A stretch of DNA of 53,356 nt from a bacterium. GTDB lineage: Bacteria; Acidobacteriota; Thermoanaerobaculia; Multivoradales; JAHEKO01. The translations under genes and the position numbers were made by a program. The stretch is taken from contig JAAENP010000177.1 in assembly GCA_024224155.1 (NCBI GenBank), forward strand, positions 1-53,356, written 5' to 3'. Of this stretch, positions 1 through 53,356 are shown piece after piece. How positions within the stretch are numbered: position 1 is the first letter of the stretch; each line of letters begins with the position of its first letter. The notes under the pieces were generated by a model. That model was not told the origin of the DNA, searched no databases, and saw only the letters and a program-made list of their open reading frames with translations.

Positions 1-312
1 ATGGATCCGGGCGGGGAGCGAGAGCTCAATGTCTACCACCTGGTGGAGGGCGACTTGATGCTCACCCACTACTGCGGTGCCGGCATCCAGCCCCGGCTCA
101 AGCTCGATCTCGGCCGGGCCGCCCCTGGAGTCCTACCCTTCGTCCTCATCGATGGATCCGGCTTCGATCCGGACGTGGATCGCCACATCCACTCGGCCAG
201 GTTAGTCGTGCGCCATGGGGGTCGCCTGGAAAGCTGGTGGACGGCGGAGAAAGAGGGACAGGTAGTGATGGAGTCCCGCTTCGTCCTCGAGCGGGCGTCG
301 GCAGGTCGCTGA
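1..312 (+). CDS. Conserved hypothetical protein, 3' part (DUF1579-like)
   Basis: The reading frame is open from the first base of the window and ends at a TGA at 310-312, giving 103 residues. The ATG at position 1 may be internal, so this is probably the C-terminal part of a longer gene. The segment YHLVEGDLMLTHYCGAG followed by QPRL is typical of small soluble beta-barrel proteins annotated as DUF1579-like or heme-binding-barrel-like, in which the tail is a run of beta strands (here ESWWTAEKEGQ and MESRFVLER). No catalytic motif is visible, so no function is assigned. It runs convergently with the methyltransferase at 368-970. Confidence 0.55.
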   Translation: MDPGGERELNVYHLVEGDLMLTHYCGAGIQPRLKLDLGRAAPGVLPFVLIDGSGFDPDVDRHIHSARLVVRHGGRLESWWTAEKEGQVVMESRFVLERASAGR

Positions 313-367
313 TCGTCTACTCCCCACCCAAATGATGGCGTCGCACGCACGGCCTCGTCCCAAGATC

Positions 368-970
368 CTACCCGCGGCGGCCGAGCACCATCACCGCCGG
401 TGGGTCGAACTCCATCGTCCGCACCTCGATGTCGACGAGCCCGGCTGGGGTGAACTGGTCCTGAAGCAACTGCGCGGCCTGCTCGCCGGTGGTCGTTCCA
501 CCTGGCGGGCGCATGTAGACCATCGCGAGGCGCCCACCGGGGGCGAGTCGCTCGTGCAACGCGGCGATCGTGGCGGCCTGATCGCTCCAGAACTGCCAGA
601 CGTTGATGCCGTAGACGAGGTCGAATTCAGACAGGTCAGGATCGAGCGCCTGAGCGTCGCCGACCCGCAACTCGACGCGACCCGACCGGATCGCCTCTGC
701 GTTGCGTCGACCGGCCTGAGCGAGCATCACGTCGGAGATGTCGACCCCGATGACGGTTCCCTTGCTCACCCGCCTGCTCATCTCGGCGAGTCCCAAGCCG
801 GGGCCGTATCCGATCTCCAGGACGCGGGCATCGGGCTTCGGGGCCAGCTCGGCGATCGCCCATCGACCCCGCGCAGTGTTGCTCTTCTTCTTGGCCATGA
901 TCCAGCCCGCGAGGCGACCCAAGAGCCCGCGTGGGTGGCCGAAGTTCTCGATCAGCTTCTCCTTGATCAT
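368..970 (-). CDS. Class I SAM-dependent methyltransferase
   Basis: A 200-residue protein. The start at 970 was chosen over an upstream ATG at 1072 because an AAAGAGG ribosome-binding site lies a few bases before it and because the upstream extension is an Arg-rich stretch unlike the family. The N-terminal helix (MIKEKLIENFGHPRGLLGRL) leads to motif I LEIGYGPG (E52 to G58), then VIGVDISDVML with the acidic residue that binds the SAM ribose, and a DLVYGINVWQFW post-motif. This is the Methyltransf_11/25 type acting on a small molecule; the substrate cannot be read from sequence. It is monocistronic and transcribed away from the second methyltransferase at 1181. Confidence 0.9.
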   Translation of the reverse strand: MIKEKLIENFGHPRGLLGRLAGWIMAKKKSNTARGRWAIAELAPKPDARVLEIGYGPGLGLAEMSRRVSKGTVIGVDISDVMLAQAGRRNAEAIRSGRVELRVGDAQALDPDLSEFDLVYGINVWQFWSDQAATIAALHERLAPGGRLAMVYMRPPGGTTTGEQAAQLLQDQFTPAGLVDIEVRTMEFDPPAVMVLGRRG

Positions 971-1180
971 GAGACCTCTTTGGCGTCGGCCCGCCGACGA
1001 CCGCAAAGCAGAGCGGCGATTCCCGACTCTGCGGCGCCGTCGCGCACGCCTCCTTCTTCTTGCCGTTGACACTCTACTGTACCTGACCGCGGCCAGCCCC
1101 CTGGCTCGGTCAGGACGGCGACCTTGGACTGGGCCTCGATCTCTCTTGACCTATCGCCTTCGAAGAGAGATCTTGGGGCC

Positions 1181-2020
1181 ATGTTCGAAGAACTCGAAGC
1201 GATATACCACCGACCGAGACCGTTCGAGTTCTACACCGCCGACGAGCTGTGGACCGACGAGCACACCTCCGCGCAGATGCTGGCCCACCACCTCAACGAG
1301 GAGGTCGACCTTTCCTCCCGTAGCGGGGTGTTCATCGATCGCTCCGTGGAATGGATCGTCTCCAACTTGCGCGTGGGCAAGGGAACGAGGATCGCCGACT
1401 TCGGCTGCGGGCCCGGAATGTACACCACCCGCCTGGCCCGCCGGGGGGCGGACGTCACCGGCATCGACTTCTCGAAGCGCTCCATCGACCACGCCTGCAA
1501 GACGGCAGCGGCGGAGGGACTGTCCCTTCGCTACATCAACGAGAGCTACCTCGAGTTGGAGCTGGATGATCGCTACGACCTCATCACCATGATCATGTGC
1601 GACCTCTGCGCGCTCAGCCCCGAGCAACGGCGCACCATGCTGCGCAAGTTCCACGGGCTGCTCGCGCCGGGGGGCGCGGTGCTGCTCGACGTCTTCTCTC
1701 TGGCCGCCTTTGCCGGGCGCAAGGAGCTGGCCACCTGCGAGGTAGATCTCCTGGACGGCTTCTGGTCGCAAAACCGCTATTACGGATTCCTCAACACCTT
1801 CACGTACGACGAGGAGAAGGTTGCCCTCGACAAGTACACCATTGTCGAAGAGGCGCGCACCCGCACCATCTACAACTGGCTGCAGTACTTCAGCTTCGAG
1901 GCCCTCGAGCGCGAGCTGAACGGCTGCGGCCTCGACGTCGAGAAGCGCTACGCGGATGTAGCCGGTTCGACGTACAATTCCGAGCACACCGAGTTCGCGG
2001 TGGTGGCCCGCAAACGGTAG
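1181..2020 (+). CDS. Class I SAM-dependent methyltransferase
   Basis: A 279-residue enzyme beginning MFEELEAIYH. An in-frame start at 1124 would add 19 residues with no family-like character. After a conserved N-terminal segment (FEFYTADELWTDEHTSAQM, roughly residues 14-32) comes motif I IADFGCGPGMYT, then VTGIDFSKRSIDHA for ribose binding. The tail EVDLLDGFWSQNRYYGFLNT and WLQYFSFEALERELN matches a subgroup of Methyltransf_25 proteins found next to small ligand-binding proteins. It is followed 13 bases later by a cupin gene, probably in one operon, which suggests joint action on one small substrate (inference). Confidence 0.9.
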   Translation: MFEELEAIYHRPRPFEFYTADELWTDEHTSAQMLAHHLNEEVDLSSRSGVFIDRSVEWIVSNLRVGKGTRIADFGCGPGMYTTRLARRGADVTGIDFSKRSIDHACKTAAAEGLSLRYINESYLELELDDRYDLITMIMCDLCALSPEQRRTMLRKFHGLLAPGGAVLLDVFSLAAFAGRKELATCEVDLLDGFWSQNRYYGFLNTFTYDEEKVALDKYTIVEEARTRTIYNWLQYFSFEALERELNGCGLDVEKRYADVAGSTYNSEHTEFAVVARKR

Positions 2021-2033
2021 GACAGGGAGTGGA

Positions 2034-2396
2034 ATGATGCCGATCAAACTGATCCAGCAACCCACGGTCGTCGAGGCGGCGGGCAACATCCCCAAGCGGA
2101 TCGAGGAGTTCATCGGCGTGGTGAACTCGGAGACCACCGCGCTGAGCATCGCCAAGATGACCAGCCCCGCCGGATGGCAGGAGCCCGGACAGACCCCCGA
2201 GTTCGACGAGTACACAGTCGTCTTGAAGGGCGTGCTCAAGGTCAAAGCCAAAGATGCAGAGCACGAGGTCTGCGCGGGACAGGCGATCATCGTCCCGGCT
2301 AACGAGTGGGTGCAGTACAGCACCCCCGACCAGGGCACCGAGTACATCGCCGTCTGCTTCCCCGCGTTCACACCCGGTACCGTTCATCGGGATTAG
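2034..2396 (+). CDS. Cupin-domain protein
   Basis: A 120-residue single-domain cupin. GGGAG lies 5 bases before the ATG at 2034; a second ATG follows at once at 2037. The order of strands fits a small RmlC-like barrel: FIGVVNSETTALSIAKM, a first motif region around AGWQEPGQTPEFDEYTVVLKG (the usual His metal ligands are largely replaced, with E and D present), then AGQAIIVPANEWVQYS and TEYIAVCFPAF. The last segments are the familiar second cupin motif. It may bind a small ligand rather than a catalytic metal. It lies in the same transcription unit as the methyltransferase just upstream. Confidence 0.85.
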   Translation: MMPIKLIQQPTVVEAAGNIPKRIEEFIGVVNSETTALSIAKMTSPAGWQEPGQTPEFDEYTVVLKGVLKVKAKDAEHEVCAGQAIIVPANEWVQYSTPDQGTEYIAVCFPAFTPGTVHRD

Positions 2397-2450
2397 AGAA
2401 GAGTTCGCTGGCTACTCGGCGGCAAGGAGCCGGAAGATGTGCCAACGGAC

Positions 2451-2480
2451 AAGGAGGCTCGCAGCATGACCGATAGATAA
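2451..2480 (+). other. Ribosome-binding site with a four-codon ORF
   Basis: A near-perfect AAGGAGG (2451-2457) sits 8 bases before an ATG at 2466, but the frame reads only Met-Thr-Asp-Arg before TAA at 2478-2480. It may be the remnant of a gene lost by deletion after the cupin gene, or a minimal start-stop element; nothing downstream continues it in another frame convincingly. Confidence 0.3.
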
Positions 2481-2559
2481 GCGCTACTTGGCAGTCGCCT
2501 AGCCCGTCGTCTCTCATCGCGAAAGGCTGGGCGTCTGGTGCTAGGACGGTGGCACACTC

Positions 2560-2820
2560 ATGGCACAGTGGACGCCAACAATAGACCGACCTGGGCAACG
2601 CTCCCCAACAACCAGCTCCCGAAGAAACCCTGTTGTCTATTGCTGTCAGCGCTGCTTCTCCCAACTGTTCTGGGGCAACGCCGACTTGGGCTTCGGAACC
2701 GGTGCTGGTTACTTCGCGCTGGCGGTGATCGGCGGACCGAGCCTACTTCTGTATGCGGTCTCCCGTGTCTTTCCGAAGAGGCGGCTCGTGATCTGTCAGC
2801 GTTGCAGCTGGAATCGATAG
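2560..2820 (+). CDS. Possible small membrane protein with two CxxC motifs
   Basis: An 86-codon frame lies in the 735-base gap between the cupin and the lipoprotein gene. It reads CCQRC near residues 28-32, a hydrophobic segment YFALAVIGGPSLLLYAV, a basic FPKRR and then CQRC close to the end. Two CxxC pairs flanking one membrane segment could make a zinc-ribbon membrane protein, and this arrangement is hard to get by chance. Against it, there is no good ribosome-binding site and the first 25 residues look random. I do not recognise a family; treat it as a tentative gene. Confidence 0.3.
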   Translation: MAQWTPTIDRPGQRSPTTSSRRNPVVYCCQRCFSQLFWGNADLGFGTGAGYFALAVIGGPSLLLYAVSRVFPKRRLVICQRCSWNR

Positions 2821-2975
2821 TATCCGGGACGATAAGACGCCGAGAGGCTACGTATTGCCGGCTCGCGGCCACTTAGTCACCACGGGTTCTGATATTCGGC
2901 GTTTGAGCCACGATCTCGGGCCACCCCTCTGGGTGTGGCGGCTCTCTCGACACGGCTTGTAGCCTGGAAACTGCC

Positions 2976-3085
2976 TCGACAAAGGCACACCTGGGAAAAC
3001 CCAGGGCCGCAAAGCCACGGGTCCTCGTCTCTCCGCGATGGCTTTCCCCGTGCGAAGACCCCAAGACCGCCGGGCTGCCGAAGGG
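2976..3085 (+). promoter_or_regulatory. Cyclic-di-GMP riboswitch (GEMM-I class)
   Basis: The stretch carries the hallmarks of a GEMM-I aptamer in the right order: AAAGGCA (2981-2987), a stem CTGGG-aaaa-CCCAG with a purine-rich tetraloop, the signature GCAAAGCCACGGG (3009-3021), a second variable hairpin, and the closing GCCGGGCTGCCGAAG (3069-3083). GGCA and TGCC can close the outer stem. Immediately downstream, CTGCC-gaag-GGCAG (3075-3088) forms an alternative hairpin that uses the same TGCC, a plausible switch between ligand-bound and free states. There is no U-tract, so control is more likely at translation or RNA stability. It lies about 50 bases upstream of the lipoprotein gene at 3133. 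Confidence 0.85.
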
Positions 3086-3132
3086 CAGGGATGGAAGCGT
3101 CGTACACGGAGTAAGAAGGAGGAGCTGTCGGT

Positions 3133-4476
3133 ATGAAACGTCCACTTTCTCTCATCCTCTGCATCGTCCTGTTGGCCTCGGTGATGCTTGCCATGAGCTG
3201 CGCGCCCGGCGATCGTATGTACCTCTTCATGAATAAAGTCGTCGAGCACGGGCATGCCCGAATGTCAATCATTGACAGGACTGCCCCAGGTCTGTGGGTG
3301 GTATTACAGATCCTCAATCAAGACGGTAAGTCGGCCCTCAGCATCGACGGCGCCCCGCTCCCCGCCGAAGATCTTTCGAGCGCCTCGGTCCAGCCGCGCA
3401 CTGAGATCCCGTCCGACAACTCCTCTCTCCTGATCGCCTCCAGCGCGAAGAACCCCTTCTTCGATCACGAACTGGATGGCGTCTGGCAAGGTAGGAGCAC
3501 GATCAACTTCGAAGGCGGCTCGGGCCAACTGCCGTTTCTGATCGTCGCCAACGCGTCCGACGGCTGGTGTTACCTGTCCGTCGTTTTCCAGGACATCAAT
3601 CGGTGCTTCGACACCGGCAAGGCCGATTGGACGGCCGTCTACACGGACGAGGTCCGAAGCGATCCGGGTTCGTCAGAGTTCCACTTCGAGAAGGTGGCCA
3701 GCAGCTTGTTCGCCCCTTTCGTGCCGGATATCGCCAAGCTCGATTTCTCCTACAGCAGCTACGTGGTGAAGGACCGATTCTTCGGCCGTGGTGAAGCGAG
3801 ACCCGCTAGGCGTAAGAAGACCATCTTCACCACCAGCGACGAGTTCCTGAAGATGAAAAAGACCGGCGGCATCCGCGGTCTTTGGAGCTCTGGGTTCACC
3901 GACCGGGTCTACGCCGGGGAGTTCCTCGATCCGCCCGTGTTCCATCCCACCGTCATCAGCCTGATGGAGAGATCGAACGAGCTGGACATGAATCTCTATG
4001 TCCTCTTGGGCCACCAGGAGAACATCACCGCCGCCGTCAACGGCAAACGCCTGACGTTTGAGTTCTGGACTCCGAACGGGCTGGTCGACGGCGATTTCAG
4101 CCTCGATGGGAAGACCCTTGTCGGTCGCGTTTGGGACCCGCTCACCGTCACGGACAAGGAGCTAACCTTCGCGCCCGCGGGCACCGAGGGCAAGACCCCA
4201 AAGCTCAAGCGAGTCAAGCCCAAAACGGTCTCCTTGAGCACGCCCGGACGGAGCGCCAAGCTCACAGTGATCGGCAAAGACTTCGCGCCGGGAGCGATGG
4301 TCTTCTTCGACAACCAGGATATCCGGCTAAAGTCGGTCCAGTTCGTCAGCAAGAAGAAGCTCAAGGTGAAGGTTGCGGCGGTCAATAGGATCGCGGCCGG
4401 GACGGCGGTCGGTGTGATGGTTCTCAACCCGGACAACCGTTCGGCTAAACGAGCGCGGGCTTTTCGCACCCGGTAG
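3133..4476 (+). CDS. Lipoprotein with C-terminal TIG/IPT-like domain
   Basis: A 447-residue exported protein. GGAGGAG lies about 8 bases before the ATG. The N-terminus has a signal peptide ending in the lipobox LAMSC, so the mature protein is probably lipid-anchored at Cys. Residues from about 95 to 350 hold what look like two related beta-rich modules (LDGVWQGRSTINFEGGSG and IRGLWSSGFTDRVYAGEF). The last 90 residues, with VKPKTVSLSTPGRSAKLTV then GKDFAPGAMVFFDNQD, match the Ig-like TIG/IPT fold. No enzyme motif is seen; a surface or adhesion role is likely. Its leader holds a probable c-di-GMP riboswitch, which fits a surface-attachment function. Confidence 0.85.
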   Translation: MKRPLSLILCIVLLASVMLAMSCAPGDRMYLFMNKVVEHGHARMSIIDRTAPGLWVVLQILNQDGKSALSIDGAPLPAEDLSSASVQPRTEIPSDNSSLLIASSAKNPFFDHELDGVWQGRSTINFEGGSGQLPFLIVANASDGWCYLSVVFQDINRCFDTGKADWTAVYTDEVRSDPGSSEFHFEKVASSLFAPFVPDIAKLDFSYSSYVVKDRFFGRGEARPARRKKTIFTTSDEFLKMKKTGGIRGLWSSGFTDRVYAGEFLDPPVFHPTVISLMERSNELDMNLYVLLGHQENITAAVNGKRLTFEFWTPNGLVDGDFSLDGKTLVGRVWDPLTVTDKELTFAPAGTEGKTPKLKRVKPKTVSLSTPGRSAKLTVIGKDFAPGAMVFFDNQDIRLKSVQFVSKKKLKVKVAAVNRIAAGTAVGVMVLNPDNRSAKRARAFRTR

Positions 4477-4546
4477 CGTCTGCTCAGCTGACGTCGCGAA
4501 CAGCCGGGTCTGGGTCGCAGCCACGGTAAATGTCCCAGGCGGCGCC

Positions 4547-4552
4547 TATACT
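4547..4552 (+). promoter_or_regulatory. Candidate -10 element of a leaderless transcript
   Basis: TATACT ends 7 bases before the ATG at 4560, so transcription would begin at or next to the start codon. No convincing -35 hexamer is seen 17 bases upstream. The position supports the ATG at 4560 as the true start. Confidence 0.5.
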
Positions 4553-4559
4553 GGTAGGA

Positions 4560-5441
4560 ATGAACCCGCAACGGTCGCTGAGGGCCACCGACGGCGTCGA
4601 GCTGGCCTATTGGCTGTGGCGCCCGGCACCCGGGGACGATCGGCTGCTCGTTCTGCTTCACGGCGCCGCCAGCAATCACACGCGCTGGTCGGAGTTCGTC
4701 GAGCACACCCGGCTGACCGAGTCGTGGAGCGTCCTCGCGCCGGACCTGCGCGGCAACGGCGAGTCCATGGTTCGGGGCGGCCAGCGGTGCTCGGTCTGGT
4801 CTCGCGATCTGGTCGAGATGCTCGATGCCGAGGGCTTCTCCGCCGCCGTCGTCGTCGGTCACAGTCTGGGAGCCCAGATCGCCATTCACCTGGCCCACCG
4901 CTATCCGGAGCGGGTCCGCGGCCTCGTACTGATCGATCCGGTGTTCTCCCGGGGCCTCCAGGGCAAGCAACGGCGCCTCTGGCAGTTTCGCTGGCTGGTC
5001 CGGGCAGCCCGGGCTCTGATCCGCGCCCTCAACGCCGTCGGCATTCACCGAGCTGACATCCCGAATCGCGACATTCGCGAGCTCGACGAGGAGACCCGCG
5101 AGGCGCTCCGGGGCGCGGAGTCGTTCGAGGAGATCGCGAAGAAGTACACGTCGCTTCGTCCCATCCTGGGCTCGCTGCCCACCGCCAACTACCTGGGCCA
5201 GCTGATCGCCACCGTCGAGCCGCTGCCGCCGCTCTCCGAGATCGAGGTCCCGGTCGCGGTGCTCCTTTCGGGTGGCACGACTCTCGCCGACACCGAGGTC
5301 AACCGCGAAGAGGTCGCCCGCTTCCCGAAAAGCGAGGTGATCACGCTTCGGGCCAACCACTGGCCGCTGACCGAGGCGCCGGATGAGACCCGGGAAGCGA
5401 TCGAGGACTGGATCGAACGGACCTATCCCGACCGCTCGTAG
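4560..5441 (+). CDS. Alpha/beta hydrolase
   Basis: A 293-residue protein of the alpha/beta hydrolase-1 type. The ATG at 4560 fits the -10 element just upstream; an in-frame ATG at 4530 would add ten residues. Strand beta-3 and the oxyanion region read LLVLLHGAASNHTRW, the nucleophile elbow is GHSLGAQ with Ser102, and the catalytic His is in ANHWPLTEAPDE (His267). The usual acid loop is GGTTLADT, where the Asp is displaced compared with the common GxxD form. The protein has a helical cap (FRWLVRAARALIRALNAVG). Substrate is unknown; esterase, lipase or haloalkane-like activity are all possible. Confidence 0.88.
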   Translation: MNPQRSLRATDGVELAYWLWRPAPGDDRLLVLLHGAASNHTRWSEFVEHTRLTESWSVLAPDLRGNGESMVRGGQRCSVWSRDLVEMLDAEGFSAAVVVGHSLGAQIAIHLAHRYPERVRGLVLIDPVFSRGLQGKQRRLWQFRWLVRAARALIRALNAVGIHRADIPNRDIRELDEETREALRGAESFEEIAKKYTSLRPILGSLPTANYLGQLIATVEPLPPLSEIEVPVAVLLSGGTTLADTEVNREEVARFPKSEVITLRANHWPLTEAPDETREAIEDWIERTYPDRS

Positions 5442-5566
5442 TTGGTCTCCATCGACGTCTTTTCCCCCTCCCTTGCGTCGGAGTACATCGCCGAGGTTTG
5501 AAGGAAACCGGGTCGCCGACGGTCCAGCCCGGCTCATGCACCCCGTGACCGGAGACGCGGTCGGCC

Positions 5567-5581
5567 CACCTCTGCGGGTGG
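5567..5581 (+). repeat. Short intergenic hairpin element, copy 1
   Basis: CACCTCTGCGGGTGG can fold into a short stem (CCACC with GGTGG). A 14/15 match lies at 9057-9071, also upstream of a gene. Neighbouring hairpins GGTTT-gaagg-AAACC and GACCG-gagacg-CGGTC suggest that the leader of the gene at 5625 is structured RNA. I cannot assign it to a known riboswitch. Confidence 0.4.
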
Positions 5582-5624
5582 CGCTTCTTGTGGCCGGCGG
5601 GTATACCTTCGAAAGCCGATAAGC

Positions 5625-7241
5625 ATGTTTTGGCGAAAACTCTCCGTTCTGGTCGGCACACTTGTCCTCCTCGGATCGGCGAGCATCCGGGCCGAGAAGA
5701 TCGACCTCACACCGCGCGCCTGGCCACGCGGTGAGCTCGCTTACTACACCGAGCTGCAGAACAACAATCGCCGCGAGCACCCTCCGGCCAAAGGCAAGCG
5801 AGGTCTCGTGGTGGGAACCACCGGAGCGCTGGCGTTGCGCTCCGGACTGGAGGCTCTCCGGCAAGGCGGAACCGCGGCCGACGCAGCGTTGACGACCGCC
5901 CTCGCTCAGATCACCCTCAACGCAGGTGCCACCGTGAGCTTCGCCGGCTTTATGTCACTCGTCTACTACGAAGCCTCGACCGGTGAAGTCCACTACCTGA
6001 ACGGCTCCTGGGATGTTCCCCGCGGTCAGGTGTCCGGAGAGGACATCCCCCCATGCGAGGTTCCCAGTGGCCGCCAGGTGCTGGTGCCAGGCTTCATGAG
6101 CTCGCTCGAGGAGATCCATGACGAGTTCGGCGTTCTGCCCTTCAAGGCCCTGTTCGGCCCCGCGCTCTACTTCGCTCGGGAAGGGTTCGAGATCTTCCCC
6201 ATGCTCGGCGGCTGGATCAGGGCCAGGGAGGAAACGCTGAGGCGCCTCGAAGGCGGACGCGACATCTTCGTGAGATCGGACGGATCCCTGTACGAAACCG
6301 GCGACTGGTTCCGGCAGCCAAAGCTCGCCAGGACGCTGAAGAAAGTGTCTCGCAAGGGCTCGCGTTACATGTACCGCGGACCCTGGGCGAGAAAGCTCGT
6401 CCGACTGGTGCAGGCCGAAGGAGGTCGCCTCGAGCTCGCCGACCTCGAGGCCTACCGGCCGCTGTGGATCGAACCCGACTCCGTCGCATTCGAGGATTAT
6501 GTCGTCCACGCACCCGCCCACCCCGGACTCACGGGCGGCCTCTTGCAGGCGGTGCTAAGGGGTCTTTCGGCCGCTGACCTGAGAGCGGCGGGGCACTACA
6601 CCGAGTCGGTCGACGCCCTCGCCATGATGTTCGATGCGGTCGAGCGGAGGCACGGACAATCTGGGCAAGGCGGGTCGAGTGGAGGTCACTCGGACGGCGT
6701 GCTGGCGATCGACTCGAGCGGCAATGTCGCAGCCCTGCTCCACACGATCAACACGGTGATCTGGGGTGCAACCGGGATCTTCGTGGATGGTGTCTCGGTG
6801 GCGGACGCCGGATGTTGGGCCAGCCGTCTGGTGACCACCGCGGGCCCCGGCGGCCGTCTGGAGACCGGGGAAGTCCCTCTGATCGTAACCCGCGACGGTT
6901 TGCCGGTCTTCGCGTCGAGCGGCGTGGGCTCCGGCCTCTTCGAAACGACTCTCTTCAGCCTGATCAACCTGATGGCGTACGACATGAGACCGTACAAGGC
7001 CGTCACCGCTCCGACCGCTCACTTTTCCTCGCGGTCGGTCACCGGGGTCATTCATCGCGTCTGGGAAGGAGACTTCCCGCAAGACATGCTGACTTCGATG
7101 CGTAATCTCGGCTACGTCATCGAGGAACTGCCTCCCGGCGGGCGGGGCAGCGGTTGGTGCGTCGCCGCGATGATCAATCAGAGGGGCAAGCGCATCGGGG
7201 CGACATCGCCGGCATGGAACGGCGTTGCCCTCGCCTACTAG
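5625..7241 (+). CDS. Exported gamma-glutamyltransferase-like protein
   Basis: A 538-residue member of the Ntn-hydrolase gamma-glutamyltransferase family, with a signal peptide (WRKLSVLVGTLVLLGSASIRA) directing it to the periplasm. Family landmarks are GALALRSGLEALRQGGTAADAA near the start, then LPFKALFGPALYFAREGF, and the small-subunit region DGVLAIDSSGNVAALLHTIN. In classical enzymes the autocleavage/nucleophile Thr precedes HxS as T-T-H; here the corresponding residues are S-S-G-G-H-S, so Thr is absent and only Ser remains close by. The enzyme may use Ser, or be inactive in transfer. It stands alone, with a structured-looking leader. Confidence 0.85.
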   Translation: MFWRKLSVLVGTLVLLGSASIRAEKIDLTPRAWPRGELAYYTELQNNNRREHPPAKGKRGLVVGTTGALALRSGLEALRQGGTAADAALTTALAQITLNAGATVSFAGFMSLVYYEASTGEVHYLNGSWDVPRGQVSGEDIPPCEVPSGRQVLVPGFMSSLEEIHDEFGVLPFKALFGPALYFAREGFEIFPMLGGWIRAREETLRRLEGGRDIFVRSDGSLYETGDWFRQPKLARTLKKVSRKGSRYMYRGPWARKLVRLVQAEGGRLELADLEAYRPLWIEPDSVAFEDYVVHAPAHPGLTGGLLQAVLRGLSAADLRAAGHYTESVDALAMMFDAVERRHGQSGQGGSSGGHSDGVLAIDSSGNVAALLHTINTVIWGATGIFVDGVSVADAGCWASRLVTTAGPGGRLETGEVPLIVTRDGLPVFASSGVGSGLFETTLFSLINLMAYDMRPYKAVTAPTAHFSSRSVTGVIHRVWEGDFPQDMLTSMRNLGYVIEELPPGGRGSGWCVAAMINQRGKRIGATSPAWNGVALAY

Positions 7242-7327
7242 CCGGATTCCGCCCGAACTGACGAAGAAGCCGCCATCTCGGAGTCAGCTAAACCGAGTCG
7301 GCGCAATGCGAAAGAGCCTGGAGTGAC

Positions 7328-8413
7328 CTAGGCGAACGCGACCTCCCTTGTGTCGCTTGGGGAACGGCACTGGTTCCGGCTGCAGAACTGGCTCTCGTAC
7401 ATCGAAACGTTAGCGAAGAAGTTGCTCGCTCGGCAGCCGCCGCGACAAGCGGCGCCGAACTCGCAAGTTCGACATCGGCCGGACAACAGGTCGACGTCGA
7501 ACGCCCGGTTGTAGGCGAAACTGGTCTCGTCGTTCCAGATGTCGGAGAGGCTTCGGTCCCGGACGTTGCCTTCGATGAAGAAGTCGTCGTACAGCGCTCC
7601 ACACCCCTTGATGTTGCCGACCGAGTCGATCGCGACCGAGGTGAGCCCCGCCTGACAGCCTTCCCAGCAGCATATGGGCGCCCTTCTGCCACGAATGTAG
7701 GTCTCGTGATCGTCGAAGTAGCCGATACTGTCGGCGGCGATCACGACCATCTCCCGTTCCAGATTCTTCTCTCGGATGAACTCGGTGATCGCCGGGATCT
7801 TGTCCGCGCGGATGATCAGATCGTCGCAGCCCAACATGTTGCCCATCGGATTGACCAGTTGGAGCTGCCAGATCGCCACACCGTGCTCCACGAGATATGC
7901 GTACATCGGCTCGAGGTCAGCGAAATTGAAGTCCAGCAGGCTGGTCACGACGCCAACGGGAACGGCTTCAGCCCTCAAGAGACCGATGGAGCGGGTCACC
8001 TGAGCGAAGCCATCCGGCCGCCGCCGGATCCGGTTGTGGTTCTCCTCCATGCCGTCGATCGAGAGACCGACGTTGGCCAGGTTCGCGTACTTGATCTGCT
8101 CCAGATGCTTTGGCTGCAAGTGGTAGCCGTTGGTCATGATGTTGACCAGCACCCCGGCGTCGGTGAGACGGCGAGCGATCTGTTCCCAACCTCTGTAGAG
8201 AAACATCTCGCCGCCGATGAGCGTCAGCTCCTCGCAGCCCAGAGCCGCAAGCTCGTCGGCGACGGCCAGGCACTCGTTCAGCGTGAGCTCCTTGTGCCGG
8301 GCCGCTCCCGCGCTCGAACCGCAATGCATGCAGTTCATCGTGCAGCGCAGCGTCAGCTCCCAAATACAGGCCCGGAGGTCGTAGTCCGGCTCGGTCACGC
8401 TTGGATCGGCCAT
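7328..8413 (-). CDS. Radical SAM/SPASM domain protein
   Basis: A 361-residue enzyme, taken from the ATG at 8413 13 nt after the small upstream gene stops. The radical SAM cluster motif is C24-TMN-C28-MH-C31, followed by LTLIGGEMFLYRGW and NIMTNGYHL on the TIM barrel and LANVGLSIDG. The last 110 residues form a Cys-rich SPASM-type domain: CCWEGCQAG, then GCGALYDD, CRTCEFGAACRGGC and FCSRNQC, enough cysteines for two auxiliary FeS clusters. Such proteins typically modify ribosomally made peptides or protein side chains (PqqE, AlbA, anSME families). The short gap after the 106-residue gene implies co-translation, making that protein a candidate substrate or partner (inference). Confidence 0.92.
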   Translation of the reverse strand: MADPSVTEPDYDLRACIWELTLRCTMNCMHCGSSAGAARHKELTLNECLAVADELAALGCEELTLIGGEMFLYRGWEQIARRLTDAGVLVNIMTNGYHLQPKHLEQIKYANLANVGLSIDGMEENHNRIRRRPDGFAQVTRSIGLLRAEAVPVGVVTSLLDFNFADLEPMYAYLVEHGVAIWQLQLVNPMGNMLGCDDLIIRADKIPAITEFIREKNLEREMVVIAADSIGYFDDHETYIRGRRAPICCWEGCQAGLTSVAIDSVGNIKGCGALYDDFFIEGNVRDRSLSDIWNDETSFAYNRAFDVDLLSGRCRTCEFGAACRGGCRASNFFANVSMYESQFCSRNQCRSPSDTREVAFA

Positions 8414-8426
8414 GCCGCCCAATCGT

Positions 8427-8747
8427 CTAACTGAACCCGATAGCACCGGCCTCGACGTCTCGAGCAGAGATGTTGATGGCCGTGACCTTCTGCCGCAAGC
8501 CAAGCTCGGCTGACACCATCTTTACTTGCTCGTCCGTCAGATAGAGCATCCAGTCGTCCTTGACAACGCCCAGAGCCGGCAGCTTGTACGAGGCGAGGCA
8601 GTCTCCCGGCCGCCAGGCGATTTCCACTGCCGCTAGATCGCGCCTGCGTATGTTGCCCAGAGTGGCCTTGGTGGCGAAGTCCGCGACCATTCTCTTCTGC
8701 CACGAGGTCAGATAGATCTTCAGCTTCTTCTTTTTTGCGCGTGCCAT
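8427..8747 (-). CDS. Small basic protein, candidate substrate of the adjacent radical SAM enzyme
   Basis: A 106-residue protein with a strong AAAGGAG 7 bases before its ATG. I do not recognise the family. It begins with a Lys-rich stretch (ARAKKKKLK) and contains an internal duplication: YLTSWQKRMV at 12-21 and YLTDEQVKMV at 69-78. Between the two lie the aromatic and single-Cys segment VEIAWRPGDCLASYKLP, and the end is INISARDVEAGAIGFS. It has no signal peptide or membrane segment. It is the gene immediately before the radical SAM/SPASM enzyme, so it may be a modified precursor, a peptide chaperone or a regulatory partner. Confidence 0.8.
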   Translation of the reverse strand: MARAKKKKLKIYLTSWQKRMVADFATKATLGNIRRRDLAAVEIAWRPGDCLASYKLPALGVVKDDWMLYLTDEQVKMVSAELGLRQKVTAINISARDVEAGAIGFS

Positions 8748-8884
8748 TCGATTTCTCCTTTTCCTCCCTTTCTTGACCCTTCCTTGTCATCTCCGCGTGC
8801 GCTGATGGCGCCGGTCGGCCGCCAGGGCCGCCGTCGCTCTGGCGGGGAACGGATCGTCCCCTTCTTGGCGTCGTTGAGCTCCAT
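8720..8884 (-). CDS. Possible 54-residue Lys/Arg-rich peptide
   Basis: An in-frame ATG at 8884 preceded by AAAGGTGGG opens a 54-codon frame that overlaps the first 28 bases of the 106-residue gene. It begins MELNDAKKGTIRSPPERRR and ends EWHAQKRRS, with many basic and Gly/Pro residues. It could be a precursor peptide or leader ORF of the radical SAM operon, but composition alone is not convincing and the ribosome-binding site is inside a hairpin. Confidence 0.25.
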   Translation of the reverse strand: MELNDAKKGTIRSPPERRRPWRPTGAISARGDDKEGSRKGGKGEIEWHAQKRRS

Positions 8885-8889
8885 GGAAC

Positions 8890-8911
8890 CCACCTTTCTC
8901 AACAAAGGTGG
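8890..8911 (-). promoter_or_regulatory. Hairpin over the ribosome-binding region
   Basis: A perfect 8-bp stem, CCACCTTT with AAAGGTGG around a 6-base loop, lies directly before the ATG at 8884 in the minus-strand transcript. It buries the AAAGGTGG that would serve as ribosome-binding site. It has no T-tract, so translational control is more likely than termination. Confidence 0.5.
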
Positions 8912-8999
8912 CGGCGCCGCGAGTGCGAGTCGCCGCCTGCGTCCGCTTGCTGGCTTTCCCCGGGAGAGGATCTCCTTGGATCGAGGGAAGTCGCTGCTG

Positions 9000-9012
9000 A
9001 CGTTCGTAACGT
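9000..9012. promoter_or_regulatory. Perfect inverted repeat, operator candidate
   Basis: ACGTT-cgt-AACGT is a perfect 5-bp dyad in the spacer between the divergent radical SAM unit and the hydrolase gene at 9160. It is AT-richer than its surroundings and could be a dimeric regulator site for either direction. Confidence 0.35.
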
Positions 9013-9056
9013 AAGTAGAGAGATATCGCTACACATCGATGGGTAGTTTGGGTCCT

Positions 9057-9071
9057 CACCTCTCCGGGTGG
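9057..9071 (+). repeat. Short intergenic hairpin element, copy 2
   Basis: CACCTCTCCGGGTGG differs at one position from the element at 5567-5581, and a more distant relative, CCACCCCTCTGGGTGTGG, lies at 2921-2938 just before the riboswitch. All three are intergenic. Confidence 0.35.
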
Positions 9072-9083
9072 GTTCGGGGTGAC

Positions 9084-9112
9084 TTGCCCGCATGTGCGCT
9101 CAGGCTGATAAT
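9084..9112 (+). promoter_or_regulatory. Sigma-70-type promoter
   Basis: TTGCCC (9084-9089) and GATAAT (9107-9112) are spaced by exactly 17 bases and point at the hydrolase gene beginning at 9160. The start of transcription would be near 9119, giving a leader of about 40 bases with GGAGG before the ATG. Confidence 0.55.
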
Positions 9113-9159
9113 GGCCGGGAAGGCTTTCATCCCTCCCCTGACCGGACTGGAGGAGCGCC

Positions 9160-10428
9160 ATGCCAAGTGCTGACATGCCGACCGCAGGCGGTAGCCTGAA
9201 CACCGCTAGGGTTCCTTTCGCGGAGCCCGTCTCGGAATCCATCGCCGGCAAGAAGGAGCTCGCCGAGAAGCTCCCAAGGGACCTGCGCAAGGTCGAGCGC
9301 GGAGTCCGAGACCTCGCGGGAACGCTCCTCGATGCGGTGAGAATCTCGCCGCCGGCGCTGGTGAGCTCGGTGCTGGGTCCACCTTGGACCTGGATCCCGC
9401 CCCATGAGCACTACTCCGAGTTCAAGATCCTCGATCTGTGGCGGCTGCGGCGAACGATCCGATTTCTCGTCAACACCAACGTGCCGTCGTTGCCGATGAC
9501 GCCGCCGTCGTTCGGCCCGCCGCTTCTCGACAACCTGTTCTGGCACCCGACCGTGGTGCTGCAGCGCCCCGACCACAACGGCAGCTACACGAGCTTTCGC
9601 GACGAGCACTGGTTCTTCATCAACGGCATCATGACCGACGACAATGTGGCCCAGATCAACGCCGCGTATCTGGCCTACCTCTTCCATCGACCGCTCACCC
9701 TGATCCAGAACAGCACCGACGCCATGCTCATCGATTTGCTGCAGTGCGCTCTGGGCAGAAGCTGGCACCATCCCACCGAGCCACTCAAGGTCGCCTTCCC
9801 CGCCGTCTACGATGCTCTCGTCGACCCCCACAAGCGGCGGGTCGTGGTCGTTTGCCACTCCCAAGGGACGATCATCATGGCCAATGTGCTGAGGTGGCTC
9901 TATCGGTTGGCCGACAGGTACGAGACGCGGCAGCGGCCCCGCCGGGCGGGAGCACCGAGTGCGGCATTCGCGCCACCCGAGCCGGTATTCCCGGACCTGT
10001 CAGCTCTGGATCTCGACGAGTTCGAGCCGCTCGACCCCGCCGATCTCGCCAAGCTCGAAGTCTATGCCTTCGCCACCTGTGCCGAGTCCATGCGCTTCTA
10101 TCGCTCGGCCCGTCGCGGTCGACGTCAATCGCCCTGGATCGAGCACTACGGCAACCAGAACGACATCGTGGCGAGGCTGGGGATGCTCGCGCCGCACCCC
10201 GAGCGCCGGAAGATCTCCATCGACGGTCCGCGCTTCGAGCACCGGGGCGCCTGGGGCCATCTGCTCAACGCCCACTACCTGAGCCCGATCCGGAGCTCCC
10301 AGAAGCGGGGACGTCAGCGAGGCGGTAACGACACCCCGGACCCCTTCGTCCTGGTCAACCGGGACGACTACCCGGACGCGGTGCCGAGGCTGTTCGACTA
10401 CATCAATGGCGGTGTGCCCGACTCCTGA
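9160..10428 (+). CDS. Alpha/beta-hydrolase-fold protein (lipase-like)
   Basis: A 422-residue protein with GGAGG before the ATG. A serine hydrolase elbow is seen in RVVVVCHSQGTIIMANVLRW, preceded by a stretch matching the beta-strand/oxyanion region DEHWFFINGIMTDDNVAQIN. The end carries YGNQNDIVARLGML and GHLLNAHYL, which could supply the acid and His. This order resembles the DUF676/PGAP1-like and fungal-type intracellular lipase families. There is no signal peptide. It is followed only 3 bases later by a FadL-type outer-membrane protein, so a lipid or fatty-acid link is likely (inference). Confidence 0.8.
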   Translation: MPSADMPTAGGSLNTARVPFAEPVSESIAGKKELAEKLPRDLRKVERGVRDLAGTLLDAVRISPPALVSSVLGPPWTWIPPHEHYSEFKILDLWRLRRTIRFLVNTNVPSLPMTPPSFGPPLLDNLFWHPTVVLQRPDHNGSYTSFRDEHWFFINGIMTDDNVAQINAAYLAYLFHRPLTLIQNSTDAMLIDLLQCALGRSWHHPTEPLKVAFPAVYDALVDPHKRRVVVVCHSQGTIIMANVLRWLYRLADRYETRQRPRRAGAPSAAFAPPEPVFPDLSALDLDEFEPLDPADLAKLEVYAFATCAESMRFYRSARRGRRQSPWIEHYGNQNDIVARLGMLAPHPERRKISIDGPRFEHRGAWGHLLNAHYLSPIRSSQKRGRQRGGNDTPDPFVLVNRDDYPDAVPRLFDYINGGVPDS

Positions 10429-10431
10429 CGC

Positions 10432-11790
10432 ATGGCGGAGCGAGTGACGATCCGAATCCAACGGTGGTCGCGGCCCGTCCCGGCCGTGGCTCTACTCGTC
10501 TGCAGCCTGGCGGGTCCCGTCGCAGGCCAGGAGCCGATCGTCCCGCTACAGTTGAGCTTCTCCGACCCCGGAGCCCGCAGCATGGGCTTCGGTGGCGCCT
10601 TCGTCGCCCTCGCCGACGACGCGACCGCCGCGTTCTCCAATCCGGCCGGGTTGGTGCAGCTGGTGGAGCCGGAGTTCTCGATCGAAGCGCGCCGCTGGAG
10701 CTACTCGACGCCGTTCACCGAGCGCGGCCGAGTGGAGGGCCTCCCCAGCGGTTTCGGGGCCGACACCACAGCCGGTCTCAGGACGGCGACATCGGAAGAC
10801 GTCGTCACGGGACTCGCCTTCCTGTCGTTGGCGTACCCGAAGGGGCGGTGGTCGCTTGCCTTCTTCCGGCACCAAATGGCGAGCTTCGAGTTCTCCAGTG
10901 AGACCCGGGGACTCTTCGGGGGCGGCACCGACTGCTGCCAAGACCGGTTCTTCGACCAGCGCGTGACGACCGATCTGAACTTCGTAAGCTACGGGCTCTC
11001 CGCCGGCTATCGCCTCGGCGAGAACATCGATCTCGGATTCGGGGTGATCTACCATGAAACGTCCCTGAACTCGCTGGCGACCGTCTACCTGCCGGACGAG
11101 GACCCCTTCGTGAACCTGCTGGCACCGACCTCCTTCTTGCCGGAGAGGTCGCTCGTCAGCCAGAGCATCTTCGGGGACGACACCGATTGGGGCCTGATCG
11201 GGGGCTTTCTTTGGCGGCCGTCGAACGGCTGGACGATCGGGGGTATCTACCGGCAGGGGCCCGAAGCCAGGATCGCGATCGAGAGCAGAGCGGGTGAGGC
11301 GCTCGATCTCGGCGTGCCGCCCGGAGCAGTCCTCCGGCGTGTCTCCGGGATCTCGGTCGAGCTTCCGTGGGTGATCGGTCTGGGCTTCGCCTACCGGGCC
11401 CCGGACGGCGGACTGACCGTGAGCTTCCAGTGGGATCACATCGAGTACTCGACCATCTTGAAGAGCCTCGAAGCCATAGCGGCGAGCGTGGATGAGCCGA
11501 ACGAGCAAGCCTTGGACGACGCGGACGAGCTCCATCTGGGCGGCGAGTACGTCTTTCTCCGCTCGACACCGGTCATCGCCGTACGGGTCGGGGCGTGGCT
11601 CGACCCCGATCACCAGCTCCGGGACACGAGCGATGATCTCTTCCTGAACGCGCTGCAACCGCGCGGCAAGGACCAGACGCACTTGGCGCTAGGTCTGGGC
11701 GTGGCTTTTCAGGGCTTCCAGATCGACATCGGGGTCGACTTCGCCGATGAAGTGGACACCGCCTCGGTGTCCGCCGTCTACAGCTTCTGA
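10432..11790 (+). CDS. FadL/OmpP1-family outer-membrane protein
   Basis: A 452-residue protein with a signal peptide (VPAVALLVCSLAGPVAGQ) and the N-terminal signature of the OmpP1/FadL/TodX family: SDPGARSMGFGGAFVALADD then ATAAFSNPAGL. Alternating beta-strand segments run through the rest, and the chain ends in Phe (VSAVYSF), as outer-membrane barrels do. Family members let hydrophobic molecules such as long-chain fatty acids cross the outer membrane. It starts 3 bases after the lipase-like gene and is probably translated with it. Confidence 0.9.
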   Translation: MAERVTIRIQRWSRPVPAVALLVCSLAGPVAGQEPIVPLQLSFSDPGARSMGFGGAFVALADDATAAFSNPAGLVQLVEPEFSIEARRWSYSTPFTERGRVEGLPSGFGADTTAGLRTATSEDVVTGLAFLSLAYPKGRWSLAFFRHQMASFEFSSETRGLFGGGTDCCQDRFFDQRVTTDLNFVSYGLSAGYRLGENIDLGFGVIYHETSLNSLATVYLPDEDPFVNLLAPTSFLPERSLVSQSIFGDDTDWGLIGGFLWRPSNGWTIGGIYRQGPEARIAIESRAGEALDLGVPPGAVLRRVSGISVELPWVIGLGFAYRAPDGGLTVSFQWDHIEYSTILKSLEAIAASVDEPNEQALDDADELHLGGEYVFLRSTPVIAVRVGAWLDPDHQLRDTSDDLFLNALQPRGKDQTHLALGLGVAFQGFQIDIGVDFADEVDTASVSAVYSF

Positions 11791-11830
11791 TCCGCTCGGG
11801 TTCACGCGTCCTCGAGCACCCCGCTGTGTC

Positions 11831-14383
11831 CTACCCCAGCGCGGCGCGCTGGCGCGCCAGCCGCTCGTCACGGTCGCTCGCGAAGCGCCGAATTCCGTCG
11901 AGGATCGAGTCGGAGTCGAGCCGTGCCTCGGCGATGACGTCGGGCTCGGTGCCGCCGGTGCGCCAGCGGTCGTCCCAATCGGCATAGAGCGAATACTCCT
12001 CGGTGAGCGGTCCCATGTTGGGAAGCGGCGGCATGCGCTTGGTCATGGTGGAGACGAACATCGCGTCGTAGCGGCAGGAGTCCGGCAGGATGCGCTCCCG
12101 GTACTGTGCCGGCTGGTCGTTGAAGAGCTCGGTCGAGATCACCGAGGCCACGCGCACGTTGAGACCCTCGGCGTCGAGCGTGTCGAGCTGGGAGACCAGG
12201 TTCATGGTCGACGAAGAGCCCTGGACGAACACGGTGCCCTGCTTCGGTTGGTCGGGACGCCAGTCGCGAATCAGATAGATGCCCTTGGCCGCGGCTTTGA
12301 GGTCGGTGTCGGCGAAGCGAGTGCGGTCGGCGACCAGGAAGTCGGGCCGCGCTACGTGGACGGCGATGACCCCTGCGAGGCGCTCGCGCGCCGCTTTCGC
12401 TACCGCGGCGAAGTAGCCCGCGGCCACATCGTTGTAGTCCCAGAAGTAGAGGTTGATCACCTGCCCGCGGGGCATCAGCCTCCAGGTCTGGGGAGCGAAG
12501 ATGCCGAAGTGGGTTCTCGCGTCGGCGGCGGTCTCCGGACCCGAGTGGCCGCAAAGAATCGTCACCACGCCGATCTTGAACGGGCTGTCCTGTTTCTGCT
12601 GACTGAAGACGCGGGTCGGCGTGTACATCAGCGGGGTAAAGGAGCCGTAGGTGCCGGAGAGTCCCCAGACGCCGGCGAAGGTGTCCGGATCGGCGGAAGC
12701 GTTGTTGGCCACGGCACCGCAGACGGTGGCGGCGTTGACAGCTTCCTGGATGCCGGCCTTGAGTCGCGTGCCCGCGGGGTTGTCGGCCGGGTCGTAGTGG
12801 CCGAAGTAGTGGCACTTCTCGACGTTGATCGAGCCGGAGAGATCGGCGGCCAGGGTCAGGAAGCGATTGTCGGTGACGTAGTTGAGATAGGCGCCCATCT
12901 CACTGATGGCTCGGCGGGCCCCGGCCTTTTCGCCATAGGGCTGGAAGAGCTGGATGGTACGGCTCACCTCTTCGCCGCTCACCGGGTTCTTCATCACGAC
13001 ATCGACGGCATCGGTGGGCAGGTTGGCGGGTAGCAGGCGCTCGTCGAGAAACGGGTCGCTGCCGGTCTCGATGCGCAGTGGCATCTCGCGCTCGAGGGTG
13101 CCGGCGATGTCGACGAGGCGCCCGGCGACCCAGCGCCCGAGACCGTTCTTGTCCAGGGCCGAGAGCCAGACGTCTATGTTGGTCTTGAACTGGCGCAGCC
13201 GCTCCACCTCGGTGCCGGGGGCGCCGTCGCGGATCGCCTCGAACTCCACCCCGAACCGCTCTTCGAAGCTCGAGGCCAGGGCGATGAAGTAGTCCGAGTT
13301 CGTCTTCAGGGCATAGGGGTGGCTGGCGTAGCTTTGGAGCTGTTCGCCATAGCCGGGAAGCTCGCCGTTCTTCGCGGTCGGCCACCAGCCCTTGATCGTC
13401 GGACCGACGAGGAGCATCGGACGCCGGTCGTCGGCCGGCCAGTCCTCCATCGTCTTGAGGGCCCCGAAGATGTCGTCGAAGTCGGCGCCGTCGCCGATCG
13501 TAAAGACATTCCAGCCGTAGGAGGCCCACTGGTTGGCAATGTCGTAGCCGGTGTACTTGTCCTTGATCACGCCGCCGATGAGCGAGTCGTCGATGCCGGC
13601 GTTGTTCATCGACATGAGAATCCTGAGGCGCTTGCCAACCTGCTGCGCAAGCGCGGCGGTCTTGAGCTCTTGCGAGTGGCCGGAGGTGAGCGCGAACTCG
13701 CCCTCGAAGGCGATCACCTTGAGCTTCGGATCGGCGCCCAGATAGTTCCAGAACAGGGCTTTGCCGGCGGTGGTGGAGAGACCCACGCCCGACGGGCCGC
13801 CGTTGACGTCGTTGGTGACGTCGGTGGACTCGGCGTGCCCCATGAGTGGGCGGATGCCGCGCACCTTCGCCTGCGCGAAAAGCGGGTCGTCGACGAGCCC
13901 GTTGTCCGGTAGCAGCCGCTCGACCGCGTCGGGGCCGCGGCGAAAGCCGAGCGCGTCGATGCCGTACATGCCGACTTGCGGATCGCAGCGGAAGCGCTCG
14001 TCGCCGGTGGTCTCGTACTGACGCCGCATGGCCTCGTAGAGCACCATCCAAAGCGAGTAGCAGGTCGGAATGCTGTGGCCCCCGGTGAGCATGAAGCGGT
14101 CCGCGAACGGATGCTTCGGCTCGCGCAGGTCGTAGCGCATGCCGCCCATCGCCGGCCCACCGAGGTGGACCGCGACGTTGTAGGGCGTGTATGCGAGCGG
14201 CCCGCCGAAGTGTCCGGTCTGCGAATAGTTGCCGAGCAGAACCAGCCCCATGGCGGTCATGAACGCGACGTCCTCGAATCGCTCGCGCTCGTAGTCCGGG
14301 AGAGCAACCTCGAGCGACGTGCTCCGGCGCTCCGCCTCGACGGTCTGAAGGGTGACGACGTGGGTGTCGGAATCAGGAGTCAT
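11831..14383 (-). CDS. Transketolase-like ThDP-dependent enzyme (divergent)
   Basis: An 850-residue, three-domain ThDP enzyme with GAGGA upstream of its ATG. The pyrophosphate-binding half has LTGGHSIPTCYSLW, NGGPSGVGLSTTAGKALFW and the ThDP loop, where FEGEFALTSGHSQ replaces the canonical GDG, ending in MSMNNAGID. The Pyr domain has GLSGTYGSFTPLMYTPTRVF. The usual transketolase GEDGPTH active-site motif is replaced by GHSGPETAADARTH. Ordinary transketolases are about 660 residues, so this is a long, divergent branch; substrates cannot be given. A second long paralogue lies at 19677-22040. Convergent with the FadL-type gene. Confidence 0.85.
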   Translation of the reverse strand: MTPDSDTHVVTLQTVEAERRSTSLEVALPDYERERFEDVAFMTAMGLVLLGNYSQTGHFGGPLAYTPYNVAVHLGGPAMGGMRYDLREPKHPFADRFMLTGGHSIPTCYSLWMVLYEAMRRQYETTGDERFRCDPQVGMYGIDALGFRRGPDAVERLLPDNGLVDDPLFAQAKVRGIRPLMGHAESTDVTNDVNGGPSGVGLSTTAGKALFWNYLGADPKLKVIAFEGEFALTSGHSQELKTAALAQQVGKRLRILMSMNNAGIDDSLIGGVIKDKYTGYDIANQWASYGWNVFTIGDGADFDDIFGALKTMEDWPADDRRPMLLVGPTIKGWWPTAKNGELPGYGEQLQSYASHPYALKTNSDYFIALASSFEERFGVEFEAIRDGAPGTEVERLRQFKTNIDVWLSALDKNGLGRWVAGRLVDIAGTLEREMPLRIETGSDPFLDERLLPANLPTDAVDVVMKNPVSGEEVSRTIQLFQPYGEKAGARRAISEMGAYLNYVTDNRFLTLAADLSGSINVEKCHYFGHYDPADNPAGTRLKAGIQEAVNAATVCGAVANNASADPDTFAGVWGLSGTYGSFTPLMYTPTRVFSQQKQDSPFKIGVVTILCGHSGPETAADARTHFGIFAPQTWRLMPRGQVINLYFWDYNDVAAGYFAAVAKAARERLAGVIAVHVARPDFLVADRTRFADTDLKAAAKGIYLIRDWRPDQPKQGTVFVQGSSSTMNLVSQLDTLDAEGLNVRVASVISTELFNDQPAQYRERILPDSCRYDAMFVSTMTKRMPPLPNMGPLTEEYSLYADWDDRWRTGGTEPDVIAEARLDSDSILDGIRRFASDRDERLARQRAALG

Positions 14384-14825
14384 CTGGATCGTCCTCGCGA
14401 GTAATTCGAAGTACCGGTGGAGTGCCGGTGGGGTGCCGGAGCCTCAGCGTCCCCGGGTAGAGCTCAGTGAAAGCGCAAACTTACCTTCTCGGACCCGTCA
14501 CAGGCAAAATCGTCGGCGCGCCACCTTCAACGACCACAGCTACCGCGCTATCGGGTCGAGTTTCCACTCCCTGAGTCTCCCAACCGAGGAGAACCTCCCC
14601 GGTCTTGATTCACAGTTCCAGAGATGGGTGCTCACGGTGTTGTTACCAAGGCGCCGCGCCCTGCGCTGGTCAGAGCCATAAGTCATATTAGATGGAGCGA
14701 CATACGCGCGTTCGCAGCTCGCCGTTTGATTAATGCACATATTGGGATGTGGGCACGGCACCAACCTTGCCGCTTGACTTCCCCCGAGCTCCCAGCGAGC
14801 CGCTCTTGAGCAGAGGAGAGACCGA
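14384..14825. other. Intergenic region, 442 bases, no gene seen
   Basis: Divergent spacer between the transketolase-like gene and the receiver-domain gene. It includes a less GC-rich patch (about 14690-14760). I see no credible ORF, tRNA or strong hairpin; promoters for both flanking genes should be here, but none is clear enough to mark. Confidence 0.5.
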
Positions 14826-15206
14826 ATGCGCAAGAAAATCCTTCTAGCCGACGACTCAGCCACCACGTTGATGCTGCAGAAACTACTACTCGGTGGGGGA
14901 CCGTTTGACGTCGTCACAGCCCGTAACGGCAGCGAAGCCCTCCAGAAAGCTCTTACTGAGCAGCCAGCGATCATCCTGCTGGACATTGAAATGCCAGTGA
15001 TGGATGGACTCGAGGCCTGTGCTCGCCTGCGAAGGCACGAGGAGACCGCCTGCATCCCAATCATCATGGTCTCGGCCCGAGGCCGAACGCGCGACATCAT
15101 GCGTGCGTTCCTGGCCGGCTGTGACGACTACGTCACAAAACCGATGGACGGCCTGATGCTCAAGGCGAAGGTCGAGAGCCTTCTGAGCGAGGCCGCCACC
15201 GCCTGA
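14826..15206 (+). CDS. Stand-alone CheY-like response-regulator receiver
   Basis: A 126-residue single receiver domain; AGAGGAG precedes the ATG. All key positions are present: the acidic pair D9-D10 (LLADDSATT), phosphorylation site D53 (LLDIEMPVMDG), S83 in VSARG and K105 in VTKP. There is no output domain, so it would act by protein contact as CheY or Spo0F do. No histidine kinase is nearby; its partner must be encoded elsewhere. It is convergent with the beta-helix gene. Confidence 0.95.
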   Translation: MRKKILLADDSATTLMLQKLLLGGGPFDVVTARNGSEALQKALTEQPAIILLDIEMPVMDGLEACARLRRHEETACIPIIMVSARGRTRDIMRAFLAGCDDYVTKPMDGLMLKAKVESLLSEAATA

Positions 15207-15393
15207 CTTTCCAAAACCGCTCTGGGCACCTCGAAGTGTCTCGGGTCGGAAGCCCCACGCTCATCAAGAGGGGCGTGCTCTAATGCCGTTCGGGTCCAGA
15301 TCGGAAAGCTCGCGCAAGGCGGTCGAAAAGGCCGGCTTCGTCGCCCGTCACCGCGTAGTCCGATTCTCTTTCTAGCCGCCCTGGCCGAGTGGC

Positions 15394-17238
15394 CTAGACC
15401 CTGCCCTTGATCTTCTGCTGAATCGAGTCCCCCGGCTCGACGACCAGCCCCTCTGCCTCGCAGTTCCATGACGGCGTATCGGAGGCAAAGGCCACCTTTG
15501 TGGCCCTGGTCTTGTTCCGGCAGACCACTCGCGGCTTTCGCGATTTGTCCAGACCACTGACCGACCCTCCGACCGCGGCGGTCCCGTCAGCGATCCCAAT
15601 CGACCACAGCAGAACACGCTCGGAGGAGCTCGCGGTCACCCCGAGGTCGTCGCACAGCCAGGAGCTCTGCTTGGTTCGCGTCTTCCCTTTCTGGCGGGTC
15701 GCGAGGTTCTTGCAGAACACCTTCCGATTGGCGACCCCGGTCACGGACGCCCCGAGGCCTTCAGCCCCGAACTCGAACGAGCCGCTGTCGCAGAGCTCGT
15801 CGCGCGGGAATCGTCGTTGGTCGGTGAGCGCCTGGGAGCAGTCAACGCCGACGTCGATCGCGACGCTGCCCTCGAGAAGAGCATGGGTCGGAGTCGGTCC
15901 GCCGTTGTCGGCCAGGCTCGTGTCGAAGTCCACGCCCGGCGAGATGGCGGCCGCGTCCGGGCAGGTTCCGTCGTCGTCGAAGTTGTTGCCCGCGCCGCTC
16001 AGACCCGGGCCCGCGCAGTTGCCGCCGTTGTTCCCGGCCACCAGGCTGCTGCCCAGGGTGCTGTAGTCGGCGTAGTCGCCCATAGCGTAGATGCCGGCAC
16101 CAAGTGACGCCTTGTTCTGTGAGATCGTGCTGTAGTTGATGGCGGTCTCGAAACGGTAGTAGGTGCTGAGATGGAAAAGGCCGCCGCCGGTCGCGGCCGA
16201 GTTTCCCGAAATCGTGCTGTTTCTGAGACTGAAGTACCCCTCGTATCCCGAGACAAAAGCTCCGCCGCCGAACTCGCCGGCGGTATTCCCCGAGATGGTG
16301 CTGTAGCGCAGACCGATACCGCCGTATTCGCTGGAGGCGAAGATACCCCCACCGCGTTTCGCGGAATTGCCGGTCACGCGACTCCGGGTCAGGCGGAGAT
16401 CCGAGTCGACGCTAAAGATCCCGCCGCCTTCGAACCTCGTGCTGGTGTTGTCGGAGATGGTCGTGTCGGTGATGTCGAGAGCCGAATAGTCGGTAGCCCG
16501 GATGCCGGCGCCGCTCGACGCCGAGTTCGAGGAGATCGTGCTGTTGGAGATCGTGGTGGTGTAGGCCGCATGAAGTAATATGCCGCCGCCGCGAGAGACC
16601 GCGACGTTGTTCGAGATCGTGCTGCCCGAGATCGTCAGACGAGAGTAGTCATAGGCGGTTATGCCGGCACCCCGTCGAGCGGTGTTTCGCGACACGGTGC
16701 TGTTGACCAGTGTGACCTCGGCACCCTGAGTGTATCCGCCGCCGTTGGCGTAGATCCCGCCACCGCGGTTTCCCGACTCGTTTCCGGACACGGTGCTGTT
16801 CTTGAGTGTGAGGGTACCCAGAGTCCGAATGCCGCCACCGTTGGTGGAGGTCTTGCCGTTGGCCACGGTCACCCGGTCTAGGGTCAGATTGCCGCTCGGC
16901 AGCACGTCGAGAATCCGAAACGGAGGACCGGACGCGTTGCGTTCGATCGCAAAGCCCCGGCCCTGGATCTCGATCTTGGTGCTGATCTGCGGGAGCCCGT
17001 TGTCCGCGTTGTCGGCCGCGATCAGGTCGACGTCGGCGGTCAGTCTGATGGTGTCCGCCCCGGAGCCCGCTGAGCAAGCCCCGACGGCGGCATTCCTGTT
17101 GGCGGCGGTGATGGCGTCCGGCAGTGTGCAGGCGCCGCGAACCGTTATCGTGGCCGCCGGAACCACCGCTTGGGGAAGAGCGAGCAGACCACTGAGTGCG
17201 ATTCTCACCACACGCTGGAATACGGGAGTGCTCGCCAC
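15394..17238 (-). CDS. Exported parallel beta-helix repeat protein
   Basis: About 614 residues. A GTG at 17238 with GAGG 8 bases upstream is preferred to a GTG at 17247 that has none in range. A signal peptide (VVRIALSGLLALPQAVVPAA) is followed by ACTLPDAITAANRNA, the usual start of the CSLREAI/choice-of-anchor type proteins. The body has about a dozen right-handed beta-helix coils, many with NSTVSGN, NSTISSN or DTTISDN plus a GGGI(Y/F) turn. A C-terminal region with paired Cys (CKNLATRQKGK, SWLCDDLG, VCRNKT) may be a small disulphide-rich domain. A secreted or surface-bound adhesin or glycan-binding role is likely. Confidence 0.88.
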   Translation of the reverse strand: MASTPVFQRVVRIALSGLLALPQAVVPAATITVRGACTLPDAITAANRNAAVGACSAGSGADTIRLTADVDLIAADNADNGLPQISTKIEIQGRGFAIERNASGPPFRILDVLPSGNLTLDRVTVANGKTSTNGGGIRTLGTLTLKNSTVSGNESGNRGGGIYANGGGYTQGAEVTLVNSTVSRNTARRGAGITAYDYSRLTISGSTISNNVAVSRGGGILLHAAYTTTISNSTISSNSASSGAGIRATDYSALDITDTTISDNTSTRFEGGGIFSVDSDLRLTRSRVTGNSAKRGGGIFASSEYGGIGLRYSTISGNTAGEFGGGAFVSGYEGYFSLRNSTISGNSAATGGGLFHLSTYYRFETAINYSTISQNKASLGAGIYAMGDYADYSTLGSSLVAGNNGGNCAGPGLSGAGNNFDDDGTCPDAAAISPGVDFDTSLADNGGPTPTHALLEGSVAIDVGVDCSQALTDQRRFPRDELCDSGSFEFGAEGLGASVTGVANRKVFCKNLATRQKGKTRTKQSSWLCDDLGVTASSSERVLLWSIGIADGTAAVGGSVSGLDKSRKPRVVCRNKTRATKVAFASDTPSWNCEAEGLVVEPGDSIQQKIKGRV

Positions 17239-17334
17239 GTCTGCCACCTCGACCTGATCCGTCGCTCTTGTCGGGCCAATACTACAAGGCGCGGATTCCC
17301 GCGCCCTCGATTGCCGCTGCCCGCGGTCGATTCG

Positions 17335-18138
17335 CTAGCCGTGCTTGGCCAAGAACTCCGAGATCGCCGCGTTGACCTCATCCGGTTTCTCGATGATCAG
17401 CGCATGCCCAGCCTCGGGCACGATCCGCAGCTCCGAATCGGAAATCCGCTCCACGATGAGCCGACTGTAGGGCGGAGGCTTCAGAAGGTCCTCCTCGCCG
17501 ACCATGACCAGGGTCGGGCACCGGATGCGATGGAGCTCGGCCGTAACGTCCAGCCAGCGGAACGTTTTGATGAGCCCGGCAAGACCGGTGAAGAAATCCG
17601 GTGGACAAGCGCGCAGGCGCGCCTCGCCCTGCTCGATGACCTCGGGATGGTCGGCAACGAATTGCGGCGAGAAGTTCGACGGCACCGAGATGCGGTAGAG
17701 ATCATCCGGGGCCTCGAGCGCCGCCCTACCCCACTCGGCCACCACTCGATCGAGCTCCTCGCCGACCTCGCTGACGCTTGAGATCAGCGACAGGCTCATG
17801 ACCCGGTCCGGATGGCTGAAGGCGAAGATCATCCCGACCTCACCGCCGTACGACGTGCCGACGAGATGGCAGCGCTCGATCTCGAGATGATCGAGCAGCG
17901 CCAGCAGGTCCCCGGCGTGGTCCTCGAGAGTCCACGGCCGGTCCGGTTTCCCGCTCAGGAGCTGACCGCGGAAATCGTGGAGAACGCAGCGAAACGTCTT
18001 GCGCATGACCGCGGTCTGGAGCACCCAAGACCGGGTCGTCATCATCACACCGTTCAGGAAGACGACCGGATCGCCTGCACACTCGTCGCCGAGGACCTCG
18101 TAGCCGATCCGGATGCCGTTGAGTCGCTCTTCGTTCAC
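17335..18138 (-). CDS. Alpha/beta hydrolase
   Basis: A 267-residue protein that starts at a GTG with GAGGG 7 bases upstream. Classical features: VVFLNGVMMTTRSW (oxyanion region), LHDFRGQLLS, the nucleophile elbow GTSYGGE with Ser96, the acid in MVGEEDLLKP and the His in EAGHALIIEKPDE. The chain matches the 3-oxoadipate enol-lactonase/BioH-like group of small cytosolic hydrolases, but the actual substrate is unknown. It is divergent from the phosphofructokinase gene. Confidence 0.9.
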   Translation of the reverse strand: MNEERLNGIRIGYEVLGDECAGDPVVFLNGVMMTTRSWVLQTAVMRKTFRCVLHDFRGQLLSGKPDRPWTLEDHAGDLLALLDHLEIERCHLVGTSYGGEVGMIFAFSHPDRVMSLSLISSVSEVGEELDRVVAEWGRAALEAPDDLYRISVPSNFSPQFVADHPEVIEQGEARLRACPPDFFTGLAGLIKTFRWLDVTAELHRIRCPTLVMVGEEDLLKPPPYSRLIVERISDSELRIVPEAGHALIIEKPDEVNAAISEFLAKHG

Positions 18139-18207
18139 CGACCGCCCTCGAAGCTCATCGCTTGATTATCGCGCCCCCGACCCAAACACCCACCCTCCAA
18201 ACGGGTG

Positions 18208-18237
18208 TTCACGAGCCCGCTGCCCACCGGCTACAAT
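18208..18237 (+). promoter_or_regulatory. Sigma-70-type promoter of the phosphofructokinase gene
   Basis: TTCACG and TACAAT are separated by 18 bases, with the -10 element 42 bases before the ATG at 18280. The -10 matches consensus at five of six positions. Confidence 0.5.
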
Positions 18238-18279
18238 CCGCCTCCGACGACAATTTCGCCAGAAAGGCAGCGAGCACTC

Positions 18280-19473
18280 ATGACCAAGAGCAAGGGCACC
18301 ATAGGCATTCTGACCGGCGGCGGCGACGTGCCGGGCCTGAACCCGGCGATCAGAGCGGTCACCATCCGAGCACTGCGCGAGGGCTACGAGGTCGTCGGCA
18401 TCCGGCGAGGCTGGGCGGGGCTCATCGAGGTCAAACGGGATCCCGAAGCCGACAATTCCGAGAGCTGCCAGATCCTCACCGAGGAGGTGGTCAACAAGGC
18501 CGGCCGAACCGGCGGCACGTTTCTTCACACCTCGAGAACTCAGCCCAGCAAGGTCAAGCGCGAGGAGCTGCCCGACCACCTGGCCGAGACCTACACCGGA
18601 GAGCTCAACGACCTCACCAGTGAGGTGCTGGCGAACCTCGAGTTTCTGGGCATTGACTTCCTGATCCCGATCGGCGGAGACGACACGCTCTCCTATGCCG
18701 TGCGGCTCTATCAGGAGGGAGTCAAGGTCATCGGCATACCGAAGACGATGGACAACGACGTACCCGGCACGGACTACTGCATCGGCTTCAGTACTTGCAT
18801 CACTCGCACGATCGAGATGACCAACCGGCTCAGAACTTCGGCGGGATCTCACGAGCGCTTCCTGGTGCTCGAGGTCTTCGGCCGCTACGCCGGCTATACC
18901 GCCATGCTGCCGGCCATGGCCGGCGCGGCGAACCGATGCGTTATCCCGGAGCACAAGTTCAGCATCGAGCGATTAGCTGAGCTCCTGAGCCAGGATCGGC
19001 TCGAGAATCCGAGCCGCTATTCGGTGGTGATCGTCTCCGAGGGCGCGATGTTCGAAGGCGGTGAGATGGTCTTCAAAGACAGCGTCAAGGACGCCTACGG
19101 CCACGCCAAACTGGGTGGGATCGGCGATCTGGTCTCGGCCCGGCTCAAGGAGCTCTCACCCGAGTTCAACGACGGCAAGCGGGTCGACATCATCAACCAG
19201 AAGCTCGGCTATCTCGTTCGCTGCGGGGACCCGGATGCGATCGACTCGATCGTTCCCATGGCCTATGGCAACCTGGCCTTCGACCTCATCCTGAGCGGCG
19301 TTCACGGCAGGCTCGTCGTGCTCAAGAACGGCCGCTACGACAACGTGCCGATCGATGTGGTGACGGCCTCTTCCAAGGTCGTCGACGTCGACCGCTACTA
19401 CAACCGGGAACGGCTGCGACCGCACTACAAAAGCTTCGAGATGAATCCGCTGTTCATCATGACCAGCGAGTGA
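18280..19473 (+). CDS. 6-phosphofructokinase, pyrophosphate-dependent type
   Basis: A 397-residue PfkA-family enzyme that phosphorylates fructose 6-phosphate in glycolysis. The ATG at 18280 is chosen because the family begins with the strand GTIGILTGGGDVPGLNPAI just after it. The phosphoryl-donor loop is GGDD at 132-135, and the catalytic segment is PKTMDND (K155, D158). In this family GGDD plus PKT marks PPi users, while ATP users have GGDG and PGT; so PPi dependence, and reversibility, are predicted. GFSTCITRTIE and EVFGRYAGYTA are further family motifs. The gene lies 203 bases upstream of a transketolase-like gene on the same strand. Confidence 0.93.
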   Translation: MTKSKGTIGILTGGGDVPGLNPAIRAVTIRALREGYEVVGIRRGWAGLIEVKRDPEADNSESCQILTEEVVNKAGRTGGTFLHTSRTQPSKVKREELPDHLAETYTGELNDLTSEVLANLEFLGIDFLIPIGGDDTLSYAVRLYQEGVKVIGIPKTMDNDVPGTDYCIGFSTCITRTIEMTNRLRTSAGSHERFLVLEVFGRYAGYTAMLPAMAGAANRCVIPEHKFSIERLAELLSQDRLENPSRYSVVIVSEGAMFEGGEMVFKDSVKDAYGHAKLGGIGDLVSARLKELSPEFNDGKRVDIINQKLGYLVRCGDPDAIDSIVPMAYGNLAFDLILSGVHGRLVVLKNGRYDNVPIDVVTASSKVVDVDRYYNRERLRPHYKSFEMNPLFIMTSE

Positions 19474-19676
19474 TGGCTGGCGTTGGGGGCCCTGGCGACC
19501 CCATGCAATCGAGCGGCTCGGCTCCAGACTGGAGCAGCTAGGCCCTCGCCTACCCCCGAGGGTGGTGTGCCGAGCAAGCCCGCTCTCACAGAATGGTGCC
19601 ATCTCCACTGGGCGCCACAGGGTCCCCGAAAGGCCCCGATAGTGGTCGAGGCCCACCCAAGTCACAAGGAGGAGCC

Positions 19677-22040
19677 ATGCTCAACCTCGAGCTCGAAAGC
19701 AGACGCGCGGCATACCGGGAGGTCACCGCCGGATCGCTAGCCACCCAACCCTTCACGCCCGAGGAATCAGCTCATTTCGAGACGCTGGACCTGGTCTACC
19801 GCTCGTTGTGCGCGTTGATGTTCAACTATGTCCCGACCTCGGGGCACCCGGGCGGCTCGATCTCGTCGGGACGCTTCGTGGCCGGCATCCTGTTCGACTC
19901 GGCCGACTACGACCTCGCCCGCCCCGAGCGCGGCGACTCGGATCTGGTCTCCTATGCCGCCGGACACAAAGCAATGGGTCTCTACGCGATGTGGGCGATC
20001 CGCGACGAGATCGCGAGGATCGCGGCGCCCGACCTGCTCCCGGACGACGTTCGTTACCGGCTGCGGCTGGAGGATCTGCTCGGCTTCCGGCGGAACCCCG
20101 TCACGCGCACGCCGCTGCTGAAGAGGTTCGGCTCCAAGCCCCTGGACGGCCACCCGACGCCGGCGACGCCGTTCGTGAGACTGTCCACCGGCGCCTCGGG
20201 CGTGGGCGTGGCGAGCTCCCTGGGACTCGCCTTTGCGGTCCGGGACTACTTCGGGGACGACGCGCCCCGGGTCCACATCGTCGAGGGCGAAGGCGGACTG
20301 ACGCCGGGCCGAGTCGCGGAGTCGCTGGCCGCCGCCGGTACCGCCTCGCTCGGTAACGTCACCCTGCACCTCGACTGGAACCAAGCCTCGATCGACAGCA
20401 ACCAGGTCTGCCGCGACAACGGCTCACCCGGAGACTACGTGCAGTGGAATCCGATGGAGCTGTTCTATCTGAACGACTGGAACGTTCTCTATGTCGAAGA
20501 CGGCACGGACCTGCAGCAGGTGATCGGCGCCCAGCGACAGGCCGCGACCTTCGACAACGGTCAGCCCACGGCGATCATCTACCGCACCGTCAAGGGGTGG
20601 CAGTACGGCATCGAAGGGCGCGCCTCGCACGGCGCCGGTCATGCCCTGTGCTCGGATGGCTTCTGCCATGCGCTTTCCGCTCTCACCGGCGACCAGGACG
20701 CGCTCCTGCCAACCTGCGAGTCCAGCAACCAGCGCTGCCAGATCGGCGACGACGGTCCGACCATCATGGAGGAGTGTTTCTGGGAGTCGCTCGGCGTGGT
20801 CAGAAGCACCCTCGAACAGCACCGCCCGGCGGTCGACCTGCTGGCTGCGCGTCTGCGAGCCGCCAAAGAGCGCCTGGATGAGAGCACTCGAACGCCGCGA
20901 GACGGCGCGCCCAGCGTCGAGTCGGTCTACGAGATCGCCACCAGCCAGCCCGAGGTGCCCGACGAGCTGCAACTGAGTCCCGGAACCTCGACCACGCTGC
21001 GCGGCGAGCTGGGCCGGGCGCTCCACCACTACAACAAGGCTTCGGGCGGAGCCTTCTTCGCCGCGGCGGCGGATCTCCTGGGATCGACCAGCGTCAACAC
21101 CGTGGCGGTGGGCTTTCCCGAAGGCTACTGGAACGCCCAGTCGAACCCGCAGGCCCGCACGCTCTCGATCGGCGGCATCTGCGAGGACGCCATGTCCGGC
21201 ATTCTCGCGGGCATGTCCACCCTCGGCCATCACATTGGGGTCGGGTCTTCGTACGGAGCGTTCATGGCTCCCCTCGGACACATCGCGGCTCGTCTGCACG
21301 CCATCGGCTGCCAGGCCCAGAAGGAGCGGACCGGAGATCCGTACAAGCCCGTGATCCTGATCTGCGCCCATGCGGGCTTGAAGACCGGCGAAGATGGTCC
21401 GACGCATGCCGACCCGCAGCCGCTTCAGCTCCTGCAAGAGAACTTCCCTCGCGGCACCGCGATCACCTTGACACCTTGGGATCCCCTCGAGATCTGGCCG
21501 CTTTTGAGCGCCGCGCTGGCCAGGAAGCCCGCGCTCATCGCTCCGTTCGTGACCCGGCCCAACGAGACCGTTCTGGACCGCGCGGCCCTGGGACTGGCCG
21601 CGCCCGAGGAGTCGGTCACCGGCGTCTACCTGTTGCGCAAGCCCAAGGGTCGTGGACACGGAACCATCGTTCTCCAGGAAAGCGCGGTCACCTACGCCTT
21701 CATCGAAGGCGCGCTGCCCCTATTGGAGCAAGACGGATTCGATCCCTGGGTCTACCACGTCTCGAGCGCCGAGCTCTTCGACCTCCTGCCCCGAGAACGG
21801 CAGCGGCGGATCTTCCCCGAAGAGCGCGCGAGAGAAGCGATGGGTGTCACCGGATTCACCATGGCTACGTTGTATCGCTGGATCCAATCCGATGCCGGAC
21901 GCTCGGTCTCGCTTCATCCGTTCCGCAACGGACACTTCCTCGGCAGCGGCCAGGGCGCAATGGTCCTGGCCGAAGCGGGTCTCGACGGCGAGAGTCAGTA
22001 CAAGGCCGTCAAGAGCTACCTCGAGGCCATGCCGAACTGA
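19677..22040 (+). CDS. Transketolase-like ThDP-dependent enzyme
   Basis: A 787-residue enzyme with a strong AAGGAGG before its ATG. N-terminal half: TSGHPGGSISSGR, YAAGHKAMGLYAMW, GHPTPATPFVRLSTGASGVG, the ThDP loop VEGEGGLTPGR (GEG in place of GDG, so Glu for the metal-binding Asp) and LDWNQASID. The second half keeps the transketolase active-site motif AGLKTGEDGPTHADPQ. It is over 100 residues longer than classical transketolase, so it is a distinct subfamily; it may act on sugar phosphates beside the phosphofructokinase just upstream, but the reaction is not proven. It shares the altered ThDP loop with the 850-residue paralogue at 11831-14383. Confidence 0.87.
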   Translation: MLNLELESRRAAYREVTAGSLATQPFTPEESAHFETLDLVYRSLCALMFNYVPTSGHPGGSISSGRFVAGILFDSADYDLARPERGDSDLVSYAAGHKAMGLYAMWAIRDEIARIAAPDLLPDDVRYRLRLEDLLGFRRNPVTRTPLLKRFGSKPLDGHPTPATPFVRLSTGASGVGVASSLGLAFAVRDYFGDDAPRVHIVEGEGGLTPGRVAESLAAAGTASLGNVTLHLDWNQASIDSNQVCRDNGSPGDYVQWNPMELFYLNDWNVLYVEDGTDLQQVIGAQRQAATFDNGQPTAIIYRTVKGWQYGIEGRASHGAGHALCSDGFCHALSALTGDQDALLPTCESSNQRCQIGDDGPTIMEECFWESLGVVRSTLEQHRPAVDLLAARLRAAKERLDESTRTPRDGAPSVESVYEIATSQPEVPDELQLSPGTSTTLRGELGRALHHYNKASGGAFFAAAADLLGSTSVNTVAVGFPEGYWNAQSNPQARTLSIGGICEDAMSGILAGMSTLGHHIGVGSSYGAFMAPLGHIAARLHAIGCQAQKERTGDPYKPVILICAHAGLKTGEDGPTHADPQPLQLLQENFPRGTAITLTPWDPLEIWPLLSAALARKPALIAPFVTRPNETVLDRAALGLAAPEESVTGVYLLRKPKGRGHGTIVLQESAVTYAFIEGALPLLEQDGFDPWVYHVSSAELFDLLPRERQRRIFPEERAREAMGVTGFTMATLYRWIQSDAGRSVSLHPFRNGHFLGSGQGAMVLAEAGLDGESQYKAVKSYLEAMPN

Positions 22041-22084
22041 CGCTAGATTCTCGTGGCGGCCGCGGCGTGACGGAGCCCTTGAAT

Positions 22085-22099
22085 CGCCGGTAGCCGGCG
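22085..22099. promoter_or_regulatory. Perfect inverted repeat before the S9 peptidase gene
   Basis: CGCCGG-tag-CCGGCG is a perfect 6-bp dyad. It is flanked by TTGAAT (22079-22084) and TAGGAT (22100-22105), which could be -35 and -10 hexamers with a 15-base spacer. It would then be an operator within the promoter; a simple hairpin is the alternative. Confidence 0.35.
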
Positions 22100-22142
22100 T
22101 AGGATCCGAAAGGTTGTCTCGGTTCTCTCTGGGAGGATTCTT

Positions 22143-24182
22143 ATGCACAAGTCGAGTCTGATTCTTCTGGCGATTCTTCTGCTTGGAGCAGCGCCTGGCG
22201 CCGCCGAAACGCACCCTTTTTCGGTCCACGATCTGGTGTCGATGGATCGACTCTCGGACCCGCAAGTCTCTCCCGCGGGCGACGAGATCGTCTTCGTCCG
22301 ACGAGTTACCGATCTCGAAGCGGACCGGGGCCGCACGGACCTGTGGGAGATCGCGGTGGACGGCGGCGACGTTCACCAGCTTACCCTTCACGAAGAGAGC
22401 GACTCGAATCCGCGCTGGTCTTCGAACGGATCGGCGATCTACTTTCTCTCGACCCGTTCCGGATCATCTCAAGTCTGGAGGCTCCCGGCGGCAGGTGGCA
22501 AAGCAAAGCAGGTCACCAGCCTTCCTCTCGACGTGGCGAATCTCGAGGTTTCGCCCGACGGCAGCCGGATCGCCTTTACGCTCGAGGTGTTCCTGGACTG
22601 CGACAGCATCCAATGCACGGCCGACCGCCTCGAGAAGGCCGAACAGAGCCCGGAAACCGGCAGGATCTACGATCGCCTCTTCGTGCGCCACTGGGACACG
22701 CTCAAGGACGGGCGACGCTCCCATCTCTTCGTGTTGCAGCAGGGTGCAGCAGCACCAGTGGATCTGACGACCGGGTGGGACGCCGACATTCCGTCGAAGC
22801 CGTTCGGAGGCAGCGAGGAGTTCGTTTTCTCGCCGGACGGGAAAGAACTGGTCTTCACGGCACGCGACGCGGGAGGACACGAGCCATGGTCCACCGACTT
22901 CGATTTGTACCGAGTCCCAGCTGACGGTTCCGGCCGGCCCGTGTGTCTGACGGAGGAGAACGAGGCGTGGGATACCCAGCCGGTTTTTTCGGCCGACGGC
23001 TCGCTGCTCGCACATCTCGCCATGGAGCGGCCGGGCTTCGAGGCCGACCGATTCAGGGTCATGGTTCGAGAGTGGCCGGACGGCGAAGCTCGTGTTCTCA
23101 CCGAGGAATGGGATCGCTCGGTGGGGGGCATGTTTTTCTCCGCCTCGGGCGAAACGATATTCGCCACCGCAGGAGATACCGGAGAAATACGGTTGTTCGC
23201 GATCGACGTTGCCAGCGGCAAGGTATCGAAGGTTACAGACGGCGCGCATATCAGATCACCGCAGCAGGCCGGCAACCGGATTGTCTTCGGCATGGATACG
23301 ATGCGCTCACCGGTCGACCTCTATTCGGTTTCGACGGACGGTTCAAATCGGCGGCGGCTGACCGATCTCAACGCCGAGCGAGTGGCGGCGGCTCGTGTAG
23401 GGGACTTCGAACAGTTCTCGTTCGAGGGATGGAATGGAGAGACGGTGTACGGGTATGTCGTGCAGCCGGCTGACTTCGACCCGCGGCGCAAGTACCCGCT
23501 GGCCTTGATTATCCACGGTGGTCCGCAGGGCTCCTCCGACAACGACTTCCACTATCGCTGGAATCCTCAGCCGTACGCCGGTGCCGGCTACGCGGTGATG
23601 ATGATCGACTTCCACGGCTCGACCGGTTACGGCCAGGCGTTTACCGATTCGATCACCAACGACTGGGGCGGCAAGCCGCTGGAGGACCTGCAGAAGGGCC
23701 TGGCCGCGGCCCTCGCCAAGTACCCGTGGATCGACGGCGAGCGGGCGTGCGCTCTCGGAGCGTCCTACGGTGGGTACATGATCAATTGGATCGCCGGCAA
23801 CTGGCCCAGTGCCTTTAGATGTCTGGTCAATCACGACGGAATCTTCGACCAGAGGATGATGTATTACGCCACGGAAGAGCTCTGGTTCCCGGAGTGGGAG
23901 CATGGAGGCCCCTACTGGAGGAACCCGGACGCCCACGAGCGCCACAACCCGGCGAACCACGTTGACAGTTGGAAGGCACCGATGCTCGTTGTGCACGGGG
24001 CGCGGGACTATCGCATTCCGGAGTCACAGGGCTTGGCGACGTTCACCGCTCTGCAGCGCCAGGGGATCCCGAGTCGCTTTCTCTATTTTCCGGACGAGAA
24101 CCACTGGGTGCTGAAGCCTAGCAACAGCGTCCTGTGGCACGACACCGTGATCGGCTGGCTGGATCGCTGGCTCGGGGAGTAG
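22143..24182 (+). CDS. Exported S9-family serine peptidase (prolyl oligopeptidase type)
   Basis: A 679-residue periplasmic or secreted peptidase; GGGAGGA precedes the ATG and a signal peptide (LILLAILLLGAAPGAAE) follows. Residues 25 to about 400 form WD40-like beta-propeller blades (SPAGDEIVFVRR, SPDGSRIAFTLE, SPDGKELVFTARD). The C-terminal alpha/beta hydrolase domain has HGGPQGSSDNDFHYRWNPQ, the nucleophile in GASYGGYM (Ser541), Asp622 in HGARDYRIP and His654 in DENHWV, a complete triad. The order and motifs match dipeptidyl-peptidase/acylaminoacyl-peptidase enzymes that trim oligopeptides. Confidence 0.94.
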   Translation: MHKSSLILLAILLLGAAPGAAETHPFSVHDLVSMDRLSDPQVSPAGDEIVFVRRVTDLEADRGRTDLWEIAVDGGDVHQLTLHEESDSNPRWSSNGSAIYFLSTRSGSSQVWRLPAAGGKAKQVTSLPLDVANLEVSPDGSRIAFTLEVFLDCDSIQCTADRLEKAEQSPETGRIYDRLFVRHWDTLKDGRRSHLFVLQQGAAAPVDLTTGWDADIPSKPFGGSEEFVFSPDGKELVFTARDAGGHEPWSTDFDLYRVPADGSGRPVCLTEENEAWDTQPVFSADGSLLAHLAMERPGFEADRFRVMVREWPDGEARVLTEEWDRSVGGMFFSASGETIFATAGDTGEIRLFAIDVASGKVSKVTDGAHIRSPQQAGNRIVFGMDTMRSPVDLYSVSTDGSNRRRLTDLNAERVAAARVGDFEQFSFEGWNGETVYGYVVQPADFDPRRKYPLALIIHGGPQGSSDNDFHYRWNPQPYAGAGYAVMMIDFHGSTGYGQAFTDSITNDWGGKPLEDLQKGLAAALAKYPWIDGERACALGASYGGYMINWIAGNWPSAFRCLVNHDGIFDQRMMYYATEELWFPEWEHGGPYWRNPDAHERHNPANHVDSWKAPMLVVHGARDYRIPESQGLATFTALQRQGIPSRFLYFPDENHWVLKPSNSVLWHDTVIGWLDRWLGE

Positions 24183-24264
24183 GGCCAGCTCACTTGCTGG
24201 ACTTCGCCCGAGCGCCGGACTAGCATGATTGTCAATCTTCAGCCCCGAGAGAGTGGGAGAACCG

Positions 24265-26322
24265 ATGAGCGACCTTCGCGCCTTCTTCGAGAACGTCCTC
24301 TACCGCGCCGTATCGCCTCGACGCTTCACCCAGCAGTCCCCGGTCATGCCGGATGTCTGGATCGCCCACGGCATGAATCCGGGGCACCAGGTGGAGCTGC
24401 TGATGGTCCCCGATTGGCACTACACGACCGCGGATCTTGCCCGTGCGCTCAAAGAGCGCCTCGCCGAAGACCGCGAGAGCGGCTTCGAGCCGAGCCGGTT
24501 TCGCCACCCCAAGGCGCAAACCGCGCCCGCCGCCGTCGCCTACAACCAGAACGTGGTCGTGGCTCGACTGTTCTTCGACGAGCTCATCCGGGTGGTGATC
24601 CCGCTCAGCCGCTGGTGGGCCCGGTCGGTTGCCGGAATGCGCGGACCCGAGGATCCCGATCGCCTGGTCGAGCGCCTGTCGACCCCCGAAGGCAAGCGCG
24701 CGCTGGCGCGCAATCTCACGGCGGCCATGAAGGGCGGCGACCCCAGACAGGTGACGCCGGACACCGTCTGGCTGGCCCGGGTCGTGGGTCTGATCGCGTA
24801 TCTCGCGACTCCGGCCGGCCGCAAGCGCGTCGGCAGAAGCCGGGGAGACCGACGAGTCGGTCTTCACGAGGATCTCTTCGAGGAGCACTCCAAGCTCGCC
24901 CAAACGGTGATCGCTCTGCTCGAAGGCATGGCGGCGGTGGATTGGGAAGACGAGTTCCCGCTCTACTCGGTGAACCGAAACAGGACCACGCAGGCAACGC
25001 TCCACGACTCGGTCGGGACCATCAAAGCGGACGCCGCGCGCCGCGTCTTCAAGGTCACCGGCAAAGGAATCCGCTGGGCCGTGGTCGACTCCGGAATCGA
25101 CGCGCGTCACCCGGCCTTTCGGAAGTTCGACGGCAACGGCGTGCCGAAGCGCCAGGCCTTCGCCAGGCACGAACGCAAGTCTCGACGACGCGCCGTCCGC
25201 GGCGGCGACTTCCGCAACCAGACGCGCATCCGAGCCACCTACGATTTCATACAGATCCGGGAACTGCTCGGCCTCGAGCCGCAGGAGATTCGGAACACCA
25301 GATCGAAGAGCTTCCGAGAGCTCAGCAAACGCTACCCGGCTCTCAATCTGGCCAAGAACCGGAAGCAGCTGATCTCGCTGATCGGTGACCCCAGCTCTCA
25401 GCTCATCGACTGGCAGAAACTGGAACTCTTCTTGAGAGTTCCGCACGAGCCCGAGCCTTCCTACCGGCCCCCGGTCAACCGGCACGGCACTCACGTTGCC
25501 GGGATCATTGCCGCCGACTGGAAAGGCGCACCCGACAACCTGGCCTCGATCGACGACGAGCCGGCGGACGATGAAGACGCGCTCGAGGACCTCTACCGTG
25601 CCGACGGCGACCTTCAGGGCATCGGGCCGCAGATCGAGCTCTACGACCTTCGAGTCCTGGACGAGAACGGCGAGGGCAACGAGTTCGCGATCATGTCGGC
25701 GCTCCAGTTCGTGCGCGACCTCAACAACCGCAAGGACTTCGTCGCCATCCACGGCGTCAATCTGAGTTTCTCGATCGAGCACGACGTCGCCAACTACGCC
25801 TGCGGGCGCACTCCGGTCTGCGACGAGGCCAATCGGTTGGTCGCCAGCGGTCTGACGGTGGTCGCCGCGGCCGGCAACAGCGGCCGCGCCCGGTACATGA
25901 CTCCTTCCGGCCTGCCCGACGAGGGTTTCCGCACCGTGAGCATCACCGACCCCGGCAACGCCGAGGCGGTGATCACGGTGGGAGCTACCCATCGGCGCGA
26001 TCCGCACACCTACGGCGTCAGCTACTTCTCCAGCCGCGGGCCCACCGGCGACGGTCGTCTCAAGCCAGATCTCGTCGCACCGGGAGAGAAGATCCGGTCG
26101 ACCATCCCAGACGGGGGCGACGATCGGCTCGACGGCACCAGCATGGCCGCGCCTCACGTCAGCGGCACGGCGGCCCTGATCATGGCGCGTCACTTCGAGC
26201 TCATCGGACAACCCCAGAGAATCAAAGAGATTCTCTGCTCGACGGCAACCGACCTGGGCCGCGAGCGCTATTTCCAGGGCAGTGGCATGCTCGACATCCT
26301 GCGCGCCCTGGAATCGATCTAG
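24265..26322 (+). CDS. S8 (subtilisin-like) serine peptidase, cytoplasmic
   Basis: A 685-residue peptidase starting at the ATG at 24265, which has GGGAG 5 bases upstream; a TTG at 24229 would add 12 residues. The triad is complete: Asp275 in WAVVDSGIDARHP, His407 in RHGTHVAGI and Ser626 in LDGTSMAAPHVSG, with oxyanion Asn538 in AAAGNSG. There is no signal peptide. An N-terminal region of about 240 residues has no recognised domain (it includes FFENVLYRAVSP and LLMVPDWHYTTADLAR), and a basic, helical insert of about 115 residues separates Asp and His. It lies 9 bases before an MBL-fold gene. Intracellular, embellished S8 proteases like this often belong to regulated effector systems rather than to digestion (inference). 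Confidence 0.93.
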   Translation: MSDLRAFFENVLYRAVSPRRFTQQSPVMPDVWIAHGMNPGHQVELLMVPDWHYTTADLARALKERLAEDRESGFEPSRFRHPKAQTAPAAVAYNQNVVVARLFFDELIRVVIPLSRWWARSVAGMRGPEDPDRLVERLSTPEGKRALARNLTAAMKGGDPRQVTPDTVWLARVVGLIAYLATPAGRKRVGRSRGDRRVGLHEDLFEEHSKLAQTVIALLEGMAAVDWEDEFPLYSVNRNRTTQATLHDSVGTIKADAARRVFKVTGKGIRWAVVDSGIDARHPAFRKFDGNGVPKRQAFARHERKSRRRAVRGGDFRNQTRIRATYDFIQIRELLGLEPQEIRNTRSKSFRELSKRYPALNLAKNRKQLISLIGDPSSQLIDWQKLELFLRVPHEPEPSYRPPVNRHGTHVAGIIAADWKGAPDNLASIDDEPADDEDALEDLYRADGDLQGIGPQIELYDLRVLDENGEGNEFAIMSALQFVRDLNNRKDFVAIHGVNLSFSIEHDVANYACGRTPVCDEANRLVASGLTVVAAAGNSGRARYMTPSGLPDEGFRTVSITDPGNAEAVITVGATHRRDPHTYGVSYFSSRGPTGDGRLKPDLVAPGEKIRSTIPDGGDDRLDGTSMAAPHVSGTAALIMARHFELIGQPQRIKEILCSTATDLGRERYFQGSGMLDILRALESI

Positions 26323-26331
26323 GAGCCGATC

Positions 26332-27537
26332 ATGCCGTCCGTCTTCACGCTCGAGGCCGTCTTCGCCAAGAAGGGCGACGCCCTGATTCTTCACTACGGG
26401 CCGTGGGACGAGCCCAAGCGAATTCTCATCGACGGCGGTCCGCGCGGGGTCTACAAAAAGTTCCTCAAGCCCAGGCTGGAGCAGATCCGGGAGGAGTTCG
26501 AGCTCCAGGACGACGAGAGCCTGCCGTTCCGGATGGCGATGGTGAGCCACGTCGACGACGACCACATCGCGGGGATCCTGGATCTGGTCAATGAAACCGT
26601 CAAGGCCAAGGAGAAACGGCAGCCGCTGCCCTACAAGATCGAGACCCTGTGGCACAACTCGTTCGACGACATCCTCAAGAACCCCGAGCGCGAGATCGTG
26701 TCGCGCATGGCAGCCACCGTGGCATCGAACGATCCTCTCGGCCTGGCCGTCCCGAAGATGTCGCGCGAATCGAAAGCCGTGGTGCAGAGCACCAGGCAGG
26801 GCCGCGATCTGAGGAAGGCCGCCAAGAAGCTCAGGGTCGCAGTCAACAAGCCGTTCAGGGGTCTACTGATGTCCCCAGCCAAGAGGGCCGTGTCCCTGGG
26901 CCACGGCTTGACGTTCAAGGTCGTCGGCCCCAACAAAGGCCGCGTGGTCGCATACCAGAAGCAATGGGACAAGGATCTGAAGGCGATCCTCGAGAAGGAG
27001 CGCGACAGCGCCCGCGCCCAGGCCTTCGAAGACGAGTCGCCCTTCAACCTGGCGAGCCTCTGCGTGCTGGCCAAGATGAAGGGCAAGTCGATTCTTCTGA
27101 CCGGGGACGCGCGCGGCGACTTCCTGCTCGAGGATCTCGAAAAGGCCAAGATCCTGAAGAAGACCAAGCCTCTCCACGTCGACATTCTCAAGATGCCGCA
27201 CCACGGCAGCGTGCGCAACATCGAGGACGTCTTCTTCCAACGGATCACCGCCGATCACTATGTCTTCTCCGGCGACGGCGAGCACGGCAATCCGGATCGA
27301 GAGACCCTCGATCTGCTACAGGCGGCCCGGGGCCGAAAGAAGTACACGGTTCACTTCACCTTCACCCAGGACGCCCACAGGAAAGACAAGAACAAGAAGC
27401 GCAGAGCGGCGCTCGAGAAGGTGAACGACTGGGCCAAGCAGGCGCCCGCCAATTGCACCGTCGTGTTCCGAGACGGCGCCTCGGACTCACTCTCGATTCT
27501 TATCGATCTTCTGGAACCGCTCTACGAGGCGGACTAG
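26332..27537 (+). CDS. Metallo-beta-lactamase-fold hydrolase (ComEC-like)
   Basis: A 401-residue soluble MBL-fold protein. Metal-binding residues are H73-V-D75-D-D77-H78 in SHVDDDHIAG, LLTGDARGDFL for the bridging Asp, and MPHHGS (H290, H291). This form is like the periplasmic/cytoplasmic hydrolase domain of ComEC and of nuclease- or phosphodiesterase-like relatives. Between these motifs is a Lys-rich, helical insert of about 170 residues (SRESKAVVQSTRQGRDLRKA and following), so the protein is longer than the plain domain. It follows the S8 gene by 9 bases, so both are surely co-transcribed. The stop overlaps the Nudix stop in a CTAG. Confidence 0.9.
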   Translation: MPSVFTLEAVFAKKGDALILHYGPWDEPKRILIDGGPRGVYKKFLKPRLEQIREEFELQDDESLPFRMAMVSHVDDDHIAGILDLVNETVKAKEKRQPLPYKIETLWHNSFDDILKNPEREIVSRMAATVASNDPLGLAVPKMSRESKAVVQSTRQGRDLRKAAKKLRVAVNKPFRGLLMSPAKRAVSLGHGLTFKVVGPNKGRVVAYQKQWDKDLKAILEKERDSARAQAFEDESPFNLASLCVLAKMKGKSILLTGDARGDFLLEDLEKAKILKKTKPLHVDILKMPHHGSVRNIEDVFFQRITADHYVFSGDGEHGNPDRETLDLLQAARGRKKYTVHFTFTQDAHRKDKNKKRRAALEKVNDWAKQAPANCTVVFRDGASDSLSILIDLLEPLYEAD

Positions 27538-28049
27538 TACTGCTGGTAAGTCTCGATCTCGAAGTCGAGCATGTCATCGCCGTCGAAGATGAAGCGACCG
27601 CTGAATTCGGTGCCGTTGAGGAGCAGCGGCAGCCAATGGCGATCGTCGGCCCACATCTCTTCGTAGGGAATCGCGTCGAGCGGAGTCCAGAGAGGAATGG
27701 CCTCGTCGGTCGCATGCGGTACGCCCGTGTACCTGGTGGCGTGAAAGACGAAGCCGTGAATCGAGTAGCCGTCCACGAACTGGAATCTGAGCTGCCCGCG
27801 TTCGACCGGGTCGAGCGGGGTGATCCCGAGCTCTTCCTCTACCTCTCGGACCGCGGCTTGCCGCGGGCTTTCGCCGTCGTCGAGGCGTCCGCCCGGGCCG
27901 TTGATCTTCCCGGCTCCGAGTCCGCGCAGCTTGCGAATCAAGAGGATCCGATCCCTTTCGATGACAAAGAGCAAGGTTGCCAGATCGGTGGGGCTCCAGG
28001 ATTCCCAGTCGACATGATCGAGCTTGCTGGGTCGTGCCGGCTGCGCCAT
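27534..28049 (-). CDS. Nudix hydrolase (MutT/MTH1-like)
   Basis: A 171-residue protein with a complete Nudix box from G54 to I76 (G-x5-E60-x7-R68-E69-V-x-E72-E73-x-G75-I). The preceding LRGLGAGKINGPGG and following ELGITPLDPVERGQLRFQF, plus the Trp/Glu-rich DDRHWLPLLLNG end, resemble the 8-oxo-dGTP diphosphatases of the MTH1/MutT group. It could sanitise oxidised nucleotides. It is convergent with the MBL gene: the two stops share the palindrome CTAG at 27534-27537. Confidence 0.93.
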   Translation of the reverse strand: MAQPARPSKLDHVDWESWSPTDLATLLFVIERDRILLIRKLRGLGAGKINGPGGRLDDGESPRQAAVREVEEELGITPLDPVERGQLRFQFVDGYSIHGFVFHATRYTGVPHATDEAIPLWTPLDAIPYEEMWADDRHWLPLLLNGTEFSGRFIFDGDDMLDFEIETYQQY

Positions 28050-28118
28050 GAGCCCGAATCTATCGCGAAGCCGGATTCGAGCGGCTCGACCCGCACCCGC
28101 ACCGCCGAGGGCTGAGCG

Positions 28119-28610
28119 TCAGTCTTCCTCGACCAGCAGACCCAGCAGATCGGAGGTCGAGATGATGCCAATCGGAACGCCGTCCTCGGTGACCAGGACC
28201 CGGTGCAGGTGGCCGTCCAACATGAGCTTGGCCACCTCGGCAACCGTGGCATCCACCTCGACCGAGTAGACCGTCGGCGTCATGATGTCCTCGACTCTTC
28301 TGTCGGGCTCTTCGATGTGGAAGTTACGGACGTCTTCCTCGCCGTAGGTCTCTTCGAGGTCCTTCAGATAGAAGCTCGGGTTTCTGCGATCGGTCGCCAC
28401 GCCGGCGTCACTGCTGGCCGCGGCGGCGACGTCGGTCATCGACACCACACCGAGCAACTCGCCCTTTTCACCGGCAACCGGCGCGCCGCTGATCTGGTTG
28501 TCGAGCAGGAAAGCCGCCAGCCCACGCACGCTCATGTCCTTGTTGACGGTCAAGACCTCGGGATTCATGAGATCTCGGGCGTTGATCTTTCGCAAGGTGG
28601 TCGTCGTCAT
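28119..28610 (-). CDS. Protein with a pair of CBS domains
   Basis: A 163-residue cytosolic protein with GGGAGGA before the ATG. CBS 1 runs from about 10 to 65 (ARDLMNPEVLTVNKDM, ISGAPVAGEKGELLGVVSMTD), CBS 2 from about 105 to 160 (VEDIMTPTVYSVEVDATVAE, HRVLVTEDGVPIGIISTSD). No catalytic domain is attached. Such stand-alone CBS pairs bind adenosine nucleotides and act as energy sensors or regulatory subunits. Neighbouring genes do not show its partner. Confidence 0.92.
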   Translation of the reverse strand: MTTTTLRKINARDLMNPEVLTVNKDMSVRGLAAFLLDNQISGAPVAGEKGELLGVVSMTDVAAAASSDAGVATDRRNPSFYLKDLEETYGEEDVRNFHIEEPDRRVEDIMTPTVYSVEVDATVAEVAKLMLDGHLHRVLVTEDGVPIGIISTSDLLGLLVEED

Positions 28611-28726
28611 GGTCGTCCTCCCAACGTATGCGTGCTAAAAAGACGTTATCCAAATCATCTCAGAACCTCACCACCCCCGGGGGTGGGAGCTCGCCAGCGC
28701 TACTCCGCATCCTGCTCGGTGCCTGC

Positions 28727-28732
28727 CATAAT
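28727..28732 (+). promoter_or_regulatory. Candidate -10 of a leaderless transcript
   Basis: CATAAT ends 8 bases before the ATG at 28741, and no ribosome-binding site is seen there. This is the expected layout for a leaderless mRNA. The -35 is not evident. Confidence 0.4.
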
Positions 28733-28740
28733 CATCTCCT

Positions 28741-29229
28741 ATGAACTGGTTCGTCGATCACGGCCCAACAAAAATAGCACGTACCCGCACCGGAATACTC
28801 GTCGCCTGCCTGGCTCTGGCAGCCTGCGCAGCATCCGCCCCACCGGAGCCTCCTCGCGCAGCCGCAACCATCGGCGCGGTGCTGGCAGAGGACACCGAGC
28901 TCGGAGGCGTGCGGAATCACGCGCCGGAGTCGATGCCGCTGGCGGAGGCGGTCCGGGCCTACGTGGAAGGCCTCGACGAGATCGACTTCGGCGAGTGCCC
29001 TCCCGACTTCGCCACCGCTTTCAAACGGCATCGCGACGCCTGGCGGGATTCGATCGAGTACTTCGAACAGTACGACGAGATGCGCGGCGAGTTGCACGGC
29101 CTCTTTGACGCGATCCGCGAGCTCGGCGATGACGCTCGAATCCGAATGGAGAGCATCGAAAAGAGCATCTGGGGCACCTGGTCCGAGGTCGAAGCGGCGG
29201 TCGCCCGCCACGGCGGCGGGTCGGACTAG
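28741..29229 (+). CDS. Small lipoprotein of unknown function
   Basis: A 162-residue protein whose N-terminus ends in the lipobox LAAC, preceded by ILVACLA; the mature part begins AASAPPEPPRAAA, a flexible linker. The remainder is acidic and helical (AEAVRAYVEGLDEIDFGECP, KRHRDAWRDSIEYFEQYDEM), with a charged amphipathic end. I recognise no family. It is probably attached to a membrane facing the periplasm and is convergent with asnB 15 bases downstream. Confidence 0.75.
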   Translation: MNWFVDHGPTKIARTRTGILVACLALAACAASAPPEPPRAAATIGAVLAEDTELGGVRNHAPESMPLAEAVRAYVEGLDEIDFGECPPDFATAFKRHRDAWRDSIEYFEQYDEMRGELHGLFDAIRELGDDARIRMESIEKSIWGTWSEVEAAVARHGGGSD

Positions 29230-29244
29230 ACAGAAGCCCGACCC

Positions 29245-30909
29245 TCAATACGCGTCTTTGTGGACGCCCTCGACCGCCCGCCCTGACGGATCGGCCCGGC
29301 CGCCGAATGCGGCATCCCAGCGAACCGCCGTCGGTGTACTGCAAGCGATGCTCATTCCGTGGGGCACGCAGGCCGCCGCGGACTCGCCCGGGAAGTGCGT
29401 CTCGAAGATGGAACGGTACATGAACGCCTCCTTGGTGGCCGGCGGGTTGACCTGGAATCGCCTTTCGGCCTCGGCAAAGGCGTCGTCGCCGATCTCTCTC
29501 TCCGCCAGGTCGCGCAGCGAGTCGATCCAGGAATAGCCCACCCCGTCGGAGAACTGCTCTTTCTGGCGCCAGAGGATTTCGTCCGGCAGATAGCCTTCGA
29601 ACGCCTGCCTGAGAACGTGTTTCTCCATCCGGCCGTCGCGCACCATCTTGTCGGCGGCGTCGAATCCCATCGCGACATCCAAGAACTCGCGGTCCAGAAA
29701 AGGCACTCGACCCTCGATGCCCCAGGCGGCCAAGCTCTTGTTGGCACGCAGGCAGTCGAAGAGATGAAGCTGGTCGAGCTTGCGCACGGTCTCGGCGTGG
29801 AACTCGCGCGCGTCGGGAGCCTTGTGAAAATAGAGATAGCCGCCGAAGATCTCATCCGCCCCTTCTCCGCTCAGAACCATCTTGATGCCCATCGCCTTGA
29901 TCCTCCGCGCCAGGAGGTACATCGGCGTCGAGGCTCGAACCGTGGTCACGTCGTAGGTTTCGATGTGATGAATCACATCGTTCAACGCGTCGTGACCTTC
30001 CTGTTCGGTGAACGAGAACTCGTGGTGGATGGTCCCGATGGCGGCGGCCGCAGTGCTTGCCGCCGCCAGATCCGGCGAGCCTTCGAGCCCGATCGCGAAT
30101 GAGTGCAGCTGGGGCCACCAGGCTTCGCTTCGGTCCTCCTCTTCCACCCTGCGCCGGTAGAACTTGTGGCAGATGGCGGTGAGAATGGAGGAATCCAGCC
30201 CCCCCGACAGAAGAACGCCGTAGGGAACGTCGCACATGAGCTGGCGATGCACCGCGTCCTCGAGCGCGGATCGCAAGCTGCCCAGATCGGCGCGCCTGCC
30301 CTCGACGACGCAGTAGCCCCGCCAGAGGGGCTGGTAGTAGGGCACCGGCACGCCCGCGGAGCTGTCCAGGTAGTGTCCCGGCGGGAACTCTTCAATCGTC
30401 GGGCAGGTCCCTATCAGGGCCTTGAGCTCCGATGCCACGTAGAATCGTCCCTGCTCATCGCGACCCGTGTACAGCGGCATGACCCCGATGGGATCGCGCG
30501 CGATGAAGTAGCGATCGCGAGACCGGTCGTAAAGAGCAAACGCGAAGATGCCGCTGAGATCATTCAGGAAGTCGGCCCCACGCTGCTCGTAGAGAGCCAG
30601 AATCACCTCGCAATCGGACCCGGTCTGAAACTCGTACGGACGCTCGAGCGCCGCCTCCAGCTCGCGATGGTTGTAGATCTCGCCGTTGACCGCCAGGACG
30701 ACACCGCGGTCGGGGCTGAAGAGCGGTTGCGCCCCGTGCTCGATGTCCACGATCGCCAGTCGCTCGTGAGCGAGGACCGCCCGCTCACCCGAGAAGATGC
30801 CGCTCCAATCGGGGCCCCGATGGCGCTGGAGCTTCGAGAGCCTCAGTGCCAGGCTCCTCAGCTTCGTCGGATCGCCCTGAATCTCAAAAATACCCAGAAT
30901 CGAGCACAT
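29245..30909 (-). CDS. asnB: Asparagine synthetase B, glutamine-hydrolysing
   Basis: A 554-residue enzyme making asparagine from aspartate, glutamine and ATP. The start at 30909 gives MCSILGIFEI with the catalytic Cys2 of the glutaminase domain after Met removal, so a start nine codons upstream is rejected. Matches to the E. coli AsnB type include RHRGPDWSGI, NGEIYNHRELE, the ATP-pyrophosphatase loop VLLSGGLDSS, RSEAWWPQLHSFA, LSGEGADEIFGGYLYFHKAP and the end DPSGRAVEGVH. Length and motifs are complete. Confidence 0.96.
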   Translation of the reverse strand: MCSILGIFEIQGDPTKLRSLALRLSKLQRHRGPDWSGIFSGERAVLAHERLAIVDIEHGAQPLFSPDRGVVLAVNGEIYNHRELEAALERPYEFQTGSDCEVILALYEQRGADFLNDLSGIFAFALYDRSRDRYFIARDPIGVMPLYTGRDEQGRFYVASELKALIGTCPTIEEFPPGHYLDSSAGVPVPYYQPLWRGYCVVEGRRADLGSLRSALEDAVHRQLMCDVPYGVLLSGGLDSSILTAICHKFYRRRVEEEDRSEAWWPQLHSFAIGLEGSPDLAAASTAAAAIGTIHHEFSFTEQEGHDALNDVIHHIETYDVTTVRASTPMYLLARRIKAMGIKMVLSGEGADEIFGGYLYFHKAPDAREFHAETVRKLDQLHLFDCLRANKSLAAWGIEGRVPFLDREFLDVAMGFDAADKMVRDGRMEKHVLRQAFEGYLPDEILWRQKEQFSDGVGYSWIDSLRDLAEREIGDDAFAEAERRFQVNPPATKEAFMYRSIFETHFPGESAAACVPHGMSIACSTPTAVRWDAAFGGRADPSGRAVEGVHKDAY

Positions 30910-31027
30910 CGCAAACGCCGAGCTCCAACCTAACAAATTCGCAAGGTTGTGGCCCGGTGCCTTCGGGCAGAAGCTCTCGCGCTATAGTAGTCGACCCTCT
31001 GAATGATGCCCAGAGCCGAGGTGTGTA

Positions 31028-31951
31028 GTGACGTCAGCCTCCAGATCGAGCCTCTCCAGCCAGCTGTTCTGGCTCTGCCTGCTCGCCGGAGCCCTGCCGC
31101 TCGCTTTGCAGCTTCTGCTCTGGTTGCGCGATCAGGCCGCGACGGACAGCTCGAAGATCATAGACACGATGACGATCGCTGGGGCCGCGGCTCTGGCACT
31201 TCTGCTCGTCGCCTGGGCTCTGCCCGACCGGCTCTCGACGGCCTTCGGTGAAGCCGTGTCGAGGCTGCGCTCGACGATGGCGCGAGTCGCCAAGAGCGAT
31301 TTCGGTGCCCGGGTCGAGGTCGCCGGGCCCGGTCTCGAGATGACTGGCTTCGCCGAAGAGCTCAACGTCCTGATCGAGAACCAGCAGAGGAGCATTCTCA
31401 ACCTACAGCTCGAAGTCAAACAGGCGGTCGCCCTGCGCGAGAGCTCGCGCCAGCTCATCGAAGAGTGCATCTACGCCCGGGAACCGCTTGCCAAACAGCA
31501 TCCCGGGCTTGCCGCCGCCTATGCGGCCGCGGCCATTCGCCAGGCCGGCCGCGAGGCCGCGGCCGAGAACGAGACCGTCGACGGCCTCGTGGAGGGCGTC
31601 GATACGGTCGGCCACAGGCGAGACAACCGGCAGAATCTGCGCTGGACCTTGAAAGACGTAAGAGTCGACGTGCCGGTGCCGTCCAAGCTGGTCAACATGA
31701 GCGTTACCGGCATGGCGGTCGAGTCCAACCGCGGCTTGCCGGTTGGCGGCTCCTGGGTGTTTCGCGTCGGCACCGACACCTGGACCTACGACATCCCCGG
31801 CAAAGTCTGCTGGTGCCGGCTGGAGCGCACGATCAGAGTCGACGACGATGTTCGCCCCGTCTACCGCACCGGAGACGAGTTCGACGACAAGCTGTCCGGC
31901 AAGGCCTTCGAATTCTTGAGCCCCGCCGCACTCGACGCCGGTGCCGCCTAA
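31028..31951 (+). CDS. Membrane-anchored PilZ-domain protein (c-di-GMP effector candidate)
   Basis: A 307-residue protein starting at GTG with GAGG 6 bases upstream. Two hydrophobic helices (about 12-33 and 48-66) are followed by a HAMP-like/coiled-coil segment (about 70-150). The C-terminal PilZ domain has the c-di-GMP-binding signature R197-RDN-R201 and N223-MSVT-G228 (NxSxxG), then beta strands ending at FEFLSPAA. The domain would sense the second messenger at the inner membrane, for example to control motility or export. No flagellar or cellulose genes are nearby. Its last 11 bases overlap the next gene. Confidence 0.82.
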   Translation: MTSASRSSLSSQLFWLCLLAGALPLALQLLLWLRDQAATDSSKIIDTMTIAGAAALALLLVAWALPDRLSTAFGEAVSRLRSTMARVAKSDFGARVEVAGPGLEMTGFAEELNVLIENQQRSILNLQLEVKQAVALRESSRQLIEECIYAREPLAKQHPGLAAAYAAAAIRQAGREAAAENETVDGLVEGVDTVGHRRDNRQNLRWTLKDVRVDVPVPSKLVNMSVTGMAVESNRGLPVGGSWVFRVGTDTWTYDIPGKVCWCRLERTIRVDDDVRPVYRTGDEFDDKLSGKAFEFLSPAALDAGAA

Positions 31952-32840
31952 TCGGCCGCCCTCCACCCCCCTGCTTCTGGTCACCGGCGCGGCCGGCAAG
32001 ACGGGTCTGGCGGTCCTGAAACACCTTCGCGAGCTCGACGCCGCCGGGCCCAGAGTGCGGGCCCTGGCCCGGAGCTCCCGGCAGACACCCGCTTTGCGTG
32101 CGGCCGGGGCGGCCAAAACCGCAGTCGGCGACCTCTGCGACCCCACTTCGCTGGCCCGGGCCCTCGAGGGTGCCGATTCCGTCTACCACATCTGCCCAAA
32201 CGTCCATCCCGACGAAGCGGAGATCGGCAGCCGGATCATCGCTCTGGCCAAGGCAGCCGGTGTCCGCCGTTTCGTTCTTCACTCCGTGCTGCAGCCGGCG
32301 ATCCAGGCCATGCCGCACCACTGGGCCAAGATGTCGGTCGAGGCGAAGCTGGCCGAATCGGGTCTCGACTTCACGGTTCTGCGGCCCGCGCCATACATGC
32401 AGAACATCTTGGGTCAATGGCCGAGCATCGCCGAGCGCGGCGTCTACTCGGTGCCCTATGACCTGGCGACCAGGGTTTCGATGGCCGACCTCGACGACGT
32501 CGCCCGGGCCGCGACGCTGGTACTGACCGAGGGCGGACATTCCGGTCATAGCTATGAGCTCTGCGCTCCCGGCCTGCTCGATCAAACCGAGATCGCGGCA
32601 GTCCTCGGCCGCGCCCTCGGCCGGGAGGTCCGCGCCGAATCCGTCGATCGCCGGGCCTGGGCGGCGCACTCAAGAACAACCGGGCTGACCGAACACCAGA
32701 TCGAAACGCTACTGGCGATGTTTCGCTACTACGAGCGCTTCGGCATGACGGGCGCCTCCGAAGACCTGGAGGCTCTTCTGCGCCGTCCGCCTACGACGTT
32801 CGCGCGGTTCGTCGGCCGAACCGTCGCGAGCGGCAGCTGA
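31941..32840 (+). CDS. NAD(P)-binding NmrA-like protein
   Basis: A 299-residue Rossmann protein starting at a GTG that overlaps the end of the PilZ gene. The nucleotide motif is LLLVTGAAGKTGLAVLK (GxxGxxG form), followed by RALARSSRQT, then YHICPNVHPDE and FVLHSVLQPAI. The residues VLRPAPYMQNIL are a typical NmrA/HSCARG marker. The catalytic Tyr-x3-Lys of true SDR enzymes is absent, so it may be a redox-sensing or quinone-reductase-type protein (known for the family). It probably shares a transcript with the PilZ gene. Confidence 0.85.
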   Translation: MPPNRPPSTPLLLVTGAAGKTGLAVLKHLRELDAAGPRVRALARSSRQTPALRAAGAAKTAVGDLCDPTSLARALEGADSVYHICPNVHPDEAEIGSRIIALAKAAGVRRFVLHSVLQPAIQAMPHHWAKMSVEAKLAESGLDFTVLRPAPYMQNILGQWPSIAERGVYSVPYDLATRVSMADLDDVARAATLVLTEGGHSGHSYELCAPGLLDQTEIAAVLGRALGREVRAESVDRRAWAAHSRTTGLTEHQIETLLAMFRYYERFGMTGASEDLEALLRRPPTTFARFVGRTVASGS

Positions 32841-32862
32841 CAGGGCGGGCTCGAATCCGGGC

Positions 32863-33435
32863 TCAGGAAGTGGGAGCCTGGCTCAGGCCGCGGGTTTCGC
32901 GCTCGGACTCGTCCATGGGCTCACCCAACTCGGGTGAGAAGGGCATCGTCCTGCCTTTGAGGCCGTGCACGAGCCAAAGGACCGTCGAAACGAAACCCAC
33001 GCTCAGTGCGGCCACGACCCCCAGATCCACCAGCCCCCGCCAGGGTTGGGAGAGGCTGCGCACGATCAAGATCAAACTCACAATGCCGGCAGTCATCCCC
33101 CAACTGGCGACCAGTCGCCGGCGCGTGGTGCGGTAGAGACTCATGCAGAAGAATGGCGCAAGCAGCACATCCCGCCAGCGCGGGTCGTCGAGCAGATACA
33201 GAGCTCGTGCCACGACGCGCGGGCTGAAAGACGTGTGAAAGCCGCGATAGCCCTCGACCACGAGCATCAACGCGGTCCAGCCGAGCAGAACGATCCAATG
33301 CAACCTCGAGAGCTGGCCGGAGAACGCCTGCACCGCGATCGGGGTCAGGCGGAAGAGGGCATCCACCAGCAACAGGAGGACGCCGCCGACTCCCCAGACG
33401 AACCCGATCTTGCCTAGCGTCCTCATCGTCCACAT
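32863..33435 (-). CDS. Small polytopic membrane protein of unknown function
   Basis: About 190 residues from the ATG at 33435 (an ATG at 33426 or a GTG at 33480 is also possible). Four hydrophobic segments are visible: VWGVGGVLLLLVDALF, WIVLLGWTALMLVVEGY, MTAGIVSLILIVRSL and VAALSVGFVSTVLWLVHGL. A basic, aromatic loop (RRLVASWG; PRWRDVLLAPFF) lies between the second and third. No family was recognised. Convergent with the NmrA-like gene. Confidence 0.7.
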   Translation of the reverse strand: MWTMRTLGKIGFVWGVGGVLLLLVDALFRLTPIAVQAFSGQLSRLHWIVLLGWTALMLVVEGYRGFHTSFSPRVVARALYLLDDPRWRDVLLAPFFCMSLYRTTRRRLVASWGMTAGIVSLILIVRSLSQPWRGLVDLGVVAALSVGFVSTVLWLVHGLKGRTMPFSPELGEPMDESERETRGLSQAPTS

Positions 33436-33499
33436 ATCGCGGCCTGAGAGTCTCGTAAGTCGGCGGCCGGAGTCAACCACCCGGCCTGGTTCGGGGCGG

Positions 33500-34459
33500 C
33501 TACTCCAAGTCCAGCGCCTCGACCTCTTCCGACCGGCTACCGAGTGCGGTCATCATGGAGCCCGCAACGATCAAGAGCGCTCCCGCCATGCCGAGGGCAT
33601 CGAGCCGTGCGCCGATCTCGGCCTCTGGCCATGCCGCCAGGATCGCGTAGACCGCGAGGATCGTGACCAGCGGCGTCAGCGAGATCACGGCGCTGACCCT
33701 GGACGCTTCCCAATGCTCGAGCGCCTCGGCGAAGCACCCGTACGCCGCCAGTGTGTTGACGATGCCGAATGCCAGCAAGGCGAGCTCGAAACGACCCAGC
33801 TCGGCCACCTGACCGGGAGTCGCGAGCGGCAGCAAGAGAACCGCCGCACCTATGTAGATCAGGAGCAGAATATTCGCGGAAGAGAGACTCACTAGAAGCT
33901 GTTTCTGGGCCAGGGCGTAGGCCGCCCAGACGACCGCCGCGACCGCCACGATCGCGACTCCCGTGGCCTCGGTGCCCGAGAGCCGAACCAGCGCCGCCAG
34001 GCGATCGTTGAAAAACAACAGGATTCCGGCGATGAGCACGACCAGACCCAGCCACTGCCGAGCGCTGAAAGCCTCCCGAAAGATCGCCAGACCGCCGAGC
34101 AAGAACAGAATCGGTGCCAGCTGGATCACCAGCTGTGCCGTCGCCGGCGGCACGTAGTCCAGCGCCAGAACAAACAGGACATAGTTGCCCACCAGGCCCA
34201 CTAGCGCCACGCCCAGCAGGAGCCAGCCTCTAGCGCCGAGACGGTTCAGCACCGGGAGTTGACCTCGCCAGGCCTGGAAAGCTGCCAGCAGGAGCGCGGA
34301 GGCGGTGAGTCGATACCAGGTGATGGTGACGGCATCCATCCCTCCGACCAGAAGCAGCTTGAGCGCGATCGACAGGAAACCCCAAAGCAGCACGGTTGCC
34401 AGGGCCAGCAGAAGACCCAAGCGCGGATTGCCGCGGGCGCGATGGAGAGTCCGTTCCAC
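33500..34459 (-). CDS. EamA/DMT-family transporter
   Basis: A 319-residue membrane protein starting at a GTG, with ten predicted helices in two EamA repeats of five. The first repeat has LLLALATVLLWGFLSIALKL and NYVLFVLALDYVPPATAQLV; the second has GVAIVAVAAVVWAAYALAQK and NTLAAYGCFAEALEHWEAS, both at the positions of family motifs. Such transporters export amino acids or nucleotides or move other metabolites. The substrate is unknown. Confidence 0.93.
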   Translation of the reverse strand: MERTLHRARGNPRLGLLLALATVLLWGFLSIALKLLLVGGMDAVTITWYRLTASALLLAAFQAWRGQLPVLNRLGARGWLLLGVALVGLVGNYVLFVLALDYVPPATAQLVIQLAPILFLLGGLAIFREAFSARQWLGLVVLIAGILLFFNDRLAALVRLSGTEATGVAIVAVAAVVWAAYALAQKQLLVSLSSANILLLIYIGAAVLLLPLATPGQVAELGRFELALLAFGIVNTLAAYGCFAEALEHWEASRVSAVISLTPLVTILAVYAILAAWPEAEIGARLDALGMAGALLIVAGSMMTALGSRSEEVEALDLE

Positions 34460-34575
34460 GGGCGGCTAGTAGAGCGCACTTGGGCTCGGCGCACCACCCG
34501 TTAGCTGCGGGGTCGGGAACGGCTTAAATCCCTTCTACCGGACGCTCGAGCACAAGCAGGCCCAGACGGATTTCC

Positions 34576-34604
34576 TTGCGTATTCGCAATCTTCACGGTA
34601 ATCT
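34576..34604 (+). promoter_or_regulatory. Sigma-70-type promoter of the TonB receptor gene
   Basis: TTGCGT and TAATCT are separated by 17 bases, and the -10 is followed by a leader of about 20 bases to the ATG at 34632. Confidence 0.5.
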
Positions 34605-34631
34605 GGATCAGGTTGGTACAGAAAGGGAGGG

Positions 34632-37103
34632 ATGTGGCTGAGCAGACACACCGAACTGCGCGGCACTGAAAGGGGTGAGCTTCGAGCGCTGGGTGGTCTC
34701 CTCCTGGCGGCCCTGCTGCTGCTGACCGGAGCCCTGGTGGCCGAGGGCGCCGGCAGGATCGAGGGACGAGTCGTGGGTCCCGACAGCAAGGGGGTCGAGG
34801 GCGTTCTGGTCCGACTCGAGGGACCCGGCGGCTCGACAGTGGTGACTGACCGCCGTGGAGGCTTCGCGCTCGAAGCGGTGCCGGCAGGGACGCACAGGAT
34901 CGTCTTCTCGCTGGGCGATGACCGAGCCGTGCTGCCGGTAGAGGTGCGGGCAAGCGCGACCGTCCAAGTCCGGCAGGAGGTCGATTGGTCACTCAGCGTG
35001 GCCGACCAGCTGACCGTGTACGCGGCCTCGCGGAGACGCGAGAAGATCGTCGATGCGCCGGCGGCGATCAGCACCGTGTCGGAGAGCGAGATTCTGCGCG
35101 AAGCGCCCACCGGCCAGATGCCGGCCTTGTTCGGATCGCTACCGGGAGCCGAACTGACCCAGAGCGGACTCTACGACTACAAGTTCAACGCCCGTGGAGC
35201 CAACATCTCGGTCAACCGCCGAGTCGCGGTCCTGATCGACGGTCGGGACCCCTCCTTTCCGCTCCTCGGCTCCCAGGAGTGGGCCGCCAACGCCTTCCCT
35301 CTCGATGATCTTTCCGGGGCCGAGCTGGTTCGCGGACCGAGCAGCGCACTCTACGGCGCCAACGCCTTCAACGGCATCCTCAACCTGACGACCAAGGCGC
35401 CCCGCTACAGCCAGGGAGGGCTGGTTCGCTTGACCGGCGGCGAGCTCTCGACCACCCGGGCCGACTTCCGTCTGGCGGGTGAAGTCGCCGAAGGCACCTT
35501 CTACAAGCTCCTCGGGAGCTACACCGACAGCGAAGACTTCTATCGTTCCCGCGACCAAGAAGTCGAGTACTCGGTCCCCTGCGTGGGCACACAGGTCCGC
35601 GACTGCCTGTTTCCGGAAGCCGTGGCCTTGCCGCTCGACCGTGACGAGATCGCCTACGCCGGGGCTCGGATCGACCACTACTTCGCCAACGGCAAGACGT
35701 TGGTCGCCGAGGTCGGAACCGCAGAGGTCGAAGGCTACGTGCTGTCGGCTCCCGGCAGCCGCTTCCAGATCACCGATCTGAGTCGCCCATGGAGCCGCTT
35801 CAATTTCAACTCGCCCCGATGGACGGCCTTGCTCTCCTACACCGGGCGCGAGGCGGAGGCCATGACCCTCTCGGCCGGCACCCTGGCTTTTACCGACTCC
35901 TTTCGCGCCAGCTTCGAGCTCCAGGGCAACTGGAACCTTGGTGGCGGCCGCGGCCGCCTCGTCGCCGGTCTATGGGCGGCCCGGGAAGACATCGACAGCG
36001 CCGATCCCAACGGCATTCAGACACTGCTGCCGGAGGCCAAAACCGACGATCTGCGAGCGCTCTTCGCGCAGGTCGACTGGGACGTCGGTCCCGAGCTCAA
36101 ACTCGTGCTGGCGGCTCGAGTCGACGACAGCCAGTTCTACAGTCCGGAGATCTCGCCGAAACTCGCCGTGGTCTGGGAAGCCAAGCCGGGCCGGACGCTG
36201 CGCTTCGGCTACAACTCCGGTTTCTTGCGCCCGAACTACCCCGAGTACTTCATCCGGATTCCGTTGGCGCCACCGCTCGACCTGAGTCCCTTCGAGCAGT
36301 TCTGCGCGCCGGTGGGCGTCGGCTGCGGCTTCGACCAGCCGGTGCCTCTCGTCGCGGTCGGCAACAAGGATCTGACGGTCGAGACCATCCAGAGCCTGGA
36401 GATCGGCTACAAGGCGATCCTCGGCGGCAAGGGCCTTCTGACCGTCGACGGTTACTGGACGAAGATCGAGGACTTCGTTCAGCAGCTCGTGCCCCAGCTC
36501 GGAACCCGGCTCGGGCGGGCCAATCCCAACTTCGGACCGTACGCGCCGCCGGCTGATCTGCCCGAGCCCTTCGCCTCGCTCCTGGTCGGCGGCCTGGACG
36601 CGGCGCTGTCCCCGCTCGGACTGTTTCCGTTCCTGAGCAACGACAACGATCGTCCCTTGTTCGCGTTCAACACGGTGATCAACTTCGGCGAGGTGGAGAC
36701 TCAGGGTGCCGAGATCGCCGTCGACTACCCTCTCGCGGACCGCTGGAGCCTGAGCGCCAACTACTCATGGCTGAGCTTCGACGTCAAGGACGAGCTGGCC
36801 GAAGCTCCGCTCGAGCCCAACGGACCCGAGAACAAGGTCAACCTGGTCCTGACCTACGCCGGGCCGCAAACGGGAGCGGCTGTCAGCATGCGCTGGGTCG
36901 ACTCCTTCCCGTGGGCTGAAGGGTTCCTCATCGGAGACGTGCCCTCGTACACGGTAGTCAACCTGTCGGGCGGCTTCGATCTCGACGATTCCTGGACCGT
37001 GGGCCTGAACGTGAACAACCTCCTCGACGAGAGGCACTACGAGCTCTTCGGAGGCGATATCTTGGAACGCAGAGCGCTCGGCTACGTAAGCTTCTCCTGG
37101 TAG
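34632..37103 (+). CDS. TonB-dependent outer-membrane receptor
   Basis: An 823-residue receptor. A signal peptide spans about residues 20-40 (LLLAALLLLTGALVAEGAG). It is followed by an Ig-like carboxypeptidase-regulatory domain (IEGRVVGPDSKGVEGVLVR, DRRGGFALEAVPAGTHR), common in Acidobacteriota and Bacteroidota. Residues about 140-250 are the plug (TVYAASRRREKIVDAPAAI as TonB-box region, RGPSSALYGANAFNGIL). A long beta barrel follows, ending in ALGYVSFSW. The ribosome-binding GGGAGG is very close to the ATG. The transported ligand (siderophore, cobalamin or glycan) cannot be told. Confidence 0.93.
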   Translation: MWLSRHTELRGTERGELRALGGLLLAALLLLTGALVAEGAGRIEGRVVGPDSKGVEGVLVRLEGPGGSTVVTDRRGGFALEAVPAGTHRIVFSLGDDRAVLPVEVRASATVQVRQEVDWSLSVADQLTVYAASRRREKIVDAPAAISTVSESEILREAPTGQMPALFGSLPGAELTQSGLYDYKFNARGANISVNRRVAVLIDGRDPSFPLLGSQEWAANAFPLDDLSGAELVRGPSSALYGANAFNGILNLTTKAPRYSQGGLVRLTGGELSTTRADFRLAGEVAEGTFYKLLGSYTDSEDFYRSRDQEVEYSVPCVGTQVRDCLFPEAVALPLDRDEIAYAGARIDHYFANGKTLVAEVGTAEVEGYVLSAPGSRFQITDLSRPWSRFNFNSPRWTALLSYTGREAEAMTLSAGTLAFTDSFRASFELQGNWNLGGGRGRLVAGLWAAREDIDSADPNGIQTLLPEAKTDDLRALFAQVDWDVGPELKLVLAARVDDSQFYSPEISPKLAVVWEAKPGRTLRFGYNSGFLRPNYPEYFIRIPLAPPLDLSPFEQFCAPVGVGCGFDQPVPLVAVGNKDLTVETIQSLEIGYKAILGGKGLLTVDGYWTKIEDFVQQLVPQLGTRLGRANPNFGPYAPPADLPEPFASLLVGGLDAALSPLGLFPFLSNDNDRPLFAFNTVINFGEVETQGAEIAVDYPLADRWSLSANYSWLSFDVKDELAEAPLEPNGPENKVNLVLTYAGPQTGAAVSMRWVDSFPWAEGFLIGDVPSYTVVNLSGGFDLDDSWTVGLNVNNLLDERHYELFGGDILERRALGYVSFSW

Positions 37104-37250
37104 AGCGGGCCTTCGAGCGGCACGTTCCCGATTCGACTCGGTCCCAAACGAGCCACACTTTACCTAGCTTGGAGCGGAATGTAGTCTGCCCCGGTTCCGC
37201 TGCTGGGTGAGACCGCGGCGCCTGAAGCCCTCGATCCTCGGCGAGTCACA

Positions 37251-38645
37251 ATGACGCAATCAGACTCCATCTGGCGAGACCTCCGCGACTCCATCCGGGG
37301 CGTGGAGTTCGACTACACCCAGGAAGCTCTCGGCCGCGCCATCCTGTTGCTGTCGGTACCGATGATGCTCGAGATGTCAATGGAGTCGGTCTTCGCCGTC
37401 ACCGATGTTTTCTTCGTCATGAAGCTCGGTTCGACGGCCGCAGCGACCGTCGGAATGACCGAAGCCATGCTGACGATTCTCTACGCCGTGGCCGTCGGCT
37501 TGAGCATGGGAACGACGGCTATGGTGGCACGCCGCATCGGCGAAAAGCGACCGGAAGCCGCCGGTACCGCGGCTGTCCAAGCCATCGCGCTCGGTATCGG
37601 TCTAGCCATCGTCGTCGGCCTGGTCGGCGGTTTCGGCGCGAACAACCTGCTCTCGCTGATGGGCGGTGGTCCCGATCTGGTGACCGGCGGCGCCGTCTAC
37701 ACGCGGATCATCTTCGGCGGCAACATCACCATCTTTCTGCTCTTTCTCATCAACGCCGTCTTTCGCGGTGCCGGAGACGCTTCGATGGCGATGCGCTCCC
37801 TCTGGCTGGCCAATCTCATCAACATCGTCCTCGACCCCTGCCTCATCTTCGGGCTCGGACCGTTTCCGGAGCTCGGGCTCGCGGGAGCGGCCGTGGCCAC
37901 CACCGTCGGCCGCGGCACCGGGGTCTTGTTTCAGCTCTGGAATCTCTTCGGCGGCAGGTCCCGGGTCGTCATCCGTCGCGAGCAGCTCGTCATCGTCCCA
38001 CAGGTGGCTCTGCGCTTGATGCGGGTTTCTCTTTTCGGAATCCTCCAGTTCTTGATCTCGACCGCGAGCTGGGTAGCGCTGGTGAGAATCGTGTCGACCT
38101 TCGGCGAAGCCGCACTGGCCGGATACACGCTGGCGATTCGAATCCTGATCTTCGCGTTTCTCCCCGCCTGGGGCATGTCGAATGCCGCGGCGACTCTCGT
38201 GGGACAGAGTCTGGGCGCCAAGCAGCCCGAGCGCGCGGAGAAGGCGGTCTGGCAGTCGAGTTTCTACAACATGGCGTTTCTCGGCACCGTCGGCCTGATC
38301 TTCATTCTGTGGGCGGAGTTCTTCGTCGGCCTGTTTACCCAGGAGGCCGAAGTCACCGCCAACGCCGTTGCCTGCCTGCGGATCGTCAGCTACGGCTATC
38401 TCGTATATGCCCTGGGAATGGTCCTGGTCCAGGCTTTCAACGGCGCCGGCGATACGGTCACGCCGACGATCATCAACCTGTTCTGTTTCTGGTTGTTCGA
38501 GATCCCGCTCGCATACACGCTCGCGAGAACCCTGGGCTACGGCCCCAAAGGAGTTTACGCGTCGATCGTCTGCGCCGAAGCGATGATGGCGATCGTTGCC
38601 ACGCTGCTCTTTCGGCGGGGGACCTGGAAAGAGCGCGAGATCTGA
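37251..38645 (+). CDS. MATE-family efflux transporter
   Basis: A 464-residue protein with 12 hydrophobic helices arranged as two repeats. The first repeat contains LLLSVPMMLEMSMESVFAVTD and then the family element AMVARRIGEKRPEAA, with VFRGAGDASMAMR in helix 5/6. The second repeat has AATLVGQSLGAKQPERAEKA and AFNGAGDTVTPTI, matching the first. MATE proteins expel cationic drugs or metabolites using H+ or Na+. The 147-base leader holds a weak TTTACC-17-TAGTCT pair. Confidence 0.94.
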   Translation: MTQSDSIWRDLRDSIRGVEFDYTQEALGRAILLLSVPMMLEMSMESVFAVTDVFFVMKLGSTAAATVGMTEAMLTILYAVAVGLSMGTTAMVARRIGEKRPEAAGTAAVQAIALGIGLAIVVGLVGGFGANNLLSLMGGGPDLVTGGAVYTRIIFGGNITIFLLFLINAVFRGAGDASMAMRSLWLANLINIVLDPCLIFGLGPFPELGLAGAAVATTVGRGTGVLFQLWNLFGGRSRVVIRREQLVIVPQVALRLMRVSLFGILQFLISTASWVALVRIVSTFGEAALAGYTLAIRILIFAFLPAWGMSNAAATLVGQSLGAKQPERAEKAVWQSSFYNMAFLGTVGLIFILWAEFFVGLFTQEAEVTANAVACLRIVSYGYLVYALGMVLVQAFNGAGDTVTPTIINLFCFWLFEIPLAYTLARTLGYGPKGVYASIVCAEAMMAIVATLLFRRGTWKEREI

Positions 38646-38765
38646 GGGTCCTTCCCGAGCTCGCCTCGTCGGTCAGCCGAGCTTGTTCGGATGCGCCGGG
38701 CTCGAGTTGAATCACCCATCAGGTCTTTCGGGATGAGAGACTCAGATCAGACAGGAGTGGAATGG

Positions 38766-40247
38766 ATGCACAGGTTCGGGCCAGGGAAGTCGTCCAATGG
38801 GCGCCAGCAAGGACCGCGTAAGGGTCGAGTGAGTTGGCGAAGGATCGGCAGCTCTCTGGGTGTACTGGCCTTTGCCTTCTTCTTGAGCGAACCTGCTGCC
38901 GCGCAGTCACCCCAGGCGCTTGCCCGCCCCAACATTCTGCTGATCATGTTGGACGACCTGGGCACCGAGCTGAGCATCTACGGACATCCGCTCGTTTCCT
39001 CGCCGAGCTTCGAGCGGTTGGCGGCTCGGGCTCTCCGCTTCGACGGCGCCTATGTCCAAGCTACGATTTGTAACCCGAGTCGGACCTCCCTGCTGACCGG
39101 GCTGCGTCCCGATTCCACCGGGATCCTGACGAACAAGGTTTTCTTTCGCGAGTTCGTCCCCGAGGCGATCACGCTGCCGCGACTCTTCCGCCAGAACGGC
39201 TACGTCACCGCGAGCGTCGGCAAGATCTTCCACGGTGTGGACAAGGGCTGGCAGGATCCCGAGGCCTGGGACCGGGTCGTGGTACCTGAAGGACCCACCC
39301 TCCTCGGAAGAGGAGGCAAGAACCATGCGATCCAGAAGAAAGGGAAGACAATGGCCACTTGGCGCGCCGCGCCCGGTGGGGACGAGGATCAGAAGGACGG
39401 TCAGCACGCCCGCGATGCGATCCTGTTGCTCGAGAGCATCGCGAACAGGTCCTCGCCCTTTTTTCTTGCCGTTGGCTTGAGCAAACCCCATGAGCCTTAT
39501 GTTGCGCCCAAGCGCTACTTTGACCTGTACCGCCTTCGTGAGATCGAGCCACCGGTGGTACCGGAAGTCAGATCTCCGCTCCTGCCCCTGGCCCTTCCGA
39601 GTCCGAAGCAAGTGGTGTTCGACCGTCTGAAGCTGAAAAAGAAGCAAAAGGCGATCCGGGCCTACTACGCCGCAACGTCGTTCGCGGACGCGCAGCTGGG
39701 TCGAATCCTTGATGCGCTGGATCGCCTGTCTCTTTGGAGGAACACGGTCGTGGTCGTCGTGTCGGATCACGGTTTTCACCTGGGAGAACATGGGTGGTGG
39801 GGGAAACGCACCGTGTTTGAGGAATCCGCCCGCGTTCCGCTCCTCGTCTATAAACCTGGGATGCGAGCATCTGGCGAAAGCGCCAGGGGGCTGGTCGAGG
39901 TGGTCGACATTTACCCGACACTGGCTGAGCTTGGCGGGCTCGAAGCCGAGGGTCCTCTCGACGGAACCAGTTTCGTCCGGCTCCTGAACCGGCCGGGAAG
40001 GGCGGGGAAGGCGGGTGCGTACACCCAGGTGCAGCAGGGCAAGAACTCCGGCCGGTCGGTGCGTACCCGCCGATGGCGCTACACCGAGTGGAATGGCGGA
40101 GACAGAGGAGTCGAGCTCTACGATCATTCGGTCGATCCTGGAGAATACCTGAACCTGGCCGAGTTACCCGAGTTCGACGGCGTCGTCAGGGAGCTGAAGA
40201 TCCTGCTGGAAGACGGCTTCGGCAGCGCTTCATGGTTCGATTCGTAA
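38766..40247 (+). CDS. Exported FGly-type sulfatase (iduronate-2-sulfatase-like)
   Basis: A 493-residue arylsulfatase-fold hydrolase. The start at 38766 has AGGAG 8 bases upstream; in-frame ATGs at 38691 and 38733 have no such site. A signal peptide (SSLGVLAFAFFLSEPAAAQ) is present. Metal-binding DD is in NILLIMLDDLGTELS, the formylglycine site is C102-NPSR-TSLLTG, and SKPHEPYVAPKRYFDLY, VVSDHGFHLGEHGWWGKRTVFEESARVPL complete the set. The order and the SVGKIFHG element match the iduronate-2-sulfatase type that removes sulfate from glycans. A formylglycine-generating enzyme is needed and is not in this window. Confidence 0.92.
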   Translation: MHRFGPGKSSNGRQQGPRKGRVSWRRIGSSLGVLAFAFFLSEPAAAQSPQALARPNILLIMLDDLGTELSIYGHPLVSSPSFERLAARALRFDGAYVQATICNPSRTSLLTGLRPDSTGILTNKVFFREFVPEAITLPRLFRQNGYVTASVGKIFHGVDKGWQDPEAWDRVVVPEGPTLLGRGGKNHAIQKKGKTMATWRAAPGGDEDQKDGQHARDAILLLESIANRSSPFFLAVGLSKPHEPYVAPKRYFDLYRLREIEPPVVPEVRSPLLPLALPSPKQVVFDRLKLKKKQKAIRAYYAATSFADAQLGRILDALDRLSLWRNTVVVVVSDHGFHLGEHGWWGKRTVFEESARVPLLVYKPGMRASGESARGLVEVVDIYPTLAELGGLEAEGPLDGTSFVRLLNRPGRAGKAGAYTQVQQGKNSGRSVRTRRWRYTEWNGGDRGVELYDHSVDPGEYLNLAELPEFDGVVRELKILLEDGFGSASWFDS

Positions 40248-40253
40248 CCAGGC

Positions 40254-40281
40254 TTGACGCCCCGAGCCGAATGTGTAGACT
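40254..40281 (+). promoter_or_regulatory. Sigma-70-type promoter of a small transcription unit
   Basis: TTGACG and TAGACT are separated by 16 bases and lie just after the sulfatase stop. Transcription would start near 40288, only a base or two before an AGGAGG. Confidence 0.65.
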
Positions 40282-40301
40282 CGGTGATAGGAGGTAGCTA
40301 T

Positions 40302-40379
40302 TTGATACCGCCGGACAAAGAGGGGCCCTCGGGAGAGAACGTCTCAGCGACACTTCCGGGGGCGAACACGAGGCTCTGA
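40302..40379 (+). CDS. Possible 25-residue leader peptide
   Basis: A perfect AGGAGG (40289-40294) is followed 7 bases later by TTG and 25 codons, beginning Met-Ile-Pro-Pro-Asp-Lys and ending Asn-Thr-Arg-Leu before TGA. No run of one amino acid of the attenuation type is seen. The AGGAGG and promoter support translation, but the peptide has no known relatives that I recognise. Confidence 0.35.
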   Translation: MIPPDKEGPSGENVSATLPGANTRL

Positions 40380-40461
40380 GGGCTTCTGTTTCAAACCTCT
40401 CTGAGGCCCTGATCGGCCGGAGACCCAAGCCACAAAGGCATCCGGGGAGCTCCCAGGGTAA

Positions 40462-40511
40462 ATAACCCGAGCCAATTCAGCATCGAGCTGCTGGCTCGGG
40501 TTATTTTCGTC
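40462..40511 (+). terminator. Rho-independent terminator
   Basis: AAATAACCCGAGCC (40462-40475) and GGCTCGGGTTATTT (40495-40508) form a perfect 14-bp stem, with an inner CAGC-atcga-GCTG. The 3' arm ends in TTATTTTC. Confidence 0.85.
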
Positions 40512-40601
40512 TGAGAGCCCTAACAGGGATGCTACCTTGACTTGCTAGACTCACGACGGTTTCGACCTTCGCATCCGTCGACTTTCGTAGAGCTCTAGGA
40601 G

Positions 40602-42476
40602 TTGGTCCTCAAGCACCACCGTCTTTTCGCTGTAGCCACGGCTGTGCTGCTGGCCTTTCTGCTCTATCAAGGTCGCCTCTTCTTTCCCTACCCCTTCGAG
40701 GCCTCCGCCCGTGCACTGGTCTCGCTCGCCGAGTGGGCGCTCGTTTCGGCGGCGTTTCTCGGCTGGGGAGGTCTGCTCCATCGCGCGCTCGTGGGTACTG
40801 GCCAGTCTGCGCCGCTCGCCCACGCCTGGGCCTTGGGAGCCGCGACGACCGCCACTCTGATGGGCTATCTGGCGCCGTTCTGGTATCCGAACGTGTTCTT
40901 TGCGGCGCCCTGGCTGGTGATCGGTATCGTGCTCCTGGTCCTGCGGCGTTCGCGATTCGAGCTCGGCGCCAGCGTCGCCAGCCCGATTCTCTGGCTGCTC
41001 GTGCCTTTTGCCGTGTGCGCGGTCCTCCTCGCATTCGCTCCCCCTCTCTCCCTGGACGCTCTCGTCTACCACCTGGGGATACCAAAACAGTTTGCGCTCC
41101 AGGGCCAGGCCTATGAGATGCCATGGAACATCCTGTCCTACTTTCCTCTGCACGCCGAGCTCCTCTTCGGCCTCACCCTGGAGTTGGACAAGACCGGAAT
41201 CCTGGCCCAGCTGCTCCACCTCGGCGCGGCCTTCTGGACTCTGACGGTCGTCGTTCGGACGGGAACCAGGGAGTTCGGGCGGCTTGCCGGCGGCCTGGCG
41301 GCAGTCATCCTGTTTTCGATTCCCGTGTACTGCCTGATCTCCGGCTGGGCCTGGAACGACTGGTTCGTTCTTCTCTACGCCGCACTCGCGCTCGATCAAG
41401 TCCTGCTACTACGAACGGCCCACAGCTCGCGCCGCTACCTACTCGCGGCCGTCTTCCTGGGATCGGCAGCAGCGGTCAAGTACACCGCTTTGCCGATGCT
41501 CGCCCTACTGGTGGTGGGATTCTCGAAGCAAAACCGGCGTCTTATGCCGGCGGCCGCCTTGGCAGCCGCACTGCTCCTCGGGCCCTGGTACGGCAAGAAC
41601 CTGGTGCAGAAGGCCAATCCCGTGTTCCCCTTTTTCTCGACCCTCCAGGGGACCGGATCCCTGACCGACTATCGCGGCGACGTCGAAGCGGCTGACCGGT
41701 GGCTCGGTTACCTGGGCCGCAGAGACATGGTGGATGAAAGCGTAGGCCTGCTTTGGATCGCCGGTGTGCCTCTTGGTCTTTGGATTCTGGTCAGCGCGAG
41801 GCGACGGCTCTGGCCTCTCGGCGCGGTCGCGGCCCTCTACCTGATCACGGCCGTGATCTTCCATCCCACCGTGCGCGCCTTCGGCCCTCTCTTCTTGGTC
41901 GGATCTTGGCTGAACGCCCAGGGCATCGTCGTCCTGGCACGAACGAAGTGGTCCAGACGCATCGTGTTCGCAGTCACAGGTTTTTTGCTCTGGACGAATC
42001 TTTTCCAGGTACTGTGGGTCATGCGCCACTACGAGCCGCTCGGAGTCGCGTTGGGGTTCGATTCTCGCGAGAGCTACCTCGAGACCGGGCAATCCTATTA
42101 CCCGGCCTACCGCTGGCTTGCGGACAACAGCGAGCCCGAAGACGTAGTGCTGATCGTTGGCGAAAGCCGCGTCTTCTACCTCGAGCGGCCGGTGATCGCC
42201 GGGTGCTATTTGGATCAACCGCCACTGAGCGGTTTCCTCCGCGAGACCAGTCCGGAGGCGGCCGTGCGCGGGCTCCGAAAGGCCGGCGTCTCTCACATTC
42301 TGGTGAACTGGTCCCAGTACCGCGTTGCCCCCACCCGACCGCCCACGACCGACGAGCTGCTCTTCTTCTCGGACCCGGGCACCGACGCCGTTCTCAAGAA
42401 CCTGCTGGCGGAGCGAGCCCGATTGGTCTTTCAAAACGGCCCCACCGAAATCTACCGACTCCAGGCGGCGCCATAG
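40602..42476 (+). CDS. Polytopic GT-C-like glycosyltransferase
   Basis: A 624-residue protein starting at TTG; an in-frame TAG at 40596 excludes anything longer. The AGGAG touches the start, which is odd, so a GTG at 40644 remains possible. About 11-12 hydrophobic helices fill the first 480 residues, starting with LFAVATAVLLAFLLYQG. The first large loop has PLSLDALVYHLGIPKQFALQG, the Asp/His pattern seen in membrane GT-C transferases of the GT39/PMT group. A soluble C-terminal domain (DNSEPEDVVLIVGESRVFYLE) follows. It could transfer a sugar from a lipid-phosphate donor. Neighbours do not name the acceptor. Confidence 0.8.
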   Translation: MVLKHHRLFAVATAVLLAFLLYQGRLFFPYPFEASARALVSLAEWALVSAAFLGWGGLLHRALVGTGQSAPLAHAWALGAATTATLMGYLAPFWYPNVFFAAPWLVIGIVLLVLRRSRFELGASVASPILWLLVPFAVCAVLLAFAPPLSLDALVYHLGIPKQFALQGQAYEMPWNILSYFPLHAELLFGLTLELDKTGILAQLLHLGAAFWTLTVVVRTGTREFGRLAGGLAAVILFSIPVYCLISGWAWNDWFVLLYAALALDQVLLLRTAHSSRRYLLAAVFLGSAAAVKYTALPMLALLVVGFSKQNRRLMPAAALAAALLLGPWYGKNLVQKANPVFPFFSTLQGTGSLTDYRGDVEAADRWLGYLGRRDMVDESVGLLWIAGVPLGLWILVSARRRLWPLGAVAALYLITAVIFHPTVRAFGPLFLVGSWLNAQGIVVLARTKWSRRIVFAVTGFLLWTNLFQVLWVMRHYEPLGVALGFDSRESYLETGQSYYPAYRWLADNSEPEDVVLIVGESRVFYLERPVIAGCYLDQPPLSGFLRETSPEAAVRGLRKAGVSHILVNWSQYRVAPTRPPTTDELLFFSDPGTDAVLKNLLAERARLVFQNGPTEIYRLQAAP

Positions 42477-42515
42477 CTCGCGTAATACAAAACGTAAGTC
42501 AGCGTAACTCCTCGG

Positions 42516-42545
42516 TTGTTACCAATTCCTGACCTGTGACATAGT
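42516..42545 (+). promoter_or_regulatory. Possible promoter of the Pro-rich exported protein gene
   Basis: TTGTTA and CATAGT with 18 bases between lie about 80 bases before the start at 42625, in a locally AT-richer stretch. Confidence 0.35.
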
Positions 42546-42624
42546 TCGCTGAGCCCGGCAACGACTTGCGGCAGGATCGCAGGTAGGGATGACTTTCAAC
42601 CAATCGTCAGCGGAGATCGGCAGC

Positions 42625-43698
42625 ATGAAAAAACTAATCCTCGTCACTATTTGCGCGGTTCTCGTGGGCACCAGCTTCGCACCCTCGGCGTCCGCCGGCA
42701 CGCTCCTGGTCAGCGATTCGGTATTCAAGGCCTCTAAGAAGGAGGAGAAGCACCCCGTCGAGGTGTTCGCCGGCGTGCTCGTCCCCACTCGGCTTACCAA
42801 AGCCGATATCTGTATCTACTACTCCAACACCACCAAGAAGGGTGACCAGGGCCTGATCCGAGCGAAGGCCGCCATTCTCGACCGCAGTGGCGACCCCGAA
42901 AAGACCGAGTTCCTGACCCTCAACGGAAGAGTCCGGAACAACGAGGCCATCATCTGCAAGAAAGCTCCGACCTTGCGGCCCGGTGACGGCGTGACGTTCG
43001 AGATCGAGCTGCAGCAGATGCCGAGATTGCGCAACTCGAAGCAGCGCACGGAGATGGCGCAGATCGCGGGTGTAATCAGTCAAGGAGTGACCCCGGAGGA
43101 TCTGATCCCCGAGCCCCCGCCACCTCCGCCTCCGCCTCCGCCTCCTCCTCCCTGCCCGGCGCCCGCCCCCGCGCCCGCACCGGCGCCCAATCCGAATCCC
43201 AATCCGAACCCGAACCCCAACCCGAGCCCGGCACCGGCGCCGGCGCCGGCACCCTCCCCCAGCGCGAGTCTGTCGGCCGCCGACCAGGTCGCGGCTTCGG
43301 CCCTGCTCAACGTCGCCACCAAGACGCAACTATGGAGGTTCAAGGGAAACAACCCGGCGAAATGGACCGTCATCGGCCCCAGAACCCTGCTGGGCAACGG
43401 CCCGGGCGGAGTCAATCCCGCCACCGTCGGCTACGGCAACACCATCGCCGCGGGAGTCAGGGACTACGAGCGCAAGAGGGGGGCGCTGCCTAAGGGCGGC
43501 GCGCTGAACGCGCGGGACCTCAAGGCCCTCGAGTGGTACTCGGCTATTAACTCGGCCGGGGGACCGACCTCGATCCGCCGCAGCGCCGCGGGCGGCTACT
43601 ATGCCGAGTTCTATCGCCCGTCCACGGGTGTCCGCCATACCGGACCCGTTGGTTCCATCGCGGCGGCTGTCGACTACTTCAAGTCCCAGGGGCTCTAG
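42625..43698 (+). CDS. Exported protein with Pro-rich linker
   Basis: A 357-residue protein starting at ATG 42625 with GGAG in range (42589 is another start). The signal peptide is KKLILVTICAVLVGTSFAPSASA. The first mature domain, about residues 25-160, is beta-rich (FAGVLVPTRLTKADICIYYSN, KTEFLTLNGRVRNNEAIICK). A linker follows of 13 consecutive Pro, then AP, NP and AP dipeptide repeats, over about 50 residues. The last domain of about 125 residues (ADQVAASALLNVATKTQLWR, YYAEFYRPSTGVRHTGPVG) is unrecognised. The linker could cross the peptidoglycan or separate two surface domains. It ends with a strong terminator. Confidence 0.82.
   Translation: MKKLILVTICAVLVGTSFAPSASAGTLLVSDSVFKASKKEEKHPVEVFAGVLVPTRLTKADICIYYSNTTKKGDQGLIRAKAAILDRSGDPEKTEFLTLNGRVRNNEAIICKKAPTLRPGDGVTFEIELQQMPRLRNSKQRTEMAQIAGVISQGVTPEDLIPEPPPPPPPPPPPPPCPAPAPAPAPAPNPNPNPNPNPNPSPAPAPAPAPSPSASLSAADQVAASALLNVATKTQLWRFKGNNPAKWTVIGPRTLLGNGPGGVNPATVGYGNTIAAGVRDYERKRGALPKGGALNARDLKALEWYSAINSAGGPTSIRRSAAGGYYAEFYRPSTGVRHTGPVGSIAAAVDYFKSQGL
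43111..43262 (+). repeat. Low-complexity Pro-rich coding repeat
   Basis: The DNA is a run of imperfect triplet and hexamer repeats (cctccg, gcgccc, ccgaac/cccaat, gcgccg) that encode poly-Pro, Ala-Pro and Asn-Pro. Such tracts can change length by slippage in multiples of six bases without breaking the frame. Confidence 0.8.
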
Positions 43699-43723
43699 GT
43701 CCCCGATCAAGTTCCCGATCTTC

Positions 43724-43768
43724 AACCGGCTGCTGGCGGGTATTCCGCCGGCAGCCGGTTTTCTTTTT
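43724..43768 (+). terminator. Rho-independent terminator
   Basis: AACCGGCTGCTGGCGG pairs with CCGCCGGCAGCCGGTT through 16 bp with one G-U, then TTCTTTTT. It ends the Pro-rich protein gene and faces the convergent sulfatase-fold gene. Confidence 0.9.
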
Positions 43769-43795
43769 GAGGCAGGAGTCGGTTACCCTTGAGTT

Positions 43796-45454
43796 CTAGG
43801 GCCGAGGAGACTCTGGATACTCCCCCTTGGCGGTAATCGCGGCGACGGTTGGCGCTCGAGGTCGGGTGACACCCGGAGCCGCTGTTGTCTGCCAACGGTG
43901 CCGCGCGAGCCGCCGGCGCAGCCGAGCGGACAGGGCGGACCGCTCGAACGAAAGATCGACGCGGGCCTGGGGATCGGCGCTGAGGTCGAAGAGCTCGGTC
44001 TTCGACAATTCCAGACCCCTCAGCTTGAACGAAAGGCAGCGCCGGTCGGCGCCGGCGCCGGCGTCACTCGGTGACTCGCAATCGGCGGCCGCGATTGTCA
44101 GCCGTTTTCGCTCGCCCTGCCGCGCAAGTGGCAGGCTCCTCGAGACCCAGCGGGGACCGACCTCGAGCTCGGCCACCTCGTGACCGTCAAGCAAGGCCCG
44201 CAGGGTCCGCGGCCGGAGGAAGCTCACAATCGAAAACTCGATCTGGTCCGCGGGCGTATCGAAGGTCACCCTGCGCGTCACCCAGGTTCCGTCGTGCTCA
44301 CCCCGGAGCTTGCTTCGGACGCTTTCATAGAGATGCCCCTCGCACTCGAGAAAGAGTGCCTGCTGGGCCCAGCGCCCTCGGGCTTCGGCTACCGCCCACC
44401 GTCGCGGCTCGGCGGCGTCGGCCAGACCCGGGAGCGTCCGCCCGGAAAGCGGCGGCATGGGCAGCCCGGCGAGGGCGTAGAAAGAGGGAGCGAGGTCGAC
44501 GGTCTGCACGAGGGTCGCGATCCGGGACGCCTTCAGACCGGGCCCGAGCAGTAGAAGAGGCACGCCCAGGGTCTCGGGATACACCTGGGCATGGCCCACG
44601 CGACCGTGCTCGCCGAACTCGAAACCGTGGTCGGCGGTAATGGCGACAACCGGTCCGCCGCGGGAATCGAGAGCTTCGATCTCGGTGACGAACCGCGCGA
44701 CTTCGCGATCGAGCCGAGCCAGGGCCTCGAAATAGGAGGCCTCCACCTTGCCCAGCACCTCGGCGGTGAGCTCTCCATGCCCGGCGATCAGCCGACCGAG
44801 CGAGAAGGGGCCCTCGAAGAGAGCCTCTTCGAGCGCGTCCGAGTGCACAAAGACAAAGAAGGGATCGGTTCCGACACCTCGAACGAACCGCGCCGCCCGA
44901 TCAAAGGGAGACTCACCGTCGCTCGTGCTCGTCTCGAACCGGTCGAAGCCGCGGTCGAATCCAAAGTCGGCACTCAAATAGCCGCCGCCGGTGAATCCGC
45001 CCGTCCGGTATCCGTGCCCGGCGAAGCGCTCGGCGAGAACCGGGGCGTCGGCCGCCAAGGTCCCCTCCGGCGGGACCACGCGGTGCTCCGCCGGGTACAG
45101 ACCGCTCAGCATCGAAACGTGCGCAGTCAATGTATTGGGAGAGGTGGTGAGAGCCCGCTCATAGACCAGAGCCCGCTCCACAAGCGCGTCGAGAGAAGGG
45201 CTGGGAGAGGGCTGCCGCCCTTGAAACCCCAGCGCGTCCGCTCGCAGCCCGCTCAGACTGATCAGCACGAAACCCCCAGGTCGAGGCTCGGTCCCCCGAT
45301 CCCCGGAGCAGCCCAGGTACGCCACCGCCGAGATCAGCAACAGAACGACCCAAAACCCCCTGAAGCGTTCCTGCTTGGTCCCCTGAAGCAGCGACGCGTC
45401 ACAGGCAGCCCGCCCTCGAATCGAACGCGCCGTCGGCAGGCTCTCGAACGCCAC
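43796..45454 (-). CDS. Sulfatase-fold lipoprotein lacking the FGly site
   Basis: A 552-residue protein whose GTG start shares one base with the stop of the upstream gene (TAGTG), implying translational coupling. A longer open frame runs upstream but lies wholly opposite the coding sequence of the GT-C gene and is rejected. The N-terminal segment ends in the lipobox YLGC (Cys49). The alkaline-phosphatase/sulfatase fold is clear in FVLISLSGLRADAL, YERALTTSPNTLTAHVSMLS, AITADHGFEFGEHGRVGHAQ. The usual first metal-binding Asp is Ser68 and the FGly Cys/Ser is Thr108, with His for the following Arg. It is therefore either inactive as a sulfatase or uses Thr as some phosphoglycerol transferases do. 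Confidence 0.85.
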   Translation of the reverse strand: MAFESLPTARSIRGRAACDASLLQGTKQERFRGFWVVLLLISAVAYLGCSGDRGTEPRPGGFVLISLSGLRADALGFQGRQPSPSPSLDALVERALVYERALTTSPNTLTAHVSMLSGLYPAEHRVVPPEGTLAADAPVLAERFAGHGYRTGGFTGGGYLSADFGFDRGFDRFETSTSDGESPFDRAARFVRGVGTDPFFVFVHSDALEEALFEGPFSLGRLIAGHGELTAEVLGKVEASYFEALARLDREVARFVTEIEALDSRGGPVVAITADHGFEFGEHGRVGHAQVYPETLGVPLLLLGPGLKASRIATLVQTVDLAPSFYALAGLPMPPLSGRTLPGLADAAEPRRWAVAEARGRWAQQALFLECEGHLYESVRSKLRGEHDGTWVTRRVTFDTPADQIEFSIVSFLRPRTLRALLDGHEVAELEVGPRWVSRSLPLARQGERKRLTIAAADCESPSDAGAGADRRCLSFKLRGLELSKTELFDLSADPQARVDLSFERSALSARLRRRLARHRWQTTAAPGVTRPRAPTVAAITAKGEYPESPRP

Positions 45455-47265
45455 TAGCGGGGCCGTTCTTTCCGGACTCGCTGCAAGGCGATCTCGGCGC
45501 CGACATAGAACTGCGGCTCGATCACCGTGCCGTCCGCTCGGCGGGGATTGCGCCCGCTTCGCGTGCGAGCCACGAGGCGATAGGCGTAGATTCTCTTGTC
45601 CAGCTGATAGCGCACCTTGGTGGCTCCGCCCGGCTCGAAAGTCACGAGCTCGGGTCCGCTCGAGTCGGCGTCGAACACCGCCACCCGGCGCTGGCTGCCC
45701 AAGCTCAGCACGACCTCGTTCTCGCTCGCGGGCGACGACACCTCGAAGGCCAGAGTCTCGATCGGCTCGGCCGACGAGATCCACAGCTCGGCCGTCGAGG
45801 CTCCACGCAGCCGGAACGATCCGGTCCCTCGATTCACAATCTGAAACTGGTCCTTCCGACCCCGGATGCTGATCCCCCGGGTGTTGAAGTTCAGGTAACC
45901 GGGCACCGACTCGGCGATCGAGAGCTCTTGCGGCAGGAGCTGAAAGGCCGCGCCACGCACGTGCGCCTGGAGTGTCGGATGCGGAACCGGAACCCCGTAG
46001 GGTGAAAGCAGCACCGGCGTCAGGAACAAGCCTCCGAGCAGATAGCCCACCGCCATCAGCCAAGCCGGGCGAATCACCGGCACTAGAAACAAGAACGCCG
46101 GATAGAGATTGACGAAGTAGCGATTGCCGACAAAACCGCCGCCACCGTGCCAATTGAAGTAGATCCAGACCAGAAAGAACAGGCCGACGCCCGCGAGACA
46201 ACCGACGATGAGCCAGCGAGCCGCATTCCGGCGGTCGTGAAGCAGGAACAAGACCAGACAGATGAGAGAAAACGGCAAGTAGACGAAAAGTCCCGTGTGC
46301 CGACCGACCAAGAAGTAGCCGATATTCTCGACCAGCATTCTGGGAAAGAGATCCGGAATCCGCGCCAGCCAGTACCACGAGCTGTGACGCTGGGGCGTCG
46401 CCACCGGCTGCTGGAAGGGCTTCAGGATCTCGTCCAGCCGCTCCGGATCATCGATCTGCAGGCCGGCCCGGGAAGTGCCGAGGTAGGGGGTCGGCGTGTC
46501 GGTCAGCACCCACGCGATGCCGGCTTGAGCCGCCAGGGCGACGACAATCGCAACGAGCCAGCCCGCAACGGTCTTCGCCCCCCGGCGCCTCAGGAACAGA
46601 TAGAGGGCCGGTATTCCCATGGCCGCCAGCATGGGCTTGTTGTACGCCGCCAGCGAAAGTGCCGCGCCCGACCACAGCGGGCGCAGCGAGCCCGCGAAGA
46701 TCCGCGCGAGGACGGCCGAGCCCGACCGGTCTTCCTCGGTCGCAGCCAGATACAAACACGCCATCACCGAGAACATGTTGAGGACCTCGGTGTGGAGCCA
46801 GAACACATAGACGAAGGCCAGGGAAACGAGAAAAAAGGAAGCCGAAAAGAACGCCGCCAGCCCCTCGGGATTCGTCCGGCGTAGATAGAAGTACCCCATC
46901 CACATCATGCCGATGAAGAGAGCCATGTTCAGAGCCACCATGCCGCGGTTCTCGAATGCGGCGGCAAACGGAGCGGCGATCACCGAGTAGATGATGGGCT
47001 TGCCGAAGTAGACCGTCTGCCAGCCGTCCAACGACATCAGAATCAAGTTGTCGACCGGCAGGTGCGGATAGGCGTCGAAGAGGCGGCGAAGGTCCGCGGT
47101 TTCGCACCGGAGGTCGCCATCGCGCGCCAGGCTCAACGCCGCCAGGAGATAGGCCGGCTCGTCCGCTTTCAACGTGACCGGCAAGCCCCTGGTCGGCACA
47201 GCCAGCGGGTAGAGCAACAGCAGGAGGCTCAAGCAGCCGAGAACCAGGCCGGCAGTGCGTCTCAT
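45454..47265 (-). CDS. GT-C membrane glycosyltransferase (GT39/ArnT-like)
   Basis: A 603-residue protein with about 11 hydrophobic helices. The first loop carries LPVTLKADEPAYLLAALSLARDGDL, with the Asp-Glu pair of polyprenol-phosphate-sugar-using GT-C enzymes. A long luminal/periplasmic C-terminal domain of about 170 residues (AAFQLLPQELSIAESVPGYL and beyond) is beta-rich and may bind the acceptor. The gene overlaps the sulfatase-fold lipoprotein gene by one base, so the two products probably act on the same envelope glycan. No ribosome-binding site is obvious before its ATG. Confidence 0.82.
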   Translation of the reverse strand: MRRTAGLVLGCLSLLLLLYPLAVPTRGLPVTLKADEPAYLLAALSLARDGDLRCETADLRRLFDAYPHLPVDNLILMSLDGWQTVYFGKPIIYSVIAAPFAAAFENRGMVALNMALFIGMMWMGYFYLRRTNPEGLAAFFSASFFLVSLAFVYVFWLHTEVLNMFSVMACLYLAATEEDRSGSAVLARIFAGSLRPLWSGAALSLAAYNKPMLAAMGIPALYLFLRRRGAKTVAGWLVAIVVALAAQAGIAWVLTDTPTPYLGTSRAGLQIDDPERLDEILKPFQQPVATPQRHSSWYWLARIPDLFPRMLVENIGYFLVGRHTGLFVYLPFSLICLVLFLLHDRRNAARWLIVGCLAGVGLFFLVWIYFNWHGGGGFVGNRYFVNLYPAFLFLVPVIRPAWLMAVGYLLGGLFLTPVLLSPYGVPVPHPTLQAHVRGAAFQLLPQELSIAESVPGYLNFNTRGISIRGRKDQFQIVNRGTGSFRLRGASTAELWISSAEPIETLAFEVSSPASENEVVLSLGSQRRVAVFDADSSGPELVTFEPGGATKVRYQLDKRIYAYRLVARTRSGRNPRRADGTVIEPQFYVGAEIALQRVRKERPR

Positions 47266-47370
47266 AGGTCGACCAATGGAATGGGCAGAGGAAATGGAAC
47301 CGCTTTAGGTCGAGGGTGCTGCTCTCTCATCGAATGCGGCGCTTGTCAGTATAGCCCGCTGGTCGGCTCG

Positions 47371-48402
47371 TCAGAGGTCTTCGCGCTCGCCGCTCTCCCG
47401 CTCGACCTCGACGCCTGCCTGCTGCAGCCGGCTTTCCTCGTCGACCCGATCCGCTTCCAAAGCGACCGATCCGTCACCGCGCAACTCGGCCTTCTCGGCC
47501 TCGTCGGCCTTGTCCGTGGCGACCTCCTCGAGCACTGTTTCAGGCTCCCGCACGTCCGCGAGCGCACGGTGAACAGCGAGCTTCTCCAAAATGGAGTTCG
47601 GTAGGAAGCGCTTGTCACTCGCCAGAGCTCGCGTATTCATGAAGCTGGGCGACACGATCTCCACGTCGACTTCGTGAAGAGCCGTCAGCATCGCGCCTCT
47701 CAATCGGCTTCTCGCCGAAAGCAGCAGCTTGACGTTCTTGAGCAACCCTCCCACCCGGTAGACCACCGAGAAGTCGCCCAGCTCGCGGACGTGAACGAAG
47801 ACCTCTTGCAGCTCCTCCGGGGGCTCGCCCACCGAAACGCTCTTCGCGGCCTTTTTCAGAATCTCTTTGATTCGCTCGTGCCCGACGTCGTAGCCGAGCG
47901 AAACATCCGCGGTGATAATCGAGCCCGAGGCCCGGACCACGGTCACCGGCTTGGTGACCAGGTAGAGGTTCGGCAGCGTCGTCAGATCTCGATCTTCGGT
48001 CGCGATCTCGGTGTGGAACAAGCCGCGCTCGGTCACTCGCCCGAACTGACCCTCGACGCGAACCCAGTCTCCCAGCTCGAAATTGCCCACGACCCGCAGC
48101 AGAACACCCGCGATGGCGTTGCCCAACAGGGTCGTCGACGCCAGCGCCACGATCAGGACGCCGCCCAGACCGATTACCTGGGCTCTCAGAGTGTCGTCGA
48201 TCGGCAGGAACACCGTGACAATCAGCAGGCCGACGACCGAGACCAAGAGCGTCGCGGCGAGCCGAACCTGCCCGCGATGACGAGAACGAACCCATCGACC
48301 CAGCAGCAGATGAAGGCCCGCGACAACCAAGAGGGTCACTACGGCCGCTATCCCCGCCGGGATCAACAATCGAAGTGACGCGATCAGATTCTCGATCACC
48401 AT
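47371..48402 (-). CDS. MscS-family mechanosensitive channel
   Basis: A 343-residue protein with GGAG 7 bases before the ATG. Helices are at LLIPAGIAAVVTLLVVAGLH, LAATLLVSVVGLLIVTVFL and the pore helix GVLIVALASTTLLGNAIAGV. The beta domain follows with FELGDWVRVEGQFGRVTERG and TEDRDLTTLPNLYLV, diagnostic of MscS. The C-terminal alpha/beta part and an acidic tail of about 60 residues (ADKADEAEKAELRGDG and more) end the protein. It would release solutes at hypo-osmotic shock. It starts 25 bases after the DUF1684 gene. Confidence 0.93.
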   Translation of the reverse strand: MVIENLIASLRLLIPAGIAAVVTLLVVAGLHLLLGRWVRSRHRGQVRLAATLLVSVVGLLIVTVFLPIDDTLRAQVIGLGGVLIVALASTTLLGNAIAGVLLRVVGNFELGDWVRVEGQFGRVTERGLFHTEIATEDRDLTTLPNLYLVTKPVTVVRASGSIITADVSLGYDVGHERIKEILKKAAKSVSVGEPPEELQEVFVHVRELGDFSVVYRVGGLLKNVKLLLSARSRLRGAMLTALHEVDVEIVSPSFMNTRALASDKRFLPNSILEKLAVHRALADVREPETVLEEVATDKADEAEKAELRGDGSVALEADRVDEESRLQQAGVEVERESGEREDL

Positions 48403-48427
48403 TCAATGTCTCCGCGCTAGCGGTGCT

Positions 48428-49360
48428 CTAGTGCGCCGCTCCGAACATCTTCTCGCCAGCCTCGACTCTGAAGGGCAGCCTGTTCTCGGGCGGCGGCAGC
48501 GGGCAGGTCGCATAGGGGGTGAATACGCAGGGCGGGCAGTAGGCCTTGTTGAAATCCACGACCACCGTGCCGTCATCGCCGACCGGCTCCGCGTACACGA
48601 AGCGGCCCCCGCCGTAAGTTTGCGAGCCGTTGGTCTGATCGCCGAAGACCAGAAAGAACCCATCCTCCGGATCGCCCGAGGGCTGCAGGCTATGCCTCTC
48701 ACCGCCAACTTCGAGCACGACCTCCCCGAAGATCTCTTCCCCGCTCACGGTCCCGAGGATGTTGGGCGTCCGCAGGACCCTGGGCTCGTCGAAGAGCTCG
48801 TAGCGGCCGACGAGCCTCCAGTCCTCGTCGATCGGAAAGTACTCCATACCTTCGAACTCGGTAAGCAGTCGACTCTCGCGGTCCTTGAGCCGGACGCCGA
48901 TCATCTCCCCGCGCTCGATCGCGTAGAAGGCAACGCTGCCACTCTCGACGATCGTCGGGCCACCCTCCGAGGTATCGAGAGACAGAGCGGTCGCACCCGA
49001 CACCGGCGAGCCCCCGATGGTCAGCGCGACTCCCGCCCCGGGGAGCAGCTCCACTTCACGACCATCGCGGACCAGGACTCCGGTGTACTCGTCGATCAGG
49101 CCATCCGGAAAAACCGCGGCATTGCCTTCGCCGGAGCCGAAAGCGTTGTCGCCCTCCTCTAGCCAGTAGAGCCCCGCCAAAGTCAGCCAACCATCCGGCT
49201 TTCGAAGACTCTGATCACGCTCTTCCCGCCAGGACTCGATCAGCGAACGATGGTCGCTCACCGGCTCCACCGCCGTCGTCTCGGCGCCGCCCGAACACCC
49301 GCCACCAACCACTGCCAGCAGGGCTCCGAGACGAACAAACCAGACTTCGACTGCTCGCAC
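48428..49360 (-). CDS. DUF1684-family lipoprotein
   Basis: A 310-residue protein starting at GTG 49360 with GAGAGG 6 bases upstream (a TTG at 49363 is next to it). The signal peptide ends in a lipobox GGGC. The family pattern is strong: SWREERDQSLRKPDGWLTLA, GLYWLEEGDN, and the end DFNKAYCPPCVFTPYATCPL then ENRLPFRVEAGEK. DUF1684 proteins are widespread in Bacteroidota and Acidobacteriota, but their role is unknown. It lies in the minus-strand run from the epimerase to the MscS gene. Confidence 0.92.
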   Translation of the reverse strand: MRAVEVWFVRLGALLAVVGGGCSGGAETTAVEPVSDHRSLIESWREERDQSLRKPDGWLTLAGLYWLEEGDNAFGSGEGNAAVFPDGLIDEYTGVLVRDGREVELLPGAGVALTIGGSPVSGATALSLDTSEGGPTIVESGSVAFYAIERGEMIGVRLKDRESRLLTEFEGMEYFPIDEDWRLVGRYELFDEPRVLRTPNILGTVSGEEIFGEVVLEVGGERHSLQPSGDPEDGFFLVFGDQTNGSQTYGGGRFVYAEPVGDDGTVVVDFNKAYCPPCVFTPYATCPLPPPENRLPFRVEAGEKMFGAAH

Positions 49361-49427
49361 CAAAGGCCTCTCCTCTCAGTTGACTAGCGGACGCGGCAGC
49401 TTCGCAGAGACTTCGACCCGGCGCAAG

Positions 49428-50453
49428 TCAACGAAAGGCCGTGGTGGCGAGGATCGAGTCCGTCGGCCGGTTGCAGATGGCATCCATCGACTGGCGCTGC
49501 TGGGGACTTCGCCCCTTACGCGCGAAATACTCGGCAATGATGCGTTTCGAAGGGTTCGGCCGGTCGATCGCTTCATATCTCCTCATTCGAGCTTGGACGA
49601 TCGGTGAGAAGAAGCGATCGCAGTATTCGGCGACCAGAATGGGTCGTACTTTCTTCCAGCGCGGAGCCGGGTAGTGGTTGTTGTTGTACGACTCGTCGAA
49701 CGACGGTGTGACGTACTCACGCAGGTCGATCATGCGGCGCCGGTGCCACTGGCGATCGGACCGCTCCAACAACGGGCTCTCGCCCCGGCAAAAACGCCGC
49801 GCGAGCTCCATGCCCTGATAGTTGGCTTCAAGGTCGCCGTAGGAAAAGACGCCGTCGGCCCATCCTCCGACGAACAACCGCTCCTGGTGCAGCCCCCGGC
49901 GCACTACGGCCCGAATCGCCTCTTCTTCGGACCGCCCTCGAGCACGCAGCCGTGAGTACTGTTTGTAGTAGCGGCGGCCGAAGCCGAACAGGTGTCCGAA
50001 CTTGTCGAGTCCGAAACGGACCTCGCCGATCCGAATCGTCGGCGACAGCGGCAGCACATACGGGAAGGCCGGTTTCCGATACACGCTCCGCCGCAAGTGC
50101 TCTCGATACCCGACACCCTTCGGGTACAGATCGACGGCGGGATTGCTCTTCAGGAACTTCTGCAGCCGCGAGGCCAGCAAGCCCTGAAACAAATGGCGAT
50201 AGAAGCGGGGCGGGATCTGCCGGCAGCTGAGTCGATCCGCGGCGGGGCGAGCGAGAAACGCCTCCAGCTCAGCGTTCAGATACGCGTTGACCGGCTCCGC
50301 CGAATCGACCAACTCGGCTTCGAGCGCGAGGTACTGATCGGTTTCGAACGCAAGCGCGGGCCCCGATGCTACCTGCCAGAAGACAGCCAGCGCGCCGACC
50401 CCAAAGCGGAGCCTCCCGGAAACAGTCCTGCCTCGTTGACTTCGCCCGGTCAT
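49428..50453 (-). CDS. Exported protein of unknown function
   Basis: A 341-residue protein, taken from ATG 50453; a TTG at 50489 has a better GGAGG but lengthens the signal's basic region. The signal peptide is RLRFGVGALAVFWQVASGPALA. The mature part is rich in Arg/Tyr and has PKGVGYREHLRRSVYRKPAF, IRIGEVRFGLDKFGHLFGFGR, WADGVFSYGDLEANYQGMEL, and SYNNNHYPAPRWKKVRPILV. These segments look strongly conserved in spacing and may mark an uncharacterised periplasmic family with His/Asp/Glu pairs (DKFGH; DLEAN) that could bind a metal. No family is named here. Confidence 0.75.
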   Translation of the reverse strand: MTGRSQRGRTVSGRLRFGVGALAVFWQVASGPALAFETDQYLALEAELVDSAEPVNAYLNAELEAFLARPAADRLSCRQIPPRFYRHLFQGLLASRLQKFLKSNPAVDLYPKGVGYREHLRRSVYRKPAFPYVLPLSPTIRIGEVRFGLDKFGHLFGFGRRYYKQYSRLRARGRSEEEAIRAVVRRGLHQERLFVGGWADGVFSYGDLEANYQGMELARRFCRGESPLLERSDRQWHRRRMIDLREYVTPSFDESYNNNHYPAPRWKKVRPILVAEYCDRFFSPIVQARMRRYEAIDRPNPSKRIIAEYFARKGRSPQQRQSMDAICNRPTDSILATTAFR

Positions 50454-50490
50454 GGCCACTTGGGGTTGAGTCGATTGCCGACCTTCCAAC

Positions 50491-50802
50491 CTACCTCCAT
50501 CGAAACCGTTTGAGGTTGACCCTGCCGCCCTCGGTAAACACTACGCCCTCCGACTCCAGCAGGATTCGCTGCAGGTGCTCGCCATCGCCGAGCCCCCGCC
50601 GGCTGATCTCGCCGCGCGCGTTGATCACCCGATGCCAGGGTACATCGCTCTCCTCGTCGAGAGAGCTCAAGGCATGGCCGACCAGGCGAGCCCGGCCCGG
50701 CTTGCCCGCAAGCATGGCGACCTGGCCGTAGGTCGCCACCCGCCCCTCGGGAATGCTCTCGACCACCTCATAGAAAGGGCGGTAACGAGAATTCCCAGGC
50801 AT
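50491..50802 (-). CDS. Alkyltransferase-like protein (ATL) of DNA repair
   Basis: A 103-residue protein made of only the Ada/Ogt DNA-binding domain. Landmarks are YEVVESIPEGRVATYGQVAM, the Arg-finger/helix-turn-helix part GRARLVGHALSSL, and the active-site loop PWHRVINARGE (55-65), where Cys of methyltransferases is replaced by Trp56. ATL proteins bind O6-alkylguanine without removing the alkyl group and pass the lesion to nucleotide excision repair. The gene lies 18 bases after the epimerase gene. Confidence 0.95.
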   Translation of the reverse strand: MPGNSRYRPFYEVVESIPEGRVATYGQVAMLAGKPGRARLVGHALSSLDEESDVPWHRVINARGEISRRGLGDGEHLQRILLESEGVVFTEGGRVNLKRFRWR

Positions 50803-50820
50803 CAGACTGCTCGCAACCGC

Positions 50821-51840
50821 TCAGGCCTCGGCCTTCGTCGCCAAGCGCTGCCGCCACCAAGCTACGGTCCGCTCCAGACCCTCCGAGCGGCCGATCTTCG
50901 GCTGCCACTCGAGCTCGTCGCGCAGTCTGCCCGCATCCGCGACGACCAGCGGCGCTTCGTTCGCCCCGCGCCCCGCCGTGCCCCACTCGATCCGCTCCAC
51001 GCCGCCGCCGCCGACACGCTCGGCCAGATCCAGCACCAGATCCCGCACGCGAACCCCCTCGCCCGACGCGACGTTGACCGGTCCGGTGAGATCCGACCTC
51101 AAGAGCTCGACCAGGGCATCGGCGGCGTCGGCGACAAACATGTAGTCGCGAATCTGGGTCCCTTCGGAGCAGCGCACCGGTCCGCCCTCGATCAACGAGC
51201 GCGCGACCGCGGCGACCAGGCGCCCCTCGGGCTCATGAGGACCAAAGAGAAAGAAGAGCCTCGCCCAGGCTCCGCTGACCTCCCGGGCTTCACCCCCGGC
51301 GTGAAGCTCGCACAAGCCTCGAAAGAGCTCGCCGAGGGCACGCTTGGCGGCTCCGTAGGCGCCGCCACCCGCAAGCGGAGTGCTCCCCTCCCGACAGATT
51401 CCGCTCGACCAGTCGTACTCGGCGCTCGACCCGGTAAAGACGGTCCGCTTGCCGCCGCTCCCGAAGAACGCTTCCAGCAACCGGGCGCTCGCGGGCACCC
51501 AGCGAAAGTTCTCGGGCGAGGTGTAGATACCGCGGTTCGGCGCCCAGGCCAGATGCACGAGGTGCGACGCGCCGAGGCTGGGGATCAGCCTCTCGACACT
51601 CGCCTCGTCCAGTAGGTCGCATTCGTGCCAGCGCAACGCCTCGTGTCGCGGTGCTGGCTCAGGCGCCCCGCCTGAGGTCACGGCCTCTACGGACCAGCCG
51701 GTCTCGAGGAGCCTGGCAACCACCGCGCGGCCCAGAAACCCACCGGCACCGGTTACCAGAACTCGTCCTGGTCCCGAATCGCCTGCTAAACTCCGTGCTG
51801 CGTCGCGCCTGGGCGCGCCGTTTCTCGAATCAGAAGACAT
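50821..51840 (-). CDS. NAD-dependent epimerase/dehydratase
   Basis: A 339-residue extended short-chain dehydrogenase. Nucleotide motif VLVTGAGGFLGRAVVARL, then LVHLAWAPNRGIY, TGSSAEYDWSSG with the catalytic Ser, and the YGAAK dyad (Tyr-x3-Lys). The end RDYMFVADAADALVELL and GPVNVASGEGVRVRDLV is typical of nucleotide-sugar epimerases. Its sugar is unknown. The ATG at 51840 precedes about 24 residues not shared by the family, so a start nearer GPGRVLV is possible. It heads the minus-strand run with ATL, DUF1684 and MscS genes. Confidence 0.9.
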   Translation of the reverse strand: MSSDSRNGAPRRDAARSLAGDSGPGRVLVTGAGGFLGRAVVARLLETGWSVEAVTSGGAPEPAPRHEALRWHECDLLDEASVERLIPSLGASHLVHLAWAPNRGIYTSPENFRWVPASARLLEAFFGSGGKRTVFTGSSAEYDWSSGICREGSTPLAGGGAYGAAKRALGELFRGLCELHAGGEAREVSGAWARLFFLFGPHEPEGRLVAAVARSLIEGGPVRCSEGTQIRDYMFVADAADALVELLRSDLTGPVNVASGEGVRVRDLVLDLAERVGGGGVERIEWGTAGRGANEAPLVVADAGRLRDELEWQPKIGRSEGLERTVAWWRQRLATKAEA

Positions 51841-51897
51841 CCAATCCCCGGAAAGGTCCTACGGCCTCTCTGAAGCCTAGCAGAGCGCTCATCCATC

Positions 51898-52836
51898 ATG
51901 CCCAACCCCGTGTTCGCGGCCCTCAAGGCCGTCTATCGCAAGCTCCACTATCTGATGCGACGAACCGTCTCGGCAATCGGCTGGGAGGTCTACCCCTCTC
52001 GAGACTTCTATTCGCCGATACCTGTGTTGAAGGAGCTCGAAGCGACTCGCGAGCAATGGGACGTGCCCAGCGAGATGGTCGGCGTCGAGTACGACGTCGA
52101 GTCGATCAAGACGCTGCTGAGCGAGCTGGTATCGCGGTACGGCGCCGAGTACCAGGCGCTGCCCCGCTACCAGGACAACAAGAGACTCGGCCTGGGGCCG
52201 GGCTTCACCGAAGTCGACGCCATGACGCTCTACTTCATGATTCGCCATCTGAAACCGAGGCGCTACACCGAGATCGGTTCGGGATTCTCCACCTACTACG
52301 CCTGGCTCGCGGTCAACAAGAATCGTGAAGAGGGGATCGAGACCAGTTTCCGGGTCGTCGACCCGTTCCCGCGCGAGGCGCTGAAGAAGCTCGAGAACAT
52401 CGATTTGACCATCAGCCCGGTCCAGGACGTCGACCTGGCCTATTTCGACGAGCTCGAGGCCGGCGATGTCTTTTTCATCGACACGAGTCACGTCCTCAAG
52501 GTCGGAGGCGAGGTCGCGTATCTGTATCTCGAAGTCGTGCCGTGCCTCAAGCCGGGCGTGACCATTCACGCCCACGACATCCACTTTCCCTACAACGTGC
52601 CTCACCCGGCCGAGCAATACGTCTTCCGGACCAAGTGGCCGCAGGTGTGGACCGAGTCGATGATTCTCCAGGCGTTTCTGGCCTTCAACCGGGACTTCGA
52701 GATCGTCTTCTCGGCGCCGATCCTGCGCCACTTCGACCCCGAGTTCCTGAAGGCCACGGTGCCGGACTATCGACCGACCGAAGTAGCGGATTACGACACC
52801 CACTTCGGGTCGCTCTGGTTCAGGCGCACCGGCTAA
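51898..52836 (+). CDS. Class I methyltransferase, Methyltransf_24-like
   Basis: A 312-residue protein without signal peptide. After a basic N-terminus comes VLKELEATREQWDVPSEMVG, then motif I YTEIGSGFSTYYAWLAV, FRVVDPFPRE for ribose binding, and DVFFIDTSHVLKVGGEVAYL with the metal/substrate residues of the family. The segment VTIHAHDIHFPYNVPHPAEQ with several His may be the substrate site. Related proteins lie in cell-envelope saccharide clusters; here it is divergent from the sugar epimerase, which fits. Confidence 0.88.
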   Translation: MPNPVFAALKAVYRKLHYLMRRTVSAIGWEVYPSRDFYSPIPVLKELEATREQWDVPSEMVGVEYDVESIKTLLSELVSRYGAEYQALPRYQDNKRLGLGPGFTEVDAMTLYFMIRHLKPRRYTEIGSGFSTYYAWLAVNKNREEGIETSFRVVDPFPREALKKLENIDLTISPVQDVDLAYFDELEAGDVFFIDTSHVLKVGGEVAYLYLEVVPCLKPGVTIHAHDIHFPYNVPHPAEQYVFRTKWPQVWTESMILQAFLAFNRDFEIVFSAPILRHFDPEFLKATVPDYRPTEVADYDTHFGSLWFRRTG

Positions 52837-53257
52837 GCGCTTCGACGGCGGTCGGCAGACGAGTTCTCCAGGGGCCGGCTCGAACTACTCAGATCTCACC
52901 CGCCTCTCGCCACGCCGGGTGCTCGCACCGCCTCGAACGGCTTTGCGCACGGCAAGGACCCGACCGGTTTTCTTCGCCGAGCGACTCCGGAAGCTCGAAG
53001 CCCGGAGGATTGCACTGTTCTGAGACGGCACTCGAGAGCCGCGATCGAGCGCGGAGGCAAGCCGCTTCGGCAGGCAGCCGCCCAGGGGGCTCGCCGCAAG
53101 CACTTTGGAAGTCGTCTCGGAGGCCTCGAAGGGCTTGCGCGCAGCAGCGCGCAGGCGAGGGCCGGATTCCGGCAGTCTGAGAAGCCCGAGCCGGCCCCTG
53201 GGTGGTTGCCTGCCGAACGGCGCCGAAGCGCCGATCGGTCAACACCCTTAGTCGGGA
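52837..53257. other. Intergenic region, no gene seen
   Basis: Over 400 bases after the methyltransferase gene with open frames on both strands, but all are Arg/Ser/Pro-rich, without a ribosome-binding site or family-like segments. It may hold the 3' remains of an older gene. No tRNA or terminator was recognised. Confidence 0.5.
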
Positions 53258-53282
53258 GGGGACACCAAGGAATGGTGTCCCC
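53258..53282. repeat. Perfect palindromic hairpin GGGGACACCA/TGGTGTCCCC
   Basis: A 10-bp perfect inverted repeat around the loop AGGAA, followed by GATTCCCGGG. This GGGGACA/TGTCCCC type is typical of repetitive extragenic palindromes moved by REP-associated tyrosine transposases (RAYT, TnpA_REP), although no transposase is in the window. Confidence 0.65.
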
Positions 53283-53356
53283 GATTCCCGGGCCGGCCCC
53301 TAGCGAATCGCTCGGCGAGCCGCCGTCAACGCCCGGGCGCTAGATTGTTACGCCCA

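Follow-up and report, generated by a model that had tools for sequence, protein, structure and literature searches.

A two-module small protein as the probable substrate of a splicease-related radical SAM/SPASM enzyme

What does a radical SAM/SPASM enzyme act on when its gene stands apart from any operon, directly behind a gene for a small, internally duplicated protein? The question is raised by a gene pair in a 53,356-nucleotide stretch of acidobacterial DNA, a metagenome-assembled contig (the whole of the stretch analyzed, hereafter the window). The original prediction described a 106-residue protein with a strong ribosome-binding site, separated by 13 bases from the radical SAM/SPASM gene that follows, and proposed that the enzyme acts on this neighbor. 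Both genes are present as described on the minus strand, with 13 bases between the small-gene stop and the radical SAM ATG (8413), and comprise the following features.

8430..8747, minus strand: small protein of 106 aa with two YLTxxQ modules, probable substrate; open reading frame with its stop codon at 8427-8429
8685..8714, minus strand: first repeat copy YLTSWQKRMV, residues 12-21, candidate recognition element; W16/Q17 invariance and duplication test
8577..8591, minus strand: SYKLP loop, proposed to be modified at Tyr54 (codon 8586-8588); alignment and low pLDDT
8514..8543, minus strand: second repeat copy YLTDEQVKMV, residues 69-78; duplication test and alignment
8755..8760, minus strand: AAGGAG ribosome-binding site of the small gene; sequence
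7328..8413, minus strand: radical SAM/SPASM enzyme, 361 aa; Pfam PF04055 and PF13186, NCBIfam and tree
8321..8344, minus strand: CTMNCMHC, the SAM-binding 4Fe-4S motif; alignment
7382..7657, minus strand: SPASM domain, in which seven cysteines are conserved and two auxiliary clusters are expected; Pfam and alignment
8720..8884, minus strand: 54-codon frame, judged not to be a gene; no family match and fold z-score

The pair has no operon-like neighbors. A gamma-glutamyltranspeptidase gene (5625-7241, PF01019) lies convergent downstream, a divergent gene of unknown family (9160-10428) lies upstream, and, as had been claimed, there is no protease or exporter gene beside the pair. The two genes have G+C contents of 0.59 and 0.62, a little under the 0.64 of the window. 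The 54-codon frame said to precede the small gene does exist (8884-8720) and overlaps its start, with no sign of being a gene; the region with the hairpin attributed to it folds no better than shuffled sequences (z = 0.18). The enclosing 61-aa frame has no family match either, and the frame was rejected as a gene and is probably just leader sequence.

The 106-aa protein has no match in Pfam or NCBIfam, its relatives have none above cut-off, and the YLT small-protein family to which they belong appears to be undescribed. The protein consists of a beta-alpha module, starting (L/I)YLTxxQ, that is duplicated in tandem. The predicted YLTxxQxxMV repeat at residues 12-21 and 69-78 is real by a shuffle test, in which the two halves aligned with a score of 43 against 20 +/- 4 for shuffles, 1 in 1000 of which did as well; the halves of two archaeal homologues scored 83 and 85, matched by none of 1000 shuffles. 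At an archaeal locus, L014 (L014:5170-5790), the intact gene is accompanied in tandem by a second two-module copy and by a frame with one module only, which lies upstream; these single-module and tandem copies indicate that the module is a real unit. The frame of the second copy is broken at a poly-C run, through real decay or sequencing error. Homologues come from several phyla, are 92-111 aa long and adjoin related radical SAM genes, and on this conservation the small gene is a coding gene rather than a chance frame. It is conserved end to end, unlike a classical leader-plus-core precursor. A profile search of PDB sequences returned scattered unrelated matches only, a fold search against the PDB gave no match, and scans of public genome contigs and viral contigs with the small protein, and of viral contigs with the enzyme, returned nothing.

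How constant is the pairing? Every confident small-protein homologue found sits immediately 5' of the gene for a closely related radical SAM enzyme, and adjacency and gene order are kept in nine of nine loci from several phyla. The range covers the phylum of the window, a gammaproteobacterium, the Chlorobium search neighborhood and methanogen/ANME-type archaea. In G147, G094, G391, L012, L013, L014, L041 and L051 the enzyme gene has the small gene immediately on its 5' side, or with tandem copies in between; the five L loci were reached via the enzyme, so that the unbiased cases are the three genomes found with the small protein only (G147 at E 1.7e-14 and G094 at 9e-13, then G391 at 2.8e-23). 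A follow-up search around G094 returned the same two genomes and no others. The closest relative, L012, shares 49% identity in the small protein and 69% in the enzyme. It also has a subtilase gene (PF00082, 2e-37) after the radical SAM gene (L012:7139-10072), which is noteworthy because spliceotides have been reported as protease inhibitors. Among 396 genomes sampled from the phylum of the window, the small gene occurs in two (the window's own, G000, and G391), and a close enzyme (>600 bits) in the same two; this rare and patchy occurrence suggests horizontal transfer of the gene pair. Rarity is also what might favor a chance neighborhood of two unrelated genes, a reading that the nine conserved loci render highly improbable. 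The idea that the SPASM enzyme acts on its small neighbor thus survives both tests that were run against it, as the small protein falls into no known unrelated family and no confident homologue was found away from such an enzyme.

The enzyme matches the Pfam families Radical_SAM (8e-22) and SPASM (2e-7), and its cysteines (C24-x3-C28-x2-C31, C253, C271, C314, C317, C323, C327 and C344) are kept in nine relatives. It has the radical SAM domain, the SPASM domain and the two auxiliary cluster sites required of a splicease. The best NCBIfam match is TIGR04103 (nif11-class peptide maturase 3, PlpX type), presumably the same family as IPR026482, at 233 bits, which does not reach the cut-off of 725; next is TIGR03913 (GDL/DUF1843 peptide maturase) at 231 bits, which does not reach 592. 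SPASM enzymes whose target is a tyrosine in a small protein include MftC of mycofactocin and PqqE of PQQ biosynthesis. Against these the window enzyme scores 117 bits (cut-off 265) and 82 bits (cut-off 381), far too low in both cases, and no MftA- or PqqA-like precursor was recognized. The GDL-motif/DUF1843 maturases resemble it in their near-equal score and in having small precursor genes directly upstream, several of them with PYG, LYA or MYA near the N-terminus, but DUF1843 does not match the YLT protein.

The original prediction recognized no named RiPP class; a nearest class does exist, namely the splicease (spliceotide) enzymes with their XYG substrates. PlpX of Pleurocapsa, assigned to IPR026482 (PMC11002830), acts with PlpY to remove tyramine at Xaa-Tyr-Gly and rejoin the backbone (PMC11002830, PMC10373908, PMC10533398). 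PlpX/PlpY is the nearest curated enzyme family and has the same domain build as the window enzyme. The window differs in its sub-threshold score, in an identity of 31% to a PlpX-type enzyme, and in a partner that lacks the XYG motif and has no Nif11 or nitrile-hydratase-type (NHLP) leader (no family match). PlpY had no match in the window or its relatives when a single query, the putative PlpY beside a Nostoc PlpX (L023), was used.

A tree of 28 relatives places the window enzyme among six rows that form a group of their own (100/100), all members of which have YLT-type Tyr-Lys/Arg partners. This group is sister (98/94) to enzymes of Chlorobium and Paludibacteraceae, and both are nested with archaeal enzymes in a 17-row clade (100/99). 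Throughout this clade the gene just upstream encodes a small protein, of three kinds: the YLT family (nine loci), short double-XYG peptides (five) and proteins of 157-165 aa (three). The YLT protein thus fills the substrate slot. Enzyme positions separating the Tyr-Lys/Arg from the XYG clades amount to three weak columns (13, 227 and 240).

The five loci with short peptides are Methanosarcina-type and turned up among the relatives of G500, a Methanosarcinales genome. Here the partner is a peptide of 43-53 aa in which the XYG motif occurs twice, as in L042 (PLYGIVRPLYGVPLK). The L042 peptide includes ...RPVPLYGIVRPLYGVPLK and that of L039 ...CPVLKYGVVPVPPIVPMYGVIVVEDTK. VRPLYGVPL in L042 closely matches IRPLYGLPI within the published PlpXY splice tag PIRPLYGLPI (PMC10533398). 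These peptides, encoded upstream of clade-member radical SAM genes (L042:1037-1195, L043:2823-2981, L044:2888-3019, L039:2838-2999 and L040:2838-2996), are candidate archaeal spliceotides. A scan for open reading frames with two XYG[VILMA] motifs found only the partner genes of XYG loci, and none at the Tyr-Lys/Arg loci.

Other kinds of partner were also seen. The 157-165 aa proteins of Chlorobium and Paludibacteraceae, from the same enzyme clade (L015:5438-5935, L016:5468-5941 and L017:5468-5944), are PepSY-like by eye, without a Pfam match, and have in common the conserved segment (F/Y)Y(A/S)AQxPLIG, a possible alternative site. Splicease-like, more distant enzymes adjoin proteins of 160-267 aa with at least three spaced XYG motifs, QPVYGVVIDP repeats for example (L030:2445-3248, L031:2522-3208 and L048:2618-3100); L030 and L031 come from two other genomes of the window's phylum. 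Distant radical SAM relatives have further small partners with RAGDYIS in common (L045:1094-1399, L046:2556-2972 and L052:1330-1848) or a 69-aa peptide (L053:1228-1437), which suggests that this group of enzymes is surrounded by many further types of substrate. Within a literature search whose scope lay outside Scott et al. 2022 (Chem 8:2659), reportedly the main survey of splicease diversity, no paper linking such a partner family to these enzymes was found.

Where, then, would the enzyme act on the 106-aa protein, which itself has no XYG motif? The archaeal YLT members L013 and L014 carry one XYG per half (LYG/KYG and KYG/RYG) at the module ends, and in doing so they link the Tyr-Lys/Arg and XYG groups. 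In the window and six relatives, including all bacterial members, the first-half Tyr is followed by Lys or Arg, the conservation of Tyr54 being read from few sequences, as nine homologues in all were found. The sites form a series from VLKYGIRTP (L014) through LVKYRTPP (L041) to LASYKLP in the window. One of three alignment methods, E-INS-i, aligns the archaeal YG Tyr with the window Tyr, the Gly-x missing; the other two do not place the archaeal Tyr in the Tyr54 column. At the end of the second half the window has AGAIGFS where the archaeal proteins have VKYGAPPV or VRYGMITD; this site is lost in the window and its bacterial relatives, and L041 retains LKYAAL.

Structure prediction points to the same segment. 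AlphaFold models the 106-aa protein from nine sequences as a double beta-alpha module with moderate confidence (pLDDT 78, pTM 0.69), the order being a beta-alpha start and then alternating elements. The only internal stretch with pLDDT below 50 is residues 54-58, of which the conserved Tyr is the first. In the model of the archaeal L014 protein (pLDDT 74) the only internal low stretch, 42-45, is KYGI. A predicted low-confidence loop of this kind is compatible with a flexible, presented site and is no proof of one. The original suggestion that Cys or Trp residues are modified fares less well. The single Cys (Cys50) is missing in L051, and L004 has a Cys only elsewhere; this candidate site was dropped because the residue is missing in homologues. 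Trp16 is indeed conserved, being invariant with Gln17 in nine homologues. The likely target is the conserved loop Tyr rather than Cys or Trp.

Taken as a unit for protein modification, with an enzyme from a radical SAM/SPASM clade related to the spliceases, the two genes could work as follows. The two beta-alpha modules, each with its YLTxxQ start, would probably form a built-in recognition domain and present the flexible loop Ser-Tyr54-Lys-Leu-Pro to the enzyme, which would generate a 5'-deoxyadenosyl radical and act at Tyr54 by splicing or related tyrosine chemistry. We put the probability that the 106-aa protein is the substrate at about 0.7. That it is the substrate with Tyr54 as the target is an even proposition, and true tyramine excision at Tyr-Lys/Arg is a tentative suggestion; with Lys or Arg in place of the Gly that would follow Tyr, some other reaction directed at tyrosine is comparably probable.

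Could the small protein instead assist the enzyme, as a recognition or scaffold partner comparable to PlpY, with the true substrate encoded elsewhere in the genome? PlpX does work with a small partner, PlpY (PMC10373908), and full-length conservation, a mostly folded prediction (pLDDT 78) and the absence of the canonical XYG site from the window copy would all suit such a role. However, the archaeal YLT members with XYG in both halves, and the tandem and single-module copies, look precursor-like, and the Methanosarcina-type loci pair their clade enzymes with short XYG peptides and lack a YLT protein. Moreover, no double-XYG open reading frame was found near the window pair, and the small protein is dissimilar to the PlpY-like protein tested. 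We consider a partner role unlikely.

A substrate role could also go with a different modification, for instance a crosslink or thioether within the molecule at Trp, Cys, Tyr or Lys, or else an oxidation or an epimerization. SPASM enzymes with two auxiliary clusters carry out many such reactions, the Lys or Arg after Tyr in all bacterial members means that the canonical motif is altered, and Trp16 never varies. Yet the closest enzyme relatives act on or adjoin XYG substrates, the Cys is not conserved, and Trp16 is placed in the structured first helix rather than in a flexible segment, which makes this alternative quite unlikely.

The reading of the small protein as substrate places the window pair near the spliceotides without making it a demonstrated one. 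It lies outside the spliceotide definition, given its score under the cut-off and the lack of XYG, leader and PlpY; the best reading is a variant near this class that probably works like a spliceotide system or derives from one. In the broad sense, the conserved pairing of a putative precursor with an adjacent enzyme supports viewing it as a candidate RiPP. By analogy, its cellular role may follow the precedent of electrophilic alpha-ketoamide protease inhibitors. A new splicing branch is conceivable, if doubtful, in which a folded two-module substrate with built-in recognition and Tyr-Lys/Arg in place of Xaa-Tyr-Gly dispenses with PlpY and a leader, by new site rules or a new Tyr-directed reaction. 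If the substrate reading is right, a new substrate family that occurs in archaea and in several phyla of bacteria would join the small set of known backbone-changing routes, by which beta-amino acids or other changes are written into ribosomal proteins. The pair would also provide a compact system of two genes, with sites that vary naturally (xYG, KYR and SYK), for probing what spliceases need after Tyr. As alpha-ketoamide products are protease inhibitors and labeling handles, changed site rules would be useful.
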